Of a DNA stretch of 64,000 nucleotides, positions 1-64,000 are shown piece by piece. Below the pieces are notes generated by a model. It was given only the letters and a program-made list of their open reading frames with translations. It was not told the origin of the DNA and searched no databases. The position numbers and the translations under genes are program-made. Every line of letters begins with the position of its first letter. The first letter of the stretch is position 1. The stretch comes from Treponema primitia ZAS-2 (GTDB lineage: Bacteria > Spirochaetota > Spirochaetia > Treponematales > Breznakiellaceae), in NCBI RefSeq assembly GCF_000214375.1, contig NC_015578.1, forward strand, positions 3,100,001 to 3,164,000. The letters run 5' to 3'.

Positions 1-79
1 TACTGATATTGTATTAACAATTGAGGGTGCCTCTGTATTCGCTCAGTCTTTAGCCTGCGCAAATGCTCTTTAAGCGGCA

Positions 80-109
80 AATCTCTAAAAACTGAAGTTT
101 TTAGAGATT
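80..109. terminator. Perfect 14-bp palindrome after neuB, possible terminator
   Basis: A 14-bp perfect inverted repeat (80-93 and 96-109, loop GA) lies just beyond the neuB stop at 112. The A/T-rich arms would give a strong RNA hairpin in either direction, so it may end neuB transcription. One arm plus flank (TTTTTAGAGATT then CCGCTTAA) recurs near 56,489-56,515, so it is also a dispersed repeat. Termination is inferred. Confidence 0.55.
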
Positions 110-111
110 CC

Positions 112-1221
112 CTATATCAGATCCTCAAACACTATCCCTTCCCCAGAGGGAATGAACCGGGTAGTTTTCCTGCCCACAAGCCGGCTTTCCCAGGATGGAT
201 GAAGACCTGGGCGGAGTATTTTTTCTGTTCTGAGAACCGCAAAATCCTCAGGAACCAGGGTTTCTCCGGCTTGTATATCCCGGTTAGCATGGACAGAACG
301 ATTGGTGCGCAGGTAATTGGCCCTTTCCGCCCTTGCCAAACGCTTAACTCCGTCACCCAGGACAGCCTCCACAGTATCTTCTCCCTGTTCCTGTTTCAGC
401 GCATCCAGGGTCGCTTCGGCTCCTAATACTGATACCCGGCGCACCGCCTGTACCATGCGTTTGAAGTCCTGCGGGGTCAAGGCTATGGGGTCGTCTAGGC
501 CGGAATCCTCCCGGGAAAGACAGAAATGCTTTTCTATCACCACTGCTCCCATAACTACCGCCAGGGAAGGAACCAATTCCGGGTCCAGGCTATGATCGCT
601 GACCCCCACGGGAACACCGAAAAGACTGCTAATGTTCCGCAATACACGGAGATTATAATCCCCCTCCGGTGCGGGATAAGCGGTAACACAGTGGAGGAGG
701 CAGGCCCGTTCCGGGGGAAATAGTTCCAGTGCGGTCTCAATATCCGACAGCCGAGAAACCCCGGTAGAAAGCAGCGCCGGAAGCCCGTAAGAGGCAAGTT
801 CAGTCAGCAGACCCGTATAGTTCAGTTCCGGAGAGGCAATTTTCAGCAGCCCGGGTTTAAGGCTCCATAGTTCACGGGCGCTCCTCATACCAAAGGGACT
901 TGCAAGAAACAGCAAGCCCCGGGATTCAACATAGCCCTTCAGATCTCTGTAAAAACTGATATCAACTTCAAGTTTCTTAAAGGTATCGTAGAGCCGCATC
1001 CTGCCGCCGGGAAGATCCACATCCCCGGTGTTTGGGTGGAGGATTTCATCGGCGTAGACTATCTGGAATTTTATACAATCCGCACCGGCATCCGCAGCAG
1101 CGTCGACCAATTCGCGGGCTTTTTCCGGGGAACCCCCGTGGGATGTCCCCAATTCAGCGATAACAAGCACGTTTTCAGAACCGTAGACAGTCCCGTTTAC
1201 TGTAAAAGTTTTATTGCCCAT
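112..1221 (-). CDS. neuB: NeuB/SpsE-family N-acetylneuraminate-type synthase with SAF domain
   Basis: This 369-residue protein matches the sialic acid synthase family, which condenses phosphoenolpyruvate with an N-acetylmannosamine-type sugar to make a nonulosonic acid. Family motifs are visible: IAELGTSHGG near residue 22, VGVSDHS near 205 and VIEKHF near 230. The C-terminal 65 or so residues (RSVHANRDIQAGETL onward) form the antifreeze-like SAF domain that caps the active site. The length is normal. No other sugar-biosynthesis gene is adjacent, so the exact product (sialic, legionaminic or pseudaminic acid) cannot be told. Such sugars usually decorate surface glycans or flagellins; that role is inferred. 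Confidence 0.88.
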   Translation of the reverse strand: MGNKTFTVNGTVYGSENVLVIAELGTSHGGSPEKARELVDAAADAGADCIKFQIVYADEILHPNTGDVDLPGGRMRLYDTFKKLEVDISFYRDLKGYVESRGLLFLASPFGMRSARELWSLKPGLLKIASPELNYTGLLTELASYGLPALLSTGVSRLSDIETALELFPPERACLLHCVTAYPAPEGDYNLRVLRNISSLFGVPVGVSDHSLDPELVPSLAVVMGAVVIEKHFCLSREDSGLDDPIALTPQDFKRMVQAVRRVSVLGAEATLDALKQEQGEDTVEAVLGDGVKRLARAERANYLRTNRSVHANRDIQAGETLVPEDFAVLRTEKILRPGLHPSWESRLVGRKTTRFIPSGEGIVFEDLI

Positions 1222-1299
1222 AGGGGGGATTATACGCGAATGGGGGCTTGTGTACTAGCAATTCTATTCTGTTATGATAAATCTATTGGGGTAGTGATC

Positions 1300-1418
1300 G
1301 GGGCGGGCGGGCAATTCCCCCGCTCCCTAACCTGTAGAATTCCCCTCCGTCAGCCCCTGCGGGTCTGCTACGGGGAAGAATTCCAGAGACGGGAGCGGGG
1401 GAATTGCCCGCCCGCCCC
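1300..1418. repeat. Large GC-rich inverted repeat, MITE-like
   Basis: Two perfect 28-bp arms (1300-1327 and 1391-1418), rich in G and C, flank a 63-bp centre. The centre has its own imperfect pairing (GAATTCCCC with GGGGAAGAATTC). The element fills most of the 280-bp gap between neuB and the htrA stop and contains no plausible gene. It could be a miniature mobile element or a bidirectional transcription barrier. Confidence 0.7.
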
Positions 1419-1501
1419 TGCCTCTATTCCGGTATATTTACCTTAAAACATTGCTGTACACAACGGGGTGGAATACCTGTTTCACCATAGCAGTACCGTT
1501 G

Positions 1502-3013
1502 CTATCGTTTATATTTTAATGTCTCCAAGGTATTTTCGCCCCGGACTACCTCGAACCAGAGTTCTTTGCCGGCCTTTTCACGGAGCAGTCGGTAGAAATC
1601 GGCCAGGTTACGGACCGTTTCGCCGTTAATACCAATGATGCGGTCCCCTCGCTGGAGGCCCACCACCGAAGCGGGGCTCTTATCAACTATCTGGACCGCC
1701 ACAATGCCCTGGATGTTTTTATCCAGATTAAAGGCGTTTCGGATAGTGTCGTTGATGGGGGCCGCCATAAGCCCGGGCCAGAGTTTGTTGTTCTCCGTTG
1801 CAGTTTCATTGTTCCGGGCTTCGATGCGGACCTTTATTTCCAGGGTAGCACCGGAGCGGAACACCGTGAAGGAGGCCTGTTCACCGGGCTTGAGATCCCC
1901 CACGGCCAGCATCAGGGGGTTAACTCCCCGCATTTCCCGGCCATTGATGTGGGTGATAAAGTCTCCGGGCTGTATGCCCCCCTTGTCCGCCGGTGAACCC
2001 AGGAACACCTGGGCGGCCAGGGCGCCCCGTTTTCCATCCAGGCCCAGGGCCTCTGTGGTTTCCTTGTCCGCTTCGGCAAGGGAAACTCCCAGCCAGCCGT
2101 AACTGACTTCGCCGGAATTGATAAAATCATCAATAGTACGTTTGGCGTTGTTGATGGGGATAGCAAAGCCAAGCCCCACGGAACCGCCAGAACTGTTGCT
2201 GGCTATCCAGGTATTAATCCCAATAACGTCACCACGGATATTCACCAGAGCGCCCCCGGAATTTCCCTGGTTAATGGAAGTGTCGGTCTGTATAAAGTCA
2301 TTGATGTTGCCCCCGGGACCGCCGGTGCGACCCACGGCGCTGACTATGCCCATGGTTACCGAGGACATAAAGCCCAGGGGATTGCCCACCGCAATGGCCC
2401 AGTCACCCACGCGAACCGCATCGGAATCACCCAGTACCGCTATGGGGAGGGTTTCTGAGGACTTAAAAGACACCAGGGCCAGATCCTTCCGTTCATCCTT
2501 CCCCACCAATTCTGCGGAAATTTCTTTGCCGTCATTGAGGGCTACCACAATTTCATTGGCAGCCTCCACCACATGGTTATTGGTCAACACATAGTAGGTA
2601 TCGCTTGAATGGCGGACTATGATCCCCGAACCTAGGCCCTGGGATCGATATTCCCGTTCCTGATTGCCGCCGTTGCCATCCCGAGGGCCAAAGAAAAATT
2701 CCCAGGGTATGCCGTTAAAATTGGGAGTCTGTTGCCGCCTGATGGAAACGGTCTTAATTTCCACCACCGAGGGTAGCACCTTGTCCGCTACGGATCGGAA
2801 GGCGGTCTGGAGCCCCTCGGCAATACGGAGGGCGTCCTCGGGGATCACCACATCGGAATAACCCGGATTCTCCTGGGCCTTAGCGGTCCTGGAAGAAACC
2901 GGAGTTGAACAGGAAAAGGAAAGAAACGCCAGGGAGAACCCGAAAATTGCCCCCAGGAGTACCAGATTAAAGAAAAAGAAATTTTTTGATGCCAAGCTCT
3001 TCGTAAAGTTCAT
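1502..3013 (-). CDS. htrA: HtrA/DegP-type periplasmic serine protease
   Basis: The 503-residue protein has the Do-protease layout: N-terminal membrane segment at about residues 12-33, trypsin-like domain, then two PDZ domains (about 300-390 and 410-500). The triad is visible as His147 (TNNHVVEA), Asp177 (RKDLAL) and Ser252 (QGNSGGAL). LSFSC at the end of the membrane segment (Cys35) could be a relaxed spirochaetal lipobox, giving a lipid-anchored protease rather than a soluble one. It would degrade or refold misfolded envelope proteins. It stands as a single transcription unit; a TATAAT-like box lies about 60 bp upstream. A second, more divergent trypsin-like protease is at 19.5-21.3 kb. Confidence 0.93.
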   Translation of the reverse strand: MNFTKSLASKNFFFFNLVLLGAIFGFSLAFLSFSCSTPVSSRTAKAQENPGYSDVVIPEDALRIAEGLQTAFRSVADKVLPSVVEIKTVSIRRQQTPNFNGIPWEFFFGPRDGNGGNQEREYRSQGLGSGIIVRHSSDTYYVLTNNHVVEAANEIVVALNDGKEISAELVGKDERKDLALVSFKSSETLPIAVLGDSDAVRVGDWAIAVGNPLGFMSSVTMGIVSAVGRTGGPGGNINDFIQTDTSINQGNSGGALVNIRGDVIGINTWIASNSSGGSVGLGFAIPINNAKRTIDDFINSGEVSYGWLGVSLAEADKETTEALGLDGKRGALAAQVFLGSPADKGGIQPGDFITHINGREMRGVNPLMLAVGDLKPGEQASFTVFRSGATLEIKVRIEARNNETATENNKLWPGLMAAPINDTIRNAFNLDKNIQGIVAVQIVDKSPASVVGLQRGDRIIGINGETVRNLADFYRLLREKAGKELWFEVVRGENTLETLKYKR

Positions 3014-3101
3014 GCCCTTTGACCCCTTCTATTGATTTTATAGAATTTAAAAATGCCGTAACTAAGTCTCTCTATATTATAATAGTTTTTCGATTTAATG
3101 G

Positions 3102-3896
3102 TTACAGTGCTTTTGGCTCATTGTCCCTTGGTGGGCCGGATCCTTCTTCGGTTAATATTTCGGTATGATCGCTGAAAATAGCCAAGGTATGCTCCCAGTG
3201 GGAGGAAAGTTTCCTGTCCGTTGTTACCACGGTCCAGCCGTCTTCCAGAATTTCCACATCCCCGGTTCCCTGGTTGATCATGGGCTCAATGGCTATCACC
3301 ATGCCCCCGCTCATCCGGGGATTGGCGCCGTGGGGGTAATTAGGCACCGAAGGGTCCTCGTGGAGGGCCAGCCCTACCCCGTGGCCGCAGAATTCCTTCA
3401 CCACCCCATAGCCCCTTTCCAGGGCATGGTCCTGCACAGCCCGGCCTATCTGGAGGAGCCGATCCCCGGCTTTGGCGGCGGCTATCCCCTTATAGAGGCA
3501 CTCCCGGGTGGCAATGTTCAGGGCGTGGGCGGCGGCACTGACCTTCCCCACTTCCACGGTGATGGCCTGGTCGCTGATAAAGCCCCCCAGGTCTATGCCG
3601 CAGTCCAGAGATACCAGGTCCCCATCGGCGATGCGCCGTTTGGAGGGAATGCCATGGATAACCTCGTGGTTGATGGAAATGCAGATAGCCGCCGGATAGG
3701 GGTTCTTCTTGGAGCCCTGGCCCAGGAAAATGGGCTTGCCCCCGGCTTTGGCAATCCAGTTTCGTACCCATTTGTCTATATCCAGGGTCATGACCCCGGC
3801 TTTTACCTGGGGCAGCAATTCCCTGTACATGGTGCTGAGGAGATGGCAGGATTCCCGGATCCCCGCAATTTGCCTTTCAGTTTTTAATCGTATCAT
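3102..3896 (-). CDS. map: Methionine aminopeptidase, type I
   Basis: This 264-residue enzyme removes N-terminal methionine from nascent proteins. The metal ligands are recognisable: two Asp eleven residues apart (LDCGIDLGGFISD), His in GHGVGLALHEDP, and Glu in AIEPMI and HWEHT. The catalytic His is in NHEVIHGIP. Length and motif order are typical of type Ia/Ib enzymes. It is the last gene of a minus-strand operon (atpD, usp, flavodoxin-like gene, J protein, map), starting 8 nt after the J-protein stop. Deformylase and formyltransferase, which act before Map on the same N-terminus, lie separately at 39-40.6 kb. Confidence 0.95.
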   Translation of the reverse strand: MIRLKTERQIAGIRESCHLLSTMYRELLPQVKAGVMTLDIDKWVRNWIAKAGGKPIFLGQGSKKNPYPAAICISINHEVIHGIPSKRRIADGDLVSLDCGIDLGGFISDQAITVEVGKVSAAAHALNIATRECLYKGIAAAKAGDRLLQIGRAVQDHALERGYGVVKEFCGHGVGLALHEDPSVPNYPHGANPRMSGGMVIAIEPMINQGTGDVEILEDGWTVVTTDRKLSSHWEHTLAIFSDHTEILTEEGSGPPRDNEPKAL

Positions 3897-3904
3897 AGTT
3901 GTTC

Positions 3905-4705
3905 CTATACATTCAGTTTCCGCCGCAGCTGCACCGCATTGGACAGGCCGGGGTCCCGCTTGAGGGCTTCCTTAAAAACACCCTGAGCGGAATTGAGGTC
4001 CCCCATACGGACCAGGGTTTCCGCCATGGAACGCAGCCACCGGGCCTCATCCTTAGGGGGAAAGCGCAGATCCAGCAGGGCGCCCATACAGTCCAGGTAG
4101 GTCTCGTTATCCACCGCAGTTCTCAGCCTGAGCCGGACCAGTTCCTTGAGGAAGGTTTCCACATCCGGCATAAAATGGCGGAAATAGGGCCGCCTACGCT
4201 CTTCCCGGACCAGCATCACCAGCAGGACAAAGCACTCATAGTAACGCTGGCGCTTTTCTAATTCCTCTGCCAGGATAAAGGCACAATCCATCCAGTCTTC
4301 CCGGTCCAGGTACTTTTCCAGGGGGAATTCCACCCCGCCCTGGGCTTCCCAGACCTTCAAGGCTTCCTCGTCCTCCCGATGGAGAAGTTCAAAGAAGATA
4401 AGCTTGGCTTGGGATTCGGGATCCTCCGGCTGTTCCCGGAGAAAGGTCCGGTAGTCAAAAACATACTTCCCCATAAAACGGCCGTAGATCCGGTCGTATT
4501 CGCTGCGCCGCTCCGGGTCCGAGAGGACTTCGTAGGCGCTGATAATCCGGCGCATCTCCGCCGAGGCCCATTCCCCCGCAATGTCCGGGTGCAGCTGTTT
4601 AGCCTTTTCCCGGAAGGCTTTTTTTACATCCTGGGTTGAAGCGCCCTGTTGTATGCCTAGCCGGGAGTAGTAATTATCCAATTCGCTTCCCCAAAGCCTC
4701 CGCAT
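3905..4705 (-). CDS. J-domain protein with TPR-like C-terminus
   Basis: The first 75 or so residues form a J domain (DNYYSRLGIQ, then KQLHPDIAGEW with the HPD motif, then VLSDPERRSEYD), which stimulates a DnaK-type ATPase. There is no G/F region or zinc-finger domain, so this is a class III J protein rather than DnaJ itself. The C-terminal half is acidic and helical and ends in a TPR-like stretch (GDLNSAQGVFKEALKRDP). The ATG at 4705 overlaps the upstream gene by 32 nt. A TTG at 4681, directly before DNYYSRLG and preceded by GGGGAAG, is a credible alternative start. The client is unknown; co-transcription with map hints at handling nascent proteins. Confidence 0.85.
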   Translation of the reverse strand: MRRLWGSELDNYYSRLGIQQGASTQDVKKAFREKAKQLHPDIAGEWASAEMRRIISAYEVLSDPERRSEYDRIYGRFMGKYVFDYRTFLREQPEDPESQAKLIFFELLHREDEEALKVWEAQGGVEFPLEKYLDREDWMDCAFILAEELEKRQRYYECFVLLVMLVREERRRPYFRHFMPDVETFLKELVRLRLRTAVDNETYLDCMGALLDLRFPPKDEARWLRSMAETLVRMGDLNSAQGVFKEALKRDPGLSNAVQLRRKLNV

Positions 4706-5075
4706 GGGCGGCGGAAAGGATAACTTCGCTCCAGTTAATGTACATTCCCTCTTTTTCCATGGCCCGCATCAGGTTCACCATGGCTTTTACGGTGAAAGGG
4801 CTGGTTTTCCTGAGAAAAGCGGCACTCTTTTTCCCCGTCAGGTTGCCTGAAGCAAGGATTTTGGGGAGCGCATCGGGCATTTTACCGCCGAAAAGGGAGG
4901 CCGCCTCGGCGATAACCGCAATATACTCGTAACCCGGCAGCCTGAACCCATCGCCGGTCCAGGCATCCAGGATATCAACCCGGTGCCCGGCGGATTCCAT
5001 ACCCTTAGCCAGGGCGTTTACATAATCCGGGACACCCCTTCTTGAGGCGGGCACACTTACCAGGGCAATTCTCAT
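4674..5075 (-). CDS. Conserved hypothetical, flavodoxin-like
   Basis: This 133-residue protein starts with a beta-strand and loop (MRIALVSVPASRRGVPDYVN) and has an alpha/beta pattern like a short flavodoxin or glycosyltransferase N-terminal fold. The usual flavodoxin T/S-x-T-x-N-T phosphate loop is not present in classic form, so FMN binding is doubtful. It sits in the atpD-usp-J protein-map operon, 24 nt after the stress protein, and overlaps the J-protein start. I do not recognise a function. Confidence 0.6.
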   Translation of the reverse strand: MRIALVSVPASRRGVPDYVNALAKGMESAGHRVDILDAWTGDGFRLPGYEYIAVIAEAASLFGGKMPDALPKILASGNLTGKKSAAFLRKTSPFTVKAMVNLMRAMEKEGMYINWSEVILSAAHAEALGKRIG

Positions 5076-5099
5076 TTTTACCTCAATTAAACAAGATGG

Positions 5100-5585
5100 T
5101 CAGGCCTGCTTATAGAGCTGATCCACCAGGGGTTCTTTCACGATCAATACGGAACACTTTGAGCCGACCATAATTTCTCGATGGGAATGGGAAATTATGT
5201 CCCGGGGACTCCGTTCCTTTTCCCAGCCCCCCAATATGATAAGATCCGCCTTTTTTTCATCCGCTGCGGTGAGTATCTCCGTATAGATCGCCCCCTTGCG
5301 GATATCCCGCTCGGCCTTAACCCCCTTAGCCCGGGCCAGTTCTTCCACAAAGGAAAGGTACCGTTCCCCGTTAGCGGTCAAGCTCCGTTCATAATCCAGG
5401 CTCTCTTCCTGGATAAAGATCTTGCTCAGGGTGAGCTGCCGGATAGTGGCGGTATCCACCACATACACTGCACAGAGATGGCACCGATATTGCTTGGCCA
5501 TAATGATTGCATATTTCGCCGCCAGTATGGAAGCATCAGAGCCTGAAACTGCGACAACTAAATTGGAGAAGAGTGGCTTTATCAT
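5100..5585 (-). CDS. Universal stress protein, UspA family
   Basis: The 161-residue protein fits the UspA fold: N-terminal strand LVVAVSGSDAS, central helices, and a C-terminal nucleotide-loop region LIILGGWEKERSPRDIISHSHREIMVGSKCSVLIVK. The ATP-binding form has G-2x-G-9x-G(S/T); here GGWEKE...GSKCSVLIVK is a partial match, so nucleotide binding is uncertain. It overlaps the 3' end of atpD by 4 nt, so the two are translationally coupled. Confidence 0.85.
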   Translation of the reverse strand: MIKPLFSNLVVAVSGSDASILAAKYAIIMAKQYRCHLCAVYVVDTATIRQLTLSKIFIQEESLDYERSLTANGERYLSFVEELARAKGVKAERDIRKGAIYTEILTAADEKKADLIILGGWEKERSPRDIISHSHREIMVGSKCSVLIVKEPLVDQLYKQA

Positions 5586-6214
5586 GCGTTGCTCCCAGAA
5601 ACCCCTTTCTTTTTTAATAGCTTGCTGGTGAAAAAGGCATCCCGGTCCTTTTCTTCAAGCGCTGCTTCAATGTAAACCTTTGTGTCCCGCGCCGTGGGGA
5701 TCACCATCTTTTCCAGGGCGTTAACCCTGCGCTGAGTCTTCCGAACCTCCCGGGCCAGACGCCAGGCTATGGTCCTGACCGCCGCAAGTTCCGTAAGTAT
5801 CTTCAGCAATTTAAAGAATTCTAACACGGTTTCATCACATTCTGCAAATGAATTCGCCGGGGAATACTTCAATTCTACCTCCGGAAGCCGTACTTCCAGG
5901 CTGGGCAGGGTCATCCCCGCCACGGCAACCCGTTTTTCCCGGAGATCGAAGCTGTACTTGATGTTCCGGGATAGCCGATCCGCCCGTTCCCGGCCCACCA
6001 CGATGAGCATCCGTTTCAAACAGGGGTAGGCAGTCTCCACGCCTTGGTCCAAATCCCGCTCCAGGAGCTTAACCTGCTCCACCTTCCGCATAAGCTCCAT
6101 GACCAGGATCTCCCGCTTCTGTTCCAGAAGGTCGTAACCCTCCTTAGCAGTGACGAGCCGTTCTTTGACCCGCATGAGGTTGCTTTTAGTGGGGGCTATC
6201 TGTTCCCGGGCCAT
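5582..6214 (-). CDS. atpD: V/A-type ATP synthase subunit D
   Basis: The sequence from MAREQIAPTKSNLMRV is characteristic of subunit D, the central-stalk rotor of bacterial V/A-type ATPases. It is 210 residues long and mostly long helices, with a stalk-like coiled coil at both ends (KERLVTAKEGYDLLEQKREIL; AREVRKTQRRVNALEKMVIP). An upstream TTG in frame (6232) would add six residues, but homologues start at the chosen ATG. D usually follows B in this operon type, yet the B, A, E and F genes here are 54 kb away at the other end of the window. D instead heads an operon with usp, a flavodoxin-like gene, a J-protein gene and map. Confidence 0.9.
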   Translation of the reverse strand: MAREQIAPTKSNLMRVKERLVTAKEGYDLLEQKREILVMELMRKVEQVKLLERDLDQGVETAYPCLKRMLIVVGRERADRLSRNIKYSFDLREKRVAVAGMTLPSLEVRLPEVELKYSPANSFAECDETVLEFFKLLKILTELAAVRTIAWRLAREVRKTQRRVNALEKMVIPTARDTKVYIEAALEEKDRDAFFTSKLLKKKGVSGSNA

Positions 6215-6328
6215 ACTTTTACCATATATCAATTTATACTAAAAAAAGTGGATTTTAACAATGGGGAAAACAGAAAAATTGAGCTTGAGGTATTTTCCTG
6301 CCGGATAAGCTGGGGCTGTTTTTCCGGT

Positions 6329-7207
6329 TTAGTCCCTGGGCCGGGTATAGAACCTGCCATTGAGCTGTTCGGTCCTGATCACGTTGATAAAGACCCCGGG
6401 ATCGATCTTCTCAATGGCGGTGACCAGGGCTGCGGTCTCATGGGCAGACACCACCGAATAGAGCAGGGTCCGCTCGGCCTTGTCAAAGTAGCCGAAGCCC
6501 TTAAAGGAAGTGGCGGCGTGGTTGGTCTTTTCCTTAATCACCGTGTACACCTCGTCAGGCTTATTTGTGATGATCAGCAGGGTCTTCTGCTGGTAGCCGT
6601 GGTACAGAGAGCTTAAGCCCATGGTGGTGGTAAACTGGAAAATCACCGAGTACAGGGCCTTATCCAGGCTGAACAAATAAGCAGCCACCGCCAGAATAAC
6701 GCAGTTTCCCGCAAAAATGAAGTTCCAGCTTTCCTTATGGTACTTTTCGGAAATGAATATGGCGATAAAATCCGTACCCCCGCTGGTGGCGTCCGCGTAC
6801 AGACAGAGGCTTATCCCTACGGCGTTGAGTATGCCCCCAAAGACCGCCGAAAGCAGGATGTCGTGGAGCTGCAAAAAATCGATAAACATACTGGGCATCC
6901 AGTCAGTCAGGACACCGCTAACCACAATCACCAGAAGCGAATAGAGGGTAAACTTCTTCCCGATATACTTAAAGCAGATAGCCGCCGGAATCGAGTTCAG
7001 GACAAAGTAGATAATGCTGAAGGGAAGCTGAATATTTCCATAGCGGAGGGCGATCTGCTGGAAAAGGATAGTAAGCCCTGTAAAGCCCCCGGGAAGCAAC
7101 CCCCCGGCATGGACAAAAGTATTGATATTGAAGGCCATGAGAAAGGAACCCAAAAGCAGGAGGGAAACCCGCTTTACCGTATATACGGCAGATGAACCAG
7201 TTATCAT
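6329..7207 (-). CDS. YitT-family membrane protein (DUF2179 C-terminus)
   Basis: This 292-residue protein has five or six membrane helices in the first 190 residues (for example LLLLGSFLMAFNINTFVHAG, FSIIYFVLNSIPAAICF). A soluble DUF2179 domain follows at about 215-290 (TLLYSVVSAHETAALVTAIEKIDPGVFINV). The family motif around GGTDFIAIFIS is present. The transported substrate is unknown for most members. It lies 72 bp downstream of the NapH-like gene on the same strand and may be co-transcribed with it. Confidence 0.88.
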   Translation of the reverse strand: MITGSSAVYTVKRVSLLLLGSFLMAFNINTFVHAGGLLPGGFTGLTILFQQIALRYGNIQLPFSIIYFVLNSIPAAICFKYIGKKFTLYSLLVIVVSGVLTDWMPSMFIDFLQLHDILLSAVFGGILNAVGISLCLYADATSGGTDFIAIFISEKYHKESWNFIFAGNCVILAVAAYLFSLDKALYSVIFQFTTTMGLSSLYHGYQQKTLLIITNKPDEVYTVIKEKTNHAATSFKGFGYFDKAERTLLYSVVSAHETAALVTAIEKIDPGVFINVIRTEQLNGRFYTRPRD

Positions 7208-7279
7208 ACCTCTATGCTAACTGGAGAAGCGCCGCTTTTGCAAGGGTCCGGAAAATTTAAGTCAATCTACAGGCACATT

Positions 7280-7846
7280 CTATTGTTTCCCTTTTTTATC
7301 CAACAGGCCCCGCAGGTTCCCGGTAGTAAAGCCCATGGGGCAAACCGTACACCAGGCTCGGGGACTGAAAAGGATGCCAAAAATAAAGGCCAGGACCGTG
7401 GCAATCTCCATAAAAACCAGGACCGTATTGCCCAGAAAGGCTACTCCCCGGGGAATGGAATAAATGATCAGGGTAATAAAGCTGCCCATCATGAGGCCCC
7501 AGAGCGCCCAGCGGAAAGCGGTTTTCTTCATAAATGCAGGCTTGGGCAAATGCAGGGAGATACGCCGGGTAAAGACCTTAATAAAGGAACCCCGAGGACA
7601 GATCCGGGCGCAGTGCATCTTCCCCCGGCCGGAAAGGGCGATACCGATGGGGGTGAACATGCAGACAAAGCCGTAGAGGCCGAAGGGTTTCCAGATATTG
7701 GCGATGGTTATCCAGACTATGGTGATGATCCAGGACCAGCCCTGAAGGCTGGGTATCCAGGGTTGATGGTATTTACGGATACGGGGACTTGTTTGGGGCG
7801 CCTGGGCGGGGGGAACCGGGAGATTAGCTAAGGTCTGATCGCTCAT
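7280..7846 (-). CDS. NapH/CcoG-like 4Fe-4S membrane protein
   Basis: The 188-residue protein has four predicted membrane helices and two cysteine motifs: CARICPRG (Cys79, Cys83) and CTVCPMG (Cys166, Cys169). These are the polyferredoxin-type membrane-edge clusters of NapH/NosR/CcoG relatives, but no full ferredoxin 2x[4Fe-4S] domain follows. It is therefore a short, membrane-only member that may pass electrons between quinones and a partner that is not encoded here. A sigma70-like promoter precedes it (TTGCCA-N17-TATTAT). Confidence 0.78.
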   Translation of the reverse strand: MSDQTLANLPVPPAQAPQTSPRIRKYHQPWIPSLQGWSWIITIVWITIANIWKPFGLYGFVCMFTPIGIALSGRGKMHCARICPRGSFIKVFTRRISLHLPKPAFMKKTAFRWALWGLMMGSFITLIIYSIPRGVAFLGNTVLVFMEIATVLAFIFGILFSPRAWCTVCPMGFTTGNLRGLLDKKGKQ

Positions 7847-7882
7847 AAATTTTTCCTATTAAGTACGTGGTTTTAATATGAT

Positions 7883-7911
7883 ATAATAGGGTAATCGGAG
7901 GATTTTGGCAA
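7883..7911 (-). promoter_or_regulatory. Sigma70-type promoter for the NapH-like gene
   Basis: On the minus strand TTGCCA (7911-7906) is followed after 17 bp by TATTAT (7888-7883). Spacing is optimal and the box lies about 37 bp before the start codon at 7846. It is the only good promoter seen for the NapH-like/YitT pair. Confidence 0.55.
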
Positions 7912-7982
7912 GGGGGAAAGCTGTATGGCCTGTATTTAGTCCTCGCCCAATACACTCCGCTGTTTTTCCACTGGGTACCCCT

Positions 7983-8819
7983 TCATTTCGTCCACACCGA
8001 TTTCCCCAGCAATTCCGCCAGCCGCCTGTCCAGATCGTCGCAGGCTTTCCGGTGTTCTTGTATCTGTTCGACCAGCTCCCCTGCCCGCTCCCGAAGTTTT
8101 TCCCCATCATCCAGAAGCGCTTTTTTATTACAGGGGTAGGAATTTTTGATATCCCCAACCGTCTTCTGCAGCGATTCTACCCGGGCCAGCAGTTTTTCTT
8201 TCGTGGCTGCCAGTTTTACCATGCTGCCCACCGGCTCGTCCACAAGTTCCTTATACCCTTCAGCCTGGACACTGAGCTCCCGCAAAGTGTCCAGGGCGGC
8301 GTTTTTATAGGCCGTAATGGAGGCGGATAACAGTTTTTCTATTTTTTCGTTCTGAACAGGATTCAGGTCCGGGTGTAGTTTTTTTATCAGCCCCGAGTAC
8401 AGCAGGTTCAGCTCCGCCTCCTCCCTGTCCGAAAGCACAGTCCCGGCGAAGCGGCGCTCCAGGGCTGCATTCATGCGGCTCATTGACGCGGAGAGCTTTT
8501 CGTTCTGCCCGTTAAATTCACCGATCAACTGGGCTTCTATCTGGGAAAGGGCAAAAACATCCCGGGAATTGATCCTGCCCTGGATCAGCTCCTCTTTCCG
8601 CTTCAGCCGCAGCTCTTTGTACTGAAACTCCAGGGCCTTATGCTCCAGGGACCCGATGGCGCTCACGTATTCAGCTTCAACTTTTTTGCGGATATGAAAT
8701 TCCAGCTCATGGTGTTCCAGGAGCAGGGCGGCCAGGCTTTGTCTCAAATCCCGTATTTCCTGCCTGGGTTTTTCATATTCCGGATAACGGCTCTGTTCCG
8801 GCATGGTTTCCTCGTTCAT
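7983..8819 (-). CDS. Coiled-coil protein with a degenerate J-like HPD motif
   Basis: This 278-residue protein is mainly long charged helices, with likely coiled coils at about 15-130 and 195-275. In the middle, residues 138-180 (LLYSGLIKKLHPDLNP, HPD at 149-151, then helix EKIEKLLSASITAYKNAALDTLREL) resemble helices II-III of a J domain. A possible role as an Hsp70 co-chaperone scaffold is an inference. Its start overlaps the end of the ogg gene by 4 nt (ATGA), so the two are translationally coupled. I do not recognise an orthologous family. Confidence 0.6.
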   Translation of the reverse strand: MNEETMPEQSRYPEYEKPRQEIRDLRQSLAALLLEHHELEFHIRKKVEAEYVSAIGSLEHKALEFQYKELRLKRKEELIQGRINSRDVFALSQIEAQLIGEFNGQNEKLSASMSRMNAALERRFAGTVLSDREEAELNLLYSGLIKKLHPDLNPVQNEKIEKLLSASITAYKNAALDTLRELSVQAEGYKELVDEPVGSMVKLAATKEKLLARVESLQKTVGDIKNSYPCNKKALLDDGEKLRERAGELVEQIQEHRKACDDLDRRLAELLGKSVWTK

Positions 8820-9466
8820 TTGATAATCTCCGGGTTCTCCTTAAGCATGAAAACCAGATCCAGGGCATCAACAGGTATCTTTACTTTTTTTGCAAACCCA
8901 ATCATTGCCCGTTCGACTTCCAGATACTTTTTCTCTGTCCAGGACGAGGGCCTTTCGCTTATCACCTTGTACTGGACCAGCTGCTGGGCCGTGTGGGTAT
9001 CAAGGATGCAGATCTTTTCGCCGAACCCCAGGTTCCTCAAAAAGTGGGAGGCTTCCTTAAAACCGAAACCATTGATCCTGTTTTTCAGTTCCCTTCGGGA
9101 AAGCAAAATATCGTTAAAGCACAAAAATTCTTTTTCAATTTTCTTTTTTGTACCGGGATAGTAAATCTCCCTGTTTTGAATAATCCTCTGCGCCTTTGCG
9201 GGGTGCAGGGCTATTCCGCTTTCAAGCAAAACCGCATCTATCTCCGCTTCGCTGCCCTTAAACAGTTTTTTTGTCTTACGTAAGCTGCCCATGGCGGCAA
9301 AGGCGTATTTTGCCTTTTCCCGGGCGGTACAGAGGCAATAGCACAATTCTTCAAAAATATCCTGATCGCTCCCCTCTGCCCAGCGGCTGCGGAAATCGTC
9401 CAGCCTGTTTTCCAGCTCGTTTTTGTGATTGATATATATATCATGCAACTCAGTTCCGGCACTCAT
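8816..9466 (-). CDS. ogg: 8-oxoguanine DNA glycosylase/AP lyase, Ogg2 type
   Basis: The 216-residue protein matches the Ogg2 (archaeal and Thermotoga-like) N-glycosylase/DNA lyase. It carries the helix-hairpin-helix segment RINGFGFKEASHFLRNLG with the likely Schiff-base Lys137, and the catalytic Asp156 in CILDTHTAQQL. It would excise 8-oxoguanine and nick the abasic site. The gene is coupled to the downstream coiled-coil gene; no other repair gene is adjacent. Confidence 0.88.
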   Translation of the reverse strand: MSAGTELHDIYINHKNELENRLDDFRSRWAEGSDQDIFEELCYCLCTAREKAKYAFAAMGSLRKTKKLFKGSEAEIDAVLLESGIALHPAKAQRIIQNREIYYPGTKKKIEKEFLCFNDILLSRRELKNRINGFGFKEASHFLRNLGFGEKICILDTHTAQQLVQYKVISERPSSWTEKKYLEVERAMIGFAKKVKIPVDALDLVFMLKENPEIIK

Positions 9467-9711
9467 ACTTTTTGCACCTCGTTTCCGGAGGCCAGGAGGG
9501 AAAAAAGTTGCCCGGGAATCAGGTTGAATAAATTCATGGCTGGGTGAATATACCTTAATAACCGCTTTTTTGCAACTTCTCCCGGGGCTATGCCCGGTTT
9601 TGGCAATGGCGGCTCATACCGGAGGAGGTGGGCGATTCCCCAATACAGCCGTCATTTACAGCCATACCCCGCTTTACAAACCCCGCCCTTTCATATATAC
9701 TCCACCAAGCT

Positions 9712-10683
9712 ATGCAGAACGCCCTGAGCATTGAAGCCCCCTGCAAGATAAACCTGCACCTTAGGGTAAAGGGCCGGCGTTCCGATGGGTTCCATGAGCT
9801 GGAAAGCATTTTTCTGGCCCTGGCCTTCGGGGATACCCTGCATTTTGAGCTGAAGGAAGCCGGCGGGGATGAGTTTCTTGCGGAGGACAGGCGCCCCGTA
9901 ACTGAGGCGGGCCTGGAGGAAGTTCCCCAAAAGGGCAATATAGTCCTGAAAGCGGCGGAGCTTTTCCGGGCAAAGACCGGGTTTGACCGGCCCTTGCGGA
10001 TAGGGCTGGAAAAGCGTATACCCCTGGGGGCGGGCCTGGGAGGTGGGTCTTCTGATGGGGCTTCCACCCTGCTGGCCCTGAACGAGCTTTCGGGGAGGCC
10101 CCTTAGCGCTGAAGCCCTCGCTTTGGCAGGGGCGGAACTGGGCAGTGATGTGCCTTTTTTTCTAGGCGCCCCTGGGGCCGGTGAAAGCGCTCCTGGCGGG
10201 AGCGGAGCGGCCTTTGTGAGCGGCCGGGGAGAGCAAATACGGCCCATAGCGGGGCCGGGGCAACTGGGAGTAGTCCTGGTTAAGCCCGCTTTTCCCAGCA
10301 ATACTGCGGGGGCCTTCCGGTTGCTGGACGCCTATAGGGCGGAAACGGGCTGGAATGAGGAAAGTGTCCGGGACTTGTTGCCGGAGACACTAATAGGTGC
10401 CTTGGCGGCACACCCTTCCCGCTGGCCCTATGGGAACGACTTTTTGCCGGTATTTCTGGCAAAGGGGGAACCGGTGGTTCGGGATGCCTACGGGGCAATC
10501 CTGGAAAAGCTGGGCGCCCAGGGGGCGGATTTTTGTGGTCTTACCGGGTCGGGATCGGCCTGTTTTGGGATATTTACAGATGGAGGAACGGCGAAAAAGG
10601 CAGTAGAGTCATTGTTAAGGTTGGGAGTTTTCACACTTCTAACCTTTCCCCTTGCGCGTTTGGCTAATACGGTATTAAGATAG
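9712..10683 (+). CDS. ispE: 4-diphosphocytidyl-2-C-methyl-D-erythritol kinase
   Basis: This 323-residue GHMP kinase phosphorylates CDP-methylerythritol in the non-mevalonate isoprenoid pathway. The N-terminal signature (APCKINLHLRVKGRRSDGFHEL) and ATP-binding glycine loop (PLGAGLGGGSSDGA) are clear, as is the C-terminal LTGSGSACFGIF. An in-frame GTG at 9628 would give a 28-residue extension not seen in the family, so the ATG at 9712 is chosen. spoVG and tRNA-Gln follow closely on the same strand. Confidence 0.93.
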   Translation: MQNALSIEAPCKINLHLRVKGRRSDGFHELESIFLALAFGDTLHFELKEAGGDEFLAEDRRPVTEAGLEEVPQKGNIVLKAAELFRAKTGFDRPLRIGLEKRIPLGAGLGGGSSDGASTLLALNELSGRPLSAEALALAGAELGSDVPFFLGAPGAGESAPGGSGAAFVSGRGEQIRPIAGPGQLGVVLVKPAFPSNTAGAFRLLDAYRAETGWNEESVRDLLPETLIGALAAHPSRWPYGNDFLPVFLAKGEPVVRDAYGAILEKLGAQGADFCGLTGSGSACFGIFTDGGTAKKAVESLLRLGVFTLLTFPLARLANTVLR

Positions 10684-10725
10684 AATATAATCGTAGTGAA
10701 CCTGGACCAAAAAAGGAGAAACGTC

Positions 10726-11007
10726 ATGGAGATTACCGATATCAGGGTCCGCAAGGTAGCCGGTGAGGGAAAACTAAAGGCTTATGTGACGGTCACATTT
10801 GATGATTGTTTCGTCGTACACAATGTAAAGATCATCGAAGGTAAGAGCGGCGTGTTTATAGCCATGCCGAGCCGGAAAACCCGGGTTGGAGAGTACAAGG
10901 ATGTTGCCCATCCTATCCATCCGGAATTTCGGGCAGAACTACAGAAAAAAATCCTGGACCGGTATGATTTTGGTAATGTTCAGGACGATCCCACTGTAGA
11001 AATATAG
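10726..11007 (+). CDS. spoVG: SpoVG-family nucleic-acid-binding regulator
   Basis: The 93-residue protein starts MEITDIRVRKV and contains the conserved core FIAMPSRKTRVGEYKDVAHPI. SpoVG proteins bind DNA and RNA and act as global regulators, as shown in Borrelia and Staphylococcus. The start is set by the Shine-Dalgarno AAAGGAG 8 nt upstream. It ends 7 nt before tRNA-Gln, so both probably share a transcript. Confidence 0.95.
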   Translation: MEITDIRVRKVAGEGKLKAYVTVTFDDCFVVHNVKIIEGKSGVFIAMPSRKTRVGEYKDVAHPIHPEFRAELQKKILDRYDFGNVQDDPTVEI

Positions 11008-11014
11008 GAATCTT

Positions 11015-11085
11015 TGGGACGTAGGCAAGTGGTAAGCCACCGGGTTTTGGCTCCGGCATGCACAGGTTCGACCCCTGTCGTCCCA
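11015..11085 (+). tRNA. tRNA-Gln (anticodon TTG)
   Basis: A complete cloverleaf can be drawn. The 7-bp acceptor is TGGGACG with CGTCCCA; the D stem is GGC/GCC. The anticodon stem is CCGGG/TCCGG with loop TTTTGGC, and the T arm is ACAGG/CCTGT with loop TTCGACC. CCA is not encoded. It lies between spoVG and a structured RNA, and its last 17 nt plus GTA are repeated exactly at 11211-11230. Confidence 0.96.
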
Positions 11086-11230
11086 GTAAGAAGACAGGGG
11101 TCGAAGGGTTCAATTCGCCGACCAACGGGAGGAAAAGGCGCCATGGATGGCGCCGAAAGAATTGAACCCCGGCCTGGAGTGAGCAAACATGGATGTTTGC
11201 GAACGGAAGGCGACCCCTGTCGTCCCAGTA
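11069..11230 (+). repeat. 20-bp direct repeats of the tRNA-Gln 3' end
   Basis: CGACCCCTGTCGTCCCAGTA occurs at 11069-11088, as the T arm, acceptor and 3 nt beyond, and again at 11211-11230. The 142-bp period encloses the structured RNA. Such duplication resembles attL/attR at a tRNA gene, but no integrase is present. Confidence 0.9.
11093..11221 (+). ncRNA. Structured RNA with two ATGGAT-loop hairpins (TwoAYGGAY-like, possible CsrA-sequestering RNA)
   Basis: The segment folds well by eye. A closing 11-bp stem (11093-11103 with 11211-11221) encloses an 11-bp stem (11106-11116 with 11159-11169). That stem carries hairpin 1 (GGCGCC-ATGGAT-GGCGCC, 11137-11154). A separate hairpin 2 (GCAAAC-ATGGAT-GTTTGC) is at 11183-11200. 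Two hairpins with AYGGAY loops define the published TwoAYGGAY candidate RNA. Hairpin 2 also matches the CsrA SELEX core ACARGGAUGU with one change. Further GGA motifs lie at about 11127-11133, 11176 and 11205. It lies between tRNA-Gln and rplY. RNA identity is from memory of the motif, not a covariance-model search. Confidence 0.72.
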
Positions 11231-11276
11231 CTAGGCAGGGTTTGAACCCTATTGCCCCAATCTATAGGAGTAATGT

Positions 11277-11921
11277 ATGAGTCAGGTAGTTTTTGCAGCC
11301 CGGAATCGGGCAGAATCGGGGTCCGCCGAAGCCCGCAGGACCCGGAAGGAAGGGCGCATTCCCGCAGTAGTGTACGGGCGCACCGGTAAGGCGCTGTCCA
11401 TTGACCTGGACGCCCTGGAATTTATCAACAGCGTCAGGGGCATTTCCGAAAGTACCATTGTCACTATTAATGTCGATGGGCAAGCCCACGAAGCCTTTGT
11501 GAAGGATACCCAGCGGAACATCACCGATGGGCAGATCCTCCATGTGGACTTCTACGAGGTTGAACGGGGTGTGTCCCTCCGGGCGAAGGTCTCAGTCCAT
11601 GTTCACGGAAACCCCGTGGGTGTCCGTGAAGGGGGTATCCTGGAATCACCTCTCCACGATATTGAAGTGGAATGCCTCCCCAAGGACCTGCCGGAGCGCA
11701 TCGATGTGGATATCGCGGAACTCAAAGTGAACCAGTCCATCCACGTCCGGGACCTCAAACTGGGCGAAGGGGTCAGGCTTATTTCCAACCCCGATCAGGT
11801 GGTTGCCCTGGTGAAATTCGCCAAGGCCGAAACTGAAACCGCCGCCGAAGGGGAAGCCGCTGTTGCAGAGACTGCGGAAGTCAAGGATACCAAGGAACCT
11901 GCCAAGGACGCCAAGGCCTAG
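11277..11921 (+). CDS. rplY: 50S ribosomal protein L25/general stress protein Ctc
   Basis: The 214-residue protein belongs to the long L25 (TL5/CTC) type that binds 5S rRNA. It has an N-terminal L25 beta-barrel (about 1-95, with RKEGRIPAVVYGR) and a C-terminal TL5 domain. An Ala/Glu/Lys-rich tail ends it. The start has the Shine-Dalgarno TAGGAG 9 nt upstream. It follows the tRNA-Gln/structured-RNA segment. Confidence 0.95.
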   Translation: MSQVVFAARNRAESGSAEARRTRKEGRIPAVVYGRTGKALSIDLDALEFINSVRGISESTIVTINVDGQAHEAFVKDTQRNITDGQILHVDFYEVERGVSLRAKVSVHVHGNPVGVREGGILESPLHDIEVECLPKDLPERIDVDIAELKVNQSIHVRDLKLGEGVRLISNPDQVVALVKFAKAETETAAEGEAAVAETAEVKDTKEPAKDAKA

Positions 11922-11989
11922 AAGAGCCGCTTAGTATAAAGGGGGATGGGGCGCAGCTCTGTCCCCCAAACCGGCGCTTTTTACTTTAT

Positions 11990-13249
11990 TTACCCTTCTA
12001 TCAGTTGGTCGATTCCATAAAAAATACGGCGGGTAAAAACACCAATTCCTATCATTAACAATCCTGAAACATAAAACGGAAGGTAGGTATTGCTTCCTAT
12101 CTTCTCAAAAACAATGCCGTACAGGAACTGGCCAAGAGGAATTGTACACATACATAAACATATAACGCATGAAATGACTTTTCCGGTTAACTCTTTAGGC
12201 GTTAAAATTTGTAGGTTTGTTATTACCTGAATTTGAAATAAGGTTGATAAGGCCGTCAACAGGCCGCCGCCAATTACCAGGATGATGTAGATTTCCATTG
12301 ACCCTTTCAGAGTTCGTAGGGCAATTCCCCCTATGAGCACGGATACTGAGCAGCCTAGTAAGATAAGCGGGCTTGCCCTGGATTTCAGTTTTGTTGACAG
12401 TATTCCTGCGAGCAGACCCCCGGATATAGCGCCGGCAGCTACTACGCCCTGAGCATATCCGTATAAGCGATTGGCGGTATTTGAGGTGAATCCCAAGTGT
12501 TGGGTAATTAAAACCGGGAATCCTATTAAAATCAATGGAGTTAAAAATAAATTTACAGAAGCGTATATTACGGACACTTTCCATAGGACAGGCCGCTCTT
12601 TAAACATAAAGACAAAACTATCTTTAAGGTCGTTGAAGCCCGTAACGAATATGTTTCCTGTGGGTTTCCTTTTTTCAAAGGGAATATGGATGAAAATCTC
12701 CATTACTGCGGATGCGGAAAAACAGCCGACGCTTACATACAGGATTGGCGCTAAGCCGACAAGGGAGAACAAAATACCCCCAAGCACCGACCCAACCATA
12801 CTGCCCAGGGAGCTAATCAGATTTATTACCGAATTCCCCTGCATGATATGCTCCGCCCCTACCAGAATAGGTACACTTGCCTGAACCGCCGGCTGATAGG
12901 CGCCCTGGATGCTGTATAAAATAATCATGGTCACTGCCACAAGCGGCACAATATCTATTTTCCCTGACAGCACATAAAACAGGAAAATGAGGATTGCGGT
13001 GCTGAAATCCAGAATCACCATGATGTTCCTTTTATTAAGCCTGTCGGCAATGATCCCCCCTAGGGGGAACAGTAAAAGCATGGGGATAAACGATACTGCC
13101 AGGATGGTCCCGAATAAAACGGACGAACCTGTCTGGTTTAGCAGGTAAAGAGGAAGGGCAAAACGTACTATCTGATTGCCGAAGATGGAAATAATCTGGC
13201 CTATGGCGACAAGTATGAAATCCTTTGAAAACATCGGGTTTTTATGCAT
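11990..13249 (-). CDS. MFS transporter, macrolide-efflux-like
   Basis: The 419-residue protein has about twelve membrane helices and resembles the MFS_3 group (MefA-like exporters). It has the loop LGGIIADRLNKRN between helices 2 and 3. The gene is more A/T-rich than its neighbours. It is preceded by a consensus -35/-10 with two MarR-type palindromes. A MarR gene and a DUF3781 gene lie upstream on the same strand, so this looks like a small regulated drug-export unit, possibly acquired. Substrate unknown. Confidence 0.85.
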   Translation of the reverse strand: MHKNPMFSKDFILVAIGQIISIFGNQIVRFALPLYLLNQTGSSVLFGTILAVSFIPMLLLFPLGGIIADRLNKRNIMVILDFSTAILIFLFYVLSGKIDIVPLVAVTMIILYSIQGAYQPAVQASVPILVGAEHIMQGNSVINLISSLGSMVGSVLGGILFSLVGLAPILYVSVGCFSASAVMEIFIHIPFEKRKPTGNIFVTGFNDLKDSFVFMFKERPVLWKVSVIYASVNLFLTPLILIGFPVLITQHLGFTSNTANRLYGYAQGVVAAGAISGGLLAGILSTKLKSRASPLILLGCSVSVLIGGIALRTLKGSMEIYIILVIGGGLLTALSTLFQIQVITNLQILTPKELTGKVISCVICLCMCTIPLGQFLYGIVFEKIGSNTYLPFYVSGLLMIGIGVFTRRIFYGIDQLIEG

Positions 13250-13290
13250 GGTTATTGGTTAAATCTCCCCTGAAAAGGTGTTATTATTTT

Positions 13291-13304
13291 GTTTCCCTGG
13301 AAAC
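13291..13304. promoter_or_regulatory. Candidate MarR operator O2
   Basis: GTTTCCCTGGAAAC is a perfect inverted repeat (GTTTCC with GGAAAC, 2-bp centre) at the predicted transcription start of the MFS promoter. A related site lies at 13327-13340. Binding by the adjacent MarR protein is inferred. Confidence 0.6.
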
Positions 13305-13310
13305 ATATCA

Positions 13311-13339
13311 AGCCTAGCATTGTTTTGTTTCCTTGTCAA
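13311..13339 (-). promoter_or_regulatory. Promoter of the MFS gene
   Basis: On the minus strand TTGACA (13339-13334) and TAGGCT (13316-13311) are separated by 17 bp. The -35 box lies within operator-like site O1. Confidence 0.65.
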
Positions 13340-13340
13340 C
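13327..13340. promoter_or_regulatory. Candidate MarR operator O1
   Basis: GTTTCCTTGTCAAC shares the TTTGTTTCC half and ACATA flank of O2 but has a weaker second half (TCAAC). It covers the -35 box of the MFS promoter. Confidence 0.5.
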
Positions 13341-13398
13341 ATAATTTTTCAGGAAATTTCCAAAAAAAATGCGGCCTCTTCGGGGTAGTCTGAGATAA

Positions 13399-13632
13399 TT
13401 ACGCTTTATGCGCCGTGATTATGGTGTGGCTGTTCACATTGATGGTCAACACATAGCCATCGCCATGGACATACCAATTTTTACCCCTTTGGGTAATAGA
13501 TTTGTTATCAGCGCTGCCTACTGCCTGCTTGCACCAAGCAACTACATCATCAGTATCCAGGCCGAGGTTCCTCTTGATACGTACAATGCCCATTTCTGTA
13601 GTGTGTAATTTGCTTATTTCTATTTTAGGCAT
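13399..13632 (-). CDS. DUF3781-family small protein
   Basis: The 77-residue protein contains the family's typical blocks: MGIVRIKRNLGLDTDDVVAWCKQ, then GKNWYVHGDGYVLTINVNSHTIITAHK. The ATG at 13632 is preceded by GGGAGAGGG. An upstream in-frame start would read through a dispersed repeat and is rejected. Function unknown; it is encoded between a MarR regulator and an MFS exporter. Confidence 0.8.
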   Translation of the reverse strand: MPKIEISKLHTTEMGIVRIKRNLGLDTDDVVAWCKQAVGSADNKSITQRGKNWYVHGDGYVLTINVNSHTIITAHKA

Positions 13633-13644
13633 ATACCCTCTCCC

Positions 13645-13672
13645 TTTCTGTCCTTCGTGGTTATTAAATCTT
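13645..13672. repeat. Dispersed CCACGAAGGACA-type repeat
   Basis: The minus strand reads AATAACCACGAAGGACAGAAAGG. Similar strings, in either orientation, occur near 44,257-44,290, 51,275-51,297 and 53,002-53,035, always between genes. No coding role is seen. Confidence 0.5.
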
Positions 13673-13675
13673 CTA

Positions 13676-13797
13676 ATCAACAACCTCGCCCTAAAGGGAC
13701 GAGGTATGTTGTTCTCATAAGGTATTTGTATTCGGGGTTTAATACCCTTTTTAAGCGCCCTAAAGGGCGGGGTATTAAACCCCTCAACACGAATAAA
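13676..13797. repeat. Palindromic dispersed element, copy A
   Basis: The element begins ATCAACAACC and ends near CACGAATAAA. It holds two hairpin regions (the second CGCCCTAAAGGGCG). Copy B at 53230-53318 shares the frame ATCAACAACC, GGTATGTTGTTCT, AGGTATT, TCGGGGT, ACCCCTC and CACGAAT, with different hairpin interiors. This copy lies between the MarR and DUF3781 genes. Confidence 0.75.
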
Positions 13798-13815
13798 ATG
13801 GGGATCAAGTTTAGC

Positions 13816-14274
13816 CTAAAGGGTGAGCTTGTTGATTTCTCCGTCCAAATGCCGGCTATAGGTTTCCACGAAGCTCAGCATGCTGTCAAATTGTTTTTCA
13901 GTTACCTGTTCAAATACGGCTTTATCCCGCTCTTGAAACTCTTTATGCAGTTTTTCATGGAGTTTGTCAATTGCTTTCCCTTGCTTAGTAAGCTTAAAAT
14001 AGATTTCTTTCTTATTATCCGGTTTCTGGTAGCTTTCGATAATACCTTTTTCCATGAGCTTCCGGGTGAGTTTTGTTATGGCCCCCCGGGTCATATAAAA
14101 AGCTTCCGCAAGTTTTGTCACATTGGAATCTGCATTTTTTCCGATGTATTCGATGCAATGTACTTCAGAAGGCTTATACCCTTTAAGGCTGTCTTCCATC
14201 TTGAGCTTGTCAAGCCAAACCATCTTGTTAAATAATTCTCTGAAAGCCAATAGGACCTGTTCTTCCTTGTTCAT
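13816..14274 (-). CDS. MarR-family transcriptional regulator
   Basis: The 152-residue protein has the MarR winged-helix core (VTKLAEAFYMTRGAITKLTRKLMEKGII, then wing YQKPDNKKEIYFKLTKQG) with dimerising helices at both ends. MarR proteins are usually ligand-released repressors of linked exporters. The MFS gene downstream carries two palindromes at its promoter. A strong Shine-Dalgarno (GGGAGGA) precedes the ATG. Confidence 0.92.
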   Translation of the reverse strand: MNKEEQVLLAFRELFNKMVWLDKLKMEDSLKGYKPSEVHCIEYIGKNADSNVTKLAEAFYMTRGAITKLTRKLMEKGIIESYQKPDNKKEIYFKLTKQGKAIDKLHEKLHKEFQERDKAVFEQVTEKQFDSMLSFVETYSRHLDGEINKLTL

Positions 14275-14391
14275 GACCTGTCCTCCCGCCGATTGGTGCA
14301 GTAATAATAGTATATTATACGGGCCCCTTTGTATTCCATTCCCTCTGCGTCTTTATGGCTAAAATTTCCAGAGTATGTTACATTGAACTAT

Positions 14392-15819
14392 ATGAAAACC
14401 TTTGAGGCCTCCGTTGCTGCGGCTCTGGGCAGCCGGCCTGCGGGCACGGTGTTCCTCGCCGCGGTTTCCGGGGGGGCGGACTCCACCGCTATGCTGGCAG
14501 CTTTAGCAGCGCTCCGGGACCGGGCCGGGGCTGCCGGTGGCGCCTTTGAACTGCGCTGCCTCCATGTGGAACACGGGATACGGCCCGCTGCTGAAAGCCG
14601 GGGGGATGCGGCGGCGGTGAAGGCCCTTTGCGCGGAACTGGGGGTTCCCTGCCGGGTGGTTTCTATCAGGCCGGGGAAAATTGCGGAGACTGGGAAGGAA
14701 AAGCGGATAGGCATCGAGGCGGCGGCGCGGCTCTACCGGCATACGGCCTGGAACCGGGAGGCCCAGCGTATCGGGGCGGCAGCGGTGCTGGTGGCCCATA
14801 CACGGGATGATCTTCTGGAAACTACCCTGATGCGCTTCCTCCGGGGGTCCGGGCCTGGGGGGTTGGCGGCTTTGCGGCAATCCCGGGGCCGCATACTCAG
14901 GCCTATCCTGGGACTGGGGCGAGCGGAGGTCCTGGCTTACCTGGCGAAACGGGGTTTGCCCTACCGTACGGATTCTACCAATGCGGACCCTGTTTATTTG
15001 CGGAACCGGATCAGGCTCAAGCTGATCCCTTGCCTGGATGAATTTTTCCCTTTCTGGAGGAAGGCTGTGCTGGAACTGGGGGAAACTCAGCGGCTCAGTG
15101 CGGATTTCTTGTCCGCAGAAGCCGCCCGGATTCCCTGGAAAACAACGGCCCCGGAAACCCTTACTTTGCCTGTTGAAGAATTTTTCTCACATAGCGAGAT
15201 TATCCGGGAGGAAGCGCTTTTTGCCGCCCTGGACCGGATGCGAAGCAAGGATTCCCCGGGGGGGCAGCCCCGGCGACGGAGTCTCAGGCTTTTTGCCCAG
15301 CGGGAAGTTTCATCCCTGGATTTGGGATTCGCCTCCCTGGCGGATGAGGGTGCCGATATTACCCTGCGCAGGAAGCCCCGCAGCTATGAAAAGGGCTTTT
15401 CACTGTTGATTAAAGAGCCGGGAATATATAAGCTAAAAGAGCTTACCATTAAGATACTGAGCGGAGCAGAACTGGAAAATCCAGGGTCGGCTTCGAATGA
15501 AGATGGAAAGTTCCCCGCAGTACTTCCAGCGAAGGTTCCCGGGTTTTTCACCGGCCTTCCCCTGGTTTTCCGGCGGTATTATCCCGGGGACAGCATAAGT
15601 CGGGGCGGACGGCATTACCGGGGGGCGGATATCACCGATAAAGCCGGACGCGCCGCCCTTATCACCGCTTACGATGCCAGGGGCCCTGTGGCCTTTATCG
15701 GGCCGGGCCGGGCCGGGCCGGGTATCGGTGTCTTGCTGGCCAGGGAAGAGATGAATCAGAAAGACCGGGATACCAGCCCGTTCTTTTCTATAATAGTTGG
15801 GGGTATTGATGTTCAATGA
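14392..15819 (+). CDS. tilS: tRNA(Ile)-lysidine synthetase
   Basis: The 475-residue protein modifies cytidine 34 of tRNA-Ile(CAU) to lysidine. The N-terminal PP-loop SGGADSTAML, the conserved HVEHGIRP and the RNRIR segment are visible. A C-terminal TilS domain follows (RRYYPGDSIS...). The ATG at 14392 is preferred over an upstream in-frame start (14329). Near the 3' end (about 15699-15722) the pentamer CGGGC is repeated almost five times in frame, encoding GPGRAGPG. It overlaps ftsH by 11 nt. Confidence 0.92.
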   Translation: MKTFEASVAAALGSRPAGTVFLAAVSGGADSTAMLAALAALRDRAGAAGGAFELRCLHVEHGIRPAAESRGDAAAVKALCAELGVPCRVVSIRPGKIAETGKEKRIGIEAAARLYRHTAWNREAQRIGAAAVLVAHTRDDLLETTLMRFLRGSGPGGLAALRQSRGRILRPILGLGRAEVLAYLAKRGLPYRTDSTNADPVYLRNRIRLKLIPCLDEFFPFWRKAVLELGETQRLSADFLSAEAARIPWKTTAPETLTLPVEEFFSHSEIIREEALFAALDRMRSKDSPGGQPRRRSLRLFAQREVSSLDLGFASLADEGADITLRRKPRSYEKGFSLLIKEPGIYKLKELTIKILSGAELENPGSASNEDGKFPAVLPAKVPGFFTGLPLVFRRYYPGDSISRGGRHYRGADITDKAGRAALITAYDARGPVAFIGPGRAGPGIGVLLAREEMNQKDRDTSPFFSIIVGGIDVQ

Positions 15820-17722
15820 TCAGAATAATAAAACGCCGCAGCCGCGCCCGCCTTTGACCGGGGGTCGGCCTAACCGTTTTGCCTTGTTTTTTTTCCTCGT
15901 TATTGTGGGTATTTTTATTGCCTATTTTTTCAGGAACGACACGCCGGCGGTAAAGGAGATTTCCTACTCAGCTTTTACCAATTACCTTGAACGGGATGAA
16001 ATCAGCTCGGTAAAGATAATGGATACTAATATAATTGAAGGAACCTTTAGGGACAATACCGGGGGACTGAAGCAGTTCAAAACCCTCATTCCCTACCAGG
16101 ACCCTTCGCTGCTGCCCACCCTGCGGGAGCGGGGGATCAATGTTTCCGGGGCGGTCACCGGGGTAAGCCCCTGGCGTATATTCATGGAATTCCTCCCCTG
16201 GCTTATCGGGTTCGGGTTTATCTGGTTCATGATGCGGAATATGCAGGGCACGGGGAACAAGGCTTTCCAGTTCGGGAAGAGCCGGGCGAAACGCTACCAG
16301 GATGAGGGGAAAAAGACTACCTTTGCGGATGTGGCGGGCCAGGTGGACGCCAAGTACGAATTGGAAGAAGTGGTTTCCTTCCTGAAGAGCCCCCAGAAAT
16401 TTACCAAGATGGGGGCCCGGATACCCAAGGGAGTGCTCCTGGTGGGTATGCCCGGCACGGGGAAGACCCTCATGGCAAAGGCGGTGGCCGGGGAAGCCGG
16501 GGTGGCCTACTTCCACATGTCGGGTTCTGATTTTGTTGAAATGTTTGTGGGTGTCGGGGCCAGCCGGGTCCGGGACCTTTTTGAGCAGGGGCGGAAGAAC
16601 GCGCCGTGCATCATCTTTATTGACGAATTAGACGCTGTTGGCCGGACCCGAGGCGCGGGCTACGGCGGGGGCCATGACGAGCGGGAGCAGACCTTGAACC
16701 AGCTTCTGGTTGAAATGGACGGCTTCGACTCCAAGGACGGGGTGATCATTTTGGCGGCCACTAACCGGCCCGATGTGCTTGATCCAGCCCTGCTGCGGCC
16801 CGGCCGTTTTGACCGGCAGGTGGTGGTGGCCATGCCGGATATCAAGGAACGGGAGGCTATCCTCAAGATCCACGCCGAAAAGATACCCCTGTCAACCGAG
16901 GTTGACCTGGGCCGTATTGCCCGGGCGACCCCGGGGATGAGCGGGGCGGAAATCGCCAACCTGGTCAATGAGGCGGCCCTCTTTGCGGCCCGGCAGGATA
17001 AGCCCACGGTGGAAATGCCTGACTTTGAAGAAGCCCGGGACAAAGTACTCATGGGGGTGGCCCGGAAGACCCTGGTGGTTTCTGAAAAGGAACGGCGCAT
17101 GACCGCAATCCACGAGGCGGGCCACGCCCTGCTCCACTATTTCCTGAAAAACGCCGATCCCCTCCACAAGGTAACCATAGTTCCCCATGGCCGGGCCCTG
17201 GGCATGGCCATGTCCCTCCCCTTAGAAGACAGTTACAGCCGCACCCGGGGCTGGATTGAGGACCGGATCGTGATCTGCTACGGCGGTTGGGTGGCGGAAA
17301 AGCTCTTTTACGACGAAACCACCACGGGAACCAAGCAGGACCTGCAACAGGCCACGGAAATGGCCCGGCGCATGGTCTGCGAATGGGGCATGACCGAAGA
17401 AATGGGGCCCGTGACCTACGGCCAGGAGGATGAGCCCATCTTCATCGGCAAGGAAATTGCCCGGCACAAGGAATATTCCGAAGATACCGCCCGGCTTATC
17501 GACGGGGCTGTTAAGAAGATACTGGATACTGCAAAGGGTTTTGCGGAAACCATACTGCTTGCCCATAAGGATGAACTGGAAAAACTGTCCGACGCCCTCA
17601 TAGCCCGGGAAACCCTCATCGACGACGAGGTACGATCCATCCTGGGGCTTCCCCCCCGGGAAAATTCAGCCACCCTGAGCGTACCCCTGGGAGAAACCCC
17701 ATCACCCACCCCGGAAGCCTGA
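15809..17722 (+). CDS. ftsH: ATP-dependent zinc metalloprotease FtsH
   Basis: The 637-residue membrane protease degrades misfolded and regulatory membrane proteins. It has two N-terminal membrane helices around a periplasmic FtsH domain. The AAA module has Walker A GMPGTGKT, Walker [12 protein letters not shown] and the second region of homology [20 protein letters not shown]. The zinc motif HEAGH is at about residue 435, with the third ligand in [11 protein letters not shown]. The ATG at 15809 is preferred to an upstream TTG (15797). It overlaps tilS and touches the next gene by 1 nt. Confidence 0.97.
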
Positions 17723-19455
17723 TGATCCGCCGTTCTGGAAGCATGATCTGCCGTTCCCTGATACCGGCGCTTTTTCTGACGGCAGCCCTGGGTGTCCTGG
17801 GCGGCCAGTCCCGGCTTGGGGCCCAGTCCCGGGATGAAGATGCCCCGGCGCGGGGGGATACTGGGGCGGCGGAAAAATATGCCGCATGGGCCCTGGAAGC
17901 CATAAACCGAGATCAATGGTCCCTGGCTGAGGAAGCTCTGGACCGGGCCGCAGATTACGCCGATGTTTCTTCGGACCTTTCCTATTTGTTAGCCCTTACC
18001 CGCTCCCACCTGGGCCGGCCTTCCGGGACGGTGCTGGAAGCCCTGCGCCGGGGCCTGGAAGCAGCACGCTGGAACCGGTACAAGCCCGGCGATGCCCGGC
18101 TTTTGGAAGCCGAAACCCTCATCGGTATCCGGTCCTATGCGGAAGCCCTGCGCAGCCTGGATCAGGCCGGGGAAAGCGTCCGGGCCATAAGCTTGCGGCT
18201 CCTGGCCCTCCGGGGCCTTTCGGATACCCGCTCTTTCAACGTTACCATGGCAGAAGCCCTGAACCGCTACCCCCGTTCGCCGGAACCGGTTCGCATCCTT
18301 TTTAATTACGCTGCGGGCCGTATACCCGGGGCCGAGGAACGGGAACTGATTACCACCTGCCTGCGCCGGCTGCCCCAGCTTATTGGGGCGGACAGGGAAC
18401 TGGCCTACCTGGCGGTTCCCTTTATCCGGGATACCGAAGAAGCCCGCCGCTTAATGGCGGCTTACCGGGCCGGGGGTAGCACAAACCCTGAGGCCATTCC
18501 TTCGGCGCTTAACCTGGGCCTCATAGACGATGAAAAGGCGGTAACGGAACTTTTTCAGGAACCTTTACTGGATAAAGATCTTTTGGAAACAGTCTGGGGC
18601 CTGCTCCGGGGCGCCGCCGGCCGCAGCCGTTTCAGCAATCTCCTTTCCCAGTTTTCCGGAGCTATTACCGAAGACATTGACCGGGACGGCCGGAGCGAGT
18701 GCCGGACCCTTTACACAGATGGAAGCCCCATCGCGTACAGCTACGATGCGGATCAGGACGGGCTTCCGGAACTGGGGGTCTTTTTCTCCGTAGGTCTGCC
18801 TGTCCGGGCGGACCTAAGCGCTTATGCCGAACCGGGCTTCCCCGGGGAACAGCGCCGGCTTCAGCCGGAAAGCTTTCCGCGGATTTCCCTGGAATGGGAA
18901 CAGTACCCCGCAGTACTCCAGGCGGAATTGGAGGGGGTGCGCTACATTCCCCGGCCTAATGAATTTTTCTTTACGCCTCTGCAATTCAGGGAACTTCTGG
19001 GGAGTACCCTGCTCTACCCCGAAAGGGAACTTGTATCCCGTATATCCCGGCGCACCCTGGTCTCCTTTGCCTTAGTCATAGAACGGCAGGGCAGGGAAAT
19101 CCCCGGAAGTATTGAGCGGATAGAGATGAATTCCGGGGTTCCCCACCGTGCCCGGGAATACCTGGGGGAAAGGCTTGTGTCAGAGACCGAATTCCTCCTG
19201 GGCCAGCCCCTGGTTCAGCGTATTGATCTGGACCTGGATGGCCGGCTGGAAACGGTACGCCGCTTTCGCCGCCCAGAGCTGCCCCCGGAGGACCCCCTGG
19301 CATATTCGGTGGAGCTGGCCTCCTCGGAGAGTGACTGGGACGGTGACGGAATTTACGAATACGGTGAAAGCTATATGGGGAATCAGGAGATCCGAGCCTG
19401 GGATATGGATAAGGATGGTATTAAAGAATATACTGAGACAGGCTTGAGAAATTGA
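17722..19455 (+). CDS. Exported protein with DxDxDG calcium-type loops
   Basis: The 577-residue protein begins with a signal peptide (PALFLTAALGVLGGQSRLGA). Helical TPR-like repeats at about 50-330 follow. The C-terminal half has at least four loops of the EF-hand/dockerin form: DIDRDGRSE, DADQDGLPE, DLDLDGRLE, DWDGDGIYE and DMDKDGIKE. These suggest calcium binding. It starts on the last base of the ftsH stop codon, and the following gene encodes a secreted protease, so both may act in envelope maintenance. I do not recognise a named family. Confidence 0.75.
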   Translation: MIRRSGSMICRSLIPALFLTAALGVLGGQSRLGAQSRDEDAPARGDTGAAEKYAAWALEAINRDQWSLAEEALDRAADYADVSSDLSYLLALTRSHLGRPSGTVLEALRRGLEAARWNRYKPGDARLLEAETLIGIRSYAEALRSLDQAGESVRAISLRLLALRGLSDTRSFNVTMAEALNRYPRSPEPVRILFNYAAGRIPGAEERELITTCLRRLPQLIGADRELAYLAVPFIRDTEEARRLMAAYRAGGSTNPEAIPSALNLGLIDDEKAVTELFQEPLLDKDLLETVWGLLRGAAGRSRFSNLLSQFSGAITEDIDRDGRSECRTLYTDGSPIAYSYDADQDGLPELGVFFSVGLPVRADLSAYAEPGFPGEQRRLQPESFPRISLEWEQYPAVLQAELEGVRYIPRPNEFFFTPLQFRELLGSTLLYPERELVSRISRRTLVSFALVIERQGREIPGSIERIEMNSGVPHRAREYLGERLVSETEFLLGQPLVQRIDLDLDGRLETVRRFRRPELPPEDPLAYSVELASSESDWDGDGIYEYGESYMGNQEIRAWDMDKDGIKEYTETGLRN

Positions 19456-19460
19456 TATTC

Positions 19461-21299
19461 ATGGGTTTATGGAACAATAAAAAAATCGCAGCTATCCTGA
19501 TCCTTGCGGGGACCGGCTTGTTTATATGCTCCTGTGTCTCAGAAGCCCGGGCGGAAAAACGGCTTAGCCCCATGGTATCAACCGGGGCATTGCGTCTTAA
19601 TGATATAGAACAATACGCTTCCTCAGAGCCGGCCCGAGCCATTCACCTTATCGGGACCTACCGAACCGTTTACGGGGAAGATAGCCCCCACCCGGAGCAG
19701 GATCTGGCCCTGAATGAACGGCTCGGGATACTGGAAGGGCTGGCGATACAAAACCTGAAGGACGCCCAAACCCTGGCGATCAGTGAAAAACGCTGGGAAG
19801 ACGCGGCTTCCCTGGCCCGCTCCCTGGGGAGCCTGGGTATTGCCGTGGAAAACACCGGGATGGAACCGGACTTCCTCCTGGAAGACGGGAAGGAAAAACT
19901 TGCCGCTGGGGACAATCTGGCGGCCTTCCTCAGCGCGGCCCGTTCCCATGTCCTGAAACCCCTGGACGCCGAAAACGCATTACTGTTCCTGCAGCGGGCG
20001 GCGGAGCTGAAACAGCGGAGGGCGGCGAACTTCTTCCTTTCGATTATCGAAAGCCAGGGGGGAAGCTTCCCTAAAGAATTGGGGCTTTTCGCCAAAGGCC
20101 AGGACTCTGCCTCGGATATGATCAAAGGGGTGGTCACGGTGCTGGTAAACCGGGGCTACCGGATTCAGCGGGGCATGGGTTCCCCGGACTGGGTCCTGGG
20201 TTCCGCTTTCTTTGTGGATTCTTCAGGGCTGATGATCACCAACTACCATGTTATCGCCAGCGAGGTGGACCCCAGCTACGAGGGGTATTCACGGATGTAT
20301 ATACGTTTGGGAGACTCTACAAGCCCCCGTATCCCCGCCAAGGTAATAGGCTGGGACAAGGCCCTGGACCTGGCGCTGATCAAAGCTGAGGTGAAACCGG
20401 AATATGTCTTTTCCCTGGTGGACTGGGTAATTCCCCAGGTGGGGGATACGGTGCTGGCCATCGGCTCGCCCGGGGGGCTGGAAAAGACCGTCACCCGGGG
20501 TATTGTGTCCGCATTGGGCCGGCGTTTCCTCCAGATCGGGGACGTGATCCAAATAGATGCTGCGGTGAACCACGGCAATTCCGGGGGCCCGGTGGTTGAT
20601 ACCGAAGGCCGCCTGGTAGGCATAGTGTTTGCCGGGGTAGAGCAGTACCAGGGGCTCAACTTTGCAGTCCCTGCAGAACGGCTAGCTGCAGCCCTGCCGG
20701 CCCTGATCGCCGGAGGCAAAGCCCAGCGGCCCTGGTTCGGCCTTGCCATAAGCGAAACCGCCCAAGGGGCAGAGATTATCTATGTGGCCCCCTTTACCCC
20801 AGCGGCGGAACAACAGGTTACCGAGGGAAGCTTCATCAAATCCATTAACGGCGAGGAAGTCAGGGCCCCCCAGGGCGCCCTGATCCCCGCATTACAGGAC
20901 CGGCTTTTTCCGGGCCGCCCGGGGGAGCTGGTATCCCTGGAAACCTCAGACGGGAAACACCGGGTTCTCCAAACCACGGTTCGCCCGGAGATTCCCCTGG
21001 CGGAAGCCGCCAAAAAGGACAGCCGGGAACGTATGGCCGCAGCCCTGTTCGGCCTCATCCTGACCCCTTCCCTGAACAGGGGCATCGCCCCGGCCTACCT
21101 GGTAAAAAAAGTTGTTCGGGGTTCCATCGCCGACGAAGCCGGGCTTTCAGAACAGGACCCGGTATCCATCCGGGGCTTCAAGATCGAGGAAAGCGACGGC
21201 TATGCCCTGCTGGATATCAATGTAAAGAAACGCCGCATGGGCTACATGGAAACCTATATGCGCCTTCCAGCCATGCTGGATTCCCCGGATACTTTGTAA
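19461..21299 (+). CDS. Trypsin-like serine protease lipoprotein with PDZ-like domains
   Basis: The 612-residue protein has a lipoprotein signal (LAGTGLFICSC), a helical N-terminal region to about residue 215, and then an HtrA-like protease domain. The triad is visible as His in ITNYHVIASE, Asp in KALDLALIK and Ser in NHGNSGGPVV. Two weak PDZ-like repeats follow (VTEGSFIKSINGEEV; ADEAGLSEQDPVSIRGF). The unusual helical N-terminal domain makes it distinct from the classical HtrA at 1.5 kb. The ATG at 19461 is used rather than an upstream TTG. It is likely co-expressed with the preceding exported protein. Confidence 0.85.
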   Translation: MGLWNNKKIAAILILAGTGLFICSCVSEARAEKRLSPMVSTGALRLNDIEQYASSEPARAIHLIGTYRTVYGEDSPHPEQDLALNERLGILEGLAIQNLKDAQTLAISEKRWEDAASLARSLGSLGIAVENTGMEPDFLLEDGKEKLAAGDNLAAFLSAARSHVLKPLDAENALLFLQRAAELKQRRAANFFLSIIESQGGSFPKELGLFAKGQDSASDMIKGVVTVLVNRGYRIQRGMGSPDWVLGSAFFVDSSGLMITNYHVIASEVDPSYEGYSRMYIRLGDSTSPRIPAKVIGWDKALDLALIKAEVKPEYVFSLVDWVIPQVGDTVLAIGSPGGLEKTVTRGIVSALGRRFLQIGDVIQIDAAVNHGNSGGPVVDTEGRLVGIVFAGVEQYQGLNFAVPAERLAAALPALIAGGKAQRPWFGLAISETAQGAEIIYVAPFTPAAEQQVTEGSFIKSINGEEVRAPQGALIPALQDRLFPGRPGELVSLETSDGKHRVLQTTVRPEIPLAEAAKKDSRERMAAALFGLILTPSLNRGIAPAYLVKKVVRGSIADEAGLSEQDPVSIRGFKIEESDGYALLDINVKKRRMGYMETYMRLPAMLDSPDTL

Positions 21300-21305
21300 A
21301 ATAAG

Positions 21306-21785
21306 TTATTTCTGCGGTCGCCGTTTCCCGGAAAAAGAAGAAACCCGTATCCGGTACACGGCTACCGCCTTCAGCTGGCTTTCAGTATAGTGCCACTCCC
21401 GGTCCTCCCCGGTTTGGTGCTTCATCAGCGCATCAAGTCCCCGGATCTTTTCTTCGTCCTTAGTCAATAACTCTGCGGTTCCGAAACCAATGATGCTCTC
21501 ATAGGCAAAGCTGTAAGCGGCAGCCTCTTCTCCGGTGACCAGGGAATGTTCCCCGTCCATCTCAAAACAGACCTGGCTGTTCCGTGCCAGGATGTCCGCC
21601 TTTTTTCCTTCCCGGGCGCCATGAAAATACAGGGTCAATAAGCCCCCGTCAAATTCAAAGCCAAAATTCAGGGGAACTATGTAGGGCTGATTCTGCTCCG
21701 CCATGCCCAGGCGGAACACTTTGTTTTTCCGGAGTATCTTCAGTTTTTCTTCGACATCCGTTATTTCCCGATCTGATCTTCTCAT
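21306..21785 (-). CDS. Pyridoxamine 5'-phosphate oxidase-like flavoprotein (NimA-like)
   Basis: The 159-residue protein fits the FMN-binding split-barrel fold seen in NimA-like and heme-degrading relatives (RKNKVFRLGMAEQNQPYIVPLNFGFE, then LYFHGAREGKKADIL, VCFEMDG, SIIGFGTAELL). The ATG at 21785 has the Shine-Dalgarno AGGAGT; a longer reading would run into the tandem repeat upstream. Substrate unknown. Confidence 0.85.
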   Translation of the reverse strand: MRRSDREITDVEEKLKILRKNKVFRLGMAEQNQPYIVPLNFGFEFDGGLLTLYFHGAREGKKADILARNSQVCFEMDGEHSLVTGEEAAAYSFAYESIIGFGTAELLTKDEEKIRGLDALMKHQTGEDREWHYTESQLKAVAVYRIRVSSFSGKRRPQK

Positions 21786-21802
21786 ATTTACTCCTATAAA
21801 TT

Positions 21803-21916
21803 GGCGGCTTGCCGCCACGTTAATTGGAAGTGTTACGAAGTAACACACTACTCCTTACAAAAGGCGGCTTGCCGCCACGTTAATTGGAAGTGTTACGAAG
21901 TAACACACTACTCCTT
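21803..21916. repeat. Two tandem copies of a 54-bp unit, 60-bp period
   Basis: Units at 21803-21856 and 21863-21916 are identical. Each holds two hairpins: GGCGG-CTTG-CCGCC and GTGTTAC-GAA-GTAACAC. They lie upstream of the flavoprotein and behind mazF. With two copies and no spacer variety this is not a CRISPR array. Confidence 0.9.
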
Positions 21917-21940
21917 GTTAGTGAACCATCCTTAACATAT

Positions 21941-22258
21941 TTACTCTACCAGCATTTCTCTTATTATATTCTTTACTTCTTCTATGTTTTTTGCATTTAA
22001 CTTTCCAATTTTCTTTAGTATCCTTTTTTTATCGATTGATCGTATTTGATCCAAAACAACCCATCCTTTAGTTCCATTCAAACTAATCTTTACCCGGGTT
22101 GGATATTTATGTGATTTTGTTGTCATTGGCGCAATAATAACCGTTGCAATATTTTCATTCATTTCATTTGGAGAAATAAGCAGACATGGCCGTGTTTTCT
22201 TTATTTCATGCCCTATTGTCGGATCAAGATTTATCAAAAAAATATCGTACTGTTCCAT
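21941..22258 (-). CDS. mazF: MazF/PemK-family toxin (mRNA interferase)
   Basis: The 105-residue protein has the PemK/MazF pattern: YDIFLINLDPTIGHEIKKTRPCLLISP, then TVIIAPMTTKSHKYPTRV and GWVVLDQIRSIDKKRI. Such toxins cleave RNA at short motifs. The ATG overlaps the stop of the antitoxin gene by one base, the usual coupling for this type of module. The local A/T-richness differs from the surrounding genes and suggests acquisition. Confidence 0.93.
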   Translation of the reverse strand: MEQYDIFLINLDPTIGHEIKKTRPCLLISPNEMNENIATVIIAPMTTKSHKYPTRVKISLNGTKGWVVLDQIRSIDKKRILKKIGKLNAKNIEEVKNIIREMLVE

Positions 22259-22515
22259 TACGGTTCCCAATCCCAATCAAAGACATCATCCTCCAGGGTA
22301 TTTGATATGATGAGTTTGTCATCAAGATTTTCGTTCATTTTTTTAAACGCCTTTTCCCACCCCAAGCGGGGCTTTTTTGATATAGGCTTTAATACCAATT
22401 CATCTTCATGTATCTGCAATTCAATTTTATCCTCAATATTAAATTCATTTATAATACTTTTGGGAATTCTAATGCCCCTGGAATTGCCAATAGATACAAC
22501 TGAAACAATCATCAT
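22258..22515 (-). CDS. mazE: MazE/AbrB-type antitoxin
   Basis: The 85-residue protein opens with a swapped-hairpin DNA-binding domain (VVSIGNSRGIRIPKSIINEFN...KIELQIHEDELVLKP). An acidic tail (NLDDKLIISNTLEDDVFDWDWEP) follows that should bind the toxin. The start is one of two adjacent ATGs after AGGGAG. A perfect consensus promoter lies 17 bp upstream. Confidence 0.92.
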   Translation of the reverse strand: MMIVSVVSIGNSRGIRIPKSIINEFNIEDKIELQIHEDELVLKPISKKPRLGWEKAFKKMNENLDDKLIISNTLEDDVFDWDWEP

Positions 22516-22531
22516 TTTCTCCCTGTATGTA

Positions 22532-22560
22532 ATTATATTGTAATTATTTTCTTTTGTCAA
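22532..22560 (-). promoter_or_regulatory. Consensus promoter of mazEF
   Basis: The minus strand has TTGACA (22560-22555) and TATAAT (22537-22532) with 17-bp spacing, a perfect sigma70 consensus. It is arranged back to back with the lolA promoter 46 bp away. Confidence 0.85.
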
Positions 22561-22606
22561 ACTTTTTTTGGCCTCTATTGACAGGGCCATTATCCAGTAA
22601 TGCCCG

Positions 22607-22635
22607 TTGACAAGGGCCCACCCCTTGGCTAATAT
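22607..22635 (+). promoter_or_regulatory. Promoter of the lolA-rodZ-rimO run
   Basis: TTGACA (22607-22612) and TAATAT (22630-22635) have 17-bp spacing. The predicted transcript starts about 13 nt before the lolA ATG, leaving just room for the Shine-Dalgarno GAGGAG. Confidence 0.8.
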
Positions 22636-22654
22636 AGTAAATGAGGAGCCTTTA

Positions 22655-23356
22655 ATGGGATTTAGGGCGGCGGTAAGCCGGTTTTTTGTGTTGTTTTTGT
22701 CGATAATTGGTATTTTTAGGCTCTCCTCCCAGGAAATTATCACCGCCGAACGGTACCTTGAAACGGTTTCCGAGCGCTACGGCGCTATTCGGGACTATGA
22801 GGCGCGGATCACCATCTATTCCGGCAATACCGAGATGTTCGGCACCATAAGCCACCTGAGCCCCTCCTTCCTGCGTATTGATTTTACCAAACCCTCAGAG
22901 CAGGTGATTGCCTTTAATGGGGAGACCCTGACAGTGTACCTTCCTGAATACCGGGCGACATTGAACCAGAGCATCACCCCCAGCCGCAGGTCGCCCGCCG
23001 GGGCGGCTAACCTGGCCACAGCCCAGGGGCTGGCCCTGCTTAGGCGTAACTATATCCCCTCATTTGTAACCGGCCCGGACCCCGCGCCCCTGGAGACCGG
23101 GTCCGATGAACAGGTGGTCAAACTGCGGCTCTCCCGAAGGTCGGTTTCCGAAGGCTTCCGGGAGATTATCCTGAATATCACCCCCACCACCCATCTGATC
23201 CGGCGTATTGAGGGAAGGACCATTGCGGATGTCCTGGTCCGGTTTGATTTTTCAGATATAAAAATCAACCAAGGAATTCCGGAGCAGCGGTTTATCTATG
23301 ACTCTCCTGCTTCAGCTAATAATTTTAATAATTTTTTGTTTAGTGATACTGACTAA
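22655..23356 (+). CDS. LolA-family outer-membrane lipoprotein carrier-like protein
   Basis: The 233-residue protein has a signal peptide (FVLFLSIIGIFRLSS) followed by the LolA/LolB-like pattern. That pattern runs YLETVSERYGAIRDYEARITIYSG, LRIDFTKPSEQVIAFNGETLTVYLPEY and a C-terminal FDFSDIKINQGIPEQRFIY. It would carry lipoproteins or lipid across the periplasm. The ATG at 22655 has GAGGAG upstream. It is the first gene of a plus-strand run with rodZ-like and rimO. Confidence 0.82.
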   Translation: MGFRAAVSRFFVLFLSIIGIFRLSSQEIITAERYLETVSERYGAIRDYEARITIYSGNTEMFGTISHLSPSFLRIDFTKPSEQVIAFNGETLTVYLPEYRATLNQSITPSRRSPAGAANLATAQGLALLRRNYIPSFVTGPDPAPLETGSDEQVVKLRLSRRSVSEGFREIILNITPTTHLIRRIEGRTIADVLVRFDFSDIKINQGIPEQRFIYDSPASANNFNNFLFSDTD

Positions 23357-23427
23357 TGTAAAACAGGCATTCATCCGTTTCAAAGGAGCGCTGAAGGTTT
23401 CCTAAAACGGTATGGAGGAGGAAATCT

Positions 23428-24552
23428 GTGGAGTCCCTGGGAGATAAATTAAAATCTACCCGTGAGAGTAAAGGTTATACTTTTGATTATGTAGGACGGG
23501 AAACTAATATTGCTACCCGTTATCTGGAAGCCCTGGAAAATGAGAATTTTTCTGTTTTTCCCGGGGAACCCTATCTTCTCGGTTTTTTGCGGAACTATGG
23601 TGAATACCTCGGTCTGGACGTGAACGAGCTGATTAGCCTGTACCGGTCCCTGAAGATCCAGGAACAGCCCGTTCCGGTGGAACATCTCCTGAGATCCCCC
23701 TCAAAGCTGCCAAAGGTGTTCATCACCATTGCTGTGGTTCTCCTTGGCATTAGTGCCATAGTGGGGGGCATTTATTTCTTCATGAACATCCCCTGGAAAA
23801 CCGAAACCGCCGAGGCGGCGGTACGGCCCGTGGTGGCCTATACCCTGGAAGGCAGCTTTCTGGAGCGGCGTTTTTACCGCGGGGATACAATTACCATTCC
23901 CCTGGGAGGGGAACTGTATAAAATGGAACTCATCAACCTGGGTGAAGCGGTGACCATCTCCGCCCCCACCGGGACGGTAATCCTCGATCTGGGCCAGGAA
24001 GTTAACGTAGATATCAACAACGATGGTGTGGGGGATATACGGATAAGTGCACAAGAATTTGCACGAAACGATCCCGCCATGGGGGTACAGCTCCGTTTTG
24101 ATATCAGTACCGATCTGGGAGTATATGTTGCCGAGGCAACCGGAGAAAGATTGTCCGAAATTGCAGAATCCGGAGGAATCGCCGCCCAGGAAGCGGCAGG
24201 AAGCAGTGTTTCTAACGCCCCGGTTATCTTCGCATCCTCCAACGCCTATCCCTTTACCCTCCAGGCATCTTTCCAGGGTTACTGTATGTTCCGCTGGGAA
24301 ATACTCCGGGAACGGGATCGGCAGGGCAGAAATGAGCAATACTATGTCAGAACCGATGAACTCAATATCCAGGCCCAGAACGGTATCCGCATCTGGGTGT
24401 CCAATGCCACGGCGGTAAAACTCCAGGTCATTGGGGGGGGCCGCACGGTTCCCCTGGAAATCGGCGGAGCCGGCGAAGTGGTGGTGGCCGATGTGCGATG
24501 GGTCCGGGACGACGACGGCCGGTACCGGCTGGTCCTGATCCGGCTCGACTGA
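23428..24552 (+). CDS. RodZ-like helix-turn-helix membrane protein
   Basis: The 374-residue protein has an N-terminal HTH_25 domain (LGDKLKSTRESKGYTFDYVGRETNIATRYLEALE, about 3-70). A single membrane helix lies at about 93-115, followed by a beta-rich periplasmic region ending in a DUF4115-like segment (about 275-370). This is the RodZ arrangement linking MreB to the cell envelope, which would fit cell-shape control. GTG start at 23428 with the strong Shine-Dalgarno GGAGGAGG. Two nucleotides separate its stop from rimO. Confidence 0.85.
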   Translation: MESLGDKLKSTRESKGYTFDYVGRETNIATRYLEALENENFSVFPGEPYLLGFLRNYGEYLGLDVNELISLYRSLKIQEQPVPVEHLLRSPSKLPKVFITIAVVLLGISAIVGGIYFFMNIPWKTETAEAAVRPVVAYTLEGSFLERRFYRGDTITIPLGGELYKMELINLGEAVTISAPTGTVILDLGQEVNVDINNDGVGDIRISAQEFARNDPAMGVQLRFDISTDLGVYVAEATGERLSEIAESGGIAAQEAAGSSVSNAPVIFASSNAYPFTLQASFQGYCMFRWEILRERDRQGRNEQYYVRTDELNIQAQNGIRIWVSNATAVKLQVIGGGRTVPLEIGGAGEVVVADVRWVRDDDGRYRLVLIRLD

Positions 24553-24554
24553 CT

Positions 24555-26021
24555 ATGGCCGCCAAACAGCCCGGTCCTGGTTATTACTTGGATCCCTTTG
24601 GGTGTGTAAAAAACCAGGTGGACGCAGAAACCATGATGGCGGTCCTGGAAAACTCAGGCTGGCGCCAGGAAGAAGCGGAAGACGCGGACCTCATCATCGT
24701 TAACTCTTGTGCCTTTATAGAAAGCGCCAAGCAGGAATCGATCAACGCCGTCCTGGGTTACCGTAAACTCTATCCGGGTAAAAAAATACTCCTGGCCGGC
24801 TGCCTGGCCCAGCGTTATGCTGAAACCCTGGCGGGGGAACTGGGGGAAGCGGACATGATCTTCGGCAACGGCGACCTTTCCCGCATACACGAAGCCGCTA
24901 AAGCCGCCATGGCCAGCCCAGGTCTTTCAGGCGGCGCCCCGGGTGATAATCCCCGGACCCTGGTCCCTCCGGTTCCAGCAAGCGGCCTTGCCGGCGGTTT
25001 TAGCGGCAGCAGCCTGCCCGGCTCGCCCGAGGAAATGCTTCTCACCGGGGAACGGCCTCTGCTCTCCCTGCCCGGTTCAGCCTATGTAAAAATTTCCGAA
25101 GGCTGCAACAACCGCTGTACCTTCTGCGCCATCCCTGGCATACGGGGCCCCCTGCGCTCCCGGGCCGCAGTATCGGTGCTGGAGGAATGCCGCCGGCTTC
25201 TGGACCGGGACGTTCAGGAAATCTGTCTTATTGGCCAGGACCTGGGTTCCTACGGCACCGACCTGGCCGGCGGCCCTGTTTCCGGCAGATCCGCAGAATC
25301 GCTGCCGGAATTGTTGGAGGCCATCGCAACTCTGCCGGGCCGCTTCTGGGTACGGCTCCTCTACATACACCCGGACAATTTTCCCCGGCCCATCCTGGAC
25401 CTAATCCGCCGGGACAGCCGCTTCCTCCCCTACTTTGACCTGCCCTTCCAGCACGGTTCCGCAGCAACACTGCGGGCCATGAACCGCCGGGGCAGCGCCG
25501 AAGCCTACTTGGACTTAATCGCGGAAATCCGGACCCTTCCTGACGCAGTAATCCGCTCCACCTTCCTTACGGGCTTCCCTGGGGAAACCGAAGAGGACTT
25601 CCAAGCCCTCCTGGATTTCCAGGCCAAGGCGCAGCTTGACTGGGCGGGGGTCTTTACCTATTCCCGGGAGGAGGATACCCCGGCCTATTCCATGAAGCAC
25701 AGGGTGCCCAAAAAGATCGCCGCCCAACGGAAATTTCTGATTGAAGAACAGCAGACCGGGATCACGGAAAAACGCATGGACCGTTTTGTGGGAAGGACCC
25801 TGGATGTTCTGGTGGAAGAGGCGGTGGACGAAGCGGAAGCGGGAGAAAGCGGCCCCGGCGAAGAGGGGCTCTACCTGGGCCGGCTCTACTGCCAGGCGCC
25901 GGAGATAGACGGATCGGCGGTGATCCGGTCAGAAATACCGCTGATCCCCGGGGCCTTTGTGCGGGGCCGGGTATTCGCCCGGGCGGGGGTGGATCTGGAA
26001 GTCACTGTTTCTCAAATTTAA
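24555..26021 (+). CDS. rimO: Ribosomal protein S12 methylthiotransferase
   Basis: The 488-residue radical-SAM enzyme methylthiolates an aspartate of S12. UPF0004 domain: FGCVKNQVDAE, NSCAFIESAKQES, LAGCLAQRY. Radical SAM motif CNNRCTFCAIP, then a TRAM domain at the end. It is longer than the usual 430-440 residues: a Gly/Pro/Ser-rich stretch (about residues 122-157, PGLSGGAPG... to SPEEM) is inserted between the UPF0004 and radical-SAM domains. ATG at 24555 follows the rodZ-like stop directly. Confidence 0.93.
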   Translation: MAAKQPGPGYYLDPFGCVKNQVDAETMMAVLENSGWRQEEAEDADLIIVNSCAFIESAKQESINAVLGYRKLYPGKKILLAGCLAQRYAETLAGELGEADMIFGNGDLSRIHEAAKAAMASPGLSGGAPGDNPRTLVPPVPASGLAGGFSGSSLPGSPEEMLLTGERPLLSLPGSAYVKISEGCNNRCTFCAIPGIRGPLRSRAAVSVLEECRRLLDRDVQEICLIGQDLGSYGTDLAGGPVSGRSAESLPELLEAIATLPGRFWVRLLYIHPDNFPRPILDLIRRDSRFLPYFDLPFQHGSAATLRAMNRRGSAEAYLDLIAEIRTLPDAVIRSTFLTGFPGETEEDFQALLDFQAKAQLDWAGVFTYSREEDTPAYSMKHRVPKKIAAQRKFLIEEQQTGITEKRMDRFVGRTLDVLVEEAVDEAEAGESGPGEEGLYLGRLYCQAPEIDGSAVIRSEIPLIPGAFVRGRVFARAGVDLEVTVSQI

Positions 26022-26091
26022 GCCCGCACTTTTTAACCTCAAAAAGCTTCACCCTTTGCCCTGGACCCCTCCTTATGCTATACTCTCCTTT

Positions 26092-28560
26092 ATGACATCC
26101 CCCCTCCCTCCCTATCTGGAAACCCTCAACCCGGAACAGCGCCAGGCGGTGCTCCATACCGGGAAGTCCTTGCTTATCCTGGCCGGGGCGGGTTCCGGGA
26201 AGACCCGGGTGATCACCACCAAGATCGCCTGGCTCATACAGGAACAGGGGGTGGACCCCCGGTCAATCCTGGCGGTGACCTTTACCAACAAGGCGGCCCG
26301 GGAAATGGCCGAGCGGGCAAGGCTCATCGACGAGCGGGCAGCCGGGGCCATGCTGCGGACTTTTCACTCCTTCGGGGCATGGTTCCTCAGACGTAATGGA
26401 ACCCTGGGGGGGCTCAACTCCAACTTTACTATTTACGATGACGATGATGTGGTCTCCCTCCTTTCTACCCTTCTGGAAGATATCCCCAAGCCGGAGCTCC
26501 GGCAGATCGCCCACTCCATATCCCGGGCTAAGGATTACTTTCTCTCACCGGAGGACCCGGAACTGGACCTGATAAACCAGGATGGAAAATTCCGCAGTAT
26601 CTATGGTAAGTACGAGGAACGGATGGCCCAAATAGGTAATATGGACTTTGGGGACCTGATCAAGAAGCCTGTAGAAATACTGCGGAACAATCCTGCTGTG
26701 GCCCAGCGTTTCCGTGACCGTTTCCGGGTGATCCTGGTGGATGAATACCAGGATTCCAATATTGCCCAGGCAGAATTACTGAAGGAACTTTGCAGCCCAT
26801 CTACCTATATCTGTGTGGTGGGGGACGATGACCAGTCAATCTACCGCTTCCGTGGGGCGGAGGTTCGGAATATCCTGGAATTCCCCGGCCATTTTGAGGG
26901 GACCGACATTATTAGGCTGGAGCGAAACTACCGGTCCTTTTCACCTATCCTGGACCTGGCATCCTCGGTGGTGAACAAAAACGAAGGCCGCTTGGGGAAA
27001 ACCCTTTTTGCCGAACGGGGGTCCGGAAAAATACCGACCCTGGCCTTTCTTCCGGACCAGGATGCGGAGGCTTCATTTTGCGCGGAGCTTATCCAAAAAT
27101 CCGTAAACAGTGATGGTAAGCGGCGCTCCCTCTACGCCGACTGGGCTATCCTCTACCGTACCAACGCCCAGTCCCTGGGCTTCGAAACCGAATTCCTCCG
27201 CCGCCGCATCCCCTACCGGGTAGTGGGTTCCCTCAAGTTTTATGAGCGGGAAGAGATCAAGGATGCCCTGGCCCTCCTCTCCTTCCTGGTAAACCCCCGG
27301 GACGAGATAGGCTTCCGCCGGGTGGTGAACAAACCTACCCGGGGCGCAGGCCCGGCTACAGTGGACCGCATCGTGGGCGAAGCCCTCATGGACGGTTCCG
27401 GGGGTGACTTGGCCGCCGCAGCCCTGCGGATCATGCCAGAGCTACCCCCAAAGGCCCGCTCAGGGATACGCGCCTTCCTTACTGCGCTAAAAGGGGGGCT
27501 TTCCCTGCTCGACACGGCTTCTCCCGCCACTAACGATGCAGCCCTGCCGGCAGCAGGACCGACCGGGAAGCCAACGCTGCTTTTTCCAGGGAACCAGGAT
27601 GCCGATACAACAAACAACAGTATTTCTGCTGATACCGACAGCAAAGGCAACAGCAGAAAACCTGACAATATTCTTCTTTTTCCGGATACATCCGGCAGTA
27701 ATGGTACTCGGGATGAAAAAGACGGGGGAAAACGCCGTGCCCGTAATAAAAAGCAGGAGGGCCTCAGAGCCGGGGAAGGGCTTTCTGCCTGTGTGGCACG
27801 GCTCGTTGAGGATTCGGGGATCGCAGAATATCACCTGACCCACGACGATGTCACAAGCAACCAGCGTATAGGCAACCTTCAGGAACTGATCAACGCTGCC
27901 AGTCTCTACCCTGCCACCCGGGAGGGGCTCCTGGAATTTCTGGAGCATATCGAACTGGACCGCTCCATTGAGCAGGAGGCTGGGAAGGAAGGAGAAAAGG
28001 ATGTAGTAACCCTGATCACCCTGCACAATACCAAGGGACTGGAATTCCGGCGGGTGATCATGACCGGTGTGGAGCAGGGGGTCTTTCCCCGGGATGATAA
28101 AAACGGGGATGATCTGGAGGAAGAGCGGCGGCTTTTCTACGTGGGTGCTACCCGGGCCATGGACGAGCTGTACCTGACATCCTGCGCCATGCGCCGCATG
28201 TACGGCCGCACCATGCCCATGGAAGCTTCCCTTTTCCTCGGTGAGGCAGACAAGGCGGTGCTCCGGGTCATCGGGAATGCCCCCTACGGCTTTGCCGGTT
28301 CCACGTCCCGAGCCCCTTCGCCCAGGCAGCAGCAAAACTACGACACCCCCGGCCCGGGCAAGGCCAAGGCTTCATCGGACGGCCGCTGGAAGCTGGGGGA
28401 CAGAGTCTTCCAGGACGATCAGGGCTACGGCGCGGTAACTGAAATACGGGAAAGCGAAGAAGGGCCGGTAATTTTGGTGCGCTTTGAAACTGGTAAGGAA
28501 AACCGCTTCCTCAGCCTCCATCAAAGTTCACGGTATACAAAGATAGGTGACGATGTTTAA
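26092..28560 (+). CDS. UvrD/PcrA-type superfamily 1 DNA helicase
   Basis: The 822-residue helicase has the Q motif LNPEQRQAVLHTG, Walker A AGAGSGKTRVITTK, motif Ia TFTNKAAREM, and motif II LVDEYQDSN. Motif III is VGDDDQSIYRFRGA, motif V TLHNTKGLEF and motif VI LFYVGATRAMDELYL. It unwinds DNA in repair and replication restart. The ATG at 26092 directly precedes the family N-terminus. An odd low-complexity insertion (about 27515-27780, containing LLFPGNQD and LLFPDTSG) interrupts the 2B-domain region. It overlaps the following gene by 8 nt. Confidence 0.93.
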   Translation: MTSPLPPYLETLNPEQRQAVLHTGKSLLILAGAGSGKTRVITTKIAWLIQEQGVDPRSILAVTFTNKAAREMAERARLIDERAAGAMLRTFHSFGAWFLRRNGTLGGLNSNFTIYDDDDVVSLLSTLLEDIPKPELRQIAHSISRAKDYFLSPEDPELDLINQDGKFRSIYGKYEERMAQIGNMDFGDLIKKPVEILRNNPAVAQRFRDRFRVILVDEYQDSNIAQAELLKELCSPSTYICVVGDDDQSIYRFRGAEVRNILEFPGHFEGTDIIRLERNYRSFSPILDLASSVVNKNEGRLGKTLFAERGSGKIPTLAFLPDQDAEASFCAELIQKSVNSDGKRRSLYADWAILYRTNAQSLGFETEFLRRRIPYRVVGSLKFYEREEIKDALALLSFLVNPRDEIGFRRVVNKPTRGAGPATVDRIVGEALMDGSGGDLAAAALRIMPELPPKARSGIRAFLTALKGGLSLLDTASPATNDAALPAAGPTGKPTLLFPGNQDADTTNNSISADTDSKGNSRKPDNILLFPDTSGSNGTRDEKDGGKRRARNKKQEGLRAGEGLSACVARLVEDSGIAEYHLTHDDVTSNQRIGNLQELINAASLYPATREGLLEFLEHIELDRSIEQEAGKEGEKDVVTLITLHNTKGLEFRRVIMTGVEQGVFPRDDKNGDDLEEERRLFYVGATRAMDELYLTSCAMRRMYGRTMPMEASLFLGEADKAVLRVIGNAPYGFAGSTSRAPSPRQQQNYDTPGPGKAKASSDGRWKLGDRVFQDDQGYGAVTEIRESEEGPVILVRFETGKENRFLSLHQSSRYTKIGDDV

Positions 28561-29398
28561 CGATACTGCCTTTTCAGATAAATCCGCCGCAGCCCTACTG
28601 CGCGGGGAACTTCATTGCAATTTGCGCCTGGTTCCGCCGGTACTCCGCGCCCGGGACTTCCATCTTTACACCCAGGACGGCAGCCGGCTGCTTGACCTCT
28701 GGCAATACGGCGGCAAAGCGATCCTGGGCCACACCCCGCCGGGGGTACTCCGCTCTTTCAAAAACAGTGCCGAGCGCGGCCTCTTTGCCCCCCTCCCCCA
28801 CCCCCAGGAACGGCGTTTCATCAAGGCCTTGTCCATATTGCTCCCCGGCATGGACTTCCGCTTATACAACAGTGATACTGAGCTCCGCAATGATCTTAAT
28901 GCCGCCGGCTTCCCCACCGATGCGCCGCTTCTCTGGCGGCCCTTCCTGGATGAAGCGCTCCCTGCGGACCGGCCCCTCATACCGGTACTGCCCCTACCCT
29001 GGCCCGGGGCGCCCCTGGTCCTGGCCTTACCCACAGCTTTACTGGCAACCTTACCCGAGTTCCCCGCGCTACTTGCAACGCAGTTACCCGCGCAGCTGCT
29101 CTCCCCGGCAATACTAGCCGCAGCGACCCGGGGCATCCACGACCTGATCGCCGCATCCCCAGCCCGGGGCCGGGTGAAGTACCCGCGCATTGAGCAGGCC
29201 CTTACCGCAAGCCCATGGCAGCAGCGGGGCATTTACCTGTATTACCGGGAGCGCCTGGAGGATGAAGAATGGTCCGGGCTTTTCAGGCAGTTTCTGGAAC
29301 AGGGTTTCCTGCTCCCGCCATCCCAAGATCAGCCGCTGATACTACCGGGGATTCTGTCAGCCGGGGAAGAGACAAAGCTGGCGGGGCTGCTCCGGTAA
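28553..29398 (+). CDS. Hypothetical protein related to class III aminotransferase N-terminus
   Basis: The first 105 of 281 residues recall the N-terminus of class III PLP aminotransferases (HLYTQDGSRLLDLWQYGGKAILGHTPPGVL). However, the PLP-binding lysine region and most of the large domain are absent, and the rest is Leu/Pro/Ala-rich. The protein is therefore unlikely to be an active transaminase. A 33-bp repeat shared with atpE lies inside the frame at 29064-29096. It overlaps uvrD by 8 nt, suggesting co-expression. An alternative GTG start (28547) adds two residues. Function unknown. Confidence 0.6.
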   Translation: MFNDTAFSDKSAAALLRGELHCNLRLVPPVLRARDFHLYTQDGSRLLDLWQYGGKAILGHTPPGVLRSFKNSAERGLFAPLPHPQERRFIKALSILLPGMDFRLYNSDTELRNDLNAAGFPTDAPLLWRPFLDEALPADRPLIPVLPLPWPGAPLVLALPTALLATLPEFPALLATQLPAQLLSPAILAAATRGIHDLIAASPARGRVKYPRIEQALTASPWQQRGIYLYYRERLEDEEWSGLFRQFLEQGFLLPPSQDQPLILPGILSAGEETKLAGLLR

Positions 29399-29438
29399 TT
29401 CGGCGGGAAACGCTTTGCCGTCATTTGACAAAAAATAG

Positions 29439-29476
29439 GGGCGCCGTAAAAACCAATTCAGGTTTTCACGGCGCCC
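29439..29476. terminator. Bidirectional intrinsic terminator
   Basis: GGGCGCCGT (29439-29447) pairs with ACGGCGCCC (29468-29476), extended by AAAACC with GGTTTT. T-rich tracts follow on both strands (plus TTTATGTTTTC, minus CTATTTTTTG). It separates two convergent genes. Confidence 0.85.
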
Positions 29477-29570
29477 TTTATGTTTTCTTCCTACAGTCTT
29501 TTAAAAACTTTTTGGCATCTTTATGTTTCACAACATTGTTTTAATGCCTTTTTCATTAATACCCTTCCGG

Positions 29571-29616
29571 GGGTGACTGTCACCCTCAGCCCGGAAAGTG
29601 TAAACTTCCCGGGCTG
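29571..29616. repeat. Palindrome GGGTGACTGTCACCC plus hairpin behind the 910-aa gene
   Basis: GGGTGACTGTCACCC (29571-29585) is followed by an 8-bp hairpin, CAGCCCGG with CCGGGCTG (29587-29616), 11 nt past the lipoprotein stop. The palindrome core recurs at 40.6-40.8 kb and twice in the NFACT gene. Confidence 0.75.
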
Positions 29617-29626
29617 AAAGTGCCAG

Positions 29627-32359
29627 CTAGTCTGTCCAGTTAGCATTATCCGGAGTCGTTGACGACAGGTCTTTGTCTGCGGCCACGGTAGTATTGCGGA
29701 TTTTAGTCGTGCCACTGTTGTAGAAGTATATAGCCTGGCCCCAGAGATCGCCACCACTTGCCGTATTTTCATACGGATGACCATCACTGTCATTCTCCGC
29801 TGGTGCATTATTACCATATATAATACCGCCATCCTTAAGGAAGTTTTTAGCCACAAACACGCCTCCGCCCATGTTAGCTGCAGTGTTGCCGGATACCCTG
29901 GCATTATTATGCATATTCATCCCAGCATCGCCATAGACAAATACGCCGCCACCACCAGATCCACCCTTAGAAGTGTTGTATGAAATAACCGAATCGCCAT
30001 TCATGGTAAGGGAGGGGCCGGTGCCGGTGCCGGCGTAATTAAGGGCGACTCCCCCGCCATTGGCTATAGCGGTATTACCGGTGATCTTGGATGAATTATT
30101 CATTATTATTTTAGAGCCGGCCACGCCGATAAATATGCCGCCGCCGCCGCTTGTGGTTGAGTTTGCGGTATTTCCTGATATCTCCGAATGTCCGCCCATT
30201 GTCAAGGTGCCTTTTACTAAAACACCGCCGCCGTTAGCAGCCGATGTGTTACCGGATACTTTGGCATTATCAGCCATAGAGAAGCTTGCTTCATTGACGT
30301 AAACTCCGCCGCCATCTGTCGAGGTAGAAGAATTGCCGGAAACAGTCGAATTTTCTTTCATTTCGAAGGCTCCGCCTTTATCAACAAATACACCGCCGCC
30401 CTGGAGGGCTTTATTACCTGAAATGGATGAAGTACCCTTCATTTCGAGTTTTCCGCCTTCATCAACTTTTACTGCACCGCCTCTCACAACAGCCAATTCC
30501 GATGTATTTGTATTGTCGGTAATTACAGAGTTGCCATCCATCACGAGTTTACCTGCTACCAGTACCAGGACCGAATTATTACTTACTTTCCCCTGAAGCT
30601 TGATATTGTCTCCCAGGGTCAATGTAGTAGTTTCGCCCACTGAAAATATGGCAGAGACACTGGAATTATTCACCGTCCGCTGCGAATCGTCGCCCTGGAT
30701 TGTTACAGATATGGTTTTCCCCGAGTAATTCAGGTTTCCGGTGGCGGTGAGTGTTTCATTCCCCGTAAGCGTTATGGTATATGACCCACCGCTAACTGCG
30801 TGTTCCGATAACCATGGCAGAGCTTCGGCAAGGGACAGGTTCTCCGGCAAGACTGCTGCAGCTACCACGGAACTGGTGGGATCGCTGTCTATGTATCCGT
30901 CAAAACCCGCACGGCTTACCCGTACCGTAAATTTTTTGCCTAAATCGGCAGCCTGTAAGGTATAGGTTGATGCGGTTTCTCCTGATATCTCCGTTCCGTC
31001 CCCTAACCATTTGTAGCTTAGTACTCCTGAGCCGCTAAGAGATGTGGTAACAGCACTCAAAGACCGCCCTACTTCCGGGGTTCCGCTAATGGTCACCGTT
31101 CCGGTTAAAGCGGGGATTTCTATATCAAGGATGTTGCTGTCTACGTATCCGCTACTACCTGTAGTGGTTGCCCGTACCCTGATGGTTTGGCCTGCATCGG
31201 CAGCCACTAATGTATAGGTCCCAGCATTGATGGTGCTGATGTTTGTTGACTCGCCCCGTATCCACTGGTAGCTTATTGTTCCGCTTCCGAAAATCTCTGT
31301 GTCAGGGGATGAGGCTATACTCAGGGTTTTCCCCACTATCGGCTCTCCGGTAATGGTTACCTTTCCTCTTATCAGGGGTGAGCCTACTGGGGTGGTGAGC
31401 TCGCTTTCTATGGTTCCGGTATTATTTGCGCGGCTTACCTGGACCTTGAGGGCATAGCCTTTGTTGGCAGCCACCGGGATATACGTAGCGTTTATACCGA
31501 GGACTGCTGTTGATTCACCCCGCAACCATTTGTAGCTTATGGCCCCGCTGCCTCCAAGGCTATCGGTATTAGCGGTCAGGGTTTCCCCTATAGCCGGGAT
31601 TCCATCAATGGTCACCGTTCCGCTTAAAGCAGAGCCGATGTCGTCCGGGATGCTGATAGTAAGGTAGTTGCTGTATATGAAGCTGCTATTATCCTCGCGG
31701 CTTACCCGTACATTGATGGTTTGGCCTACATCGGCGTCCACCAGGGTATAGGTCGCAGCGTTTGTACCGATGTTTGTTTTATCCCGTAACCACTGATAGC
31801 TTATGGTTCCGCTGCCCCCAAGGCTTGTAATATCAGCGGTCAGGGTTCCCCCCACTGCCAGGGTTCCGGCAATGCTTACTGTTCCGCTTAAGCCCGGACC
31901 ATCGGTACCGATAATCGGGACCGTGGGGGAGCTGCTTATTGTTCCGGCATATCCGTACAGGCTTACCTGCAGCGAAATAGTGTTACCTTTATCGTCATCC
32001 GTCAGGTCAAAGTACTCTTCATTTTCACCGATAATTGGCGATGTACCCCGTATCCATTGGTATATTACTATTGCGAAATCATCTTCCGCGCCGTCAATGT
32101 CTGTGACATCAGCATATAGGGTATACCCTACTTCCGGAGTTCCGGCAATGTTCACCGTTCCGCTTATAGCCGGTAGTTCCGGCGGAGGGGTCCAGCTTGA
32201 CGGCGGGGTCGTGGGATCGCCGTCATCACCGCAAGCGGTGAGCATCAGAGGGAAGAGAAGGGCAAATACACCTAGGGCTGCGCCTAGTTTACGCCATGAG
32301 TGAGTGGGCTTGATAGATTTTTCGGGATTTGTCAAGTCCTTTCTGCTTAAAATCTGCAT
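29627..32359 (-). CDS. Large repetitive surface lipoprotein: Ig-like repeats plus beta-helix
   Basis: The 910-residue protein has a lipoprotein signal ending LMLTAC near residue 43. About five repeats of 85 residues follow (residues 65-500). Each opens SGTVxIxGTPxVGxTLxA and contains GSGxISYQWLRG and YTLVxADxGQTIxVRVS, as in bacterial Ig-like surface repeats. The remaining 400 residues form a right-handed beta-helix of GGGVFVxxGG, MxxNSxVSGN rungs, similar to polymorphic outer-membrane proteins. It has no autotransporter barrel, so it is probably lipid-anchored at the surface. An adhesion or host/neighbour-contact role is inferred. The Shine-Dalgarno AAAGGAG precedes the ATG. Confidence 0.85.
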   Translation of the reverse strand: MQILSRKDLTNPEKSIKPTHSWRKLGAALGVFALLFPLMLTACGDDGDPTTPPSSWTPPPELPAISGTVNIAGTPEVGYTLYADVTDIDGAEDDFAIVIYQWIRGTSPIIGENEEYFDLTDDDKGNTISLQVSLYGYAGTISSSPTVPIIGTDGPGLSGTVSIAGTLAVGGTLTADITSLGGSGTISYQWLRDKTNIGTNAATYTLVDADVGQTINVRVSREDNSSFIYSNYLTISIPDDIGSALSGTVTIDGIPAIGETLTANTDSLGGSGAISYKWLRGESTAVLGINATYIPVAANKGYALKVQVSRANNTGTIESELTTPVGSPLIRGKVTITGEPIVGKTLSIASSPDTEIFGSGTISYQWIRGESTNISTINAGTYTLVAADAGQTIRVRATTTGSSGYVDSNILDIEIPALTGTVTISGTPEVGRSLSAVTTSLSGSGVLSYKWLGDGTEISGETASTYTLQAADLGKKFTVRVSRAGFDGYIDSDPTSSVVAAAVLPENLSLAEALPWLSEHAVSGGSYTITLTGNETLTATGNLNYSGKTISVTIQGDDSQRTVNNSSVSAIFSVGETTTLTLGDNIKLQGKVSNNSVLVLVAGKLVMDGNSVITDNTNTSELAVVRGGAVKVDEGGKLEMKGTSSISGNKALQGGGVFVDKGGAFEMKENSTVSGNSSTSTDGGGVYVNEASFSMADNAKVSGNTSAANGGGVLVKGTLTMGGHSEISGNTANSTTSGGGGIFIGVAGSKIIMNNSSKITGNTAIANGGGVALNYAGTGTGPSLTMNGDSVISYNTSKGGSGGGGVFVYGDAGMNMHNNARVSGNTAANMGGGVFVAKNFLKDGGIIYGNNAPAENDSDGHPYENTASGGDLWGQAIYFYNSGTTKIRNTTVAADKDLSSTTPDNANWTD

Positions 32360-32553
32360 TTTTTTCTCCTTTTTGGTTTTTACCCCTTTTTATGAAAAGG
32401 GTTACTATTATGGTAGTTAAAATTCTTTCTTATGTAAACTGCTCCAAAACAAAAATCGTCAAGGCTGCCTTAGAGTCCTTCAGGCGGTTTTTAAAGATAC
32501 CCCAAGTGATTTTAGGTTCTTACCAAACCCGGGCAAAAACGGTACAATAAACC

Positions 32554-33825
32554 ATGAGTGTTAAAACATTTCCCCTGACCAAAGCCCAACTGGAAGAGCT
32601 GGCAAAGCGCTACCCTACCCCCTTCTATGTCTACGACGAGAAGGCCATACGGGAGAACGCCCGGGGGGTAAAAAAAGCCTTTTCTGTCTTTCCTTCCTTT
32701 AAAGAACATTATGCGGTCAAAGCCCTGCCCAATCCCTTTATCCTGAAAATTCTGGCAGACGAGGGTTTTGGTGCGGACTGCGCCAGCCTTCCGGAGCTGA
32801 TCCTGGCGGATATGGCGGGCATGAAGGGTGAGGACCTGATGCTCACCTCCAACGAGACCCCGGCCCGGGAGTACCAGGCCGCTCGGAACCTGGGGGCGGT
32901 GATCAACCTGGACGACTTTACCCACATCGAATACCTGGAAAAAACGGCGGGTATTCCGGAGCTTATTTCCTGCCGCTACAATCCAGGGCCCCTTAAGGGG
33001 GGAAACGCCATCATCGGGAAGCCCGAGGAAGCCAAGTACGGCCTGACCCGCGAACAGGTGCTTGCGGCCTTCCCACTGCTCCGGGATAGGGGGGCCAAGC
33101 GCTTTGCCCTGCACACCATGGTGGCCTCTAACGAACTCAACGCGGATTATCATATTGAGACCGGGCGTATACTCTTTGAACTGGCGGCAGAACTCAAGGC
33201 TAAGACCAGCATCAGATTAGAATTTGTGAACCTCGGGGGCGGCGCGGGGATTCCCTATAGGCCGGAACAGGAGGCCCTGGATTATGAGTACCTGACCCGG
33301 GGCCTCAAAAAAGCCTATGACGAAATTATTATCCCTGCGGGGCTGGACCCCTTGGGCATACACACCGAATGGGCCCGGGCGATCACCGGCCCCTACGGCT
33401 GGCTCGTTTCCCGGGCCATCCACAAAAAAGACATATACCGCAAATACATAGGGCTTGACTCCTGCATGGCGGACCTGATGCGCCCCGGCCTCTACGGTGC
33501 CTACCACCACATCACCGTCCCGGGTAAGGAAACTGCGCCTTTGACAGAGACCTACGATGTGGTAGGGAGTCTTTGTGAGAATAACGACAAGTTTGCGGTC
33601 CAGCGGCAGCTTCCCAAAATTGATACCGGGGACTTTGTGGTGATCCACGATGCCGGCGCCCACGGCCGGGCTATGGGCTTCAACTACAACGGTAAACTCC
33701 GCTGCGCAGAACTACTGCTCCGGCCGGATGGTTCGGCTTTGCAGATAAGGCGCAGGGAAACAATAGAAGATCTGTTCGCCACCCTGGACAGGGTTGCACT
33801 GGAAGACTTTAAGATTACTTTATAA
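32554..33825 (+). CDS. lysA: Diaminopimelate decarboxylase
   Basis: The 423-residue fold-III PLP enzyme decarboxylates meso-diaminopimelate to lysine. The PLP lysine lies in EHYAVKALPNP. The phosphate-binding loop is LGGGAGIPY, and the cross-dimer cysteine motif is GSLCENNDKF. DAGAHGRAMGFNYNG closes the active site. Some relatives decarboxylate carboxynorspermidine or ornithine, but the adjacent dapL, 13 nt downstream, supports the lysine pathway. Confidence 0.85.
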   Translation: MSVKTFPLTKAQLEELAKRYPTPFYVYDEKAIRENARGVKKAFSVFPSFKEHYAVKALPNPFILKILADEGFGADCASLPELILADMAGMKGEDLMLTSNETPAREYQAARNLGAVINLDDFTHIEYLEKTAGIPELISCRYNPGPLKGGNAIIGKPEEAKYGLTREQVLAAFPLLRDRGAKRFALHTMVASNELNADYHIETGRILFELAAELKAKTSIRLEFVNLGGGAGIPYRPEQEALDYEYLTRGLKKAYDEIIIPAGLDPLGIHTEWARAITGPYGWLVSRAIHKKDIYRKYIGLDSCMADLMRPGLYGAYHHITVPGKETAPLTETYDVVGSLCENNDKFAVQRQLPKIDTGDFVVIHDAGAHGRAMGFNYNGKLRCAELLLRPDGSALQIRRRETIEDLFATLDRVALEDFKITL

Positions 33826-33838
33826 CAAGGAGCGCAAA

Positions 33839-35044
33839 ATGATAAAAAGAAACCCCAGTATTGCCAATATAAAGGCAGGGTATCTGTTCCCCGAAATTGC
33901 CAAGCGTCGGCGGGAATATGCGGCAGCCCATCCGGAAGCTAAAATTATCAGCCTGGGTGTGGGTAATACCACTGAACCTCTATTGCCCCATATCGATCAG
34001 GGACTTGTTGAAGGCGCCAAACGCTTAGGCACGGCGGAGGGCTATTCGGGGTACACCGACGAGGGCTTCGAAGAACTGCGGAAGGGTATCTCGGAAGTTT
34101 TCTACAAAGGTGCTTTCAGTCCCGCTGAGGTCTTTATCTCTGACGGGGCCAAGTGCGACATAGGGCGCTTACAATTACTGTTCGGTCCGGGAACCCCGGT
34201 GGCGGTCCAGGACCCGTCCTACCCGGTCTACGTGGATGGCTCGGTGCTTATCGGCGCCGCAGGCCCCTGGGAGGGAACGGGCTACAAGGGTATCAGCTAC
34301 CTTCCCTGTACTGCAGAGAATAACTACTTCCCGGATCTTTCAAAACTCCCCAGGGATGGGCTGTTTTATTTCTGTTCCCCCAATAACCCTACGGGAGCCA
34401 CCGCCAACCGGGATCAGCTTGGAGAACTTGTAAGGGCCGCCACAGAAAAGGGAACGGTCATCATTTTTGACGCCGCCTATGCCGCATACATCAGGGACCC
34501 GGCGCTGCCCAAGTCCATCTTTGAGATTGACGGCGCCCGATCCTGCGCCATTGAGGTCAACTCCTTCTCCAAACCTGCGGGCTTTACCGGGGTGCGCCTG
34601 GGCTGGACTATAGTCCCAAATGAGCTCAAGTATGGCGGCGGGGAAAGCGTCAACGCCGACTGGGCCCGTATCTGCGGCACCATCTTTAACGGCGCCTCCA
34701 ATGTCGCCCAATGGGGTGGCCTTGCTGCCCTTGATCCTGAGGGGCTTAAGGAAATTCGCCGGCTCAGCGATTTCTACCTGGAAAACGCCGCCCTCATACG
34801 CAAGGCCGTCCAAACTCTGGGCTTCAGCTGCGTGGGGGGGGACAATTCACCCTACATCTGGGCGCGGTTCCCGGGCAGGGACAGTTGGGATGTTTTCGCG
34901 GAAATACTGGAAAAGTGCCAGGTGGTCACCACCCCCGGCGCAGGCTTCGGGCCTGCAGGGCAGTCCTTCATACGGTTCTCCGCCTTTGGGCACCGCCCTG
35001 ATGTGGAAGAGGCCTGTAAGCGGCTCAATAAGTTAAAGGGATAA
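33839..35044 (+). CDS. dapL: LL-diaminopimelate aminotransferase
   Basis: The 401-residue class I/II aminotransferase converts tetrahydrodipicolinate directly to LL-diaminopimelate. It bypasses the succinylated or acetylated intermediates. Family-specific segments are visible: ISLGVGNTTEPL, FISDGAKCDIGRLQ, CSPNNPTGA and the PLP lysine in NSFSKPAGFTGVRLGWT. Start at 33839 has AAGGAG 7 nt upstream. It follows lysA closely, so the two ends of the DAP-lysine branch are made together. Confidence 0.93.
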   Translation: MIKRNPSIANIKAGYLFPEIAKRRREYAAAHPEAKIISLGVGNTTEPLLPHIDQGLVEGAKRLGTAEGYSGYTDEGFEELRKGISEVFYKGAFSPAEVFISDGAKCDIGRLQLLFGPGTPVAVQDPSYPVYVDGSVLIGAAGPWEGTGYKGISYLPCTAENNYFPDLSKLPRDGLFYFCSPNNPTGATANRDQLGELVRAATEKGTVIIFDAAYAAYIRDPALPKSIFEIDGARSCAIEVNSFSKPAGFTGVRLGWTIVPNELKYGGGESVNADWARICGTIFNGASNVAQWGGLAALDPEGLKEIRRLSDFYLENAALIRKAVQTLGFSCVGGDNSPYIWARFPGRDSWDVFAEILEKCQVVTTPGAGFGPAGQSFIRFSAFGHRPDVEEACKRLNKLKG

Positions 35045-35073
35045 GAAAAAAGGCAAAAAATAAGAAATTCCAC

Positions 35074-35102
35074 TTGATTTTTTAGGGGTGCCATGATATA
35101 TT
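35074..35102 (+). promoter_or_regulatory. Promoter of Phd-VapC pair 1
   Basis: TTGATT (35074-35079) and TATATT (35097-35102) are spaced 17 bp apart. An ACTAG-N5-CTAGT palindrome lies just downstream. Confidence 0.6.
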
Positions 35103-35105
35103 CTG

Positions 35106-35120
35106 ACTAGACAGACTAGT
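35106..35120. promoter_or_regulatory. Candidate antitoxin operator 1
   Basis: ACTAG and CTAGT form an inverted repeat with a 5-bp spacer at the expected transcription start. The same half-sites, with a 9-bp spacer, sit in the promoter of the second Phd-VapC pair (55782-55802). Autoregulation is inferred. Confidence 0.5.
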
Positions 35121-35136
35121 TGTAGGAGGTATGTAT

Positions 35137-35403
35137 ATGACTGCACAGCTTAAAAGCAATATTTGGCAATTACAGGATGCAAAGGCAAAATTCAGCGAAG
35201 TAATCAAATCCGCCGCCAAATCGCCTCAGATTATCACGGTCAGGGGCGAGGAAACGGCGGTTATCCTTTCCATGGACAAGTACCGGGGCCTTATGGGGAA
35301 ACGGCCAAGCTTCATTGAGGCACTTATGAATTGCCCCTGGCCGGATGTGGAGCTTGAACTACCGGATCGCAAAGCAGAAGAATGGCGGGATATTGAGCTG
35401 TGA
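35137..35403 (+). CDS. Phd/YefM-type antitoxin
   Basis: The 88-residue protein has the Phd/YefM N-terminal DNA-binding pattern (NIWQLQDAKAKFSEVIKSAAKSPQIITVRGEETAVILSMDKYR). A C-terminal toxin-binding tail follows. The ATG at 35137 lies 7 nt after AGGAGG; an ATG at 35131 is too close to it. The stop overlaps the GTG start of the toxin. Confidence 0.9.
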   Translation: MTAQLKSNIWQLQDAKAKFSEVIKSAAKSPQIITVRGEETAVILSMDKYRGLMGKRPSFIEALMNCPWPDVELELPDRKAEEWRDIEL

Positions 35404-35813
35404 AATACCTTCTGGACACCAATGTTTTATCCGAAATGAAAAAGTCAAACCCCAATCCCAGGGTTAAGGCGTTTATAGAAACTATACCTGAGGATGATAT
35501 TCTCATCAGCGTCATCTCTGTGGGAGAAATTTTCTTTGGCATTGAAAGATTACCAGAAGGGAACAAGAAGGCTGATCTCTCCTTATGGTTTCACCATGAG
35601 ATACTGGGGGTGAATGAAAACCACATTCTTCCCCTGGATACTGAGGTGATGCTGGAATGGGCAAGGCTTCGCGCCAAGGCAAAACAGACCCTATCCCCCA
35701 ATAACTCCCTCATTGCCGCCACTATCCTCACCCACCGCTTGACCCTGGTAACCCGGAACACCCGGGACTTTGATGCAGTGGAAGGGCTTAACCTAATCAA
35801 TCCCTGGGATTAA
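35400..35813 (+). CDS. vapC: PIN-domain VapC-type toxin, one acidic residue apparently replaced
   Basis: The 137-residue protein has the PIN fold: LLDTNVLSEMKK, the acidic motif GEIFFGIERL and the C-terminal TRNTRDFD. In most VapC toxins a third aspartate precedes the (S/L)xIAA segment. Here the sequence is SPNNSLIAAT, with Asn in place of Asp. The ribonuclease may be weakened or inactive, or coordination may differ. GTG start overlaps the antitoxin stop by 4 nt. Confidence 0.88.
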   Translation: MKYLLDTNVLSEMKKSNPNPRVKAFIETIPEDDILISVISVGEIFFGIERLPEGNKKADLSLWFHHEILGVNENHILPLDTEVMLEWARLRAKAKQTLSPNNSLIAATILTHRLTLVTRNTRDFDAVEGLNLINPWD

Positions 35814-35903
35814 CCAGGCAGCTTTAGTAATTAATTCTTCATTTTTTTCCCTGACTAAAGCATTTTTTCTGCCCGCCGCATATAGATAGCGGAGGCGGAA
35901 AAA

Positions 35904-37610
35904 GTGCAGGAAGACGGATCAACAAATCTAATCTCCCGGGAACCTATGGCAGACGCCGAAATCCCCGATCCCGTAACCCTGGCGGTTACAAAACTCTTCG
36001 GCCTGTCCTATCTGTTCCCCTACCAGCGGCTGGTGGTGACGAATATCCTTGAGGCGGCGGAAGCTGCGGGGGTCCCGGTCCATTGGCCGGAAAACTCCCG
36101 GGAGAGCGCCAGGGAAAACCCACTTCCTGCGGGCACAGACTCAGAGGAAAGCCCAGAGGGCACCAAAGTTGCTCCAGGCGAAACCGGAGTGTCAATAGAT
36201 GAGACAGATGTCTCCGCAGACGAAACCGACCGCGCCGCCATGGGCCGGCAGATAGTAATACTGCCCACCGGGGCGGGGAAGTCCCTCTGTTTCCAACTGC
36301 CGGCAATGCTGCTGGAAGGGCCAACCCTGGTGATCTACCCCATCCTGTCCCTCATGGCGGATCAGGAACGGCGTTTGCAGGAACGGGGCTTTGCGCCGGT
36401 GATACTCCGGGGTGGCCAGAGCCGGGAGGAACGGGAGGCTATTTGGCAAAAAGTAGAAACCGGGGAAAGCCGGTTCATCATCGCCAACCCGGAGGTGCTG
36501 CTGACCCCGAGGGTGATGGAAAAACTGGGAACCCTGGGAATAGTTCACGTGGTGATCGACGAGGCTCATACTGTAAGCGAATGGGGGGAAAGTTTCAGGC
36601 CCAGCTATCTGCGCATCGGGGAAATTATCCAGGCCGCCTCAGCAAAGAGCAACACTGATTCCGCCCCCGGCCTGCCCATGGTAACAGCCTTTACTGCCAC
36701 CGCATCAAGCCCGGTGCTGAACAATATCCGGAAGTATATCTTCGGCGAGACCGAGGCGCACAGTATTATTGGCAATCCTGACCGCAGCAATATTAGCTAT
36801 ACTGCTCAGGGCTGCATGCTCCGGAACCTGGCGGTACGGGATCTGCTAATCCTGAATCAGCGGCCGGCGATAGTGTTTTGCTCGTCCCGGAACGGGACGG
36901 AGAAGCTGGCCCGGTATTTGCAGAACGAGCTGGGGGAACTGGATCTTCCCTGGGCCCGGGAAATACGGTTCTACCATGCAGGCTTAAGCCGGGAAGAAAA
37001 GACCGAAGTGGAGAAGTGGTTCTTCAAAAACCCGGAAGCAGTATTACTGGCAACTTGCGCTTACGGGATGGGGGTGGACAAGGCGGATATCAGAACCGTG
37101 ATACACCGGGACTGCCCGCCTTCGGTGGAGGCCTACCTCCAGGAATCGGGCCGGGCCGGACGGGACGGTTTGCCCTCAAAGGCGGTGTTGCTCTGGGGGC
37201 CTGACGACGACCTGGCCCTGAAGCGGGCCCGGAACGAAGCGGATAAGCAGCGCTTGGAGGCACTGTTCCGGTACGCTCGTGATACCGGGGGGTGCAGGAG
37301 GGAGACACTACTGGCCCTTCTCAACTACGAGGGGAGCGGGGAAAAGCCCGAATCGGATTGCTGCGATGTTTGTAACGGTGAGGCCCAGGGGGAGCTGAGG
37401 GAGGAGGAGAGCCTGCTGAGTTTTTTCCGCAGGAACCGTCGCTCCTATACACGGGAGGAGGCGATTCCGGTTCTGGTCAGGGCAGAAGGGGTGCGCTGGT
37501 CGGAAGAGAACGTCAAGAACGCTATAGGGCGACTGCTCAGAACCGGGGCATTAAAAAAGAGTAAGTATTTTCCCTGGAAGAACAAGCTCACGGTACCCAG
37601 GAAAAGATAG
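35904..37610 (+). CDS. RecQ-type superfamily 2 DNA helicase
   Basis: The 568-residue protein has Walker A LPTGAGKSLCFQLP, DEAH box VIDEAHTVSEWG, motif III AFTATAS and motif VI QESGRAGRDG. A RecQ zinc-binding cysteine set (CRRET...CCDVC) and a short winged-helix-like tail follow. No HRDC domain is present. An acidic, repetitive insertion (about residues 55-110, with TGVSIDETDVSADETDR) separates the aromatic/Q region from Walker A. Start GTG at 35904 follows GGAGG. Confidence 0.88.
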   Translation: MQEDGSTNLISREPMADAEIPDPVTLAVTKLFGLSYLFPYQRLVVTNILEAAEAAGVPVHWPENSRESARENPLPAGTDSEESPEGTKVAPGETGVSIDETDVSADETDRAAMGRQIVILPTGAGKSLCFQLPAMLLEGPTLVIYPILSLMADQERRLQERGFAPVILRGGQSREEREAIWQKVETGESRFIIANPEVLLTPRVMEKLGTLGIVHVVIDEAHTVSEWGESFRPSYLRIGEIIQAASAKSNTDSAPGLPMVTAFTATASSPVLNNIRKYIFGETEAHSIIGNPDRSNISYTAQGCMLRNLAVRDLLILNQRPAIVFCSSRNGTEKLARYLQNELGELDLPWAREIRFYHAGLSREEKTEVEKWFFKNPEAVLLATCAYGMGVDKADIRTVIHRDCPPSVEAYLQESGRAGRDGLPSKAVLLWGPDDDLALKRARNEADKQRLEALFRYARDTGGCRRETLLALLNYEGSGEKPESDCCDVCNGEAQGELREEESLLSFFRRNRRSYTREEAIPVLVRAEGVRWSEENVKNAIGRLLRTGALKKSKYFPWKNKLTVPRKR

Positions 37611-37663
37611 GCGGTACTTCCGGCGTTCCGGCTAAAGCCGGCGTTTCCTGGGGCAAACTAGTG

Positions 37664-37894
37664 CTACTCTTCCAGCCCCAGTTCGTCGACCCCGCCCTCT
37701 TCTTCGGCAGGTACTTCCTCGGGCTTTCCCTTTTTGCCCTTGGGAAGCTTCGGCGTCTTGGGACGGGAGGAGCGGTACACTGAGGCTACATTAAAAACGA
37801 TGAATAGATAGATCACAATGCCGATGGTTACAACGATTACCTGCCAGGAAGTGAGAACATTGACTATAAGTTCACTCAGTTCTTTGGAAAACAA
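37664..37894 (-). CDS. Small single-pass membrane protein
   Basis: The 76-residue protein has one membrane helix (about 18-38, WQVIVVTIGIVIYLFIVFNVA). A Lys/Pro-rich stretch follows and the tail is acidic. It is last in the def-fmt-PASTA operon, 28 nt after the PASTA gene, which suggests an envelope role. No family recognised. Confidence 0.65.
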   Translation of the reverse strand: MFSKELSELIVNVLTSWQVIVVTIGIVIYLFIVFNVASVYRSSRPKTPKLPKGKKGKPEEVPAEEEGGVDELGLEE

Positions 37895-37922
37895 TTTTTC
37901 GCCTCCCTTCTATATCGGCTGT

Positions 37923-39008
37923 TTACAACTGATCCAAAAATAGAGTTTCTATGGGCAGGGAGATTTCTTCCCGGTATAGTTCCCGGTTAAGCATGGAAAG
38001 GACCAGGGTTGTGCCGGCAGGCAGACGGTAGGGAACAGTGAATTTACCCCCGGGATGGTTCATGGTTATCAGGGGACTTCGTTCTCCGCTGGGAAGCTGG
38101 GCTTCCAGGGTAACAGGCAATGGATAGGGGTTATTCGGCAGGGTATAGCTAAAAAGCCCGAACAGCTCCCCTTCCTTAAGATCCATCGGTGCAATGATCA
38201 CCAGGGCGACTTCGATGTTGTTAGTGGCGATGGTAGCCGCCGCAGGGGTCTGGCTTATCACGGTTTCCGGCTTTTCACCCCCCCGGCCCTCACGCTGGGT
38301 GAAGGTAAAACGCAAGCCCGATTTGCCGAGAAGCTCCAAAGCTTCACCTATGGAAAGCCCTGTCAATTCGGGGATGGTGATCATTTCGTTTTCCGGCCCC
38401 CGGCTGATCACTAATTCCAGGATAGTGGGGCCCGAAATGGCAGTGCCCGGTTCGGGGCTCTGCTGAAGTATGGTCCCCGGGGTTTCTGAAGAAAACTGGT
38501 ACATGAAGGGTTCCTTCAGGGAAATGAGGGGGGGGGCGCCGGTGATGTTCCCCGCAGCACTCCCCGCAGAGGCAAAGAGGGTTTGGAGATCCATCCTGAC
38601 CTCATCGATATTGCGGCCTACATAGTTTTCCATGTTGGAAATTATCACCCCCTGGCTGACTACCATGCGTACCCGGCGGCCCGCCTTTACGATGGTTCCC
38701 GGACTGGGGCTCTGTTCCAGGATCAGTCCCCGTTCAGAGGCGGACTGGGAGTAACGCTGCTGAAGCCGGGGGTAGAGTTCCTTTACCTGTAGTTCCAGAA
38801 TAGCCTGGGTCAGATCCTTGCCCCGAACATCCGGGACCATGGTCTGCTCTTCCCCCCGAACGGCGATAAAAAAAACCGCCAGGGCAATGATGCCCACAAA
38901 AACGATGAGTCCCACCGAAAGGGAAATGAAGAAGCGCAGGTTGTTTCCCACGTAGCGTTCAAGAGAATTTAGATTTATATTTAATTTAAGCCGGTTTCGC
39001 AAACCCAT
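37923..39008 (-). CDS. PASTA-domain membrane protein
   Basis: The 361-residue protein has a short cytoplasmic start, one membrane helix (about 28-50) and three PASTA domains: VPDVRGKDLTQAILEL, YVGRNIDEVRMDLQTL and IPELTGLSIGEALELL. Each is followed by the typical QSPxPGTxV segment. PASTA domains sense peptidoglycan. There is no kinase domain, so it is a stand-alone form. The def-fmt-PASTA gene order is, from memory, also found in other treponemes. Confidence 0.88.
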   Translation of the reverse strand: MGLRNRLKLNINLNSLERYVGNNLRFFISLSVGLIVFVGIIALAVFFIAVRGEEQTMVPDVRGKDLTQAILELQVKELYPRLQQRYSQSASERGLILEQSPSPGTIVKAGRRVRMVVSQGVIISNMENYVGRNIDEVRMDLQTLFASAGSAAGNITGAPPLISLKEPFMYQFSSETPGTILQQSPEPGTAISGPTILELVISRGPENEMITIPELTGLSIGEALELLGKSGLRFTFTQREGRGGEKPETVISQTPAAATIATNNIEVALVIIAPMDLKEGELFGLFSYTLPNNPYPLPVTLEAQLPSGERSPLITMNHPGGKFTVPYRLPAGTTLVLSMLNRELYREEISLPIETLFLDQL

Positions 39009-39017
39009 ATCAGCCTC

Positions 39018-40067
39018 TTAATCCCTCTTGTTATCTTCGCCGAAGCCAAGCTGCCCATGCATAAAATCCCGGGCGCCATTCAAAAAATCCCGCCAAGCCA
39101 GGGCCTTTTTCGCCCGGTACTGGAGCCGGGAAACCGCTAAAACCCCATCCCCCGTTTGTACCAGAATACCCGATTCCCTGTCTATGCCCAGAACGGCCCC
39201 CGGCAGCGCACTTGATCCCCCCGGCGGACTCATTTCCGGCGAATCCGAAGGATTCGCCAAGGGACTTGCCTGCGCCAAGTCCCCAGCTTCCAGGATATAA
39301 AGCTGTTCCCCCCGGTGGAAGGTCCAGCAAAGGGGCCAAGGGGTGTAGGCCCGTATCTTCGCGTCAATATCCGCTGCAGAAGCGGACCAGTCGATGAGGC
39401 CGTCCTCCTTGCGTATGAGTCCGCAAAAACTGGCCTCCTCTCTATTCTGACGCCTCCCGGTGAGGCTGTCCAGGGCCAGTCCCTGTAAGACCGGAATGAG
39501 GAGTTTCGCCCCCAGGACGGCGGCTGTTTCGCTTAGGGAAGCGGTGGTTTCCCGGCCCGTAAGGGGAAGCCGTTCCTGGGCCAGTATATCCCCGGCATCC
39601 ATTTCCGCCGCCAAACGCTGGATGCTAAGTCCGGTCTCAGTATCCCGGCCCAGTATGGCCGCCGGGATCGGGGTAGCCCCCCGGTATTTGGGGAGCAGCG
39701 AGGGGTGTATATTGATCCCCCCCAGGGGGAAAAGGGCCAGGAACTTGGGGCCAAAGATGCGGCCATAGGCAAAGCTTACCAGAATATCCGGCTGCAAAGC
39801 CGCAACAGCCTCCCGGGCGGTGGCGTCGAGTTTTTCCGGTTTGAGAATTACAGGGGCAGGTAGTGAGCAGGCAGCAAAGGGTTCCACCAAGGCTGCCGCA
39901 GCGTCCCCCACATCGGTGGGAACTGCCTTGGAAGCGCGGCCCCGTGGGGCATCCGGGTTGGTCAGGACCCCCGCAAGGGTAAAATGGCGGTCATCCAAGC
40001 AGAGCCGGGCCAGGGCTTCCAGGGCGGGGACGGCGATACCCGGGCTTCCCGCAAAGAGTATCCGCAA
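39018..40067 (-). CDS. fmt: Methionyl-tRNA formyltransferase
   Basis: The 349-residue enzyme formylates initiator Met-tRNA. The catalytic core is recognisable (GGINIHPSLLPKYRGATPIPAAIL, then GDILAQERLPL). A C-terminal OB-like domain follows. It is longer than the usual 310-320 residues. Between the two domains lies a Pro/Ser-rich insert encoded by two palindromes (39238-39258 and 39261-39283). It begins one base after the def stop, so synthesis of both N-terminal processing enzymes is coupled. Confidence 0.94.
   Translation of the reverse strand: MRILFAGSPGIAVPALEALARLCLDDRHFTLAGVLTNPDAPRGRASKAVPTDVGDAAAALVEPFAACSLPAPVILKPEKLDATAREAVAALQPDILVSFAYGRIFGPKFLALFPLGGINIHPSLLPKYRGATPIPAAILGRDTETGLSIQRLAAEMDAGDILAQERLPLTGRETTASLSETAAVLGAKLLIPVLQGLALDSLTGRRQNREEASFCGLIRKEDGLIDWSASAADIDAKIRAYTPWPLCWTFHRGEQLYILEAGDLAQASPLANPSDSPEMSPPGGSSALPGAVLGIDRESGILVQTGDGVLAVSRLQYRAKKALAWRDFLNGARDFMHGQLGFGEDNKRD
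39238..39283. repeat. Twin palindromes inside fmt
   Basis: GGCGAATCC-GAA-GGATTCGCC (39238-39258) is followed 2 bp later by GGGACTTG and CAAGTCCC arms (39261-39283). The frame stays open through both. The GAA-loop form matches palindromes at 21831 and 58685. Confidence 0.85.
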
Positions 40068-40068
40068 C

Positions 40069-40557
40069 TTACAAGGCCTGCTGCTGTTTCTCTAGTTTGG
40101 CCAGGATCTTTTCCCGTCGGGACTCGCTCAGGCGGTCGATAAAGAGGGCGCCTTCCAGGTGATCATACTCGTGCTGGATGACCCGGGCCATGATCCCGTC
40201 CGCCTCCAGGGTAAAGGGCCGACCCTTTTCGTTCCAGGCCTGCACCCGCACCGACTCAGGGCGGACCACATCGGCCCAAATCCCGGGAATGGAAAGGCAG
40301 CCTTCCTCCTGTTTGACCGTTTCCTGTGAAGTAGCCACAATAGAAGGGTTGATAAACACCCGGGGCGCATCCCCGTCAATATGGACCACGAAGATCCGCT
40401 TCATGAGCCCTACCTGGGGGCCTGCCAGGCCTACACCCTTACCTTCATGCATGGTTTCAATCATGTTTTCCGCGATTTTTGCGATTTCTGAATCAATGGG
40501 CTTAATCGGCTCGGCTTTTTGGCGGAGCAGATCGTTACCTAGGGTTAAAATCTCCAT
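40069..40557 (-). CDS. def: Peptide deformylase
   Basis: The 162-residue metalloenzyme removes the formyl group from nascent proteins. Its three motifs are visible: GVGLAGPQVG, EGCLSIPG and the metal-binding QHEYDHLEG. It heads the def-fmt-PASTA-small membrane protein operon. Confidence 0.96.
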   Translation of the reverse strand: MEILTLGNDLLRQKAEPIKPIDSEIAKIAENMIETMHEGKGVGLAGPQVGLMKRIFVVHIDGDAPRVFINPSIVATSQETVKQEEGCLSIPGIWADVVRPESVRVQAWNEKGRPFTLEADGIMARVIQHEYDHLEGALFIDRLSESRREKILAKLEKQQQAL

Positions 40558-40871
40558 AATACGGCTAATATACTAAAAAGCCGCTTTCCTGAATAGACAG
40601 ACGCCGGTAAAAAAAGGTGACAAAAAGGTGACTGTCACCTTTTTCCCCGGTTGATTATGCGGATTTTGGGTGAATATGTCAAGGCGAATATACCGCCAAT
40701 AGATGGTTGATATAGCTGGGAGATAGCTCCAAAAAGGTGACAGTCACCTTTTTTACCGCTACCCGTAGCGCCCCCCGCAAGGGGGGCACTACGAAAAAGT
40801 GGTGACTGTCACCTTTTTCGTCACCTTTTTTGACCCTTCACAACCTTCACCGCACAAGCTAAACTTTACCC
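40558..40871. repeat. 314-bp intergenic region with three GGTGACWGTCACC palindromes
   Basis: No gene is seen. Palindromes lie at 40622-40644 (GGTGACTGTCACC flanked by A5/T5), 40731-40754 (GGTGACAGTCACC) and 40801-40813. A strong hairpin (GCCCCCC-GCAA-GGGGGGC within CGTAG/CTACG, 40764-40793) lies between them. The A and T tracts would make them terminator-like on both strands. The same core recurs at 29571 and twice in the NFACT gene, resembling REP elements. Confidence 0.85.
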
Positions 40872-42041
40872 ATGTTTAACGATTGCATTATCATGGCCGG
40901 CGGTTCCGGGACCCGCCTGTGGCCGGCGAGCAATTCAAAAAACCCCAAGCAGTTTCTGTCCGGCCCCGGGGGGAAGAGCTTTTTTGTGTCCGCCTTGGAA
41001 CGGGGCCTGGAGCTGACCCGGCGGCAGGAAGAGGGCAAAGCTCCGGGCCAGGTGATCATCATTGCCGGCAAGGGGCATACGCCCCATGTGATCCGGGCGG
41101 CAGGGGAATTTGACGAAACAGAGCGGCGGCGCATGGTGCTCATCCCCGAGCCTCTGGCAAAAAACACCGCCCCGGCCATTGCCTGCGGCGCCATTTACGC
41201 CAACCGGGTCTTTGGCGGGGACCGGAATATGCTGGTCCTCACCAGTGACCACATCATCGGCCCCCTGGAAGTCTTTGCCGCAGACGCTGCTGCTGCCGCC
41301 GTTTTCAGCGCTCAGGGGAAGCTCGCCGTGTTCGGCATACCTCCCCGGTCGGCGGAAACAGGGTACGGTTATATTGAAGCGGCGGAACTGCTCAGCCCGG
41401 CATCGGGCGGGGCCGGTACTTCTACCGAAGCTTCCGGTGGTACGGCGGTGTACCAGGCGGCGGCTTTCCGGGAAAAACCCGACCGGGCTACGGCGGAACA
41501 ATTCCTCAAGGCGGGGAATTTTTACTGGAACTCCGGAATGTTCGCCTTTTCCTCGGAATTTATGCTGGGGGAATTCCGCCGGAACTCCCCTGAAACCTTG
41601 AAACCCTTCGAGGCCCTGAAAGCCCCGGACCAAGGCGCCTTCAGGACCGAGGGGGGGCTGCGTATCCTGGACAACTGGCCCTATCTGGCTGAAGCCTACC
41701 AGGCGGTCAAGGGCATCTCCTTTGACTATGCAATTGCCGAAAAGTGCCGGAGCGTGGTGATGGCCGCTGCCCGCTTCGACTGGTTCGACGTGGGCAGCTG
41801 GGACGAATATGCCCGGCTCATGGGAAAGACCGGCGCCGAGGTCTACGGAAAGACCGATACCTGTTTTGTGGATTCGGATATCCCCGTGGCACTCTGCGGG
41901 GTGGATGACCTTATCGTGGTGATCCGCTCCGGAAAGGACGGCGCCCCACCCACAGCGCTGATAGCGAAGAAGGGCGAAAGCCAGGGGGTACGGAACATTG
42001 TGGAGCAGATCAAGGGGGCAGGAAGGACGGAACTGCTGTAA
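40872..42041 (+). CDS. manC: Mannose-1-phosphate guanylyltransferase
   Basis: The 389-residue nucleotidyltransferase makes GDP-mannose for glycans. The pyrophosphorylase signature AGGSGTRLWPASNSKNPKQF and later SDHIIGP, FREKPD, NSGMFAF and WFDVGSWDEYARL are typical. It lacks the phosphomannose isomerase domain found in bifunctional ManC. A short Gly/Ser/Thr-rich insertion (SPASGGAGTSTEASGG) precedes VYQAAAFREKP. Expressed alone in this window. Confidence 0.92.
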   Translation: MFNDCIIMAGGSGTRLWPASNSKNPKQFLSGPGGKSFFVSALERGLELTRRQEEGKAPGQVIIIAGKGHTPHVIRAAGEFDETERRRMVLIPEPLAKNTAPAIACGAIYANRVFGGDRNMLVLTSDHIIGPLEVFAADAAAAAVFSAQGKLAVFGIPPRSAETGYGYIEAAELLSPASGGAGTSTEASGGTAVYQAAAFREKPDRATAEQFLKAGNFYWNSGMFAFSSEFMLGEFRRNSPETLKPFEALKAPDQGAFRTEGGLRILDNWPYLAEAYQAVKGISFDYAIAEKCRSVVMAAARFDWFDVGSWDEYARLMGKTGAEVYGKTDTCFVDSDIPVALCGVDDLIVVIRSGKDGAPPTALIAKKGESQGVRNIVEQIKGAGRTELL

Positions 42042-42073
42042 TTTTTAGTATTAAGGGTACTTTCAATTGATAC

Positions 42074-42102
42074 GTGACAGAACCCCGATATTATGATATA
42101 AT
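42074..42102 (+). promoter_or_regulatory. Promoter of ackA
   Basis: GTGACA (42074-42079) and TATAAT (42097-42102) have 17-bp spacing. The predicted leader is about 35 nt and contains GGAGTGAGGTG before the ATG at 42145. Confidence 0.65.
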
Positions 42103-42144
42103 TTCCCCGATTAGATAAAATTCATTATATGGAGTGAGGTGAAC

Positions 42145-43482
42145 ATGGTTATTTTAGTATTAAATTGCGGATCATCTTCCGCAAAGTATCAGGTCTATGA
42201 TTGGGACGCCAAGGATATCCTGGCAGTCGGGGTTGTGGAAAAGGTTACCCTGGGTGGTTCCTTTATCAGCCATAAGGTTAAGGGGCGGGAAGAGATAACC
42301 ATTCAGCATGACTGTCCCACCCACACCGACGCGGTGGACTTTATCATCAAGACCCTGACCAGCAAAGAAAACGGGGTGATCAGCGACATGTCGGTGATCA
42401 AGGCCGTGGGCCACCGGGTACTCCACGGGGGCGACAAGTTTACCAAGAGCGTCATCGTGGACGATGCGGCCATGGCAGCTTTTAACGAGGTGAAGGACCT
42501 GGGTCCCCTGCATAACCCCGCCAACATTATGGGCATCGAGGCGGCCAAGAAGGTGCTCCCCAATGTGCCCCATTGCGCGATCATGGATACCGCCTGGCAC
42601 CAGACCATGCCCCCTGAATCCTTCCTCTATGCAACCCCCTACGAATGGTATGAAAAATACGGTGTCCGCCGCTACGGCTTCCACGGTACCAGTTTCCTCT
42701 ACACTGCCAAACGGGCCGCAGTGCTCCTGGGCCAGGACCCCTACAAAACCAACCTGATCATCTGCCACCTGGGCAACGGCGCCTCGGTAAACGCCGTGAA
42801 AGATGGCAAGTCCTTTGACACATCCATGGGCATTACCCCCCTGGAAGGGCTCATCATGGGAACCCGTTCCGGAGACGCGGACCCGGCCATGCCCTTCTAC
42901 GTGATGCGGAAGACCGGCATGAGCCCCGCAGAAATGGAAAACGCCCTGAACAAAAAGTCCGGGCTCCTGGGAATCACAGGCCAATATGCGGACCGCCGGG
43001 ACATCCAGAAGGCAGCCTTGGCCGGTGACGCCCGGGCGAAACTTGCCCAGGACATGGAAGCCCAGCGGGTCAAAAAGTACATAGGCGGCTATCTGGCGAC
43101 CCTGGGCCGGGTGGATGCCCTGGTCTTTACCGCCGGGGTTGGGGAATTCGCCTTCTTCATCCGGAAGAAGATCCTGGAAGGCCTTGAAGGTTTGGGAATT
43201 GTCTACGATTCCAAGAAAAACGATCTGGCCTGTACCCGGAACACCGAGACCCTGATCTCCAAGCCCGAGTCGAAAATCCCCATCTACATCATCCCCACGG
43301 ACGAAGAGCTGGTAATGACCGAAGACGCCTACGCCCTGATGGCAGGCACCTACGACGTGCACACCAAATTCACCTACTCCTTCCAGAGCAAGGACTATGT
43401 GAACAAGGGCCGGGCCGAAGGCTTGAAGGAAGAACTCAAGAAGAAGCCGGACCTGCAATCGGTTATCGCGGTACCTAAATAA
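42145..43482 (+). CDS. ackA: Acetate kinase
   Basis: The 445-residue enzyme interconverts acetyl-phosphate and acetate, generating ATP in fermentation. Signatures: [45 protein letters not shown] and [14 protein letters not shown]. It is somewhat longer than the common 400 residues, with a Lys/Glu-rich C-terminal extension. The ATG at 42145 follows a strong Shine-Dalgarno; a GTG six bases earlier lies inside it. No phosphotransacetylase gene is adjacent. Confidence 0.96.
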
Positions 43483-43547
43483 ATAAGGAATGAGGAGGTA
43501 GGAGTGAGGAATTTCCACCCCTGCCTCCTGTTCTCTACGGTAAATCT

Positions 43548-43575
43548 TTGCTTTTTTCGTAAATATCGTTATATT
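43548..43575 (+). promoter_or_regulatory. Possible promoter of hsp20
   Basis: TTGCTT (43548-43553) and TATATT (43570-43575) have 16-bp spacing. They would start a leader of about 95 nt that can fold over the hsp20 ribosome-binding site. Confidence 0.4.
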
Positions 43576-43613
43576 AAATGTAAGGGTGTTACCCTTTGGG
43601 ATCGCTCGTAAGA

Positions 43614-43672
43614 GGGTCCTATTTTTGCCGGGCCTAAGGCCGGCGCAGCGCACGGTGATGCGCAAAGGAGCC
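43614..43672 (+). promoter_or_regulatory. Candidate 5'-UTR structure masking the hsp20 ribosome-binding site
   Basis: GGGTCCTATTTTTGC (43614-43628) can pair with GCAAAGGAGCC (43662-43672), which contains the Shine-Dalgarno. By hand this gives about eleven pairs with one mismatch and one bulge. The loop contains GCCGGGCCTAAGGCCGGC, itself a hairpin. A competing hairpin (GCGCA/TGCGC, 43648-43663) would free the site. An RNA thermometer is possible; untested. Confidence 0.4.
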
Positions 43673-43676
43673 TAAT

Positions 43677-44228
43677 ATGAAAGGCAACAGATCTTACATG
43701 GACATGGGCACGATTTTCGATGAAATCTTCGAAGCAGCCCGTGATTTCTCCGACGAATTCCATCGGAATTTTCGCCCCATGGGCGATGGGGCGGATTGTA
43801 ACCCCAGGAACCCCTTTACCAAAGCCCCCTTCGATGAAAATGTTGACTATTACCCCAACTATTCCTACCCCCCGATGAATGTCTACATGACCGATGACCG
43901 CAGCCTTATCTTCGAATTTGCCCTTGCGGGGTTCGACGAAAAGGACATCAGCCTCTCTTTTCAGGGGGATTACATGGTGTTTTCCGCTAAGTTGGGGGAA
44001 GATACCGGGTTTGACCTCACCCAGGATGAGAATGTCCGGTATTTCAAACGCCGTTTGAAGATGAAAGACATTGAAAAGCAGAAATACTTCGCACCTTTGG
44101 ACAAATACGCCCAGGAAAAGGTCAAGGCGGTCTACAAAAACGGCATACTCCGGGTTTCTATCCCCCCAAAAGACGAACCAGACCAGAATGACGGGATTAA
44201 AATCGAGATAATCAAAGAAGAAAAGTAA
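43677..44228 (+). CDS. Small heat-shock protein, Hsp20/alpha-crystallin family
   Basis: The 183-residue protein contains an alpha-crystallin domain from about residue 60 to 170 (VYMTDDRSLIFEFALAGFDEKDISLSF...; YKNGILRVSIPPKDE). It lacks the C-terminal I-x-I/V anchor in standard form (IKIEII may serve). It would hold unfolded proteins. The Shine-Dalgarno AAAGGAG is 6 nt from the ATG and lies in a potential hairpin. Confidence 0.9.
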   Translation: MKGNRSYMDMGTIFDEIFEAARDFSDEFHRNFRPMGDGADCNPRNPFTKAPFDENVDYYPNYSYPPMNVYMTDDRSLIFEFALAGFDEKDISLSFQGDYMVFSAKLGEDTGFDLTQDENVRYFKRRLKMKDIEKQKYFAPLDKYAQEKVKAVYKNGILRVSIPPKDEPDQNDGIKIEIIKEEK

Positions 44229-44326
44229 TTAGCAATGAGGAATTCACAAGTGAGCGCTTCTTTGTGTCCTTCGTGGTGAAATTCCTCTTACTGCTTGTGC
44301 CGGGATAAGCGTGTTTTCTCCCGGCC

Positions 44327-45097
44327 TTATTTCCAATAAACCTCATATACCAGGGGCGCTTCCAAAACCAACAGATCCACCAGGGGAATATCAAACCGGG
44401 CCTGGGTACCGGAAACGGTCCCCCCTTTGACAGAGCTTACCGGGCCGGGGAAGCCGAAAACTATGGAAATATGGGCGGCGGCTATCTCATCCGCCAGGGA
44501 CTTATTGTAAAAGGAAGCGACTAAATCCAGGTATTCCGCCTTGCCAAGCTGCTCCCCGGTGGCTACCGGGGCTATGAGGGCGGAAAGGTAGTCCCGGATA
44601 TCCTCGGAGAGCAGGGTAAGGAGCCGGGGGCCGTTAGTGCGGTCCAGATAAATCCGCATACGGCTTTCCGGTTCCCCGGACACTTGGGTGGGGATATAGG
44701 TGATAAACCGGTTTCCCCCGGTATTTGCCCCGGGAAGGTCCAGAAACTGGTCTACCCGGGTGATACGTATGCTGCCCGCAACGCTGCTGGGACTCCGGTT
44801 GCCCAGGGAAACCGCCGCAACCCCCGGGGCATTGGCCATGGATCGGGACATGGCAGCGCCGTCCAGAAGGGGCGGTTCCCGGCTGCCGGCCGGAGAGCTC
44901 CCTCCGGCAGCGAGGTTTGATATGGAGCGAATCAGAGCGCTCATCTGGGATTCCAGGCTAATCTCCAGGTACAGGTCCGCCGAGCCATCGCTTCGGAGGC
45001 TGCCGCTGACCCGGCCAGAACATGCGGATAGGAGAAGTGCGAGGAAAATCGTAGTACCCGACAAAAAATAAATGGCTTTTTTTGCACAGAAATTCAT
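44327..45097 (-). CDS. Predicted lipoprotein of unknown function
   Basis: The 256-residue protein has a clear lipoprotein signal (FLSGTTIFLALLLSAC), so lipid anchoring is likely. The mature part is alpha/beta with repeated short strands (SGSLRSDGSADLYLEISLESQMSALI; SIRITRVDQFLDLPGANTGG). No catalytic motif seen. The ATG at 45097 is chosen because the signal peptide begins there. It is divergent from the acyl-CoA synthetase gene. Confidence 0.75.
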   Translation of the reverse strand: MNFCAKKAIYFLSGTTIFLALLLSACSGRVSGSLRSDGSADLYLEISLESQMSALIRSISNLAAGGSSPAGSREPPLLDGAAMSRSMANAPGVAAVSLGNRSPSSVAGSIRITRVDQFLDLPGANTGGNRFITYIPTQVSGEPESRMRIYLDRTNGPRLLTLLSEDIRDYLSALIAPVATGEQLGKAEYLDLVASFYNKSLADEIAAAHISIVFGFPGPVSSVKGGTVSGTQARFDIPLVDLLVLEAPLVYEVYWK

Positions 45098-45110
45098 ATA
45101 ATAGGTATAT

Positions 45111-45163
45111 CCTGTTATTATGATTCCTGCAACCGGTGGATGTTTCCGGTGTCCAATAACAGG
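45111..45163 (+). promoter_or_regulatory. 5'-UTR hairpin upstream of the acyl-CoA synthetase gene
   Basis: CCTGTTATT (45111-45119) pairs with AATAACAGG (45155-45163). Inside, ACCGG/CCGGT closes a loop containing TGGATG. With the GGAGG ribosome-binding site at 45174-45178 there are several GGA motifs, as in CsrA-regulated leaders. Function inferred only. Confidence 0.4.
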
Positions 45164-45183
45164 GATTGTTCTCGGAGGCATAT

Positions 45184-46890
45184 ATGAGCACAAGTACACC
45201 CTGGGCATATCTGGATGAGTACCGGGGAACTTATTTTAACGGAACCTGGCCGACCTTTCCGGAGACCTTTCGGATCTCCGTTGCCCGGCATGGTGATCGG
45301 CCCTGTTTTACCATTTATGAACCGGATCGCATTTCCCTTACCTATAAAGAAGCCCTGCATATCATTGAGGCGGTCGCCCGGTGGCTCCACAGTCGGGGGG
45401 TCCGCAAGGGGGACCATATTGCCCTGACGGGAAAAAATTCCCCTGAATGGACCGTAGCTTTTATCGCCATCCATTTCGCCGGGGCCGTGGTGGTTCCCAT
45501 TGATTACCAGCTCAAGCAGGAGGAACTGGATCTGCTCCTGCGGACCTCGGGGGCCAAGATCCTCTTTGTGGATGAGGAAAAACACGACCGCTATGCCGCA
45601 ACTCTGGGGGGCCCAAATCCCGGCTCTCTTACCGAAGTGGTCTCCCTTCGGAAGGGCATAGGAACCTATATATACGATCTGGATGGCCCTGAAGCGAATA
45701 TAGACCCGGCAACAGAAAACGACCTGGCGGCGATCCTCTTTACCTCCGGGACCATGGGAAATCCCAAGGGAGTCGTGCTGACCCATGCCAATTTGGTTTC
45801 CGACAATTTCCTTGCCCAGGCCCATATCGATCTGTTCCCCGAGGATGTGTTCTACGCTCTCCTGCCCATACACCATGCCTACAGCATGACTGTCTTTATT
45901 GTGGTCATGGCCTGCTGTTCGGAACTGGTATTCGGCAAACGGATGGTTACCAAGGCCATACTCAAGGACCTGAAACAGGCGAAAATCACCCTGTTCCTGG
46001 GAGTTCCCATGCTTTTCAACAAGCTCCTGGCGGGGATCATCCGGGGGGTCAAGCAGAAGGGCCCCATTGCCTACGGCTTCATTTCCCTGCTCATGGCCTT
46101 TTCGGGATTTATCAAAAAGACCTTCAAGGTGAACCCGGGCAAAAAAATATTCCACTCCCTCCTGGAACAGGCCTCCCTGAGCTCGGTCAAGACCTGCATC
46201 TGCGGTGGCGGCCCCCTGGCGCCCAGTGTATTCCGGAAATTCAACCAGCTGGGGATCAACTTTATCCAGGGCTACGGCCTCACCGAAACATCCCCGATCA
46301 TCACCCTGAACCCGGTGGATCATTACAAGGAAACCAGTGTAGGCAAGGTGATCCCTCAAGTAGATATGCGGATACTCCGCCCGGATGCGCGGGGGGTCGG
46401 GGAAGTTATTGTGAAGGGCCCGGTGGTCATGCAGGGTTACTACCTGATGCCCCATGAGACCGCCCAGGCCTTTACCCCGGATGGCTACCTTAAAACCGGC
46501 GACCTGGGCTACCTGGATGACGAGGACTACCTTTACCTGACCGGCCGCGCCAAAAACATGATCGTCACCGATGGGGGAAAGAATGTGTACCCCGAAGAAA
46601 TCGAAAACGAATTTCAACTCTATGAAGAGATCGACCAGATTATGATCCGGGGCTTTGTGGCGGATAAGAAACTGAAGGTTGAAGATATCGAGGCCCTGGT
46701 ATTCCCCAGCCCGGAGTACTTCAGTGCCGCCGGAGTAGTTTCAAAAGATGAGATTAAGCTGCGAATCGAAAGGATCATCACCGAGGTGAACCAGCGGCTC
46801 CTGCCGTATCAGAAGATAGGGCGGACCGTCATTCTGGAAGAGCCCATGGAGATGACCACTACGAAAAAGATCAAGCGGGACGCGGTGTAA
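45184..46890 (+). CDS. Long-chain acyl-CoA synthetase (AMP-binding)
   Basis: The 568-residue adenylate-forming enzyme activates fatty acids. Motifs: LFTSGTMGNPKGV (AMP-binding P-loop), GYGLTETSPII and LKTGDLGYLDDEDYLYLTGRAKNMIV. GKNVYPEEIE and the C-terminal TTTKKIKRDAV carry the catalytic lysine. No signal peptide. GGAGG lies 6 nt before the ATG at 45184. The exact chain length cannot be inferred. Confidence 0.9.
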   Translation: MSTSTPWAYLDEYRGTYFNGTWPTFPETFRISVARHGDRPCFTIYEPDRISLTYKEALHIIEAVARWLHSRGVRKGDHIALTGKNSPEWTVAFIAIHFAGAVVVPIDYQLKQEELDLLLRTSGAKILFVDEEKHDRYAATLGGPNPGSLTEVVSLRKGIGTYIYDLDGPEANIDPATENDLAAILFTSGTMGNPKGVVLTHANLVSDNFLAQAHIDLFPEDVFYALLPIHHAYSMTVFIVVMACCSELVFGKRMVTKAILKDLKQAKITLFLGVPMLFNKLLAGIIRGVKQKGPIAYGFISLLMAFSGFIKKTFKVNPGKKIFHSLLEQASLSSVKTCICGGGPLAPSVFRKFNQLGINFIQGYGLTETSPIITLNPVDHYKETSVGKVIPQVDMRILRPDARGVGEVIVKGPVVMQGYYLMPHETAQAFTPDGYLKTGDLGYLDDEDYLYLTGRAKNMIVTDGGKNVYPEEIENEFQLYEEIDQIMIRGFVADKKLKVEDIEALVFPSPEYFSAAGVVSKDEIKLRIERIITEVNQRLLPYQKIGRTVILEEPMEMTTTKKIKRDAV

Positions 46891-46936
46891 AGAATTAGAA
46901 AAAGCCAAAGTGCTGCTAAAATCGTATCAATCTCCG

Positions 46937-47794
46937 CTATTCAAAGGCAATCCCCGCATAACAGGTATAGTGCCCCCAGTCGCCTTTGGCGGTAAGCAGG
47001 GGATTCGAGACCAGACGGACCTTGCGGTCCGCTACAAGGCCGCTTTCCAGGAGGGCGGCGATCAGGGGGCCGCCGCAGGAACTTATCCTGCCATCCTGGA
47101 CACCGGAAATAAATTCGGCAGTTTTCTTTTCTTCCAGCAAGCGGATACAGCTTTCTGCCGCAGAACGGGCGCCTGGCTCATCATCCTGGAGGGAGATGTT
47201 TGAGGAAATCACCAGCAGGGTATCGTTCAGGATGGGCTCCAGGCTTACCTGGAGCGCCCGGGCCAGGGCTGAAACCAGTCGGGGCTGGGCGCCCCCCATG
47301 AGCACCGGGACTATGGCCGCGCCGGGGAAACAGAACTGCACCAGGGGGAGCAGGACCTCCACAGAGGTTTCCTTTAAGTGGGGAATATCGTTGGTTTCAA
47401 AGAGGGTGCTGCAGGAGGCAAGGGTTTCGGATACTTCGGAATCGATCCACATCCGCCCTAGAGGGGTTTCAAAAAACTGGGAGTCTGAAAAAAAGATCCC
47501 CTGATCTTCTTTATTGTGAATAGTGCCCAGGATCACCACCCGGCTTATACCCTCACCGCCATTCCGCTGCCAGGCCCTGCCTGCGGCTGCGGAAAAGGCC
47601 GCCGCTGCGGGGGCGCCGGAAAGGTTCCAGGCCCCATGGGGGGCGATGATAGCCGCCGCCTTGCCCCCAACGCCGCTTTCCAATCCCAAGGAACAGAGCT
47701 GAGACTCCAGGTCTATTTTTTCCTCGGGATAAAACAGACCCGCCACAACGGGATGACGGCCTTTTTCGTTAATGGTTTTTTGCAACGCCCCCAT
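46937..47794 (-). CDS. MEMO1/AmmeMemoRadiSam protein B-like
   Basis: The 285-residue protein has the MEMO family layout: GLFYPEEKIDLESQL near the start, then IIAPHGAWNLSG, VVILGTIHNKEDQGIF and PHLKETSVEVLLPLVQF. VISSNISLQDDE comes later. Members bind metal and are usually encoded with an AMMECR1-like and a radical-SAM protein. Neither is nearby here. Some metal-binding His positions of the family cannot be all assigned by eye. Confidence 0.85.
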   Translation of the reverse strand: MGALQKTINEKGRHPVVAGLFYPEEKIDLESQLCSLGLESGVGGKAAAIIAPHGAWNLSGAPAAAAFSAAAGRAWQRNGGEGISRVVILGTIHNKEDQGIFFSDSQFFETPLGRMWIDSEVSETLASCSTLFETNDIPHLKETSVEVLLPLVQFCFPGAAIVPVLMGGAQPRLVSALARALQVSLEPILNDTLLVISSNISLQDDEPGARSAAESCIRLLEEKKTAEFISGVQDGRISSCGGPLIAALLESGLVADRKVRLVSNPLLTAKGDWGHYTCYAGIAFE

Positions 47795-47886
47795 ATACTA
47801 AGTCTAAGTTGCGGACCCTGCTCCTGCAAGAAGAAACAGGGAGGAATTGAAAAAAACGTGAAATTTTACCAGTTTCTTTTCATTTT

Positions 47887-49371
47887 TTACTGTTTTTCTA
47901 TCCGGCACTGCTCCAGTTCCTTGAGCCGCCCCTCCTCCACCCTGATGTGGAGATTTTTTTCCTGGGTGGGGATCACCAGCCCCTTGGGGCCGTTCTTCAC
48001 CCGCCTCAAGAATTTTACCGGTGTGTAGAACAGGTCCCCTTCGCCGTTATTACGGCCCTTGGAGTAGAAGATAGCCAGGTTGCCCGCATCCAGGAGTATG
48101 TCCAGGGGCACGGACTTCCCGGAGCGCTGCTTGATAAACACGTAGGAGCCGGGAAAGTCCCGGGCGTGGAGCCAGAGATCGTTTCCCTTGACGTGCCGGC
48201 GCAGAAGCTCGTCGTTTTCAGCGGCGTCCCTGCCCACAATGATGAGCCAGTCCTTGCGCCGGAAAGAAAGTCCGGGCCGCTTGCTGTCCGCCTTGGCAAC
48301 CGGCTTCCCGCCCTTGTTTCTGAGCAATTTGTGGAGGGCCAGGGGGTTGGTCTCCTCCAGCAGCCGCGCCAAAGTCTGTTCCAGGGCAGCGAGCTCCGTT
48401 TCTCCGGTGGCCAGTTCGGCCTTGATATCCGCCAGCCCATTTTTAGCCTTGCGGTACTGTTCATAGTAGAGTTCCCCCTGGGCGGCAGGGCTTTTGCGGG
48501 GCTCCAGCTTGATCCGGATAAGGCTCCCCGGTTCGGCGTAAAAATTCTCCGCTTCCAGCCAGGCATCCCCGGGCCTGATGGCGGCGATATTGGCCATGAT
48601 GATATCCCCGTACTCCCGCAGCTTTTCTGCGGAACCGAACTCCGCCTCTTTTTCCCGCAGCCGTTCCAGGGAAGCCCCGAGCCGGGCCATACGCCCCTCG
48701 TAACTCCGCCGCGCCTGTTCCCGCAGCGCTTCCAGGGACAGGGCGCCCCCGTGTTCCGCATACCAGGCGTCGATTTTCTCGTTGAAAGAAGCATCGTCCG
48801 CAACACCAGCCAAACTTCCCGGGGCAAATTCCCGAACCGCGTACTCCCGAGGCGCCTTCAAATCGGTGACAGTCACCTTTTTGGCGTCCGGCGCTGAACT
48901 GGTGACAGTCACCTTTTCGGGCTCATACTGCCCGCCGGTAAGTTCACCCCGTTTGGGGAGACGGCGCATGGCGTCCAGGATGGCACCGGTTTCATCGGTC
49001 ACCACCACATTGGCGGCGTTGGACCAGAGCCGGACGTAGAGCCGGTACCGGCTTTTGCCCTGCCTAATCACCAGCCGGACAATGCGGTTGTCCCCCAGCT
49101 GCTCCGCCTCCTCAATCCAGCCGTTGACTATCCGGGACTTGAGGAATTCGGCGAAACGCAGAGGCCGGTCATTCTTGGGCACGCTGCGAAAAGTTTTGTG
49201 CATGCGACAGGCCCCGGGGGTGACCGCGATAAGGAAGGTTCCGGCGCCACCCTTGCCGTAGATTTGCAGGGTCAGCACATCGTAGGCGCTTTGTACCACC
49301 TTCTGAATCTGATGGCCCGGCAAATCCAGTTCCGAGAGGATGAGGTTGATTTCTTTCCAGTTCAGGGACAT
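47887..49371 (-). CDS. NFACT-family protein (RqcH/FbpA-like)
   Basis: The 494-residue protein has the NFACT layout. It begins with an N-terminal domain MSLNWKEINLILSELDLPGHQIQKV..., then a long coiled coil (about 230-350). The NFACT-R domain contains DWLIIVGRDAAENDELLRRHVKGNDLWLHARDFPGSYVFIK. In bacteria with RqcH this protein elongates alanine tails on stalled nascent chains. Two copies of a GGTGACAGTCACC palindrome lie in frame and encode the near-repeat EKVTVTSSAP / KKVTVTDLKA at about residues 150-172. Start at 49371. Confidence 0.88.
   Translation of the reverse strand: MSLNWKEINLILSELDLPGHQIQKVVQSAYDVLTLQIYGKGGAGTFLIAVTPGACRMHKTFRSVPKNDRPLRFAEFLKSRIVNGWIEEAEQLGDNRIVRLVIRQGKSRYRLYVRLWSNAANVVVTDETGAILDAMRRLPKRGELTGGQYEPEKVTVTSSAPDAKKVTVTDLKAPREYAVREFAPGSLAGVADDASFNEKIDAWYAEHGGALSLEALREQARRSYEGRMARLGASLERLREKEAEFGSAEKLREYGDIIMANIAAIRPGDAWLEAENFYAEPGSLIRIKLEPRKSPAAQGELYYEQYRKAKNGLADIKAELATGETELAALEQTLARLLEETNPLALHKLLRNKGGKPVAKADSKRPGLSFRRKDWLIIVGRDAAENDELLRRHVKGNDLWLHARDFPGSYVFIKQRSGKSVPLDILLDAGNLAIFYSKGRNNGEGDLFYTPVKFLRRVKNGPKGLVIPTQEKNLHIRVEEGRLKELEQCRIEKQ
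48865..48913. repeat. Two GGTGACAGTCACC palindromes within the NFACT gene
   Basis: Exact 13-bp palindromes lie at 48865-48877 and 48901-48913, 36 bp apart, a multiple of three. Each is followed by T-rich sequence and both are read in the same frame. Same core as the intergenic copies at 29571 and 40.6-40.8 kb. Confidence 0.9.
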
Positions 49372-49404
49372 GATCAATTATAGCATAAAAGGTATAGTAA
49401 TCCT

Positions 49405-50583
49405 ATGAAGCCCCTGCCCCTGCTGCTGTTGCTCTATACCCTGGGAACCGCCCCTCTTTGCCGGGCCCTGGAATTGGGGGCAGGTGGCGGCATGGAGGGA
49501 CAGCGCCGGGAACGGGCGGCGGGGATCGCGGCGGCCATGGATGAAAAGGCCCTGGCGGCACAGGTACTGCTCACCGGGCTGGACGGGAACGGCTCCCTGG
49601 GGACGGCCATGACAGACCTGCTCCGGGATATATCCCCCGGCGGGGTTATGCTGTTCCGGATGAACCTTAACATGAACAAGGAGCGCATCCCGGCTTTTCT
49701 CAAAACCGTTTCGGATCTGGCGGCTTTGAACACACCGCTTAGCCGGGGCGCCGGGAATATCCGGATCCCCCCCTTCATGGCGGTGGATCACGAAGGGGGG
49801 CAAATCCACCGTTTTGTCGCCGGGGTGGAACGGCTGCCTTCACCGTTGAGTTATTGGGAGGCGGCCCGGACAAGGGACAGAAACACTGTTCTCAGGGCGA
49901 TCGAAGAAGACGCCGCCCGGTCGGGCCGGGAGCTGCGTTCCCTGGGGATCACGATGAACCTTGCCCCGGTAGCGGAACTGCTGGATGGGGAAAATGTTAC
50001 GTTCCTGGAAGACCGCTCCTATGGGCCGGATGCCGCCTTTGTCGAGGAAGCCGCCGCCGCCTTTATCCGGGGCATGGCTTCCTCCGGGGTAGCCTGCGTG
50101 GCAAAGCACTTCCCCGGAAATTCCGGGACCGACCCCCACCGGGCAGGGGCGGTGCTGACCGAGGACAGGGAGGCCCTGAACCGCAGGGTCCGGCCCTTTA
50201 GGGGGATCATAACCCGGGAAAGCCCGGCGGGGATCATGGTTTCCCACACTATCGTTAACGCCCGGCAGCCGGGCATACAGGCCAGTCGTTCGCCAGCGGT
50301 GATACAAACCTGGCTCCGGGGGGAACTGGGGTTTTCAGGCCTGGTCCTGGGGGACGATTTTTCCATGGGGGCGATCAGCGCCGCCGGGTTAACGGAGGAA
50401 GCGGCGGTAGTGGAAGCGCTTATCGCCGGGGTAGATATGGTGATGACCTGGCCCCGGAGCCTCAGCCGCGTTCACCGGGCAATACTCCGGGCACTGCAGG
50501 AAGGACGGCTTTCCCGGGAGCGGCTTGAAGAAGCGGCAACCCGGATCATATATGAAAAAATCTGCTTTGGATTAATGGATTAA
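49405..50583 (+). CDS. Glycoside hydrolase family 3, NagZ-like N-acetylhexosaminidase
   Basis: The 392-residue protein has a signal-like N-terminus (PLPLLLLLYTLGTAPLCRA) and the GH3 barrel: AVDHEGGQIHRF, ITMNLAPVAEL, VAKHFPGNSGTDPHRAG and LVLGDDFSMGAI with the nucleophile Asp. The KHFPG..(D)xH element is the NagZ acid/base motif. A signal peptide suggests a periplasmic enzyme acting on peptidoglycan fragments, unlike cytoplasmic NagZ. It lies 1 nt before a pseudouridine synthase gene. Confidence 0.88.
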   Translation: MKPLPLLLLLYTLGTAPLCRALELGAGGGMEGQRRERAAGIAAAMDEKALAAQVLLTGLDGNGSLGTAMTDLLRDISPGGVMLFRMNLNMNKERIPAFLKTVSDLAALNTPLSRGAGNIRIPPFMAVDHEGGQIHRFVAGVERLPSPLSYWEAARTRDRNTVLRAIEEDAARSGRELRSLGITMNLAPVAELLDGENVTFLEDRSYGPDAAFVEEAAAAFIRGMASSGVACVAKHFPGNSGTDPHRAGAVLTEDREALNRRVRPFRGIITRESPAGIMVSHTIVNARQPGIQASRSPAVIQTWLRGELGFSGLVLGDDFSMGAISAAGLTEEAAVVEALIAGVDMVMTWPRSLSRVHRAILRALQEGRLSRERLEEAATRIIYEKICFGLMD

Positions 50584-50584
50584 C

Positions 50585-51271
50585 ATGAACACTATTATTG
50601 AAGAAGAACGTATCCTGTATGCGGACGAACAGTGTGTCGCCGTAAACAAACGCTGCGGGGAAGCCTGCGAGGGCACCGAAAAGGGCATGGTCTCCCTGCC
50701 CGCCCTCCTGGAGGATCGCTTTGGCGGCCCAATTACCGCAGTTCACCGGCTGGACGTCCCCGCCTCAGGCTGCGTCCTCTTTGCCCGCACCCCAAAGGCC
50801 CTGGCCTTTCTCAACAAAGCCTTCGCCTCAGGAAAAGCACAGAAATACTACTGGGCGGTCATCGAAATGCCGCCTCCGGAACTGAACCTGGCTGAAACCG
50901 GGGAACTGATCCACTGGCTCATAGAAGATAAAAAGCGCAATAAAAGTATTGCCTACGGCGAAGAGGGTCCCAGCAGAAGGAAGGGGCAGCTCCGCTACCG
51001 CATTGCGGGCCGGGGGGAGCGCTACCTTTTCTTGGAAATAGAACTGATCTCAGGCCGGCACCACCAGATCCGCGCCCAATTAGCCGCCCTGGGCCTCCGC
51101 ATCCGGGGAGACCTGAAATACGGGGCAAAGCGCAGCGAAAAAACCGGGGGCATACGGCTCCACGCACGATCACTGCGCTTCGACGCTCCCTGGAAAAAGG
51201 AACAGATACTGGTCACTGCGGCGCCGCCCCTGCGGGACCGGCTCTGGGAGGACTTTGAAAAACTGGAATAA
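50585..51271 (+). CDS. RluA-family RNA pseudouridine synthase
   Basis: The 228-residue enzyme has the catalytic motif HRLDVPASGCVLFA and the conserved KYYWAVI and GRHHQIRAQLAALG. There is no S4 domain. RNA target unknown. It follows the GH3 gene immediately and is probably co-transcribed. Confidence 0.9.
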   Translation: MNTIIEEERILYADEQCVAVNKRCGEACEGTEKGMVSLPALLEDRFGGPITAVHRLDVPASGCVLFARTPKALAFLNKAFASGKAQKYYWAVIEMPPPELNLAETGELIHWLIEDKKRNKSIAYGEEGPSRRKGQLRYRIAGRGERYLFLEIELISGRHHQIRAQLAALGLRIRGDLKYGAKRSEKTGGIRLHARSLRFDAPWKKEQILVTAAPPLRDRLWEDFEKLE

Positions 51272-51298
51272 ATTTAACCACGGAGCACAGAGACAGAC

Positions 51299-52888
51299 TT
51301 AGCACCCAAGCACCGTAAGCCCCTCCGCATCGATCCACTTGATCCGCTCCTGCCAAGCAGGTTTGTCCGGGCGGCGGTCAAAGATAAGCAAATAGCAAGG
51401 CGCTTGAGCTTCCCGCGAAGCATGGACCGGAAAAAAACTGTCCCGGTAGCCCAAGGTCTGTTTGATACCTTCGGCCATTATCGCCTCAAAGCTCCTCCCC
51501 TGGCGCAGCAACTTTACCTCGATAATATTCCAGTCGCCCCGGTATTCCACCGCCAGATCCATCCTCCCGCTGCCCGCTGCATATTCCCGCTCAATGCGGC
51601 CGCTCCCGTTGGTAACCCGCTGCAGAAAGGCCATGAGCAGCAGATGAGGGAAAGCTTCCATATAATCCGCCTGCCGTTCCCATACTTCGGAGTTGTTCTG
51701 CCAGAAGGCCTGGAATTCCCGGAGCAAGGCGTCCATGTCCAGCTTCCCGTCGCTTTTCTGCCAGCACCAGGTTTTGGGGGATGGCAGGCTGTCGTGGTAG
51801 GCGGAGTTCAGGTACCGGGTGAGGATTTCCTCATACACCGGGTTTGCGATGGTAAAGCCGGTCCCGCTATTCCACTCGACCAGGCCCATGTCCATGCAAA
51901 ACTCCACATCCGGATTCGTCCGCCCCAGAAGCCGGTCTGTTTCGCCGGTTATGATGGCCTGTATCACCCACCGTACCCGCTCATCCTGCAAGCGGGCCCC
52001 CAGGGAGTCCAGGTGGGTTTCCCGGGCCTGGATCATCTGCTCCCGGGCCTCCCGGACATGGTCAATGGTCACCGTTTCCGTGCTATCCGCATCCAGTATC
52101 CGCATAGTGGCCCGCATAAAAAGGGAATTCACCAGCCAGGGCTGCCCATGGGACTGGCCATACACATAATCCAAGGCCTCCGGACTAATCCGCTGCCCCG
52201 TTTCTGTGGTCCGCTGGGCAAAGAGCCGCTCCACATCTTTCTTATGGAAATTAGCGATAGTTCCTGAATCTGCTTTGATGTTAAAGGGCGAGCCGGGGTT
52301 CACCGGAATGCCGCCCTTGGCGGCGGTGATATAGTCCTTCAGGTCCCGCATTCCCACCAGGGCAATGGATACGGGGAATTTGCCGACACTACGAGAGGCA
52401 AATCCATCCCGCAGCTGGCGCAGAAAGCTGATCAGGGCATCCCCGGTAAGGACATCCACTTCGTCAAACAGGACAATAAGCGGTTTGGGGGCGACCAGTT
52501 TTGCCCAATTAGCCAGTATACTGTTTAGCCGGGATTGGGGGGTTTCATCCTCAATGGCAGGAACAGGCAGATCGTATTGCTCCGACCACCTTCTGACCGC
52601 ATCGCATATAACCGGTATTGCCCGTTCAGCTTCCGGAACCCCCTGGCAGGTCTCCACGCTGACATAACAGGAAATAGCCTCATCCCCAGCGTTTATCTCC
52701 CGCATCCAGCTCTGCAGGAAGGTAGTTTTCCCGGTCTGCCGGGGGGCATGGAGCACCCAATAGAGCTTGTCCCCGATATAGCGGTGCAGCTGGGTCCCCA
52801 CCAGCCGCTCTTCCGGGGGCAGCATGTAGTGATCCTCGGGATTACAGGGGCCGGTGGTATTGAAAAAACGAGTTTTACGTTTGTCCAT
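51299..52888 (-). CDS. AAA ATPase fused to a PD-(D/E)XK nuclease domain
   Basis: The 529-residue protein begins with an AAA-type NTPase: Walker A APRQTGKTTFL (48-58) and Walker B PLIVLFDEVD (136-145). A central helical region follows. The C-terminal PD-(D/E)XK nuclease-like domain has GSGRMDLAVEYRGDWNIIEVK, Asp444 and E457-V-K459. This ATPase plus restriction-fold pairing is common in accessory proteins of Spirochaetes and Bacteroidetes. It is often linked with mobile or defence loci, but the role is unproven. The start at 52888 (MDKRKTRFFNTTG) is preferred over an upstream in-frame codon (52936). Confidence 0.8.
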   Translation of the reverse strand: MDKRKTRFFNTTGPCNPEDHYMLPPEERLVGTQLHRYIGDKLYWVLHAPRQTGKTTFLQSWMREINAGDEAISCYVSVETCQGVPEAERAIPVICDAVRRWSEQYDLPVPAIEDETPQSRLNSILANWAKLVAPKPLIVLFDEVDVLTGDALISFLRQLRDGFASRSVGKFPVSIALVGMRDLKDYITAAKGGIPVNPGSPFNIKADSGTIANFHKKDVERLFAQRTTETGQRISPEALDYVYGQSHGQPWLVNSLFMRATMRILDADSTETVTIDHVREAREQMIQARETHLDSLGARLQDERVRWVIQAIITGETDRLLGRTNPDVEFCMDMGLVEWNSGTGFTIANPVYEEILTRYLNSAYHDSLPSPKTWCWQKSDGKLDMDALLREFQAFWQNNSEVWERQADYMEAFPHLLLMAFLQRVTNGSGRIEREYAAGSGRMDLAVEYRGDWNIIEVKLLRQGRSFEAIMAEGIKQTLGYRDSFFPVHASREAQAPCYLLIFDRRPDKPAWQERIKWIDAEGLTVLGC

Positions 52889-52943
52889 GGGTATAGTATA
52901 CACAGAATGGGGGCGGGAAAAACAGGTGCCGAGCAATAAGATT

Positions 52944-53040
52944 TAATAACCACTAAGATGCAAAGGACTCTAGGGAAAGAAGGTACATTATATATTTTCC
53001 CCTTTCCGTCCTTCGCGTCCTTTGTGGTGAAATTCTTCTT
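52944..53040. repeat. Inverted pair of CCAC..AAGG-type repeats between two minus-strand genes
   Basis: AATAACCACTAAGATGCAAAGG (left) and the oppositely oriented CCTTCGCGTCCTTTGTGGTG (right) face each other around 52,944-53,035. They are related to the strings at 13.65, 44.26 and 51.28 kb. No gene is seen here. Confidence 0.45.
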
Positions 53041-53042
53041 GC

Positions 53043-53978
53043 TTATGCTCCCCGCAGAAACCCCAGCAGCGGCTCCTCCCAGGCGCCCCCGCCCTCCCCC
53101 TCCGCCATGAATCGCCGGTACAGGGCCAGGATATGCTCCCGGATAAGCGCCGCATCCGCCGGGGGCAGGGTGTCCCGGAAAAGCCCGGCAACAAAAACCT
53201 CTGCCTCCTCAGGTGGGAAGAGGAGCGAATCAACAACCCCGCCGCAAGCGGCCGGGGTATGTTGTTCTTTAGAGGTATTGGACTCGGGGTACCTAGGTAC
53301 CCCTCGCCACGAATCAAACCGGGACATGGCGTACATAGCAGCGGCCACGCAGTTCACACTGTGCTGCTTCACAAAAAGTATGGCCTCGGTGATCAGCGCG
53401 GCCCTGGCGTTTACCTCGCCGATCTGTTCTTTCAGGGCTTCTTCGTCCCCAAAGGATCTGAGTATCTGGCGGAACCGGGTGTAGCTTAAAATCATCACCA
53501 TCACATGGAGGCTGGGGATGCACATCAGGTGAGGATCCGTCAGATGGATCAGGAAAAACCGGGGCCGGGCAATGTACCGGGGACGGTGGGTAGTGGACAT
53601 ATTTTTGGAATAGACCTCCGCGGCGAAATAGTAGAGCCGGGTCATGGAATTGAGAAAGTCCTTAACCGGCCCCAGGGCCCGACGGCGGTAGTGCTTCAGG
53701 AGGAAACCCAGGATGCGGATCCAGAAGGCGACAAAGTCCAGGTAAATATCCACCCACCGGGGGATGAAGGGAACCTTGGCGTCCAGGGGATGATCCACCG
53801 AAGTAACCGGGATAAGCCCGGGGGACAAAGCGGCCCGGTACTGGAGAAAGAAAAATTTTGTAAAGATGGTGGCGATACACCGTAAGGCTGGGCCCCGCAG
53901 AACCGGACTGGCCAATATGGTCAGCATCGCGGCTGCCGGGGATTGGCGCCCTGGAGTTCCCTGGTTTTCACTATTCAT
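53043..53978 (-). CDS. Hypothetical membrane protein, possible PAP2-like
   Basis: The 311-residue protein has two or three hydrophobic stretches (WVDIYLDFVAFWIRILGFLL; LMCIPSLHVMVMILSYT). PSLHV and a later KQHSVNCVAAAMYAMSRF recall the PSGH and SRxxxxxHxxxD motifs of PAP2 phosphatases in altered form. Catalysis is uncertain. Residues about 220-250 (FDSWRGVPRYPESN to GVVDS) come from a dispersed palindromic element inserted in frame. ATG at 53978; divergent to the DUF554 gene. Confidence 0.6.
   Translation of the reverse strand: MNSENQGTPGRQSPAAAMLTILASPVLRGPALRCIATIFTKFFFLQYRAALSPGLIPVTSVDHPLDAKVPFIPRWVDIYLDFVAFWIRILGFLLKHYRRRALGPVKDFLNSMTRLYYFAAEVYSKNMSTTHRPRYIARPRFFLIHLTDPHLMCIPSLHVMVMILSYTRFRQILRSFGDEEALKEQIGEVNARAALITEAILFVKQHSVNCVAAAMYAMSRFDSWRGVPRYPESNTSKEQHTPAACGGVVDSLLFPPEEAEVFVAGLFRDTLPPADAALIREHILALYRRFMAEGEGGGAWEEPLLGFLRGA
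53230..53318. repeat. Palindromic dispersed element, copy B, inside a gene
   Basis: This 89-bp copy starts ATCAACAACC and ends CACGAATCAAA. Hairpin arms: AACAACCCCG with CGGGGTATGTTGTT, and CGGGGTACC with GGTACCCCTCG. It shares its frame with copy A (13676-13797) and lies in the 53-kb gene without breaking it. Confidence 0.8.
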
Positions 53979-54026
53979 TTTCCGTACTATACTACGAAAA
54001 ACATCATTATGATAATAGAGGTACCC

Positions 54027-54710
54027 ATGTTAGGACCGGTGGTTAATGCGGCGGCGATTGTGGTATGTGCCCTGGTGGGTTGTTTTCTCATCCGGGGAAT
54101 TCCCGGGCGTTTCGAGGAGATTCTTAAAAAGGCCATAGGCCTTTCCATTGTATATGTGGGGATCAAGGGCGCCCTGGACAATCAAATGGTCCTCCTTTTG
54201 ATCATGAGTATGGTAATCGGGGCGGTCCTGGGGGAACTTATCAATATTGACCGGCTGATGAACCTCTTCGGGAACTGGGCGGAGCGGAAGCTCAAGATGA
54301 GCGGAGGGGCCTTTTCCAAGGGTTTTGTATCCGCCAGCATACTTTTCTGCACCGGGTCCATGGCCATTGTGGGGTCCATGCAGAGCGGCCTCCTGGGGAA
54401 CCATGAGACCCTCTTTGCCAAATCCGTGCTGGACGGATCCATTTCCCTGGTTTTTGCCGCCTCCATGGGCATAGGGGTGGTTTTTTCTGCCATCCCGGTA
54501 TTTGTCTACCAGGCGGGGATAGCCCTGGCCTCCATGGCCATCAAAGACCTCCTCAGCCCGGAAATCATCCGGGAAATGTCCGCCGTGGGGAACCTCCTGG
54601 TAGCGGCCATAGGTTTCAATTTCCTGGGGGTAAAGGAAATCAAGGTGGCCAACCTGATCCCGGCGATTTTTATCCCCTGGCTTTACCTGGGAATAAAAAC
54701 TTTGTTTTAA
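54027..54710 (+). CDS. DUF554-family membrane protein
   Basis: The 227-residue protein has six to seven membrane helices and family segments IGLSIVYVGIKGAL, GAVLGELINID, FVSASILFCTGSMAIVGS and VASAMGIGVVFSAIP-type motifs. The function of the family is unknown; a transport role is often assumed. ATG at 54027 lies 5 nt after AGAGG; an ATG at 54009 is possible. Confidence 0.85.
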   Translation: MLGPVVNAAAIVVCALVGCFLIRGIPGRFEEILKKAIGLSIVYVGIKGALDNQMVLLLIMSMVIGAVLGELINIDRLMNLFGNWAERKLKMSGGAFSKGFVSASILFCTGSMAIVGSMQSGLLGNHETLFAKSVLDGSISLVFAASMGIGVVFSAIPVFVYQAGIALASMAIKDLLSPEIIREMSAVGNLLVAAIGFNFLGVKEIKVANLIPAIFIPWLYLGIKTLF

Positions 54711-54741
54711 GCTGAAAGTCTCTGGAAATTTTAATAAAACT

Positions 54742-54768
54742 TTAATATACTCCATAAATCACCGATAA
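54742..54768 (+). promoter_or_regulatory. Possible sigma28 (FliA) promoter of fliS
   Basis: ACCGATAA (54761-54768) closely matches the FliA -10 element GCCGATAA. The -35 (TTAA at about 54742) is weak. It lies about 65 bp before the fliS start, as expected for a late flagellar gene. Confidence 0.4.
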
Positions 54769-54835
54769 AGAAAGGAAACCCCGGAACGGTTTTACCCGCC
54801 CGGGATTACATACAGTACGTATGGAGGGGACCATT

Positions 54836-55282
54836 TTGGCATATTCAAATCAACTATCCGCTTACAAAGAGACCCGAATCAAAACGGCAAGTCAGGGTCA
54901 GCTCATCATCATGCTCTACGACGAGGCGGTAAAACAACTGGATCATGGTCTTGAACTTTTGGAAAAAGATGCCGCAGGCAAAAAAGACCCCGGCAGGATC
55001 GAAAAAATCAGCAAATCCATCCTGAAAACCCAAGAAATCGTCACCGAACTGATGGCTTCCCTGAATTTTGACCTGGGTGGAGAGATCGCCCAAAACCTCT
55101 TTTCCCTCTACACCTGGTTCAACAAGGAACTGCTGGGGGCCAACATCGACCAGGACATCCTGCGCATTTCAAGGGTCCGCAATATGCTGAACGATCTCCG
55201 AAGCGCCTGGAGCGCCATAATCGCCACCACTTCCATGGAAGGGATCAAGAGCCCCTCCACGGGCGTCAATATTGCCGGCTAA
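54836..55282 (+). CDS. fliS: Flagellar export chaperone FliS
   Basis: The FliS family signature is complete: NQLSAYKETRIKTASQGQLIIMLYDEAVKQLD at the N-terminus, the four-helix-bundle pattern, and a C-terminal LRSAWSAI. FliS holds flagellin in the cytoplasm before export. I prefer the TTG at 54836 (148 residues) because GGAGGGG sits 6 nt upstream. The ATG at 54821 overlaps that Shine-Dalgarno. A downstream frame begins without a normal start codon in the same phase after the TAA. Confidence 0.92.
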   Translation: MAYSNQLSAYKETRIKTASQGQLIIMLYDEAVKQLDHGLELLEKDAAGKKDPGRIEKISKSILKTQEIVTELMASLNFDLGGEIAQNLFSLYTWFNKELLGANIDQDILRISRVRNMLNDLRSAWSAIIATTSMEGIKSPSTGVNIAG

Positions 55283-55297
55283 GGCTTAGGCACGGCT

Positions 55298-55762
55298 ATT
55301 CCCGAAAAAGAAGCGGCCCAACAAGCCGCCATCCTGAAACGCTACCGGGAACTGCTCTGCGCCCAGCAGGACCGTTTTCGGGAATACCTCGATACTCTGG
55401 ACAAACAACAGACCATCATCGAAAAAGGCGATACTCAAGCACTGCTTTCCCATGTAGAACTGGAAGAACAAATTCTGGCTGAGATCTTCGCCATCCAGAA
55501 AACCATGGACCCAATGGAGGAGCTGTACCGCACTGTGGCGCTTACCTCGGAAAAGGGCGACGGCGAAATCGCTGAACTCAAATCCACCCTGGAAGGGCTC
55601 AAGCAGGAAGCTGCGGCCCGGTCCGAACGGAACAAGGACCTGCTTTCCAAGCGCATGGCGGAAATCCAGGGGGAACTCAAGGGTCTCCGGGGTAACCCCT
55701 ACGCAGCCCGTCCTTCAATTTACTCAGGCGACGCTCCTTCCATGATAGACCTGAAGGGTTAA
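55298..55762 (+). CDS. FlgN-like coiled-coil protein lacking a standard start codon
   Basis: From the fliS stop (55280-55282) the same reading phase stays open to a TAA at 55760. It encodes an acidic, coiled-coil protein of about 154 residues (ILKRYRELLCAQQDRFREYL; HVELEEQILAEIFAIQKTMD). Its position after fliS and its helical character suggest a FlgN/FliT-type export chaperone. There is no in-frame ATG, GTG or TTG before 55505. The likeliest start is the ATT at 55298, preceded by TTAGG. Starting at the ATG at 55505 would drop 69 residues of good coiled coil. Readthrough from fliS is another option. Confidence 0.6.
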   Translation: MPEKEAAQQAAILKRYRELLCAQQDRFREYLDTLDKQQTIIEKGDTQALLSHVELEEQILAEIFAIQKTMDPMEELYRTVALTSEKGDGEIAELKSTLEGLKQEAAARSERNKDLLSKRMAEIQGELKGLRGNPYAARPSIYSGDAPSMIDLKG

Positions 55763-55769
55763 ATACCAT

Positions 55770-55798
55770 TTGACAGATAGCAACTAGTTTAATATACT
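55770..55798 (+). promoter_or_regulatory. Promoter of Phd-VapC pair 2 with operator
   Basis: TTGACA (55770-55775) and TATACT (55793-55798) are 17 bp apart. AACTAGT (55782-55788) and ACTAGTT (55796-55802) form an inverted repeat around the -10 box, a plausible antitoxin operator. Confidence 0.8.
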
Positions 55799-55817
55799 AG
55801 TTTGCAGGAGACTGTCT

Positions 55818-56054
55818 ATGACTATTGGAACCTTCGATGCTAAAACCCATCTGTCAGAAATGCTGGATGAAATTCAAAAAGGGCGGGACTACGTTATCAC
55901 CAAACGAGGGGTACCCATTGCCAGGTTAATACCCTATGCAGAAGATAAAAAAGTATCCCGCCGGAAAATAACCAAAGAACTGAAAGAAATCAGGAACAGA
56001 ACGACCGGTGAGCCTTTTAGTATCCGTGAAGCCATAGAAGACGGCAGACCGTGA
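55818..56054 (+). CDS. Phd/YefM-type antitoxin
   Basis: The 78-residue protein has the Phd pattern (MTIGTFDAKTHLSEMLDEIQKGRDYVITKRGVPIARLIP). A basic-acidic C-terminal tail should bind the toxin. GCAGGAG precedes the ATG. Its stop overlaps the start of the PIN gene by 4 nt. Confidence 0.9.
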   Translation: MTIGTFDAKTHLSEMLDEIQKGRDYVITKRGVPIARLIPYAEDKKVSRRKITKELKEIRNRTTGEPFSIREAIEDGRP

Positions 56055-56464
56055 ATTATATTTTAGACTGTTCATTCATTACCCCTCTCATACTCGCCGA
56101 GGATGATTCAAATAAAATTGAAAATAAGTTTAATAAAATAAGCGAAGCAGATGTACTCTATGTACCACAGTTATTCTGGTACGAAATAGCAAATGTAATG
56201 AAAAAAGCAATCGCCAGAAAACGTATCACCAAGCTTGATGCCATACACAGCCTGGATCTATTATCAAGCTATTCCCTGCATACGGATACAGAAACAGGGC
56301 CTGCCTATTCAACGCTCCTTTTGGAAATTGCAGGAAAGTATGACCTCTATTGTTATGACGCTTCATACCTTGAATTGGCGATCAGAAAAGGCGGCGTTAT
56401 GGGAACCAATGACGGCAATCTTGCCAGAGCTTGTAAAAAAGCAGGGATTAAAACAATTTTATAA
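56051..56464 (+). CDS. vapC: PIN-domain VapC-type toxin
   Basis: The 137-residue protein keeps the acidic PIN residues: LDCSFITPLI (Asp), FWYEIANVM (Glu), YDASYLELA (Asp) and GTNDGNL (Asp). It is probably an active ribonuclease, in contrast to the pair at 35.4 kb. It is A/T-rich relative to neighbours. GTG start. Confidence 0.9.
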   Translation: MNYILDCSFITPLILAEDDSNKIENKFNKISEADVLYVPQLFWYEIANVMKKAIARKRITKLDAIHSLDLLSSYSLHTDTETGPAYSTLLLEIAGKYDLYCYDASYLELAIRKGGVMGTNDGNLARACKKAGIKTIL

Positions 56465-56488
56465 AGCAGTGAATATCCAAAATTTCAG

Positions 56489-56524
56489 TTTTTAGAGATT
56501 CACCGCTTAAAAAGACATCCGCGC
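56489..56524. repeat. Half copy of the palindrome seen at 80-109
   Basis: CAGTTTTTAGAGATT followed by CACCGCTTAAAAAG corresponds to one arm plus flank of the element at the left end of the window, in reverse complement. The opposite arm is missing. It lies in the 169-bp gap before a lipoprotein gene, where no gene is seen. Confidence 0.55.
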
Positions 56525-56633
56525 CGGCCCCCATAGCAGCGTAGACGTTCTCTGCTACGGGTATTCCCCCCAGCCCTGACCCTTTCCAGCCCTGACCTTG
56601 CCGCAGGGACTTTTTTGGGGGTATACTTTAAAC

Positions 56634-57095
56634 ATGAAGCGTTTTTTGGGTATATGCGCGGGGAACTTGCCGACTAAAGTCGGCCCGACTTTAGTCGGCA
56701 TTGTATGCTGCTCCCTGATGGCGTTCCTCTTTTTAGGCTGTGAATGGGAAGATACGCCACCGCTCAAGTCGATGGAATACTATTTGATTGGCACATGGGA
56801 CTCTACCAGGGCCGAAACAGCCTGGGAAACACCGGGTCGATTGGTAATTGGCTATGACACCATTACTATCACCGGTTCAGTACGCCCCCTCAATACTGAT
56901 TTTACCAAAGGCATTACACTTAACGGCTATTCAGGGCAGACCGATACCGATAGCGACAAGAAACGGGGTATACTGTTCATCAAGGACAGGGGGACGGTGA
57001 AAAGCGTGCCCTATGTTTTTTGGTATGCTGCGGGAGCCGTCCGGATGCTGACCGTAGGAGACGAAGCAGTGTTCGAAACATTCAAACTGCAATAG
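56634..57095 (+). CDS. Small predicted lipoprotein with a palindrome in its signal peptide
   Basis: The 153-residue protein has an unusually long signal (about 39 residues) ending LFLGC, a lipobox. Residues about 10-21 (NLPTKVGPTLVG) are encoded by a 16-bp inverted repeat with a 1-nt loop (56669-56701). The mature part is a beta-rich domain (GTWDSTRAETAWETPGRLVIGYDTITITGSV) that resembles lipocalin-like small treponemal lipoproteins. Function unknown. Confidence 0.7.
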   Translation: MKRFLGICAGNLPTKVGPTLVGIVCCSLMAFLFLGCEWEDTPPLKSMEYYLIGTWDSTRAETAWETPGRLVIGYDTITITGSVRPLNTDFTKGITLNGYSGQTDTDSDKKRGILFIKDRGTVKSVPYVFWYAAGAVRMLTVGDEAVFETFKLQ

Positions 57096-57109
57096 GATAC
57101 ACCGGGCGC

Positions 57110-57238
57110 GAGTTACGGCCTGTCGAGTTTTGCTCTAAGCTCCGCTATTTCCCGATCCTTCTCCTGGATTATTCCTGCATCTTCTTCTTTAGCCTGTTTA
57201 TACCCTTCCCGTCTGGCGTTTCCAGGAACTGTTCCGCC
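57110..57238 (-). pseudogene. Truncated, rearranged copy of the Rpn-type transposase
   Basis: This segment matches the 3' end of the gene at 58712-59626 (58709 onward). It has one short repeat unit (AALLEKD-coding) missing. It then jumps to sequence matching about 59056-59080 (GTTTCCAGGAACTGTTCCGCC). It cannot encode a complete protein and shows an earlier insertion with internal deletion. Confidence 0.8.
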
Positions 57239-57241
57239 CCC

Positions 57242-57262
57242 AAAAGGCACCCGGCGCCTTTT
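57242..57262. terminator. GGC/GCC palindrome with A and T tracts
   Basis: AAAAGGCACCCGGCGCCTTTT is a nearly perfect palindrome just after the stop of the DUF3782-like gene. It could terminate transcription on either strand. It belongs to the same look-alike class as 58079-58099. Confidence 0.55.
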
Positions 57263-57270
57263 CCATCCTA

Positions 57271-57897
57271 TTACCATTCATGGGGGTAATAGCAGCCTTC
57301 CGGGACGGTGATAGCGAAGGTGTCCCCCGCAGGCTCCAGCACATAAAACCCCTTTTTCAAGGCATAGGTTTTCTCGCTCTTCCCAAAAACCACCCCCGCC
57401 ATGGCGCCCAGGTAGACCCGCTGGTCATTATGCAAATCCGCATGTCTGCGCATCTTTTCCATGCGCTCTATGTGGTCGTCTATATCCTCAATCTTGGGCT
57501 TGGTTTTGGTTTCCACGATCATCACCTTATCGCCGTTTTCCAGAACCGCGTCAACATCGGTGAAGATACCGTTCACTTTGTCCTCGATGGTGGTAGGGCC
57601 TGCCTTGGTAAAGGTAAAGCCCAGCTCATCGAACTTCGTTAACAGGTTCGGCAGGACCATGTGCTCAACCATTTCCCCGAAGCGGTTAGTCAGTTCCCCC
57701 ATCTTCTTGTCGCTGGCCTTTATCAGGTCCCTAGCCCATTCTTTGTCGGCCTTTATCTGCTCATCGTGAGCTTTTATCTGTTCACCGGTGGCCTTTATCT
57801 GCGCATCGGTGGCCTTTATCTGCGCATCGGTGGCTTGTATTGCTGCCCACACTTTCTCAAAAGTCAGGCCTTCGCCTATCGCTTCTGTTGTCGCCAT
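57271..57897 (-). CDS. DUF3782-like PD-(D/E)XK protein with heptad repeats
   Basis: The 208-residue protein has a coiled-coil N-terminal half with short repeats (ATDAQIK, ATDAQIK, ATGEQIK, AHDEQIK at 22-50). A PD-(D/E)XK-like core follows: Asp116 in TDVDAVLENGDKVMIVETKTK, Glu129, Lys131. This layout is that of DUF3782 nuclease-fold proteins, common in accessory DNA. Whether it cuts DNA is unknown. The Shine-Dalgarno GAGAGGAG precedes the ATG. Confidence 0.75.
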   Translation of the reverse strand: MATTEAIGEGLTFEKVWAAIQATDAQIKATDAQIKATGEQIKAHDEQIKADKEWARDLIKASDKKMGELTNRFGEMVEHMVLPNLLTKFDELGFTFTKAGPTTIEDKVNGIFTDVDAVLENGDKVMIVETKTKPKIEDIDDHIERMEKMRRHADLHNDQRVYLGAMAGVVFGKSEKTYALKKGFYVLEPAGDTFAITVPEGCYYPHEW

Positions 57898-58018
57898 GCT
57901 CTGCTCCTCTCATCTAAATATAACTTATTTTCGGAAAACCGGGAAGAATTGACGTGAAATTCCGGGTTGAACGTTACTCCAGTCATTTTTTGCAGTAGTA
58001 CGATGATCGCCTAAAAAA

Positions 58019-58037
58019 AGCCCGGTATCCCCGGGCT
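58019..58037 (-). terminator. Intrinsic terminator
   Basis: AGCCCGG (58019-58025) pairs with CCGGGCT (58031-58037). On the minus strand it is followed by seven T. It would end the transcript of the retropepsin-like gene; four T on the plus strand make it partly bidirectional. Confidence 0.75.
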
Positions 58038-58050
58038 TTTGTATCCCTGG

Positions 58051-58099
58051 CAAGTTCCTGCGGAACTTGACGGAGCCGAAAAGGTGCCAGGCACCTTTT
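58051..58099. repeat. Palindromes CAAGTTCC-TGC-GGAACTTG and GGTGCCAGGCACC
   Basis: Two adjacent palindromes at 58051-58069 and 58079-58099 lie just after the retropepsin-like gene. The first recurs, as GCAAGTTCC-TTC-GGAACTTGC, at 58685-58705 on the other side of that gene. Confidence 0.75.
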
Positions 58100-58108
58100 C
58101 ATGGGCCG

Positions 58109-58525
58109 CTAATAAATACGCCCCAGGGGCTCGTCGCCGTGGACGCCGACCAGTTTCCGTTCCGTGGGGTCCACCATGAGGTCCATGTTTTCCAGGGGGA
58201 TTGAGCCCAGGAGCACCTCCGCCGCGCCGGGAAGCACCCAGGGTTCACAGGCCATGGAGCGGTCCTTCCATTGCACCTTTACGGCCTCGGCTATCTTGCA
58301 GACCACTTTTTCCCCATTTGCCAGGGTGGATTCGCGCAGGTGTTCCGTCCGCAGGCCCAGCTCTTTCTGCACTGCTTCGCTGATAACCAGGGTCTCCGCC
58401 CCGGTATCGACGACGGACCGTACCGTCGTTTGACGGATTTCCGGTTCCGCCAGATGCCCACGCTCAACCGCACTTACATCGCCCAGGTTTTTCAGGGTGA
58501 TTTCTTCATACACCGTTCCCACCAT
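58109..58525 (-). CDS. Retropepsin-like aspartyl protease family protein
   Basis: The 138-residue protein contains the catalytic motif VVDTGAETLVIS (Asp40) and the flap/second-half pattern VLLGSIPLENMDLMVDPTERKLVG. These are typical of the single-domain 'clan AA' proteases found in bacteria. Such proteins act as dimers; natural substrates are unknown. The ATG at 58525 has GGAGCGAGG upstream. An ATG at 58540 is the alternative. The gene is bracketed by GAAGTTCC-type palindromes (58051, 58685). Confidence 0.8.
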   Translation of the reverse strand: MVGTVYEEITLKNLGDVSAVERGHLAEPEIRQTTVRSVVDTGAETLVISEAVQKELGLRTEHLRESTLANGEKVVCKIAEAVKVQWKDRSMACEPWVLPGAAEVLLGSIPLENMDLMVDPTERKLVGVHGDEPLGRIY

Positions 58526-58684
58526 TTTGCCTCGCTCCATTACGATTAGTATACCACACCGGGGGACCCCAGGCCAACGGCCGGACTTTCCCTGCAACCC
58601 CCTATAAGGGCGCAATCCTGCAAAATGCTTTAGCGGAAATTATTTTTTGGGGGATTTTTTGTTTTTTCGGCAAAAAAGGCGCCG

Positions 58685-58705
58685 GCAAGTTCCTTCGGAA
58701 CTTGC
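58685..58705. repeat. Palindrome GCAAGTTCC-TTC-GGAACTTGC
   Basis: This 9-bp perfect inverted repeat has a 3-bp loop (GAA on the other strand). A similar palindrome lies at 58051-58069. Confidence 0.8.
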
Positions 58706-58711
58706 TTGGAG

Positions 58712-59626
58712 TTACGGCCTGTCGAGTTTTGCTCTAAGCTCCGCTATTTCCCGGTCCTTCTCCAGAAGCGCAGCGTCCTTCTCCTGGATTATTCCTGCAT
58801 CTTCTTCTTTAGCCTGTTTATACCCTTCCCATCTGGCGTCTACCATCCCGCACTTTATATCCAGGAAATTCTTAAGTTCATGTTCAAGCTGAAACCGCCT
58901 GTTTTCGTCCTCGCTTATCAATAAGAGTTCTTCGGCCGCCATTTGTATCCCTTCCTCCTGGTCCAGTATTTCATTGATCAAAGCCCGCCGCGTCGGGTCC
59001 TGGCTATACCGAAAAAATACCGCCCAGCGTTCTATGGGCGCCATCTCAGAGACCGGCGTTTCCAGGAACTGTTCCGCCTTTGGCAACTCCACATCTATTA
59101 TAGAGGTCAGCCCCCGGAATGGCAAGTTATTTTCCTTGTCATAGTACCGGAACTGGTGAACCAGGGCGTTGTCAGCATGGATATTTTCCCCCAGAAGGGA
59201 TATCTGCCAGGTGGGCTTCAAATTCCTATAGCCGAGCTCGGTACCTTTGATATCCTGGGTAGTAAAAAGCCGGGCGAGGTAGTATTCCTGCCTGAAATGT
59301 TCATAGACATCAGGGTACACGGTCATTTCGATGTCCCCCAGGCTGCCGTCGTTAAATTTGACGGAAATGTCGTACCGGAGCTGCCGGTCCCGGATTCCCC
59401 TGACCGGGGGTTCGTTGGTAGAAACGGAAATGATAGTGACCGGCTGCCCGATGGCGGCGGAAACGAGGAAGCGGAGGGCGTTTCGGGAGGCGGGTGTGTC
59501 CTGGGTAAGCACGGCTTTGAAGATCGGGTCCTGGGAGATATCCAGGAGATCGTCTTCCGCTTTGAGTTGTACCCGCTTTTTGCCGATGGGGTTTTCGGTG
59601 AAGCTGTCGGATTCTTTGTTGTCCAT
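58712..59626 (-). CDS. Rpn-family PD-(D/E)XK recombinase/transposase-like protein
   Basis: The 304-residue protein fits the PDDEXK_2/Rpn family: DPIFKAVL at residue 33, Asp86 in LRYDISVKFNDG and Glu100 in GDIEMTVY. RQEYYLARLF follows and the tail is a charged coiled coil. Rpn proteins promote DNA breakage and recombination; many are annotated as transposases. It lies directly after atpB, where subunit D is expected, and a truncated copy is at 57110. The Shine-Dalgarno GGAGAA precedes the ATG. Confidence 0.85.
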   Translation of the reverse strand: MDNKESDSFTENPIGKKRVQLKAEDDLLDISQDPIFKAVLTQDTPASRNALRFLVSAAIGQPVTIISVSTNEPPVRGIRDRQLRYDISVKFNDGSLGDIEMTVYPDVYEHFRQEYYLARLFTTQDIKGTELGYRNLKPTWQISLLGENIHADNALVHQFRYYDKENNLPFRGLTSIIDVELPKAEQFLETPVSEMAPIERWAVFFRYSQDPTRRALINEILDQEEGIQMAAEELLLISEDENRRFQLEHELKNFLDIKCGMVDARWEGYKQAKEEDAGIIQEKDAALLEKDREIAELRAKLDRP

Positions 59627-59742
59627 AAAATTCTCCTTATAGAGGGGGTTAGGGGAATAAGGAGAGATTTTACTTTAATGGACGGCGAAAAATATTTGGG
59701 ATTTGACGAAACGGCAAAGGCGCCAGGCGAGCTTTTTAGGGA

Positions 59743-61200
59743 CTATAGTCCACCTAATCCGTCCACCCCTTTACCCCAGCCTTCGGAGGCTGGAGACAAT
59801 ACTGCGTTCGCAGCAAAGGGGTTCATGTACTTTTCGATGTATTCTTTTTTGATCCGCAGGAGATCTTCCCGAGGCAGGGTGGCCAGGACTTTCCAGCCCA
59901 GGTCCAGGGTTTGGCCTATGTCGCGGTCCTCGAATTCGCCCTGGGTGAGGAAGTCCTGTTCAAAGAGTTCGCCGAAACGGAGGTAGCGTTTGTCCGCGTC
60001 GGAGAGTTCTTCCTCACCGATGATGGACGAAAGGTTGCGGACCTGTTTGACCTTGGAGTAGGCGGCGAAAAGTTGGCTGGATACGTCTTTGTGATCCTCC
60101 CGGGTCATGCCTTCACCGATGCCGTCTTTCATGAGACGGGAGAGGCTGGGGAGCCCCGCCACCGGGGGGTAGATGCCCTTCTGGGAAAGTTCCCGGTCCA
60201 GGACTATCTGGCCTTCGGTGATGTACCCCGAAAGGTCCGGGATGGGGTGGCTGATGTCGTCGTTGGGCATGGTTAGTATTGGTATCTGGGTAATGGAGCC
60301 CGAGGAGCCGGAAATTTTTCCTGCCCGCTCGTAGAGGCTTGCCAAATCTGAGTAAAGGTAGCCGGGGTAGCCCTTGCGGCTGGGGACTTCGCCTCGGATG
60401 GAGCTTACTTCCCGGAGGGCTTCGCAGTAGTTGGTCATGTCGGTCATCACCACCAGGACGTGCATGTTCCGTTCGTAGGCCAGGTATTCTGCGGCGGTAA
60501 GGGCGCAGCGGGGGGCTACCAGCCGTTCCAGGGAGGGGGCGTCGGCTAGTGACAGAAATACTACCACATTTGCCAGGACCCCGGAGCGTTCAAAGTCGTC
60601 CAGGAAGAACCGGGCCACATCGTACTTGACCCCCATAGCGCAGAAAACTACCACAAAGGGTTCGGCGGCGCCTTCTGCGGTGTTGAGGATTTTTGCCTGT
60701 CGCACTATTTGTGCGGCCAGGCGGTTATGGGGAAGGCCGTTGCCGGAAAAAATCGGGAGTTTCTGCCCCCGGATCAGGGTGTTCATGCCATCAATGGAGG
60801 AAACCCCGGTCTGGATAAAGTCGCGTGGATAGGTGCGGGCAAAGGGGTTGATGGGGAGGCCGTTCACGTCCAGGCAGGTGGAGGAAAAGATGTTTCCGTA
60901 ACCGTCGATGGGTTCACCCAGGCCGTTGAAGATGCGGCCCAGAAGCCCCGGGCCTACCCGCAGTTCCATGGGCTTGCCGAGAAATTCCACCCGGGAGTCG
61001 TCGGCGGAAAGGCCGGTGTTGCTGCCGAAGATCTGGATGGCGGTCCAGTCCTCGCTCATGTCCACCACCCGGCCCAGCCGGCGGCCTTCGTCCCGGTCAT
61101 ACACCGCCACTACTTCGTTGAAGCCCACGTTGCGGCTCCGTTTGGTGATCACCACCGGGCCTTCTATCCGGGTAAGCCCCCGGTACTCAACTCCCCTCAT
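59743..61200 (-). CDS. atpB: V/A-type ATP synthase subunit B
   Basis: The 485-residue non-catalytic subunit of the V1/A1 head has the usual features: [62 protein letters not shown] and a C-terminal arm. It lacks a full Walker A, as expected for B. The C-terminal tail after NPFAANA ([19 protein letters not shown]) is unlike the family and runs into an AGCCT/AGGCT hairpin region. The reading frame may have been altered by the insertion that removed the downstream gene. Confidence 0.95.
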
Positions 61201-61230
61201 ACATAACCTCTTTTAAGAGTTTTTGAAACC

Positions 61231-63045
61231 CTACAATGTTTCTTTGGTACGATAGCTCCGTTCCAGGTTTTCCAAGGCGCCCCGCATTTCCTGTTCAAAG
61301 TCCACCAGTTTTTCCGGCTCTTCGTTTTTCACCGCACTTTTAATACGCGCAAGCCGTTCCCGGATGGGCTCGGGGCTGTCGGTTCCCGTAAGGGAAGTGA
61401 TCTTTATCAAGGGGGCCCCAAGTTTGATGCAGACCTGGGCCCGTTCGTAAAAGTCCATGACCAGTTCCAGAAGCCTGACTTGTTTGGCGGGGACGCAGTA
61501 CATGTCCGTATCGTCAAAGGAATTCTGCTGGAGAAATCCGTCCTTGATGATATCCGCAGTAACCAGGATGAGCCGCTGATCGTCCGGCAATGCGTCGGGG
61601 CCGATGAGCCGCACTATTTCTGAGAGCCGCTGCTCTCGCTTGAGCAGATCCAGGGCTTCCTGGCGGACCTTGGCCCAGAGGGGGTTCACCTTTTCCCACC
61701 AGGGGCCCACTTCTTCTGCGTACTCAGAATAACTGTCGATCCAGGAAATTGCCGGGTAGTGCCGGGCATTGGCCAGGTCCCGGTCCAGGGCCCAGAAACA
61801 GCGGATGAAGCGCTTGGTGTGCTGGGTCACGGGCTCGGAAAAATCGCCCCCCGGGGGGGACACGGCGCCGATGATGGAAACCGAACCTTCTAAACCGGAC
61901 AGGGTTTTTACCCGCCCTGCCCGTTCGTAAAATTCCGCAAGCCTGGTGGGGAGGTAGGCGGGGAACCCTTCCTCGGCGGGCATTTCTTCCATGCGCCCGG
62001 ATAGTTCCCGTAATGCCTCAGCCCAGCGGCTGGTGGAGTCCGCCATAATCGCCACGTGGTAGCCCATGTCCCGGTAAAATTCCGCCAGGGTGACCCCGGT
62101 GTAAATCGAAACTTCCCGGGCCGCCACGGGCATGTTAGAAGTATTGGCGATAAGGATGGTGCGCTCCATCAGGGAACGACCGCTCCGGGGGTCCGTGAGG
62201 TGGGGGAATTCGGTGAGCACGTCGGTCATCTCATTGCCCCGCTCGCCGCAGCCTATGTAGATGATCACCTCCGCATCGCACCACTTGGCGATGGCGTGCT
62301 GGGTCATGGTCTTGCCGGTGCCGAAACCCCCGGGAATAGCTGCGGTGCCGCCCTTGGAAAGGGGGAAAAATACGTCGATGACCCGCTGGCCCGTAACCAG
62401 GGGCTGATCCTGGGGCAGCCGGGCCGCACTAGGCCGGGGGACCCGCACGGGCCACCACTGGGCCAGGGTGATTTCCTCACCATGATCCGTCCGGGCAATA
62501 ATAGCATTACAGTTGTAGTCCCCTGCCGGGGCCAGCTCGGTCAGAGCCGCCCCGTGAAGAGCCGGGGGAACCATGATCTTACAGACTATGCTGGGGGTTT
62601 CCTGAACCATGCCCAGAACCAGGCCCGGCTTGGGGACCGGCTTTTCCCCGGCGGCGATTTGCGCGGCCAGGCCAGGATCCGGAACAAAGGGCCAGAGCTT
62701 GGAGGAGTCCAGAGCTTCACCCCGTGCGCCGGGGTCCATGAAGGCGCCGCTCTGCTTGAACAGCGCTTCCAGGGGCCGCTGTATGCCATCGTAAATCGTG
62801 CCGATGAGCCCCGGACCGAGCAGTACCGACAGGGGCCGGCCTGTGGAAGAAGCTTCGGCACCTATCATGAGCCCCGTATCGTCTTCGTAGACCTGGATCA
62901 CCGCCTCGTCCTGCTCCAGCCGGACGATTTCGCCGATGATCCGCTTCTCCCCTACCTCGACCAGGTCAAAGAGACCTGCGCCGCCGAGACCGGAGGCCCG
63001 TACTATGGGCCCGGAGATGCGCCGGACCTTACCGTTGATGGTCAT
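61231..63045 (-). CDS. atpA: V/A-type ATP synthase catalytic subunit A
   Basis: The 604-residue catalytic subunit contains Walker [30 protein letters not shown]-type sequence ([16 protein letters not shown]), [12 protein letters not shown] and the AGRVKTLSG segment. It has the long non-homologous bulge domain (about 110-200) of V/A-type A subunits. It overlaps atpE by 4 nt and precedes atpB by 30 bp. In treponemes the complex may work as an ion pump or as a synthase. Confidence 0.97.
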
Positions 63046-63743
63046 TGTGCACCCCCTGGGGAGATGCCGGCTCCTGTGGAAGCGCCGGCTCCTGATACGT
63101 CAAGGGATCCGGAACCTAAAAGCGCCTCCACCAGTTCCGCCCGGCTGTCCTCCAGCAGGGATTTTGCCAGGGCATCCACCGAGGCGGTGATCCGCACCGA
63201 GGGAGCGTCCAGGATAATAGCCGGAAGGTTACCGGAAAGCTGATGGAGACTACGATCCTTGTCAAAGGTCCAGGCCAGGCCAGGAGCCGCCCGGTTTAGG
63301 ATGGACTGAAGTTCAGCTTCACCCAGATCCCGGCAGCCTACTTTCAGGGGGGCGCCGGCAGTATCGGGGATTTCAGCCGCGCTACTTGCAACGAAGTCTC
63401 CCGCGCAGCGGCGCAACTCGGCTTCCAGCAGGGAAAGAATTTTTTCCCGGGGCAGGGATTTCAGGTAGCTGTTCATGGAACTTTGCAATTGAGACTCCAC
63501 CCGCTCAGTATAACTGCGCCGCTTGTCCAGGGGCAGCCGGGCCATCATCTCGTCCCGGGCCTTTTCCGCCCGGCCCGCAAAACTCTGTTTGAGCTTTTCT
63601 ATGTCCTTAAGCACACGCTTTTCCCACTTTGCCTGGGAAGCGGCTATGGTATCCCCGGCGGTTTTCAGGATACGCTGAGCCTTTTTGCGGGCGTCCTCGA
63701 GGATTTCCTTGTCCAATATATCGGTTGATTGCAGTTCTTCCAT
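63042..63743 (-). CDS. atpE: V/A-type ATP synthase subunit E (peripheral stalk)
   Basis: The 233-residue protein has a long basic coiled-coil N-terminus ([41 protein letters not shown]). A C-terminal domain follows, consistent with subunit E. Its C-terminus is extended and Ala/Gly/Ser-rich. At 63377-63409 it carries a 33-bp repeat shared with the gene at 29.1 kb (encoding [12 protein letters not shown]). ATGA overlap with atpA couples translation. Confidence 0.85.
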
Positions 63744-63761
63744 AAAATTTCCCCAGCCAGC

Positions 63762-64000
63762 CTATACCCGAACCCCGACCGCTTCCCGGATGGAATCCAC
63801 CAGAGATTTACGGCCCGGCAGCCGTCCCATGGTACCGGGAATTTCTACTATCAGGGGATATTTGCCGGAGATTTGCCATTCAGTCAGATCGTTCCCCAGC
63901 CAGTCAGCGGCTTCTTCGGTGAGGATCAGAACCCGGCAACCCTCAACCCCACCGGGAAGCACCGCCTTGGCAGTGTCGTCCCAGCCCCGGGTTATGCGCA
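63762..64000 (-). CDS. atpF: V/A-type ATP synthase subunit F, 3' part
   Basis: The frame is open to the right edge of the window (reads RITRGWDDTAKAV... at the edge) and ends at 63762. The visible 79 residues contain RVLILTEEAADWL and PLIVEIPGTMGRLPGRKSLVDSIREAVG. These match the C-terminal half of subunit F, which links head rotation to regulation. The start lies outside the window. It precedes atpE by 18 bp, giving gene order F-E-A-B. Confidence 0.8.
   Translation of the reverse strand, partial: RITRGWDDTAKAVLPGGVEGCRVLILTEEAADWLGNDLTEWQISGKYPLIVEIPGTMGRLPGRKSLVDSIREAVGVRV

What the first reader, a model, noticed from the sequence alone, without database searches (positions are those of the whole stretch)
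53230..53318. Dispersed palindromic element inserted in frame in a protein gene (Rickettsia-palindrome-like)
Seen: an 89-bp two-hairpin element, also found intergenically at 13676-13797 with different hairpin interiors, lies inside the 53-kb membrane protein gene. It adds about 30 residues without a stop. Known: in-frame palindromic elements are well described in Rickettsia. Inference: a comparable coding-tolerant element in treponemes.
Basis: partly seen in the sequence, partly recalled or inferred. Interest (0 to 1): 0.7.

Follow-up and report, generated by a model that had tools for sequence, protein, structure and literature searches.

The report
Jumping palindrome spliced into treponeme genes
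A short two-hairpin mobile DNA element, scattered in dozens of copies through treponeme genomes and not described in the papers we could search, has landed exactly in frame inside a protein gene here and added 28 amino acids without breaking it, much as Rickettsia palindromic elements do.

Summary
Window 53228-53317 and 13675-13797 are copies of one dispersed two-hairpin element; a profile built only from copies in other genomes finds both (E 2.4e-17 and 3.5e-34). The genome holds about 34 copies.

The element occurs across Treponematales: 58 of 98 sampled genomes of the window's family and 29 genomes of other families. It is mobile: one complete genome has nine copies identical over 115 bp in unrelated flanks. 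Insertion follows TTBAT on one strand, without terminal inverted repeats. Most copies are intergenic; homologue-confirmed in-frame insertions also exist in PurL and a SpoIIE-domain protein.

It works like Rickettsia palindromic elements but appears to be a separate family. The enzyme is unknown: Y1 (IS200/IS605) transposase is undetectable in 10 of 14 carriers tested, and IS110 transposase is missing from several. No earlier description was found.

The parts
53228..53317 (+). Element copy A (AATCAAC..hairpin 1..linker..hairpin 2..CGAATCAA); net insertion 53229-53312 (84 bp)
   Evidence: R1 E 7.5e-14; independent HMM E 2.4e-17; junctions
53231..53264 (+). Hairpin 1 of copy A
   Evidence: DNA fold; stem conserved with some two-sided changes in the family
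53265..53285 (+). Conserved linker between the hairpins
   Evidence: Many invariant columns in alignment A1; covariation with the terminal base
53286..53303 (+). Hairpin 2 of copy A, perfect palindrome GGGGTACCT/AGGTACCCC
53226..53233 (+). Left copy of the flanking direct repeat CGAATCAA
53310..53317 (+). Right copy of the direct repeat CGAATCAA; its minus strand TTGATTCG holds the TTBAT target
53043..53978 (-). Host gene, 311 aa, conserved in treponemes, no Pfam/NCBIfam family; residues 223-250 are encoded by the element
13675..13797 (+). Element copy B, intergenic
   Evidence: R1 E 8.4e-29; 98-99% identical to other copies in the genome
13678..13711 (+). Hairpin 1 of copy B
13734..13783 (+). 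Hairpin 2 of copy B, 14-bp perfect outer arms with a nested GCGCCCTAAAGGGC tip

Best explanation
This is a copy of a non-autonomous mobile element of Treponematales (84-161 bp net, no gene, no terminal inverted repeats) made of two hairpins joined by a conserved linker. Shown: dispersed copies, recent spread, a fixed junction at TTBAT(T) on the minus strand with only AT(T) shared between the two ends, and an exact 84-bp in-frame insertion in this gene. Inferred: an enzyme acting in trans recognises the folded single strand and joins it after TTBAT; copies that keep a reading frame and fall in a permissive loop or linker survive in genes, the rest survive between genes. The added peptide is probably neutral, a by-product of insertion. 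The enzyme is not identified.
For: About 34 copies in the genome, in four sequence subfamilies. Homologues lack exactly the 28 residues, and the flanks on both sides are conserved. Nine copies identical over 115 bp in unrelated flanks in G032, differing only in the outermost bases (right end AATAAA or AATCAA, left AAT or GAT), so those bases probably come from the target. Sharp borders in 122 full copies. A tandem pair in which the second copy joins at the AAT of the first. Further in-frame insertions in PurL and a SpoIIE-domain protein, absent in homologues. Over 60 sequence clusters, 33 have a length divisible by three, and the mean number of open frames is 1.42 against 0.88 in shuffles (largest of 200: 1.12).
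Against: No transposase and no autonomous copy was found. Filled sites cannot tell a duplication of AT from retention of the target. The bias to open frames and to multiples of three is not corrected for shared descent of the clusters. Expression and function of the 311-aa protein were not tested; it could be losing function.
Confidence: 0.85

Rival explanations
1. It is a miniature element of an IS200/IS605-type (Y1 HUH) transposase, or a REP element moved by a RAYT: hairpin ends, TTGAT-like target, no terminal inverted repeats.
For: Hairpin ends; orientation-specific insertion after TTBAT; the right end GGTTGTTGAT resembles the end GGTGGTTGTTGAC of a real Y1 element in L187. Y1 genes exist in 60 of 98 family genomes.
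Against: Of 14 element-bearing genomes, most of them complete, 10 have no Y1 match even at E<=10, among them G032 with nine identical copies; only G093 exceeds the cut-off, with stops inside. Y1-rich genomes (G030, G109, G137) have no copies. The Y1 loci scanned carry no full copy.
Confidence: 0.15
2. It is mobilised by an IS110-type DEDD recombinase, with the linker acting like the target loop of a bridge RNA.
For: Shared AT at both ends, no inverted repeats, and covariation of a linker base with the target base. IS110 genes are present in G000, G032, G090 and G093.
Against: IS110 transposase is absent from several complete or near-complete element-bearing genomes (G058, G061, G081, G146, G149, G179).
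Confidence: 0.06
3. The host gene is dying or dead, and the in-frame insert is a coincidence.
For: Only this genome's copy of the gene carries the insert; no expression data.
Against: The frame is open for 311 codons, both sides are conserved at many invariant columns, the insert is 84 bp and has no stop; the same happens in PurL and a SpoIIE-domain protein.
Confidence: 0.1
4. The 28 residues are an old native loop and the hairpins are chance.
For: None found.
Against: Absent in 29 of 29 aligned homologues; the same DNA occurs in dozens of unrelated places.
Confidence: 0.01

Closest known systems
Rickettsia palindromic elements (RPE) and Wolbachia protein-coding palindromic repeats
   Same: Dispersed palindromic elements of about 150 bp or less, found between genes and in frame inside genes (PMC10969869, PMC2996958, PMC3733652).
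   Different: Two hairpins with a conserved linker, fixed TTBAT junction, mostly intergenic, other phylum; no CGTC end tag.
REP / RAYT system (GTAG-tagged) and CGTC-tagged REPs
   Same: Short dispersed palindromes; CGTC REPs also lack a known transposase and occur in Spirochaetes (PMC3733652).
   Different: Several times longer, two hairpins; neither GTAG nor CGTC tag; no RAYT-like gene detectable in most carriers tested.
IS200/IS605 miniature elements
   Same: Hairpin ends, no terminal inverted repeats, orientation-specific insertion 3' of a short A/T-rich target (family features from memory).
   Different: No Y1 transposase in most tested carriers; the linker in the middle is among the most conserved parts.
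PARCEL (palindromic amphipathic repeat coding elements)
   Same: Palindromic DNA that codes for protein.
   Different: PARCELs are tandem 25-residue repeats with conserved amphipathic structure (PMC2996958); this is a single dispersed insertion.

Membership tests
Rickettsia palindromic element | Dispersed palindromic repeat of about 100-150 bp | tested here: met
   About 34 copies in this genome; net lengths 84-161 bp over the family
Rickettsia palindromic element | In-frame insertion in protein genes, absent from homologues | tested here: met
   Window gene, PurL, SpoIIE-domain protein
Rickettsia palindromic element | Large share of copies inside genes | tested here: not met
   3 of 92 homologue-confirmed; 11 of 92 spanned by any frame with 40 open codons on each side
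Rickettsia palindromic element | Terminal CGTC tag reported for R. conorii RPE (PMC3733652) | tested here: not met
   The end reads CGT followed by G, A or T, never C, in 122 copies
Rickettsia palindromic element | Sequence kinship with an RPE family | not tested
IS200/IS605 miniature element | Hairpin ends, no terminal inverted repeats, fixed target | tested here: met
IS200/IS605 miniature element | Y1 transposase in the carrier genome | tested here: not met
   No match at E<=10 in 10 of 14 carriers, incl. G032 with nine identical copies
GTAG REP / RAYT | GTAG at the foot of the palindrome and RAYT gene flanked by copies | tested here: not met
   No GTAG at the ends; the Y1 loci scanned carry no full copy
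Classical MITE | Terminal inverted repeats and target duplication | tested here: not met
   Ends AATCAAC and CGAATVAA are not inverted repeats; at most AAT is shared
IS110-mobilised element | IS110 transposase in the carrier genome | tested here: not met
   No match in several carriers, e.g. G058, G061, G081, G146, G149
Rfam RNA family | Match to a curated covariance model | tested here: not met
   Only matches far below the gathering scores near the element
Integron attC | Array of cassettes at an integrase locus | tested here: inconclusive
   Copies are dispersed singly, which argues against it; the integrase was not searched

The most novel reading that the evidence does not exclude
The conserved linker is a guide: it base-pairs with the target next to the insertion point, so that a still unknown enzyme inserts a folded single strand where the guide fits, and the element has been selected for stop-free, multiple-of-three units so that hits in genes are tolerated.
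Probability: 0.15. Interest if true: 0.85.

Novelty: new variant of a known kind. Interest (0 to 1): 0.6.

Why it matters
It extends in-frame palindromic insertions, reported for Rickettsia, Wolbachia and one archaeon (PMC2996958), to a whole order of spirochaetes. One complete genome shows very recent spread, so the open question of what moves such elements becomes testable. It also shows how proteins can gain a loop in one step.

Tried and rejected
Rfam: nothing. TnpB (PF07282): none in the genome. Autonomous copy: separated halves were looked for in all loci fetched up; only solo, short or overlapping weak halves were seen. Y1 and IS110 as mobilisers: tested, mostly absent. Phage, plasmid and viral-contig collections: no match. 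An empty-site search at DNA level in sister species was prepared but not run, because target duplication and target retention predict the same empty site. Papers: searches on treponeme repeats found no description.

Full report
Where it is. The window is positions 3100001-3164000 of a one-contig genome of 4,059,867 bases; the size fits Treponema primitia ZAS-2 from memory, which was not verified.

Check of the observation. The element is AATCAACA-hairpin 1-TGTTGTTCTnnTAAGGTATTGGAYTCGGGG-hairpin 2-CCCCTCnnCACGAATVAA. A profile built only from 133 copies in other genomes finds both window copies, E 2.4e-17 at 53228-53317 and 3.5e-34 at 13675-13797. Both fold better than shuffles on both strands. 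The genome has about 34 copies by covariance model.

The insert in the gene. The ORF is 53043-53978 on the minus strand. Of 29 aligned homologues none has residues 223-250; the gap lies at FD|S and both sides are conserved. The insert is 84 bp, ATCAAC...CGA on the plus strand; on the minus strand the gene reads TTT GAT [TCG TGG ... GTT GAT] TCG. The protein has no Pfam or NCBIfam match.

Mobility and target. 122 full copies have a random left flank up to AATCAAC and a right end CGAAT-V-AA followed by near-random sequence. G032 (one contig, 3,855,671 bases) has nine copies identical over 115 bp in unrelated flanks; they differ only at the V base (AATAAA seven times, AATCAA twice) and once at the first left base, which points to target origin of these bases. 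On the minus strand this reads TTBAT(T), then the element, which ends GTTGAT. There are no terminal inverted repeats. A tandem pair in the own genome joins at the AAT of the first copy.

Linker and target. In 121 parsed copies the linker base opposite V is Watson-Crick complementary to V in 74, against a mean of 46 when V is shuffled freely and 64 when it is shuffled within genomes; none of 5000 shuffles reached 74 in either case. Either the end pairs with the linker inside the element, or the linker helps choose the target. Relatedness is only partly controlled, and G032 itself is mostly unpaired at this position.

Stems. On 23 copies of the own genome the two hairpins pair in 87.5% of cells; there are few two-sided changes (3 pairs), and the outer stem between linker and right end is supported in 66% of cells, partly because the alignment is out of register for some subfamilies. 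Over 126 copies from many genomes there are 81 different hairpin-1 sequences, with on average 80% of bases paired.

Distribution. 58 of 98 sampled genomes of the family have a match and, in an order-wide sample, 61 of 194, 29 of them outside the family. One carrier, G146, has 2,843,201 bases, the size of Treponema denticola ATCC 35405 from memory.

Other copies in genes. Confirmed by homologues: a SpoIIE-domain protein in G044 (38 residues, same orientation and frame as here) and PurL in G038 (38 residues, other strand); both inserts lie in stretches that vary in length among homologues. Likely: a tandem pair (117 and 90 bp) inside the signal peptide of a lipoprotein of this genome, MKKTAGQFF[69 residues]IPALAIAWGLIAAC, and a ZnuA-like lipoprotein in G198. 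Of 92 copies with at least 600 bases on both sides, 11 are spanned by some frame with 40 open codons on each side. Unit lengths are divisible by three in 33 of 60 clusters and frames are more open than in shuffles (1.42 against 0.88); this is suggestive only, since clusters share descent.

Mobiliser. Y1 transposase is missing at E<=10 from 10 of 14 element-bearing genomes, among them G032; three others have only weak matches and one a match with stops. IS110 transposase is missing from several carriers. Genomes full of Y1 genes have no copies. The three Y1 genes of this genome are not near any listed copy. The enzyme remains unknown; the mechanism given (recognition of a folded strand in trans, joining after TTBAT) is inference.

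Comparison. Rickettsia palindromic elements behave the same way, but about half of the copies in R. conorii lie in genes (PMC10969869) and they carry a CGTC end tag (PMC3733652), which is absent here. No paper found describes the treponeme element; subscription papers are mostly not in the library.

Noticed in passing
L031 (G000:C1:3456598-3456930): RAYT-like Y1 gene; around it a different palindrome, GGTGCCAGGCACC, often next to T runs, recurs several times; looks like a REP-type system of its own.
   Followed up: no
L257:1501-1740: Tandem element pair (117 + 90 bp, both divisible by three) inside the signal peptide of a lipoprotein in the same genome.
   Followed up: partly
L428, L174: Two more lipoprotein N-termini that begin with element-encoded residues ending in LLI before the hydrophobic stretch.
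   Followed up: partly
L023:1074-1265: Cobalamin riboswitch (Rfam RF00174, E 5e-9) near an element copy.
   Followed up: no
L009, L011 (hairpin 1); L008, L013 (hairpin 2): Hairpin tips alternate between a short form (CCCTAAAGGG) and a longer cassette (AAGCTCCC...GGTTCTTGGG) in either hairpin, as if tips were exchanged.
   Followed up: no
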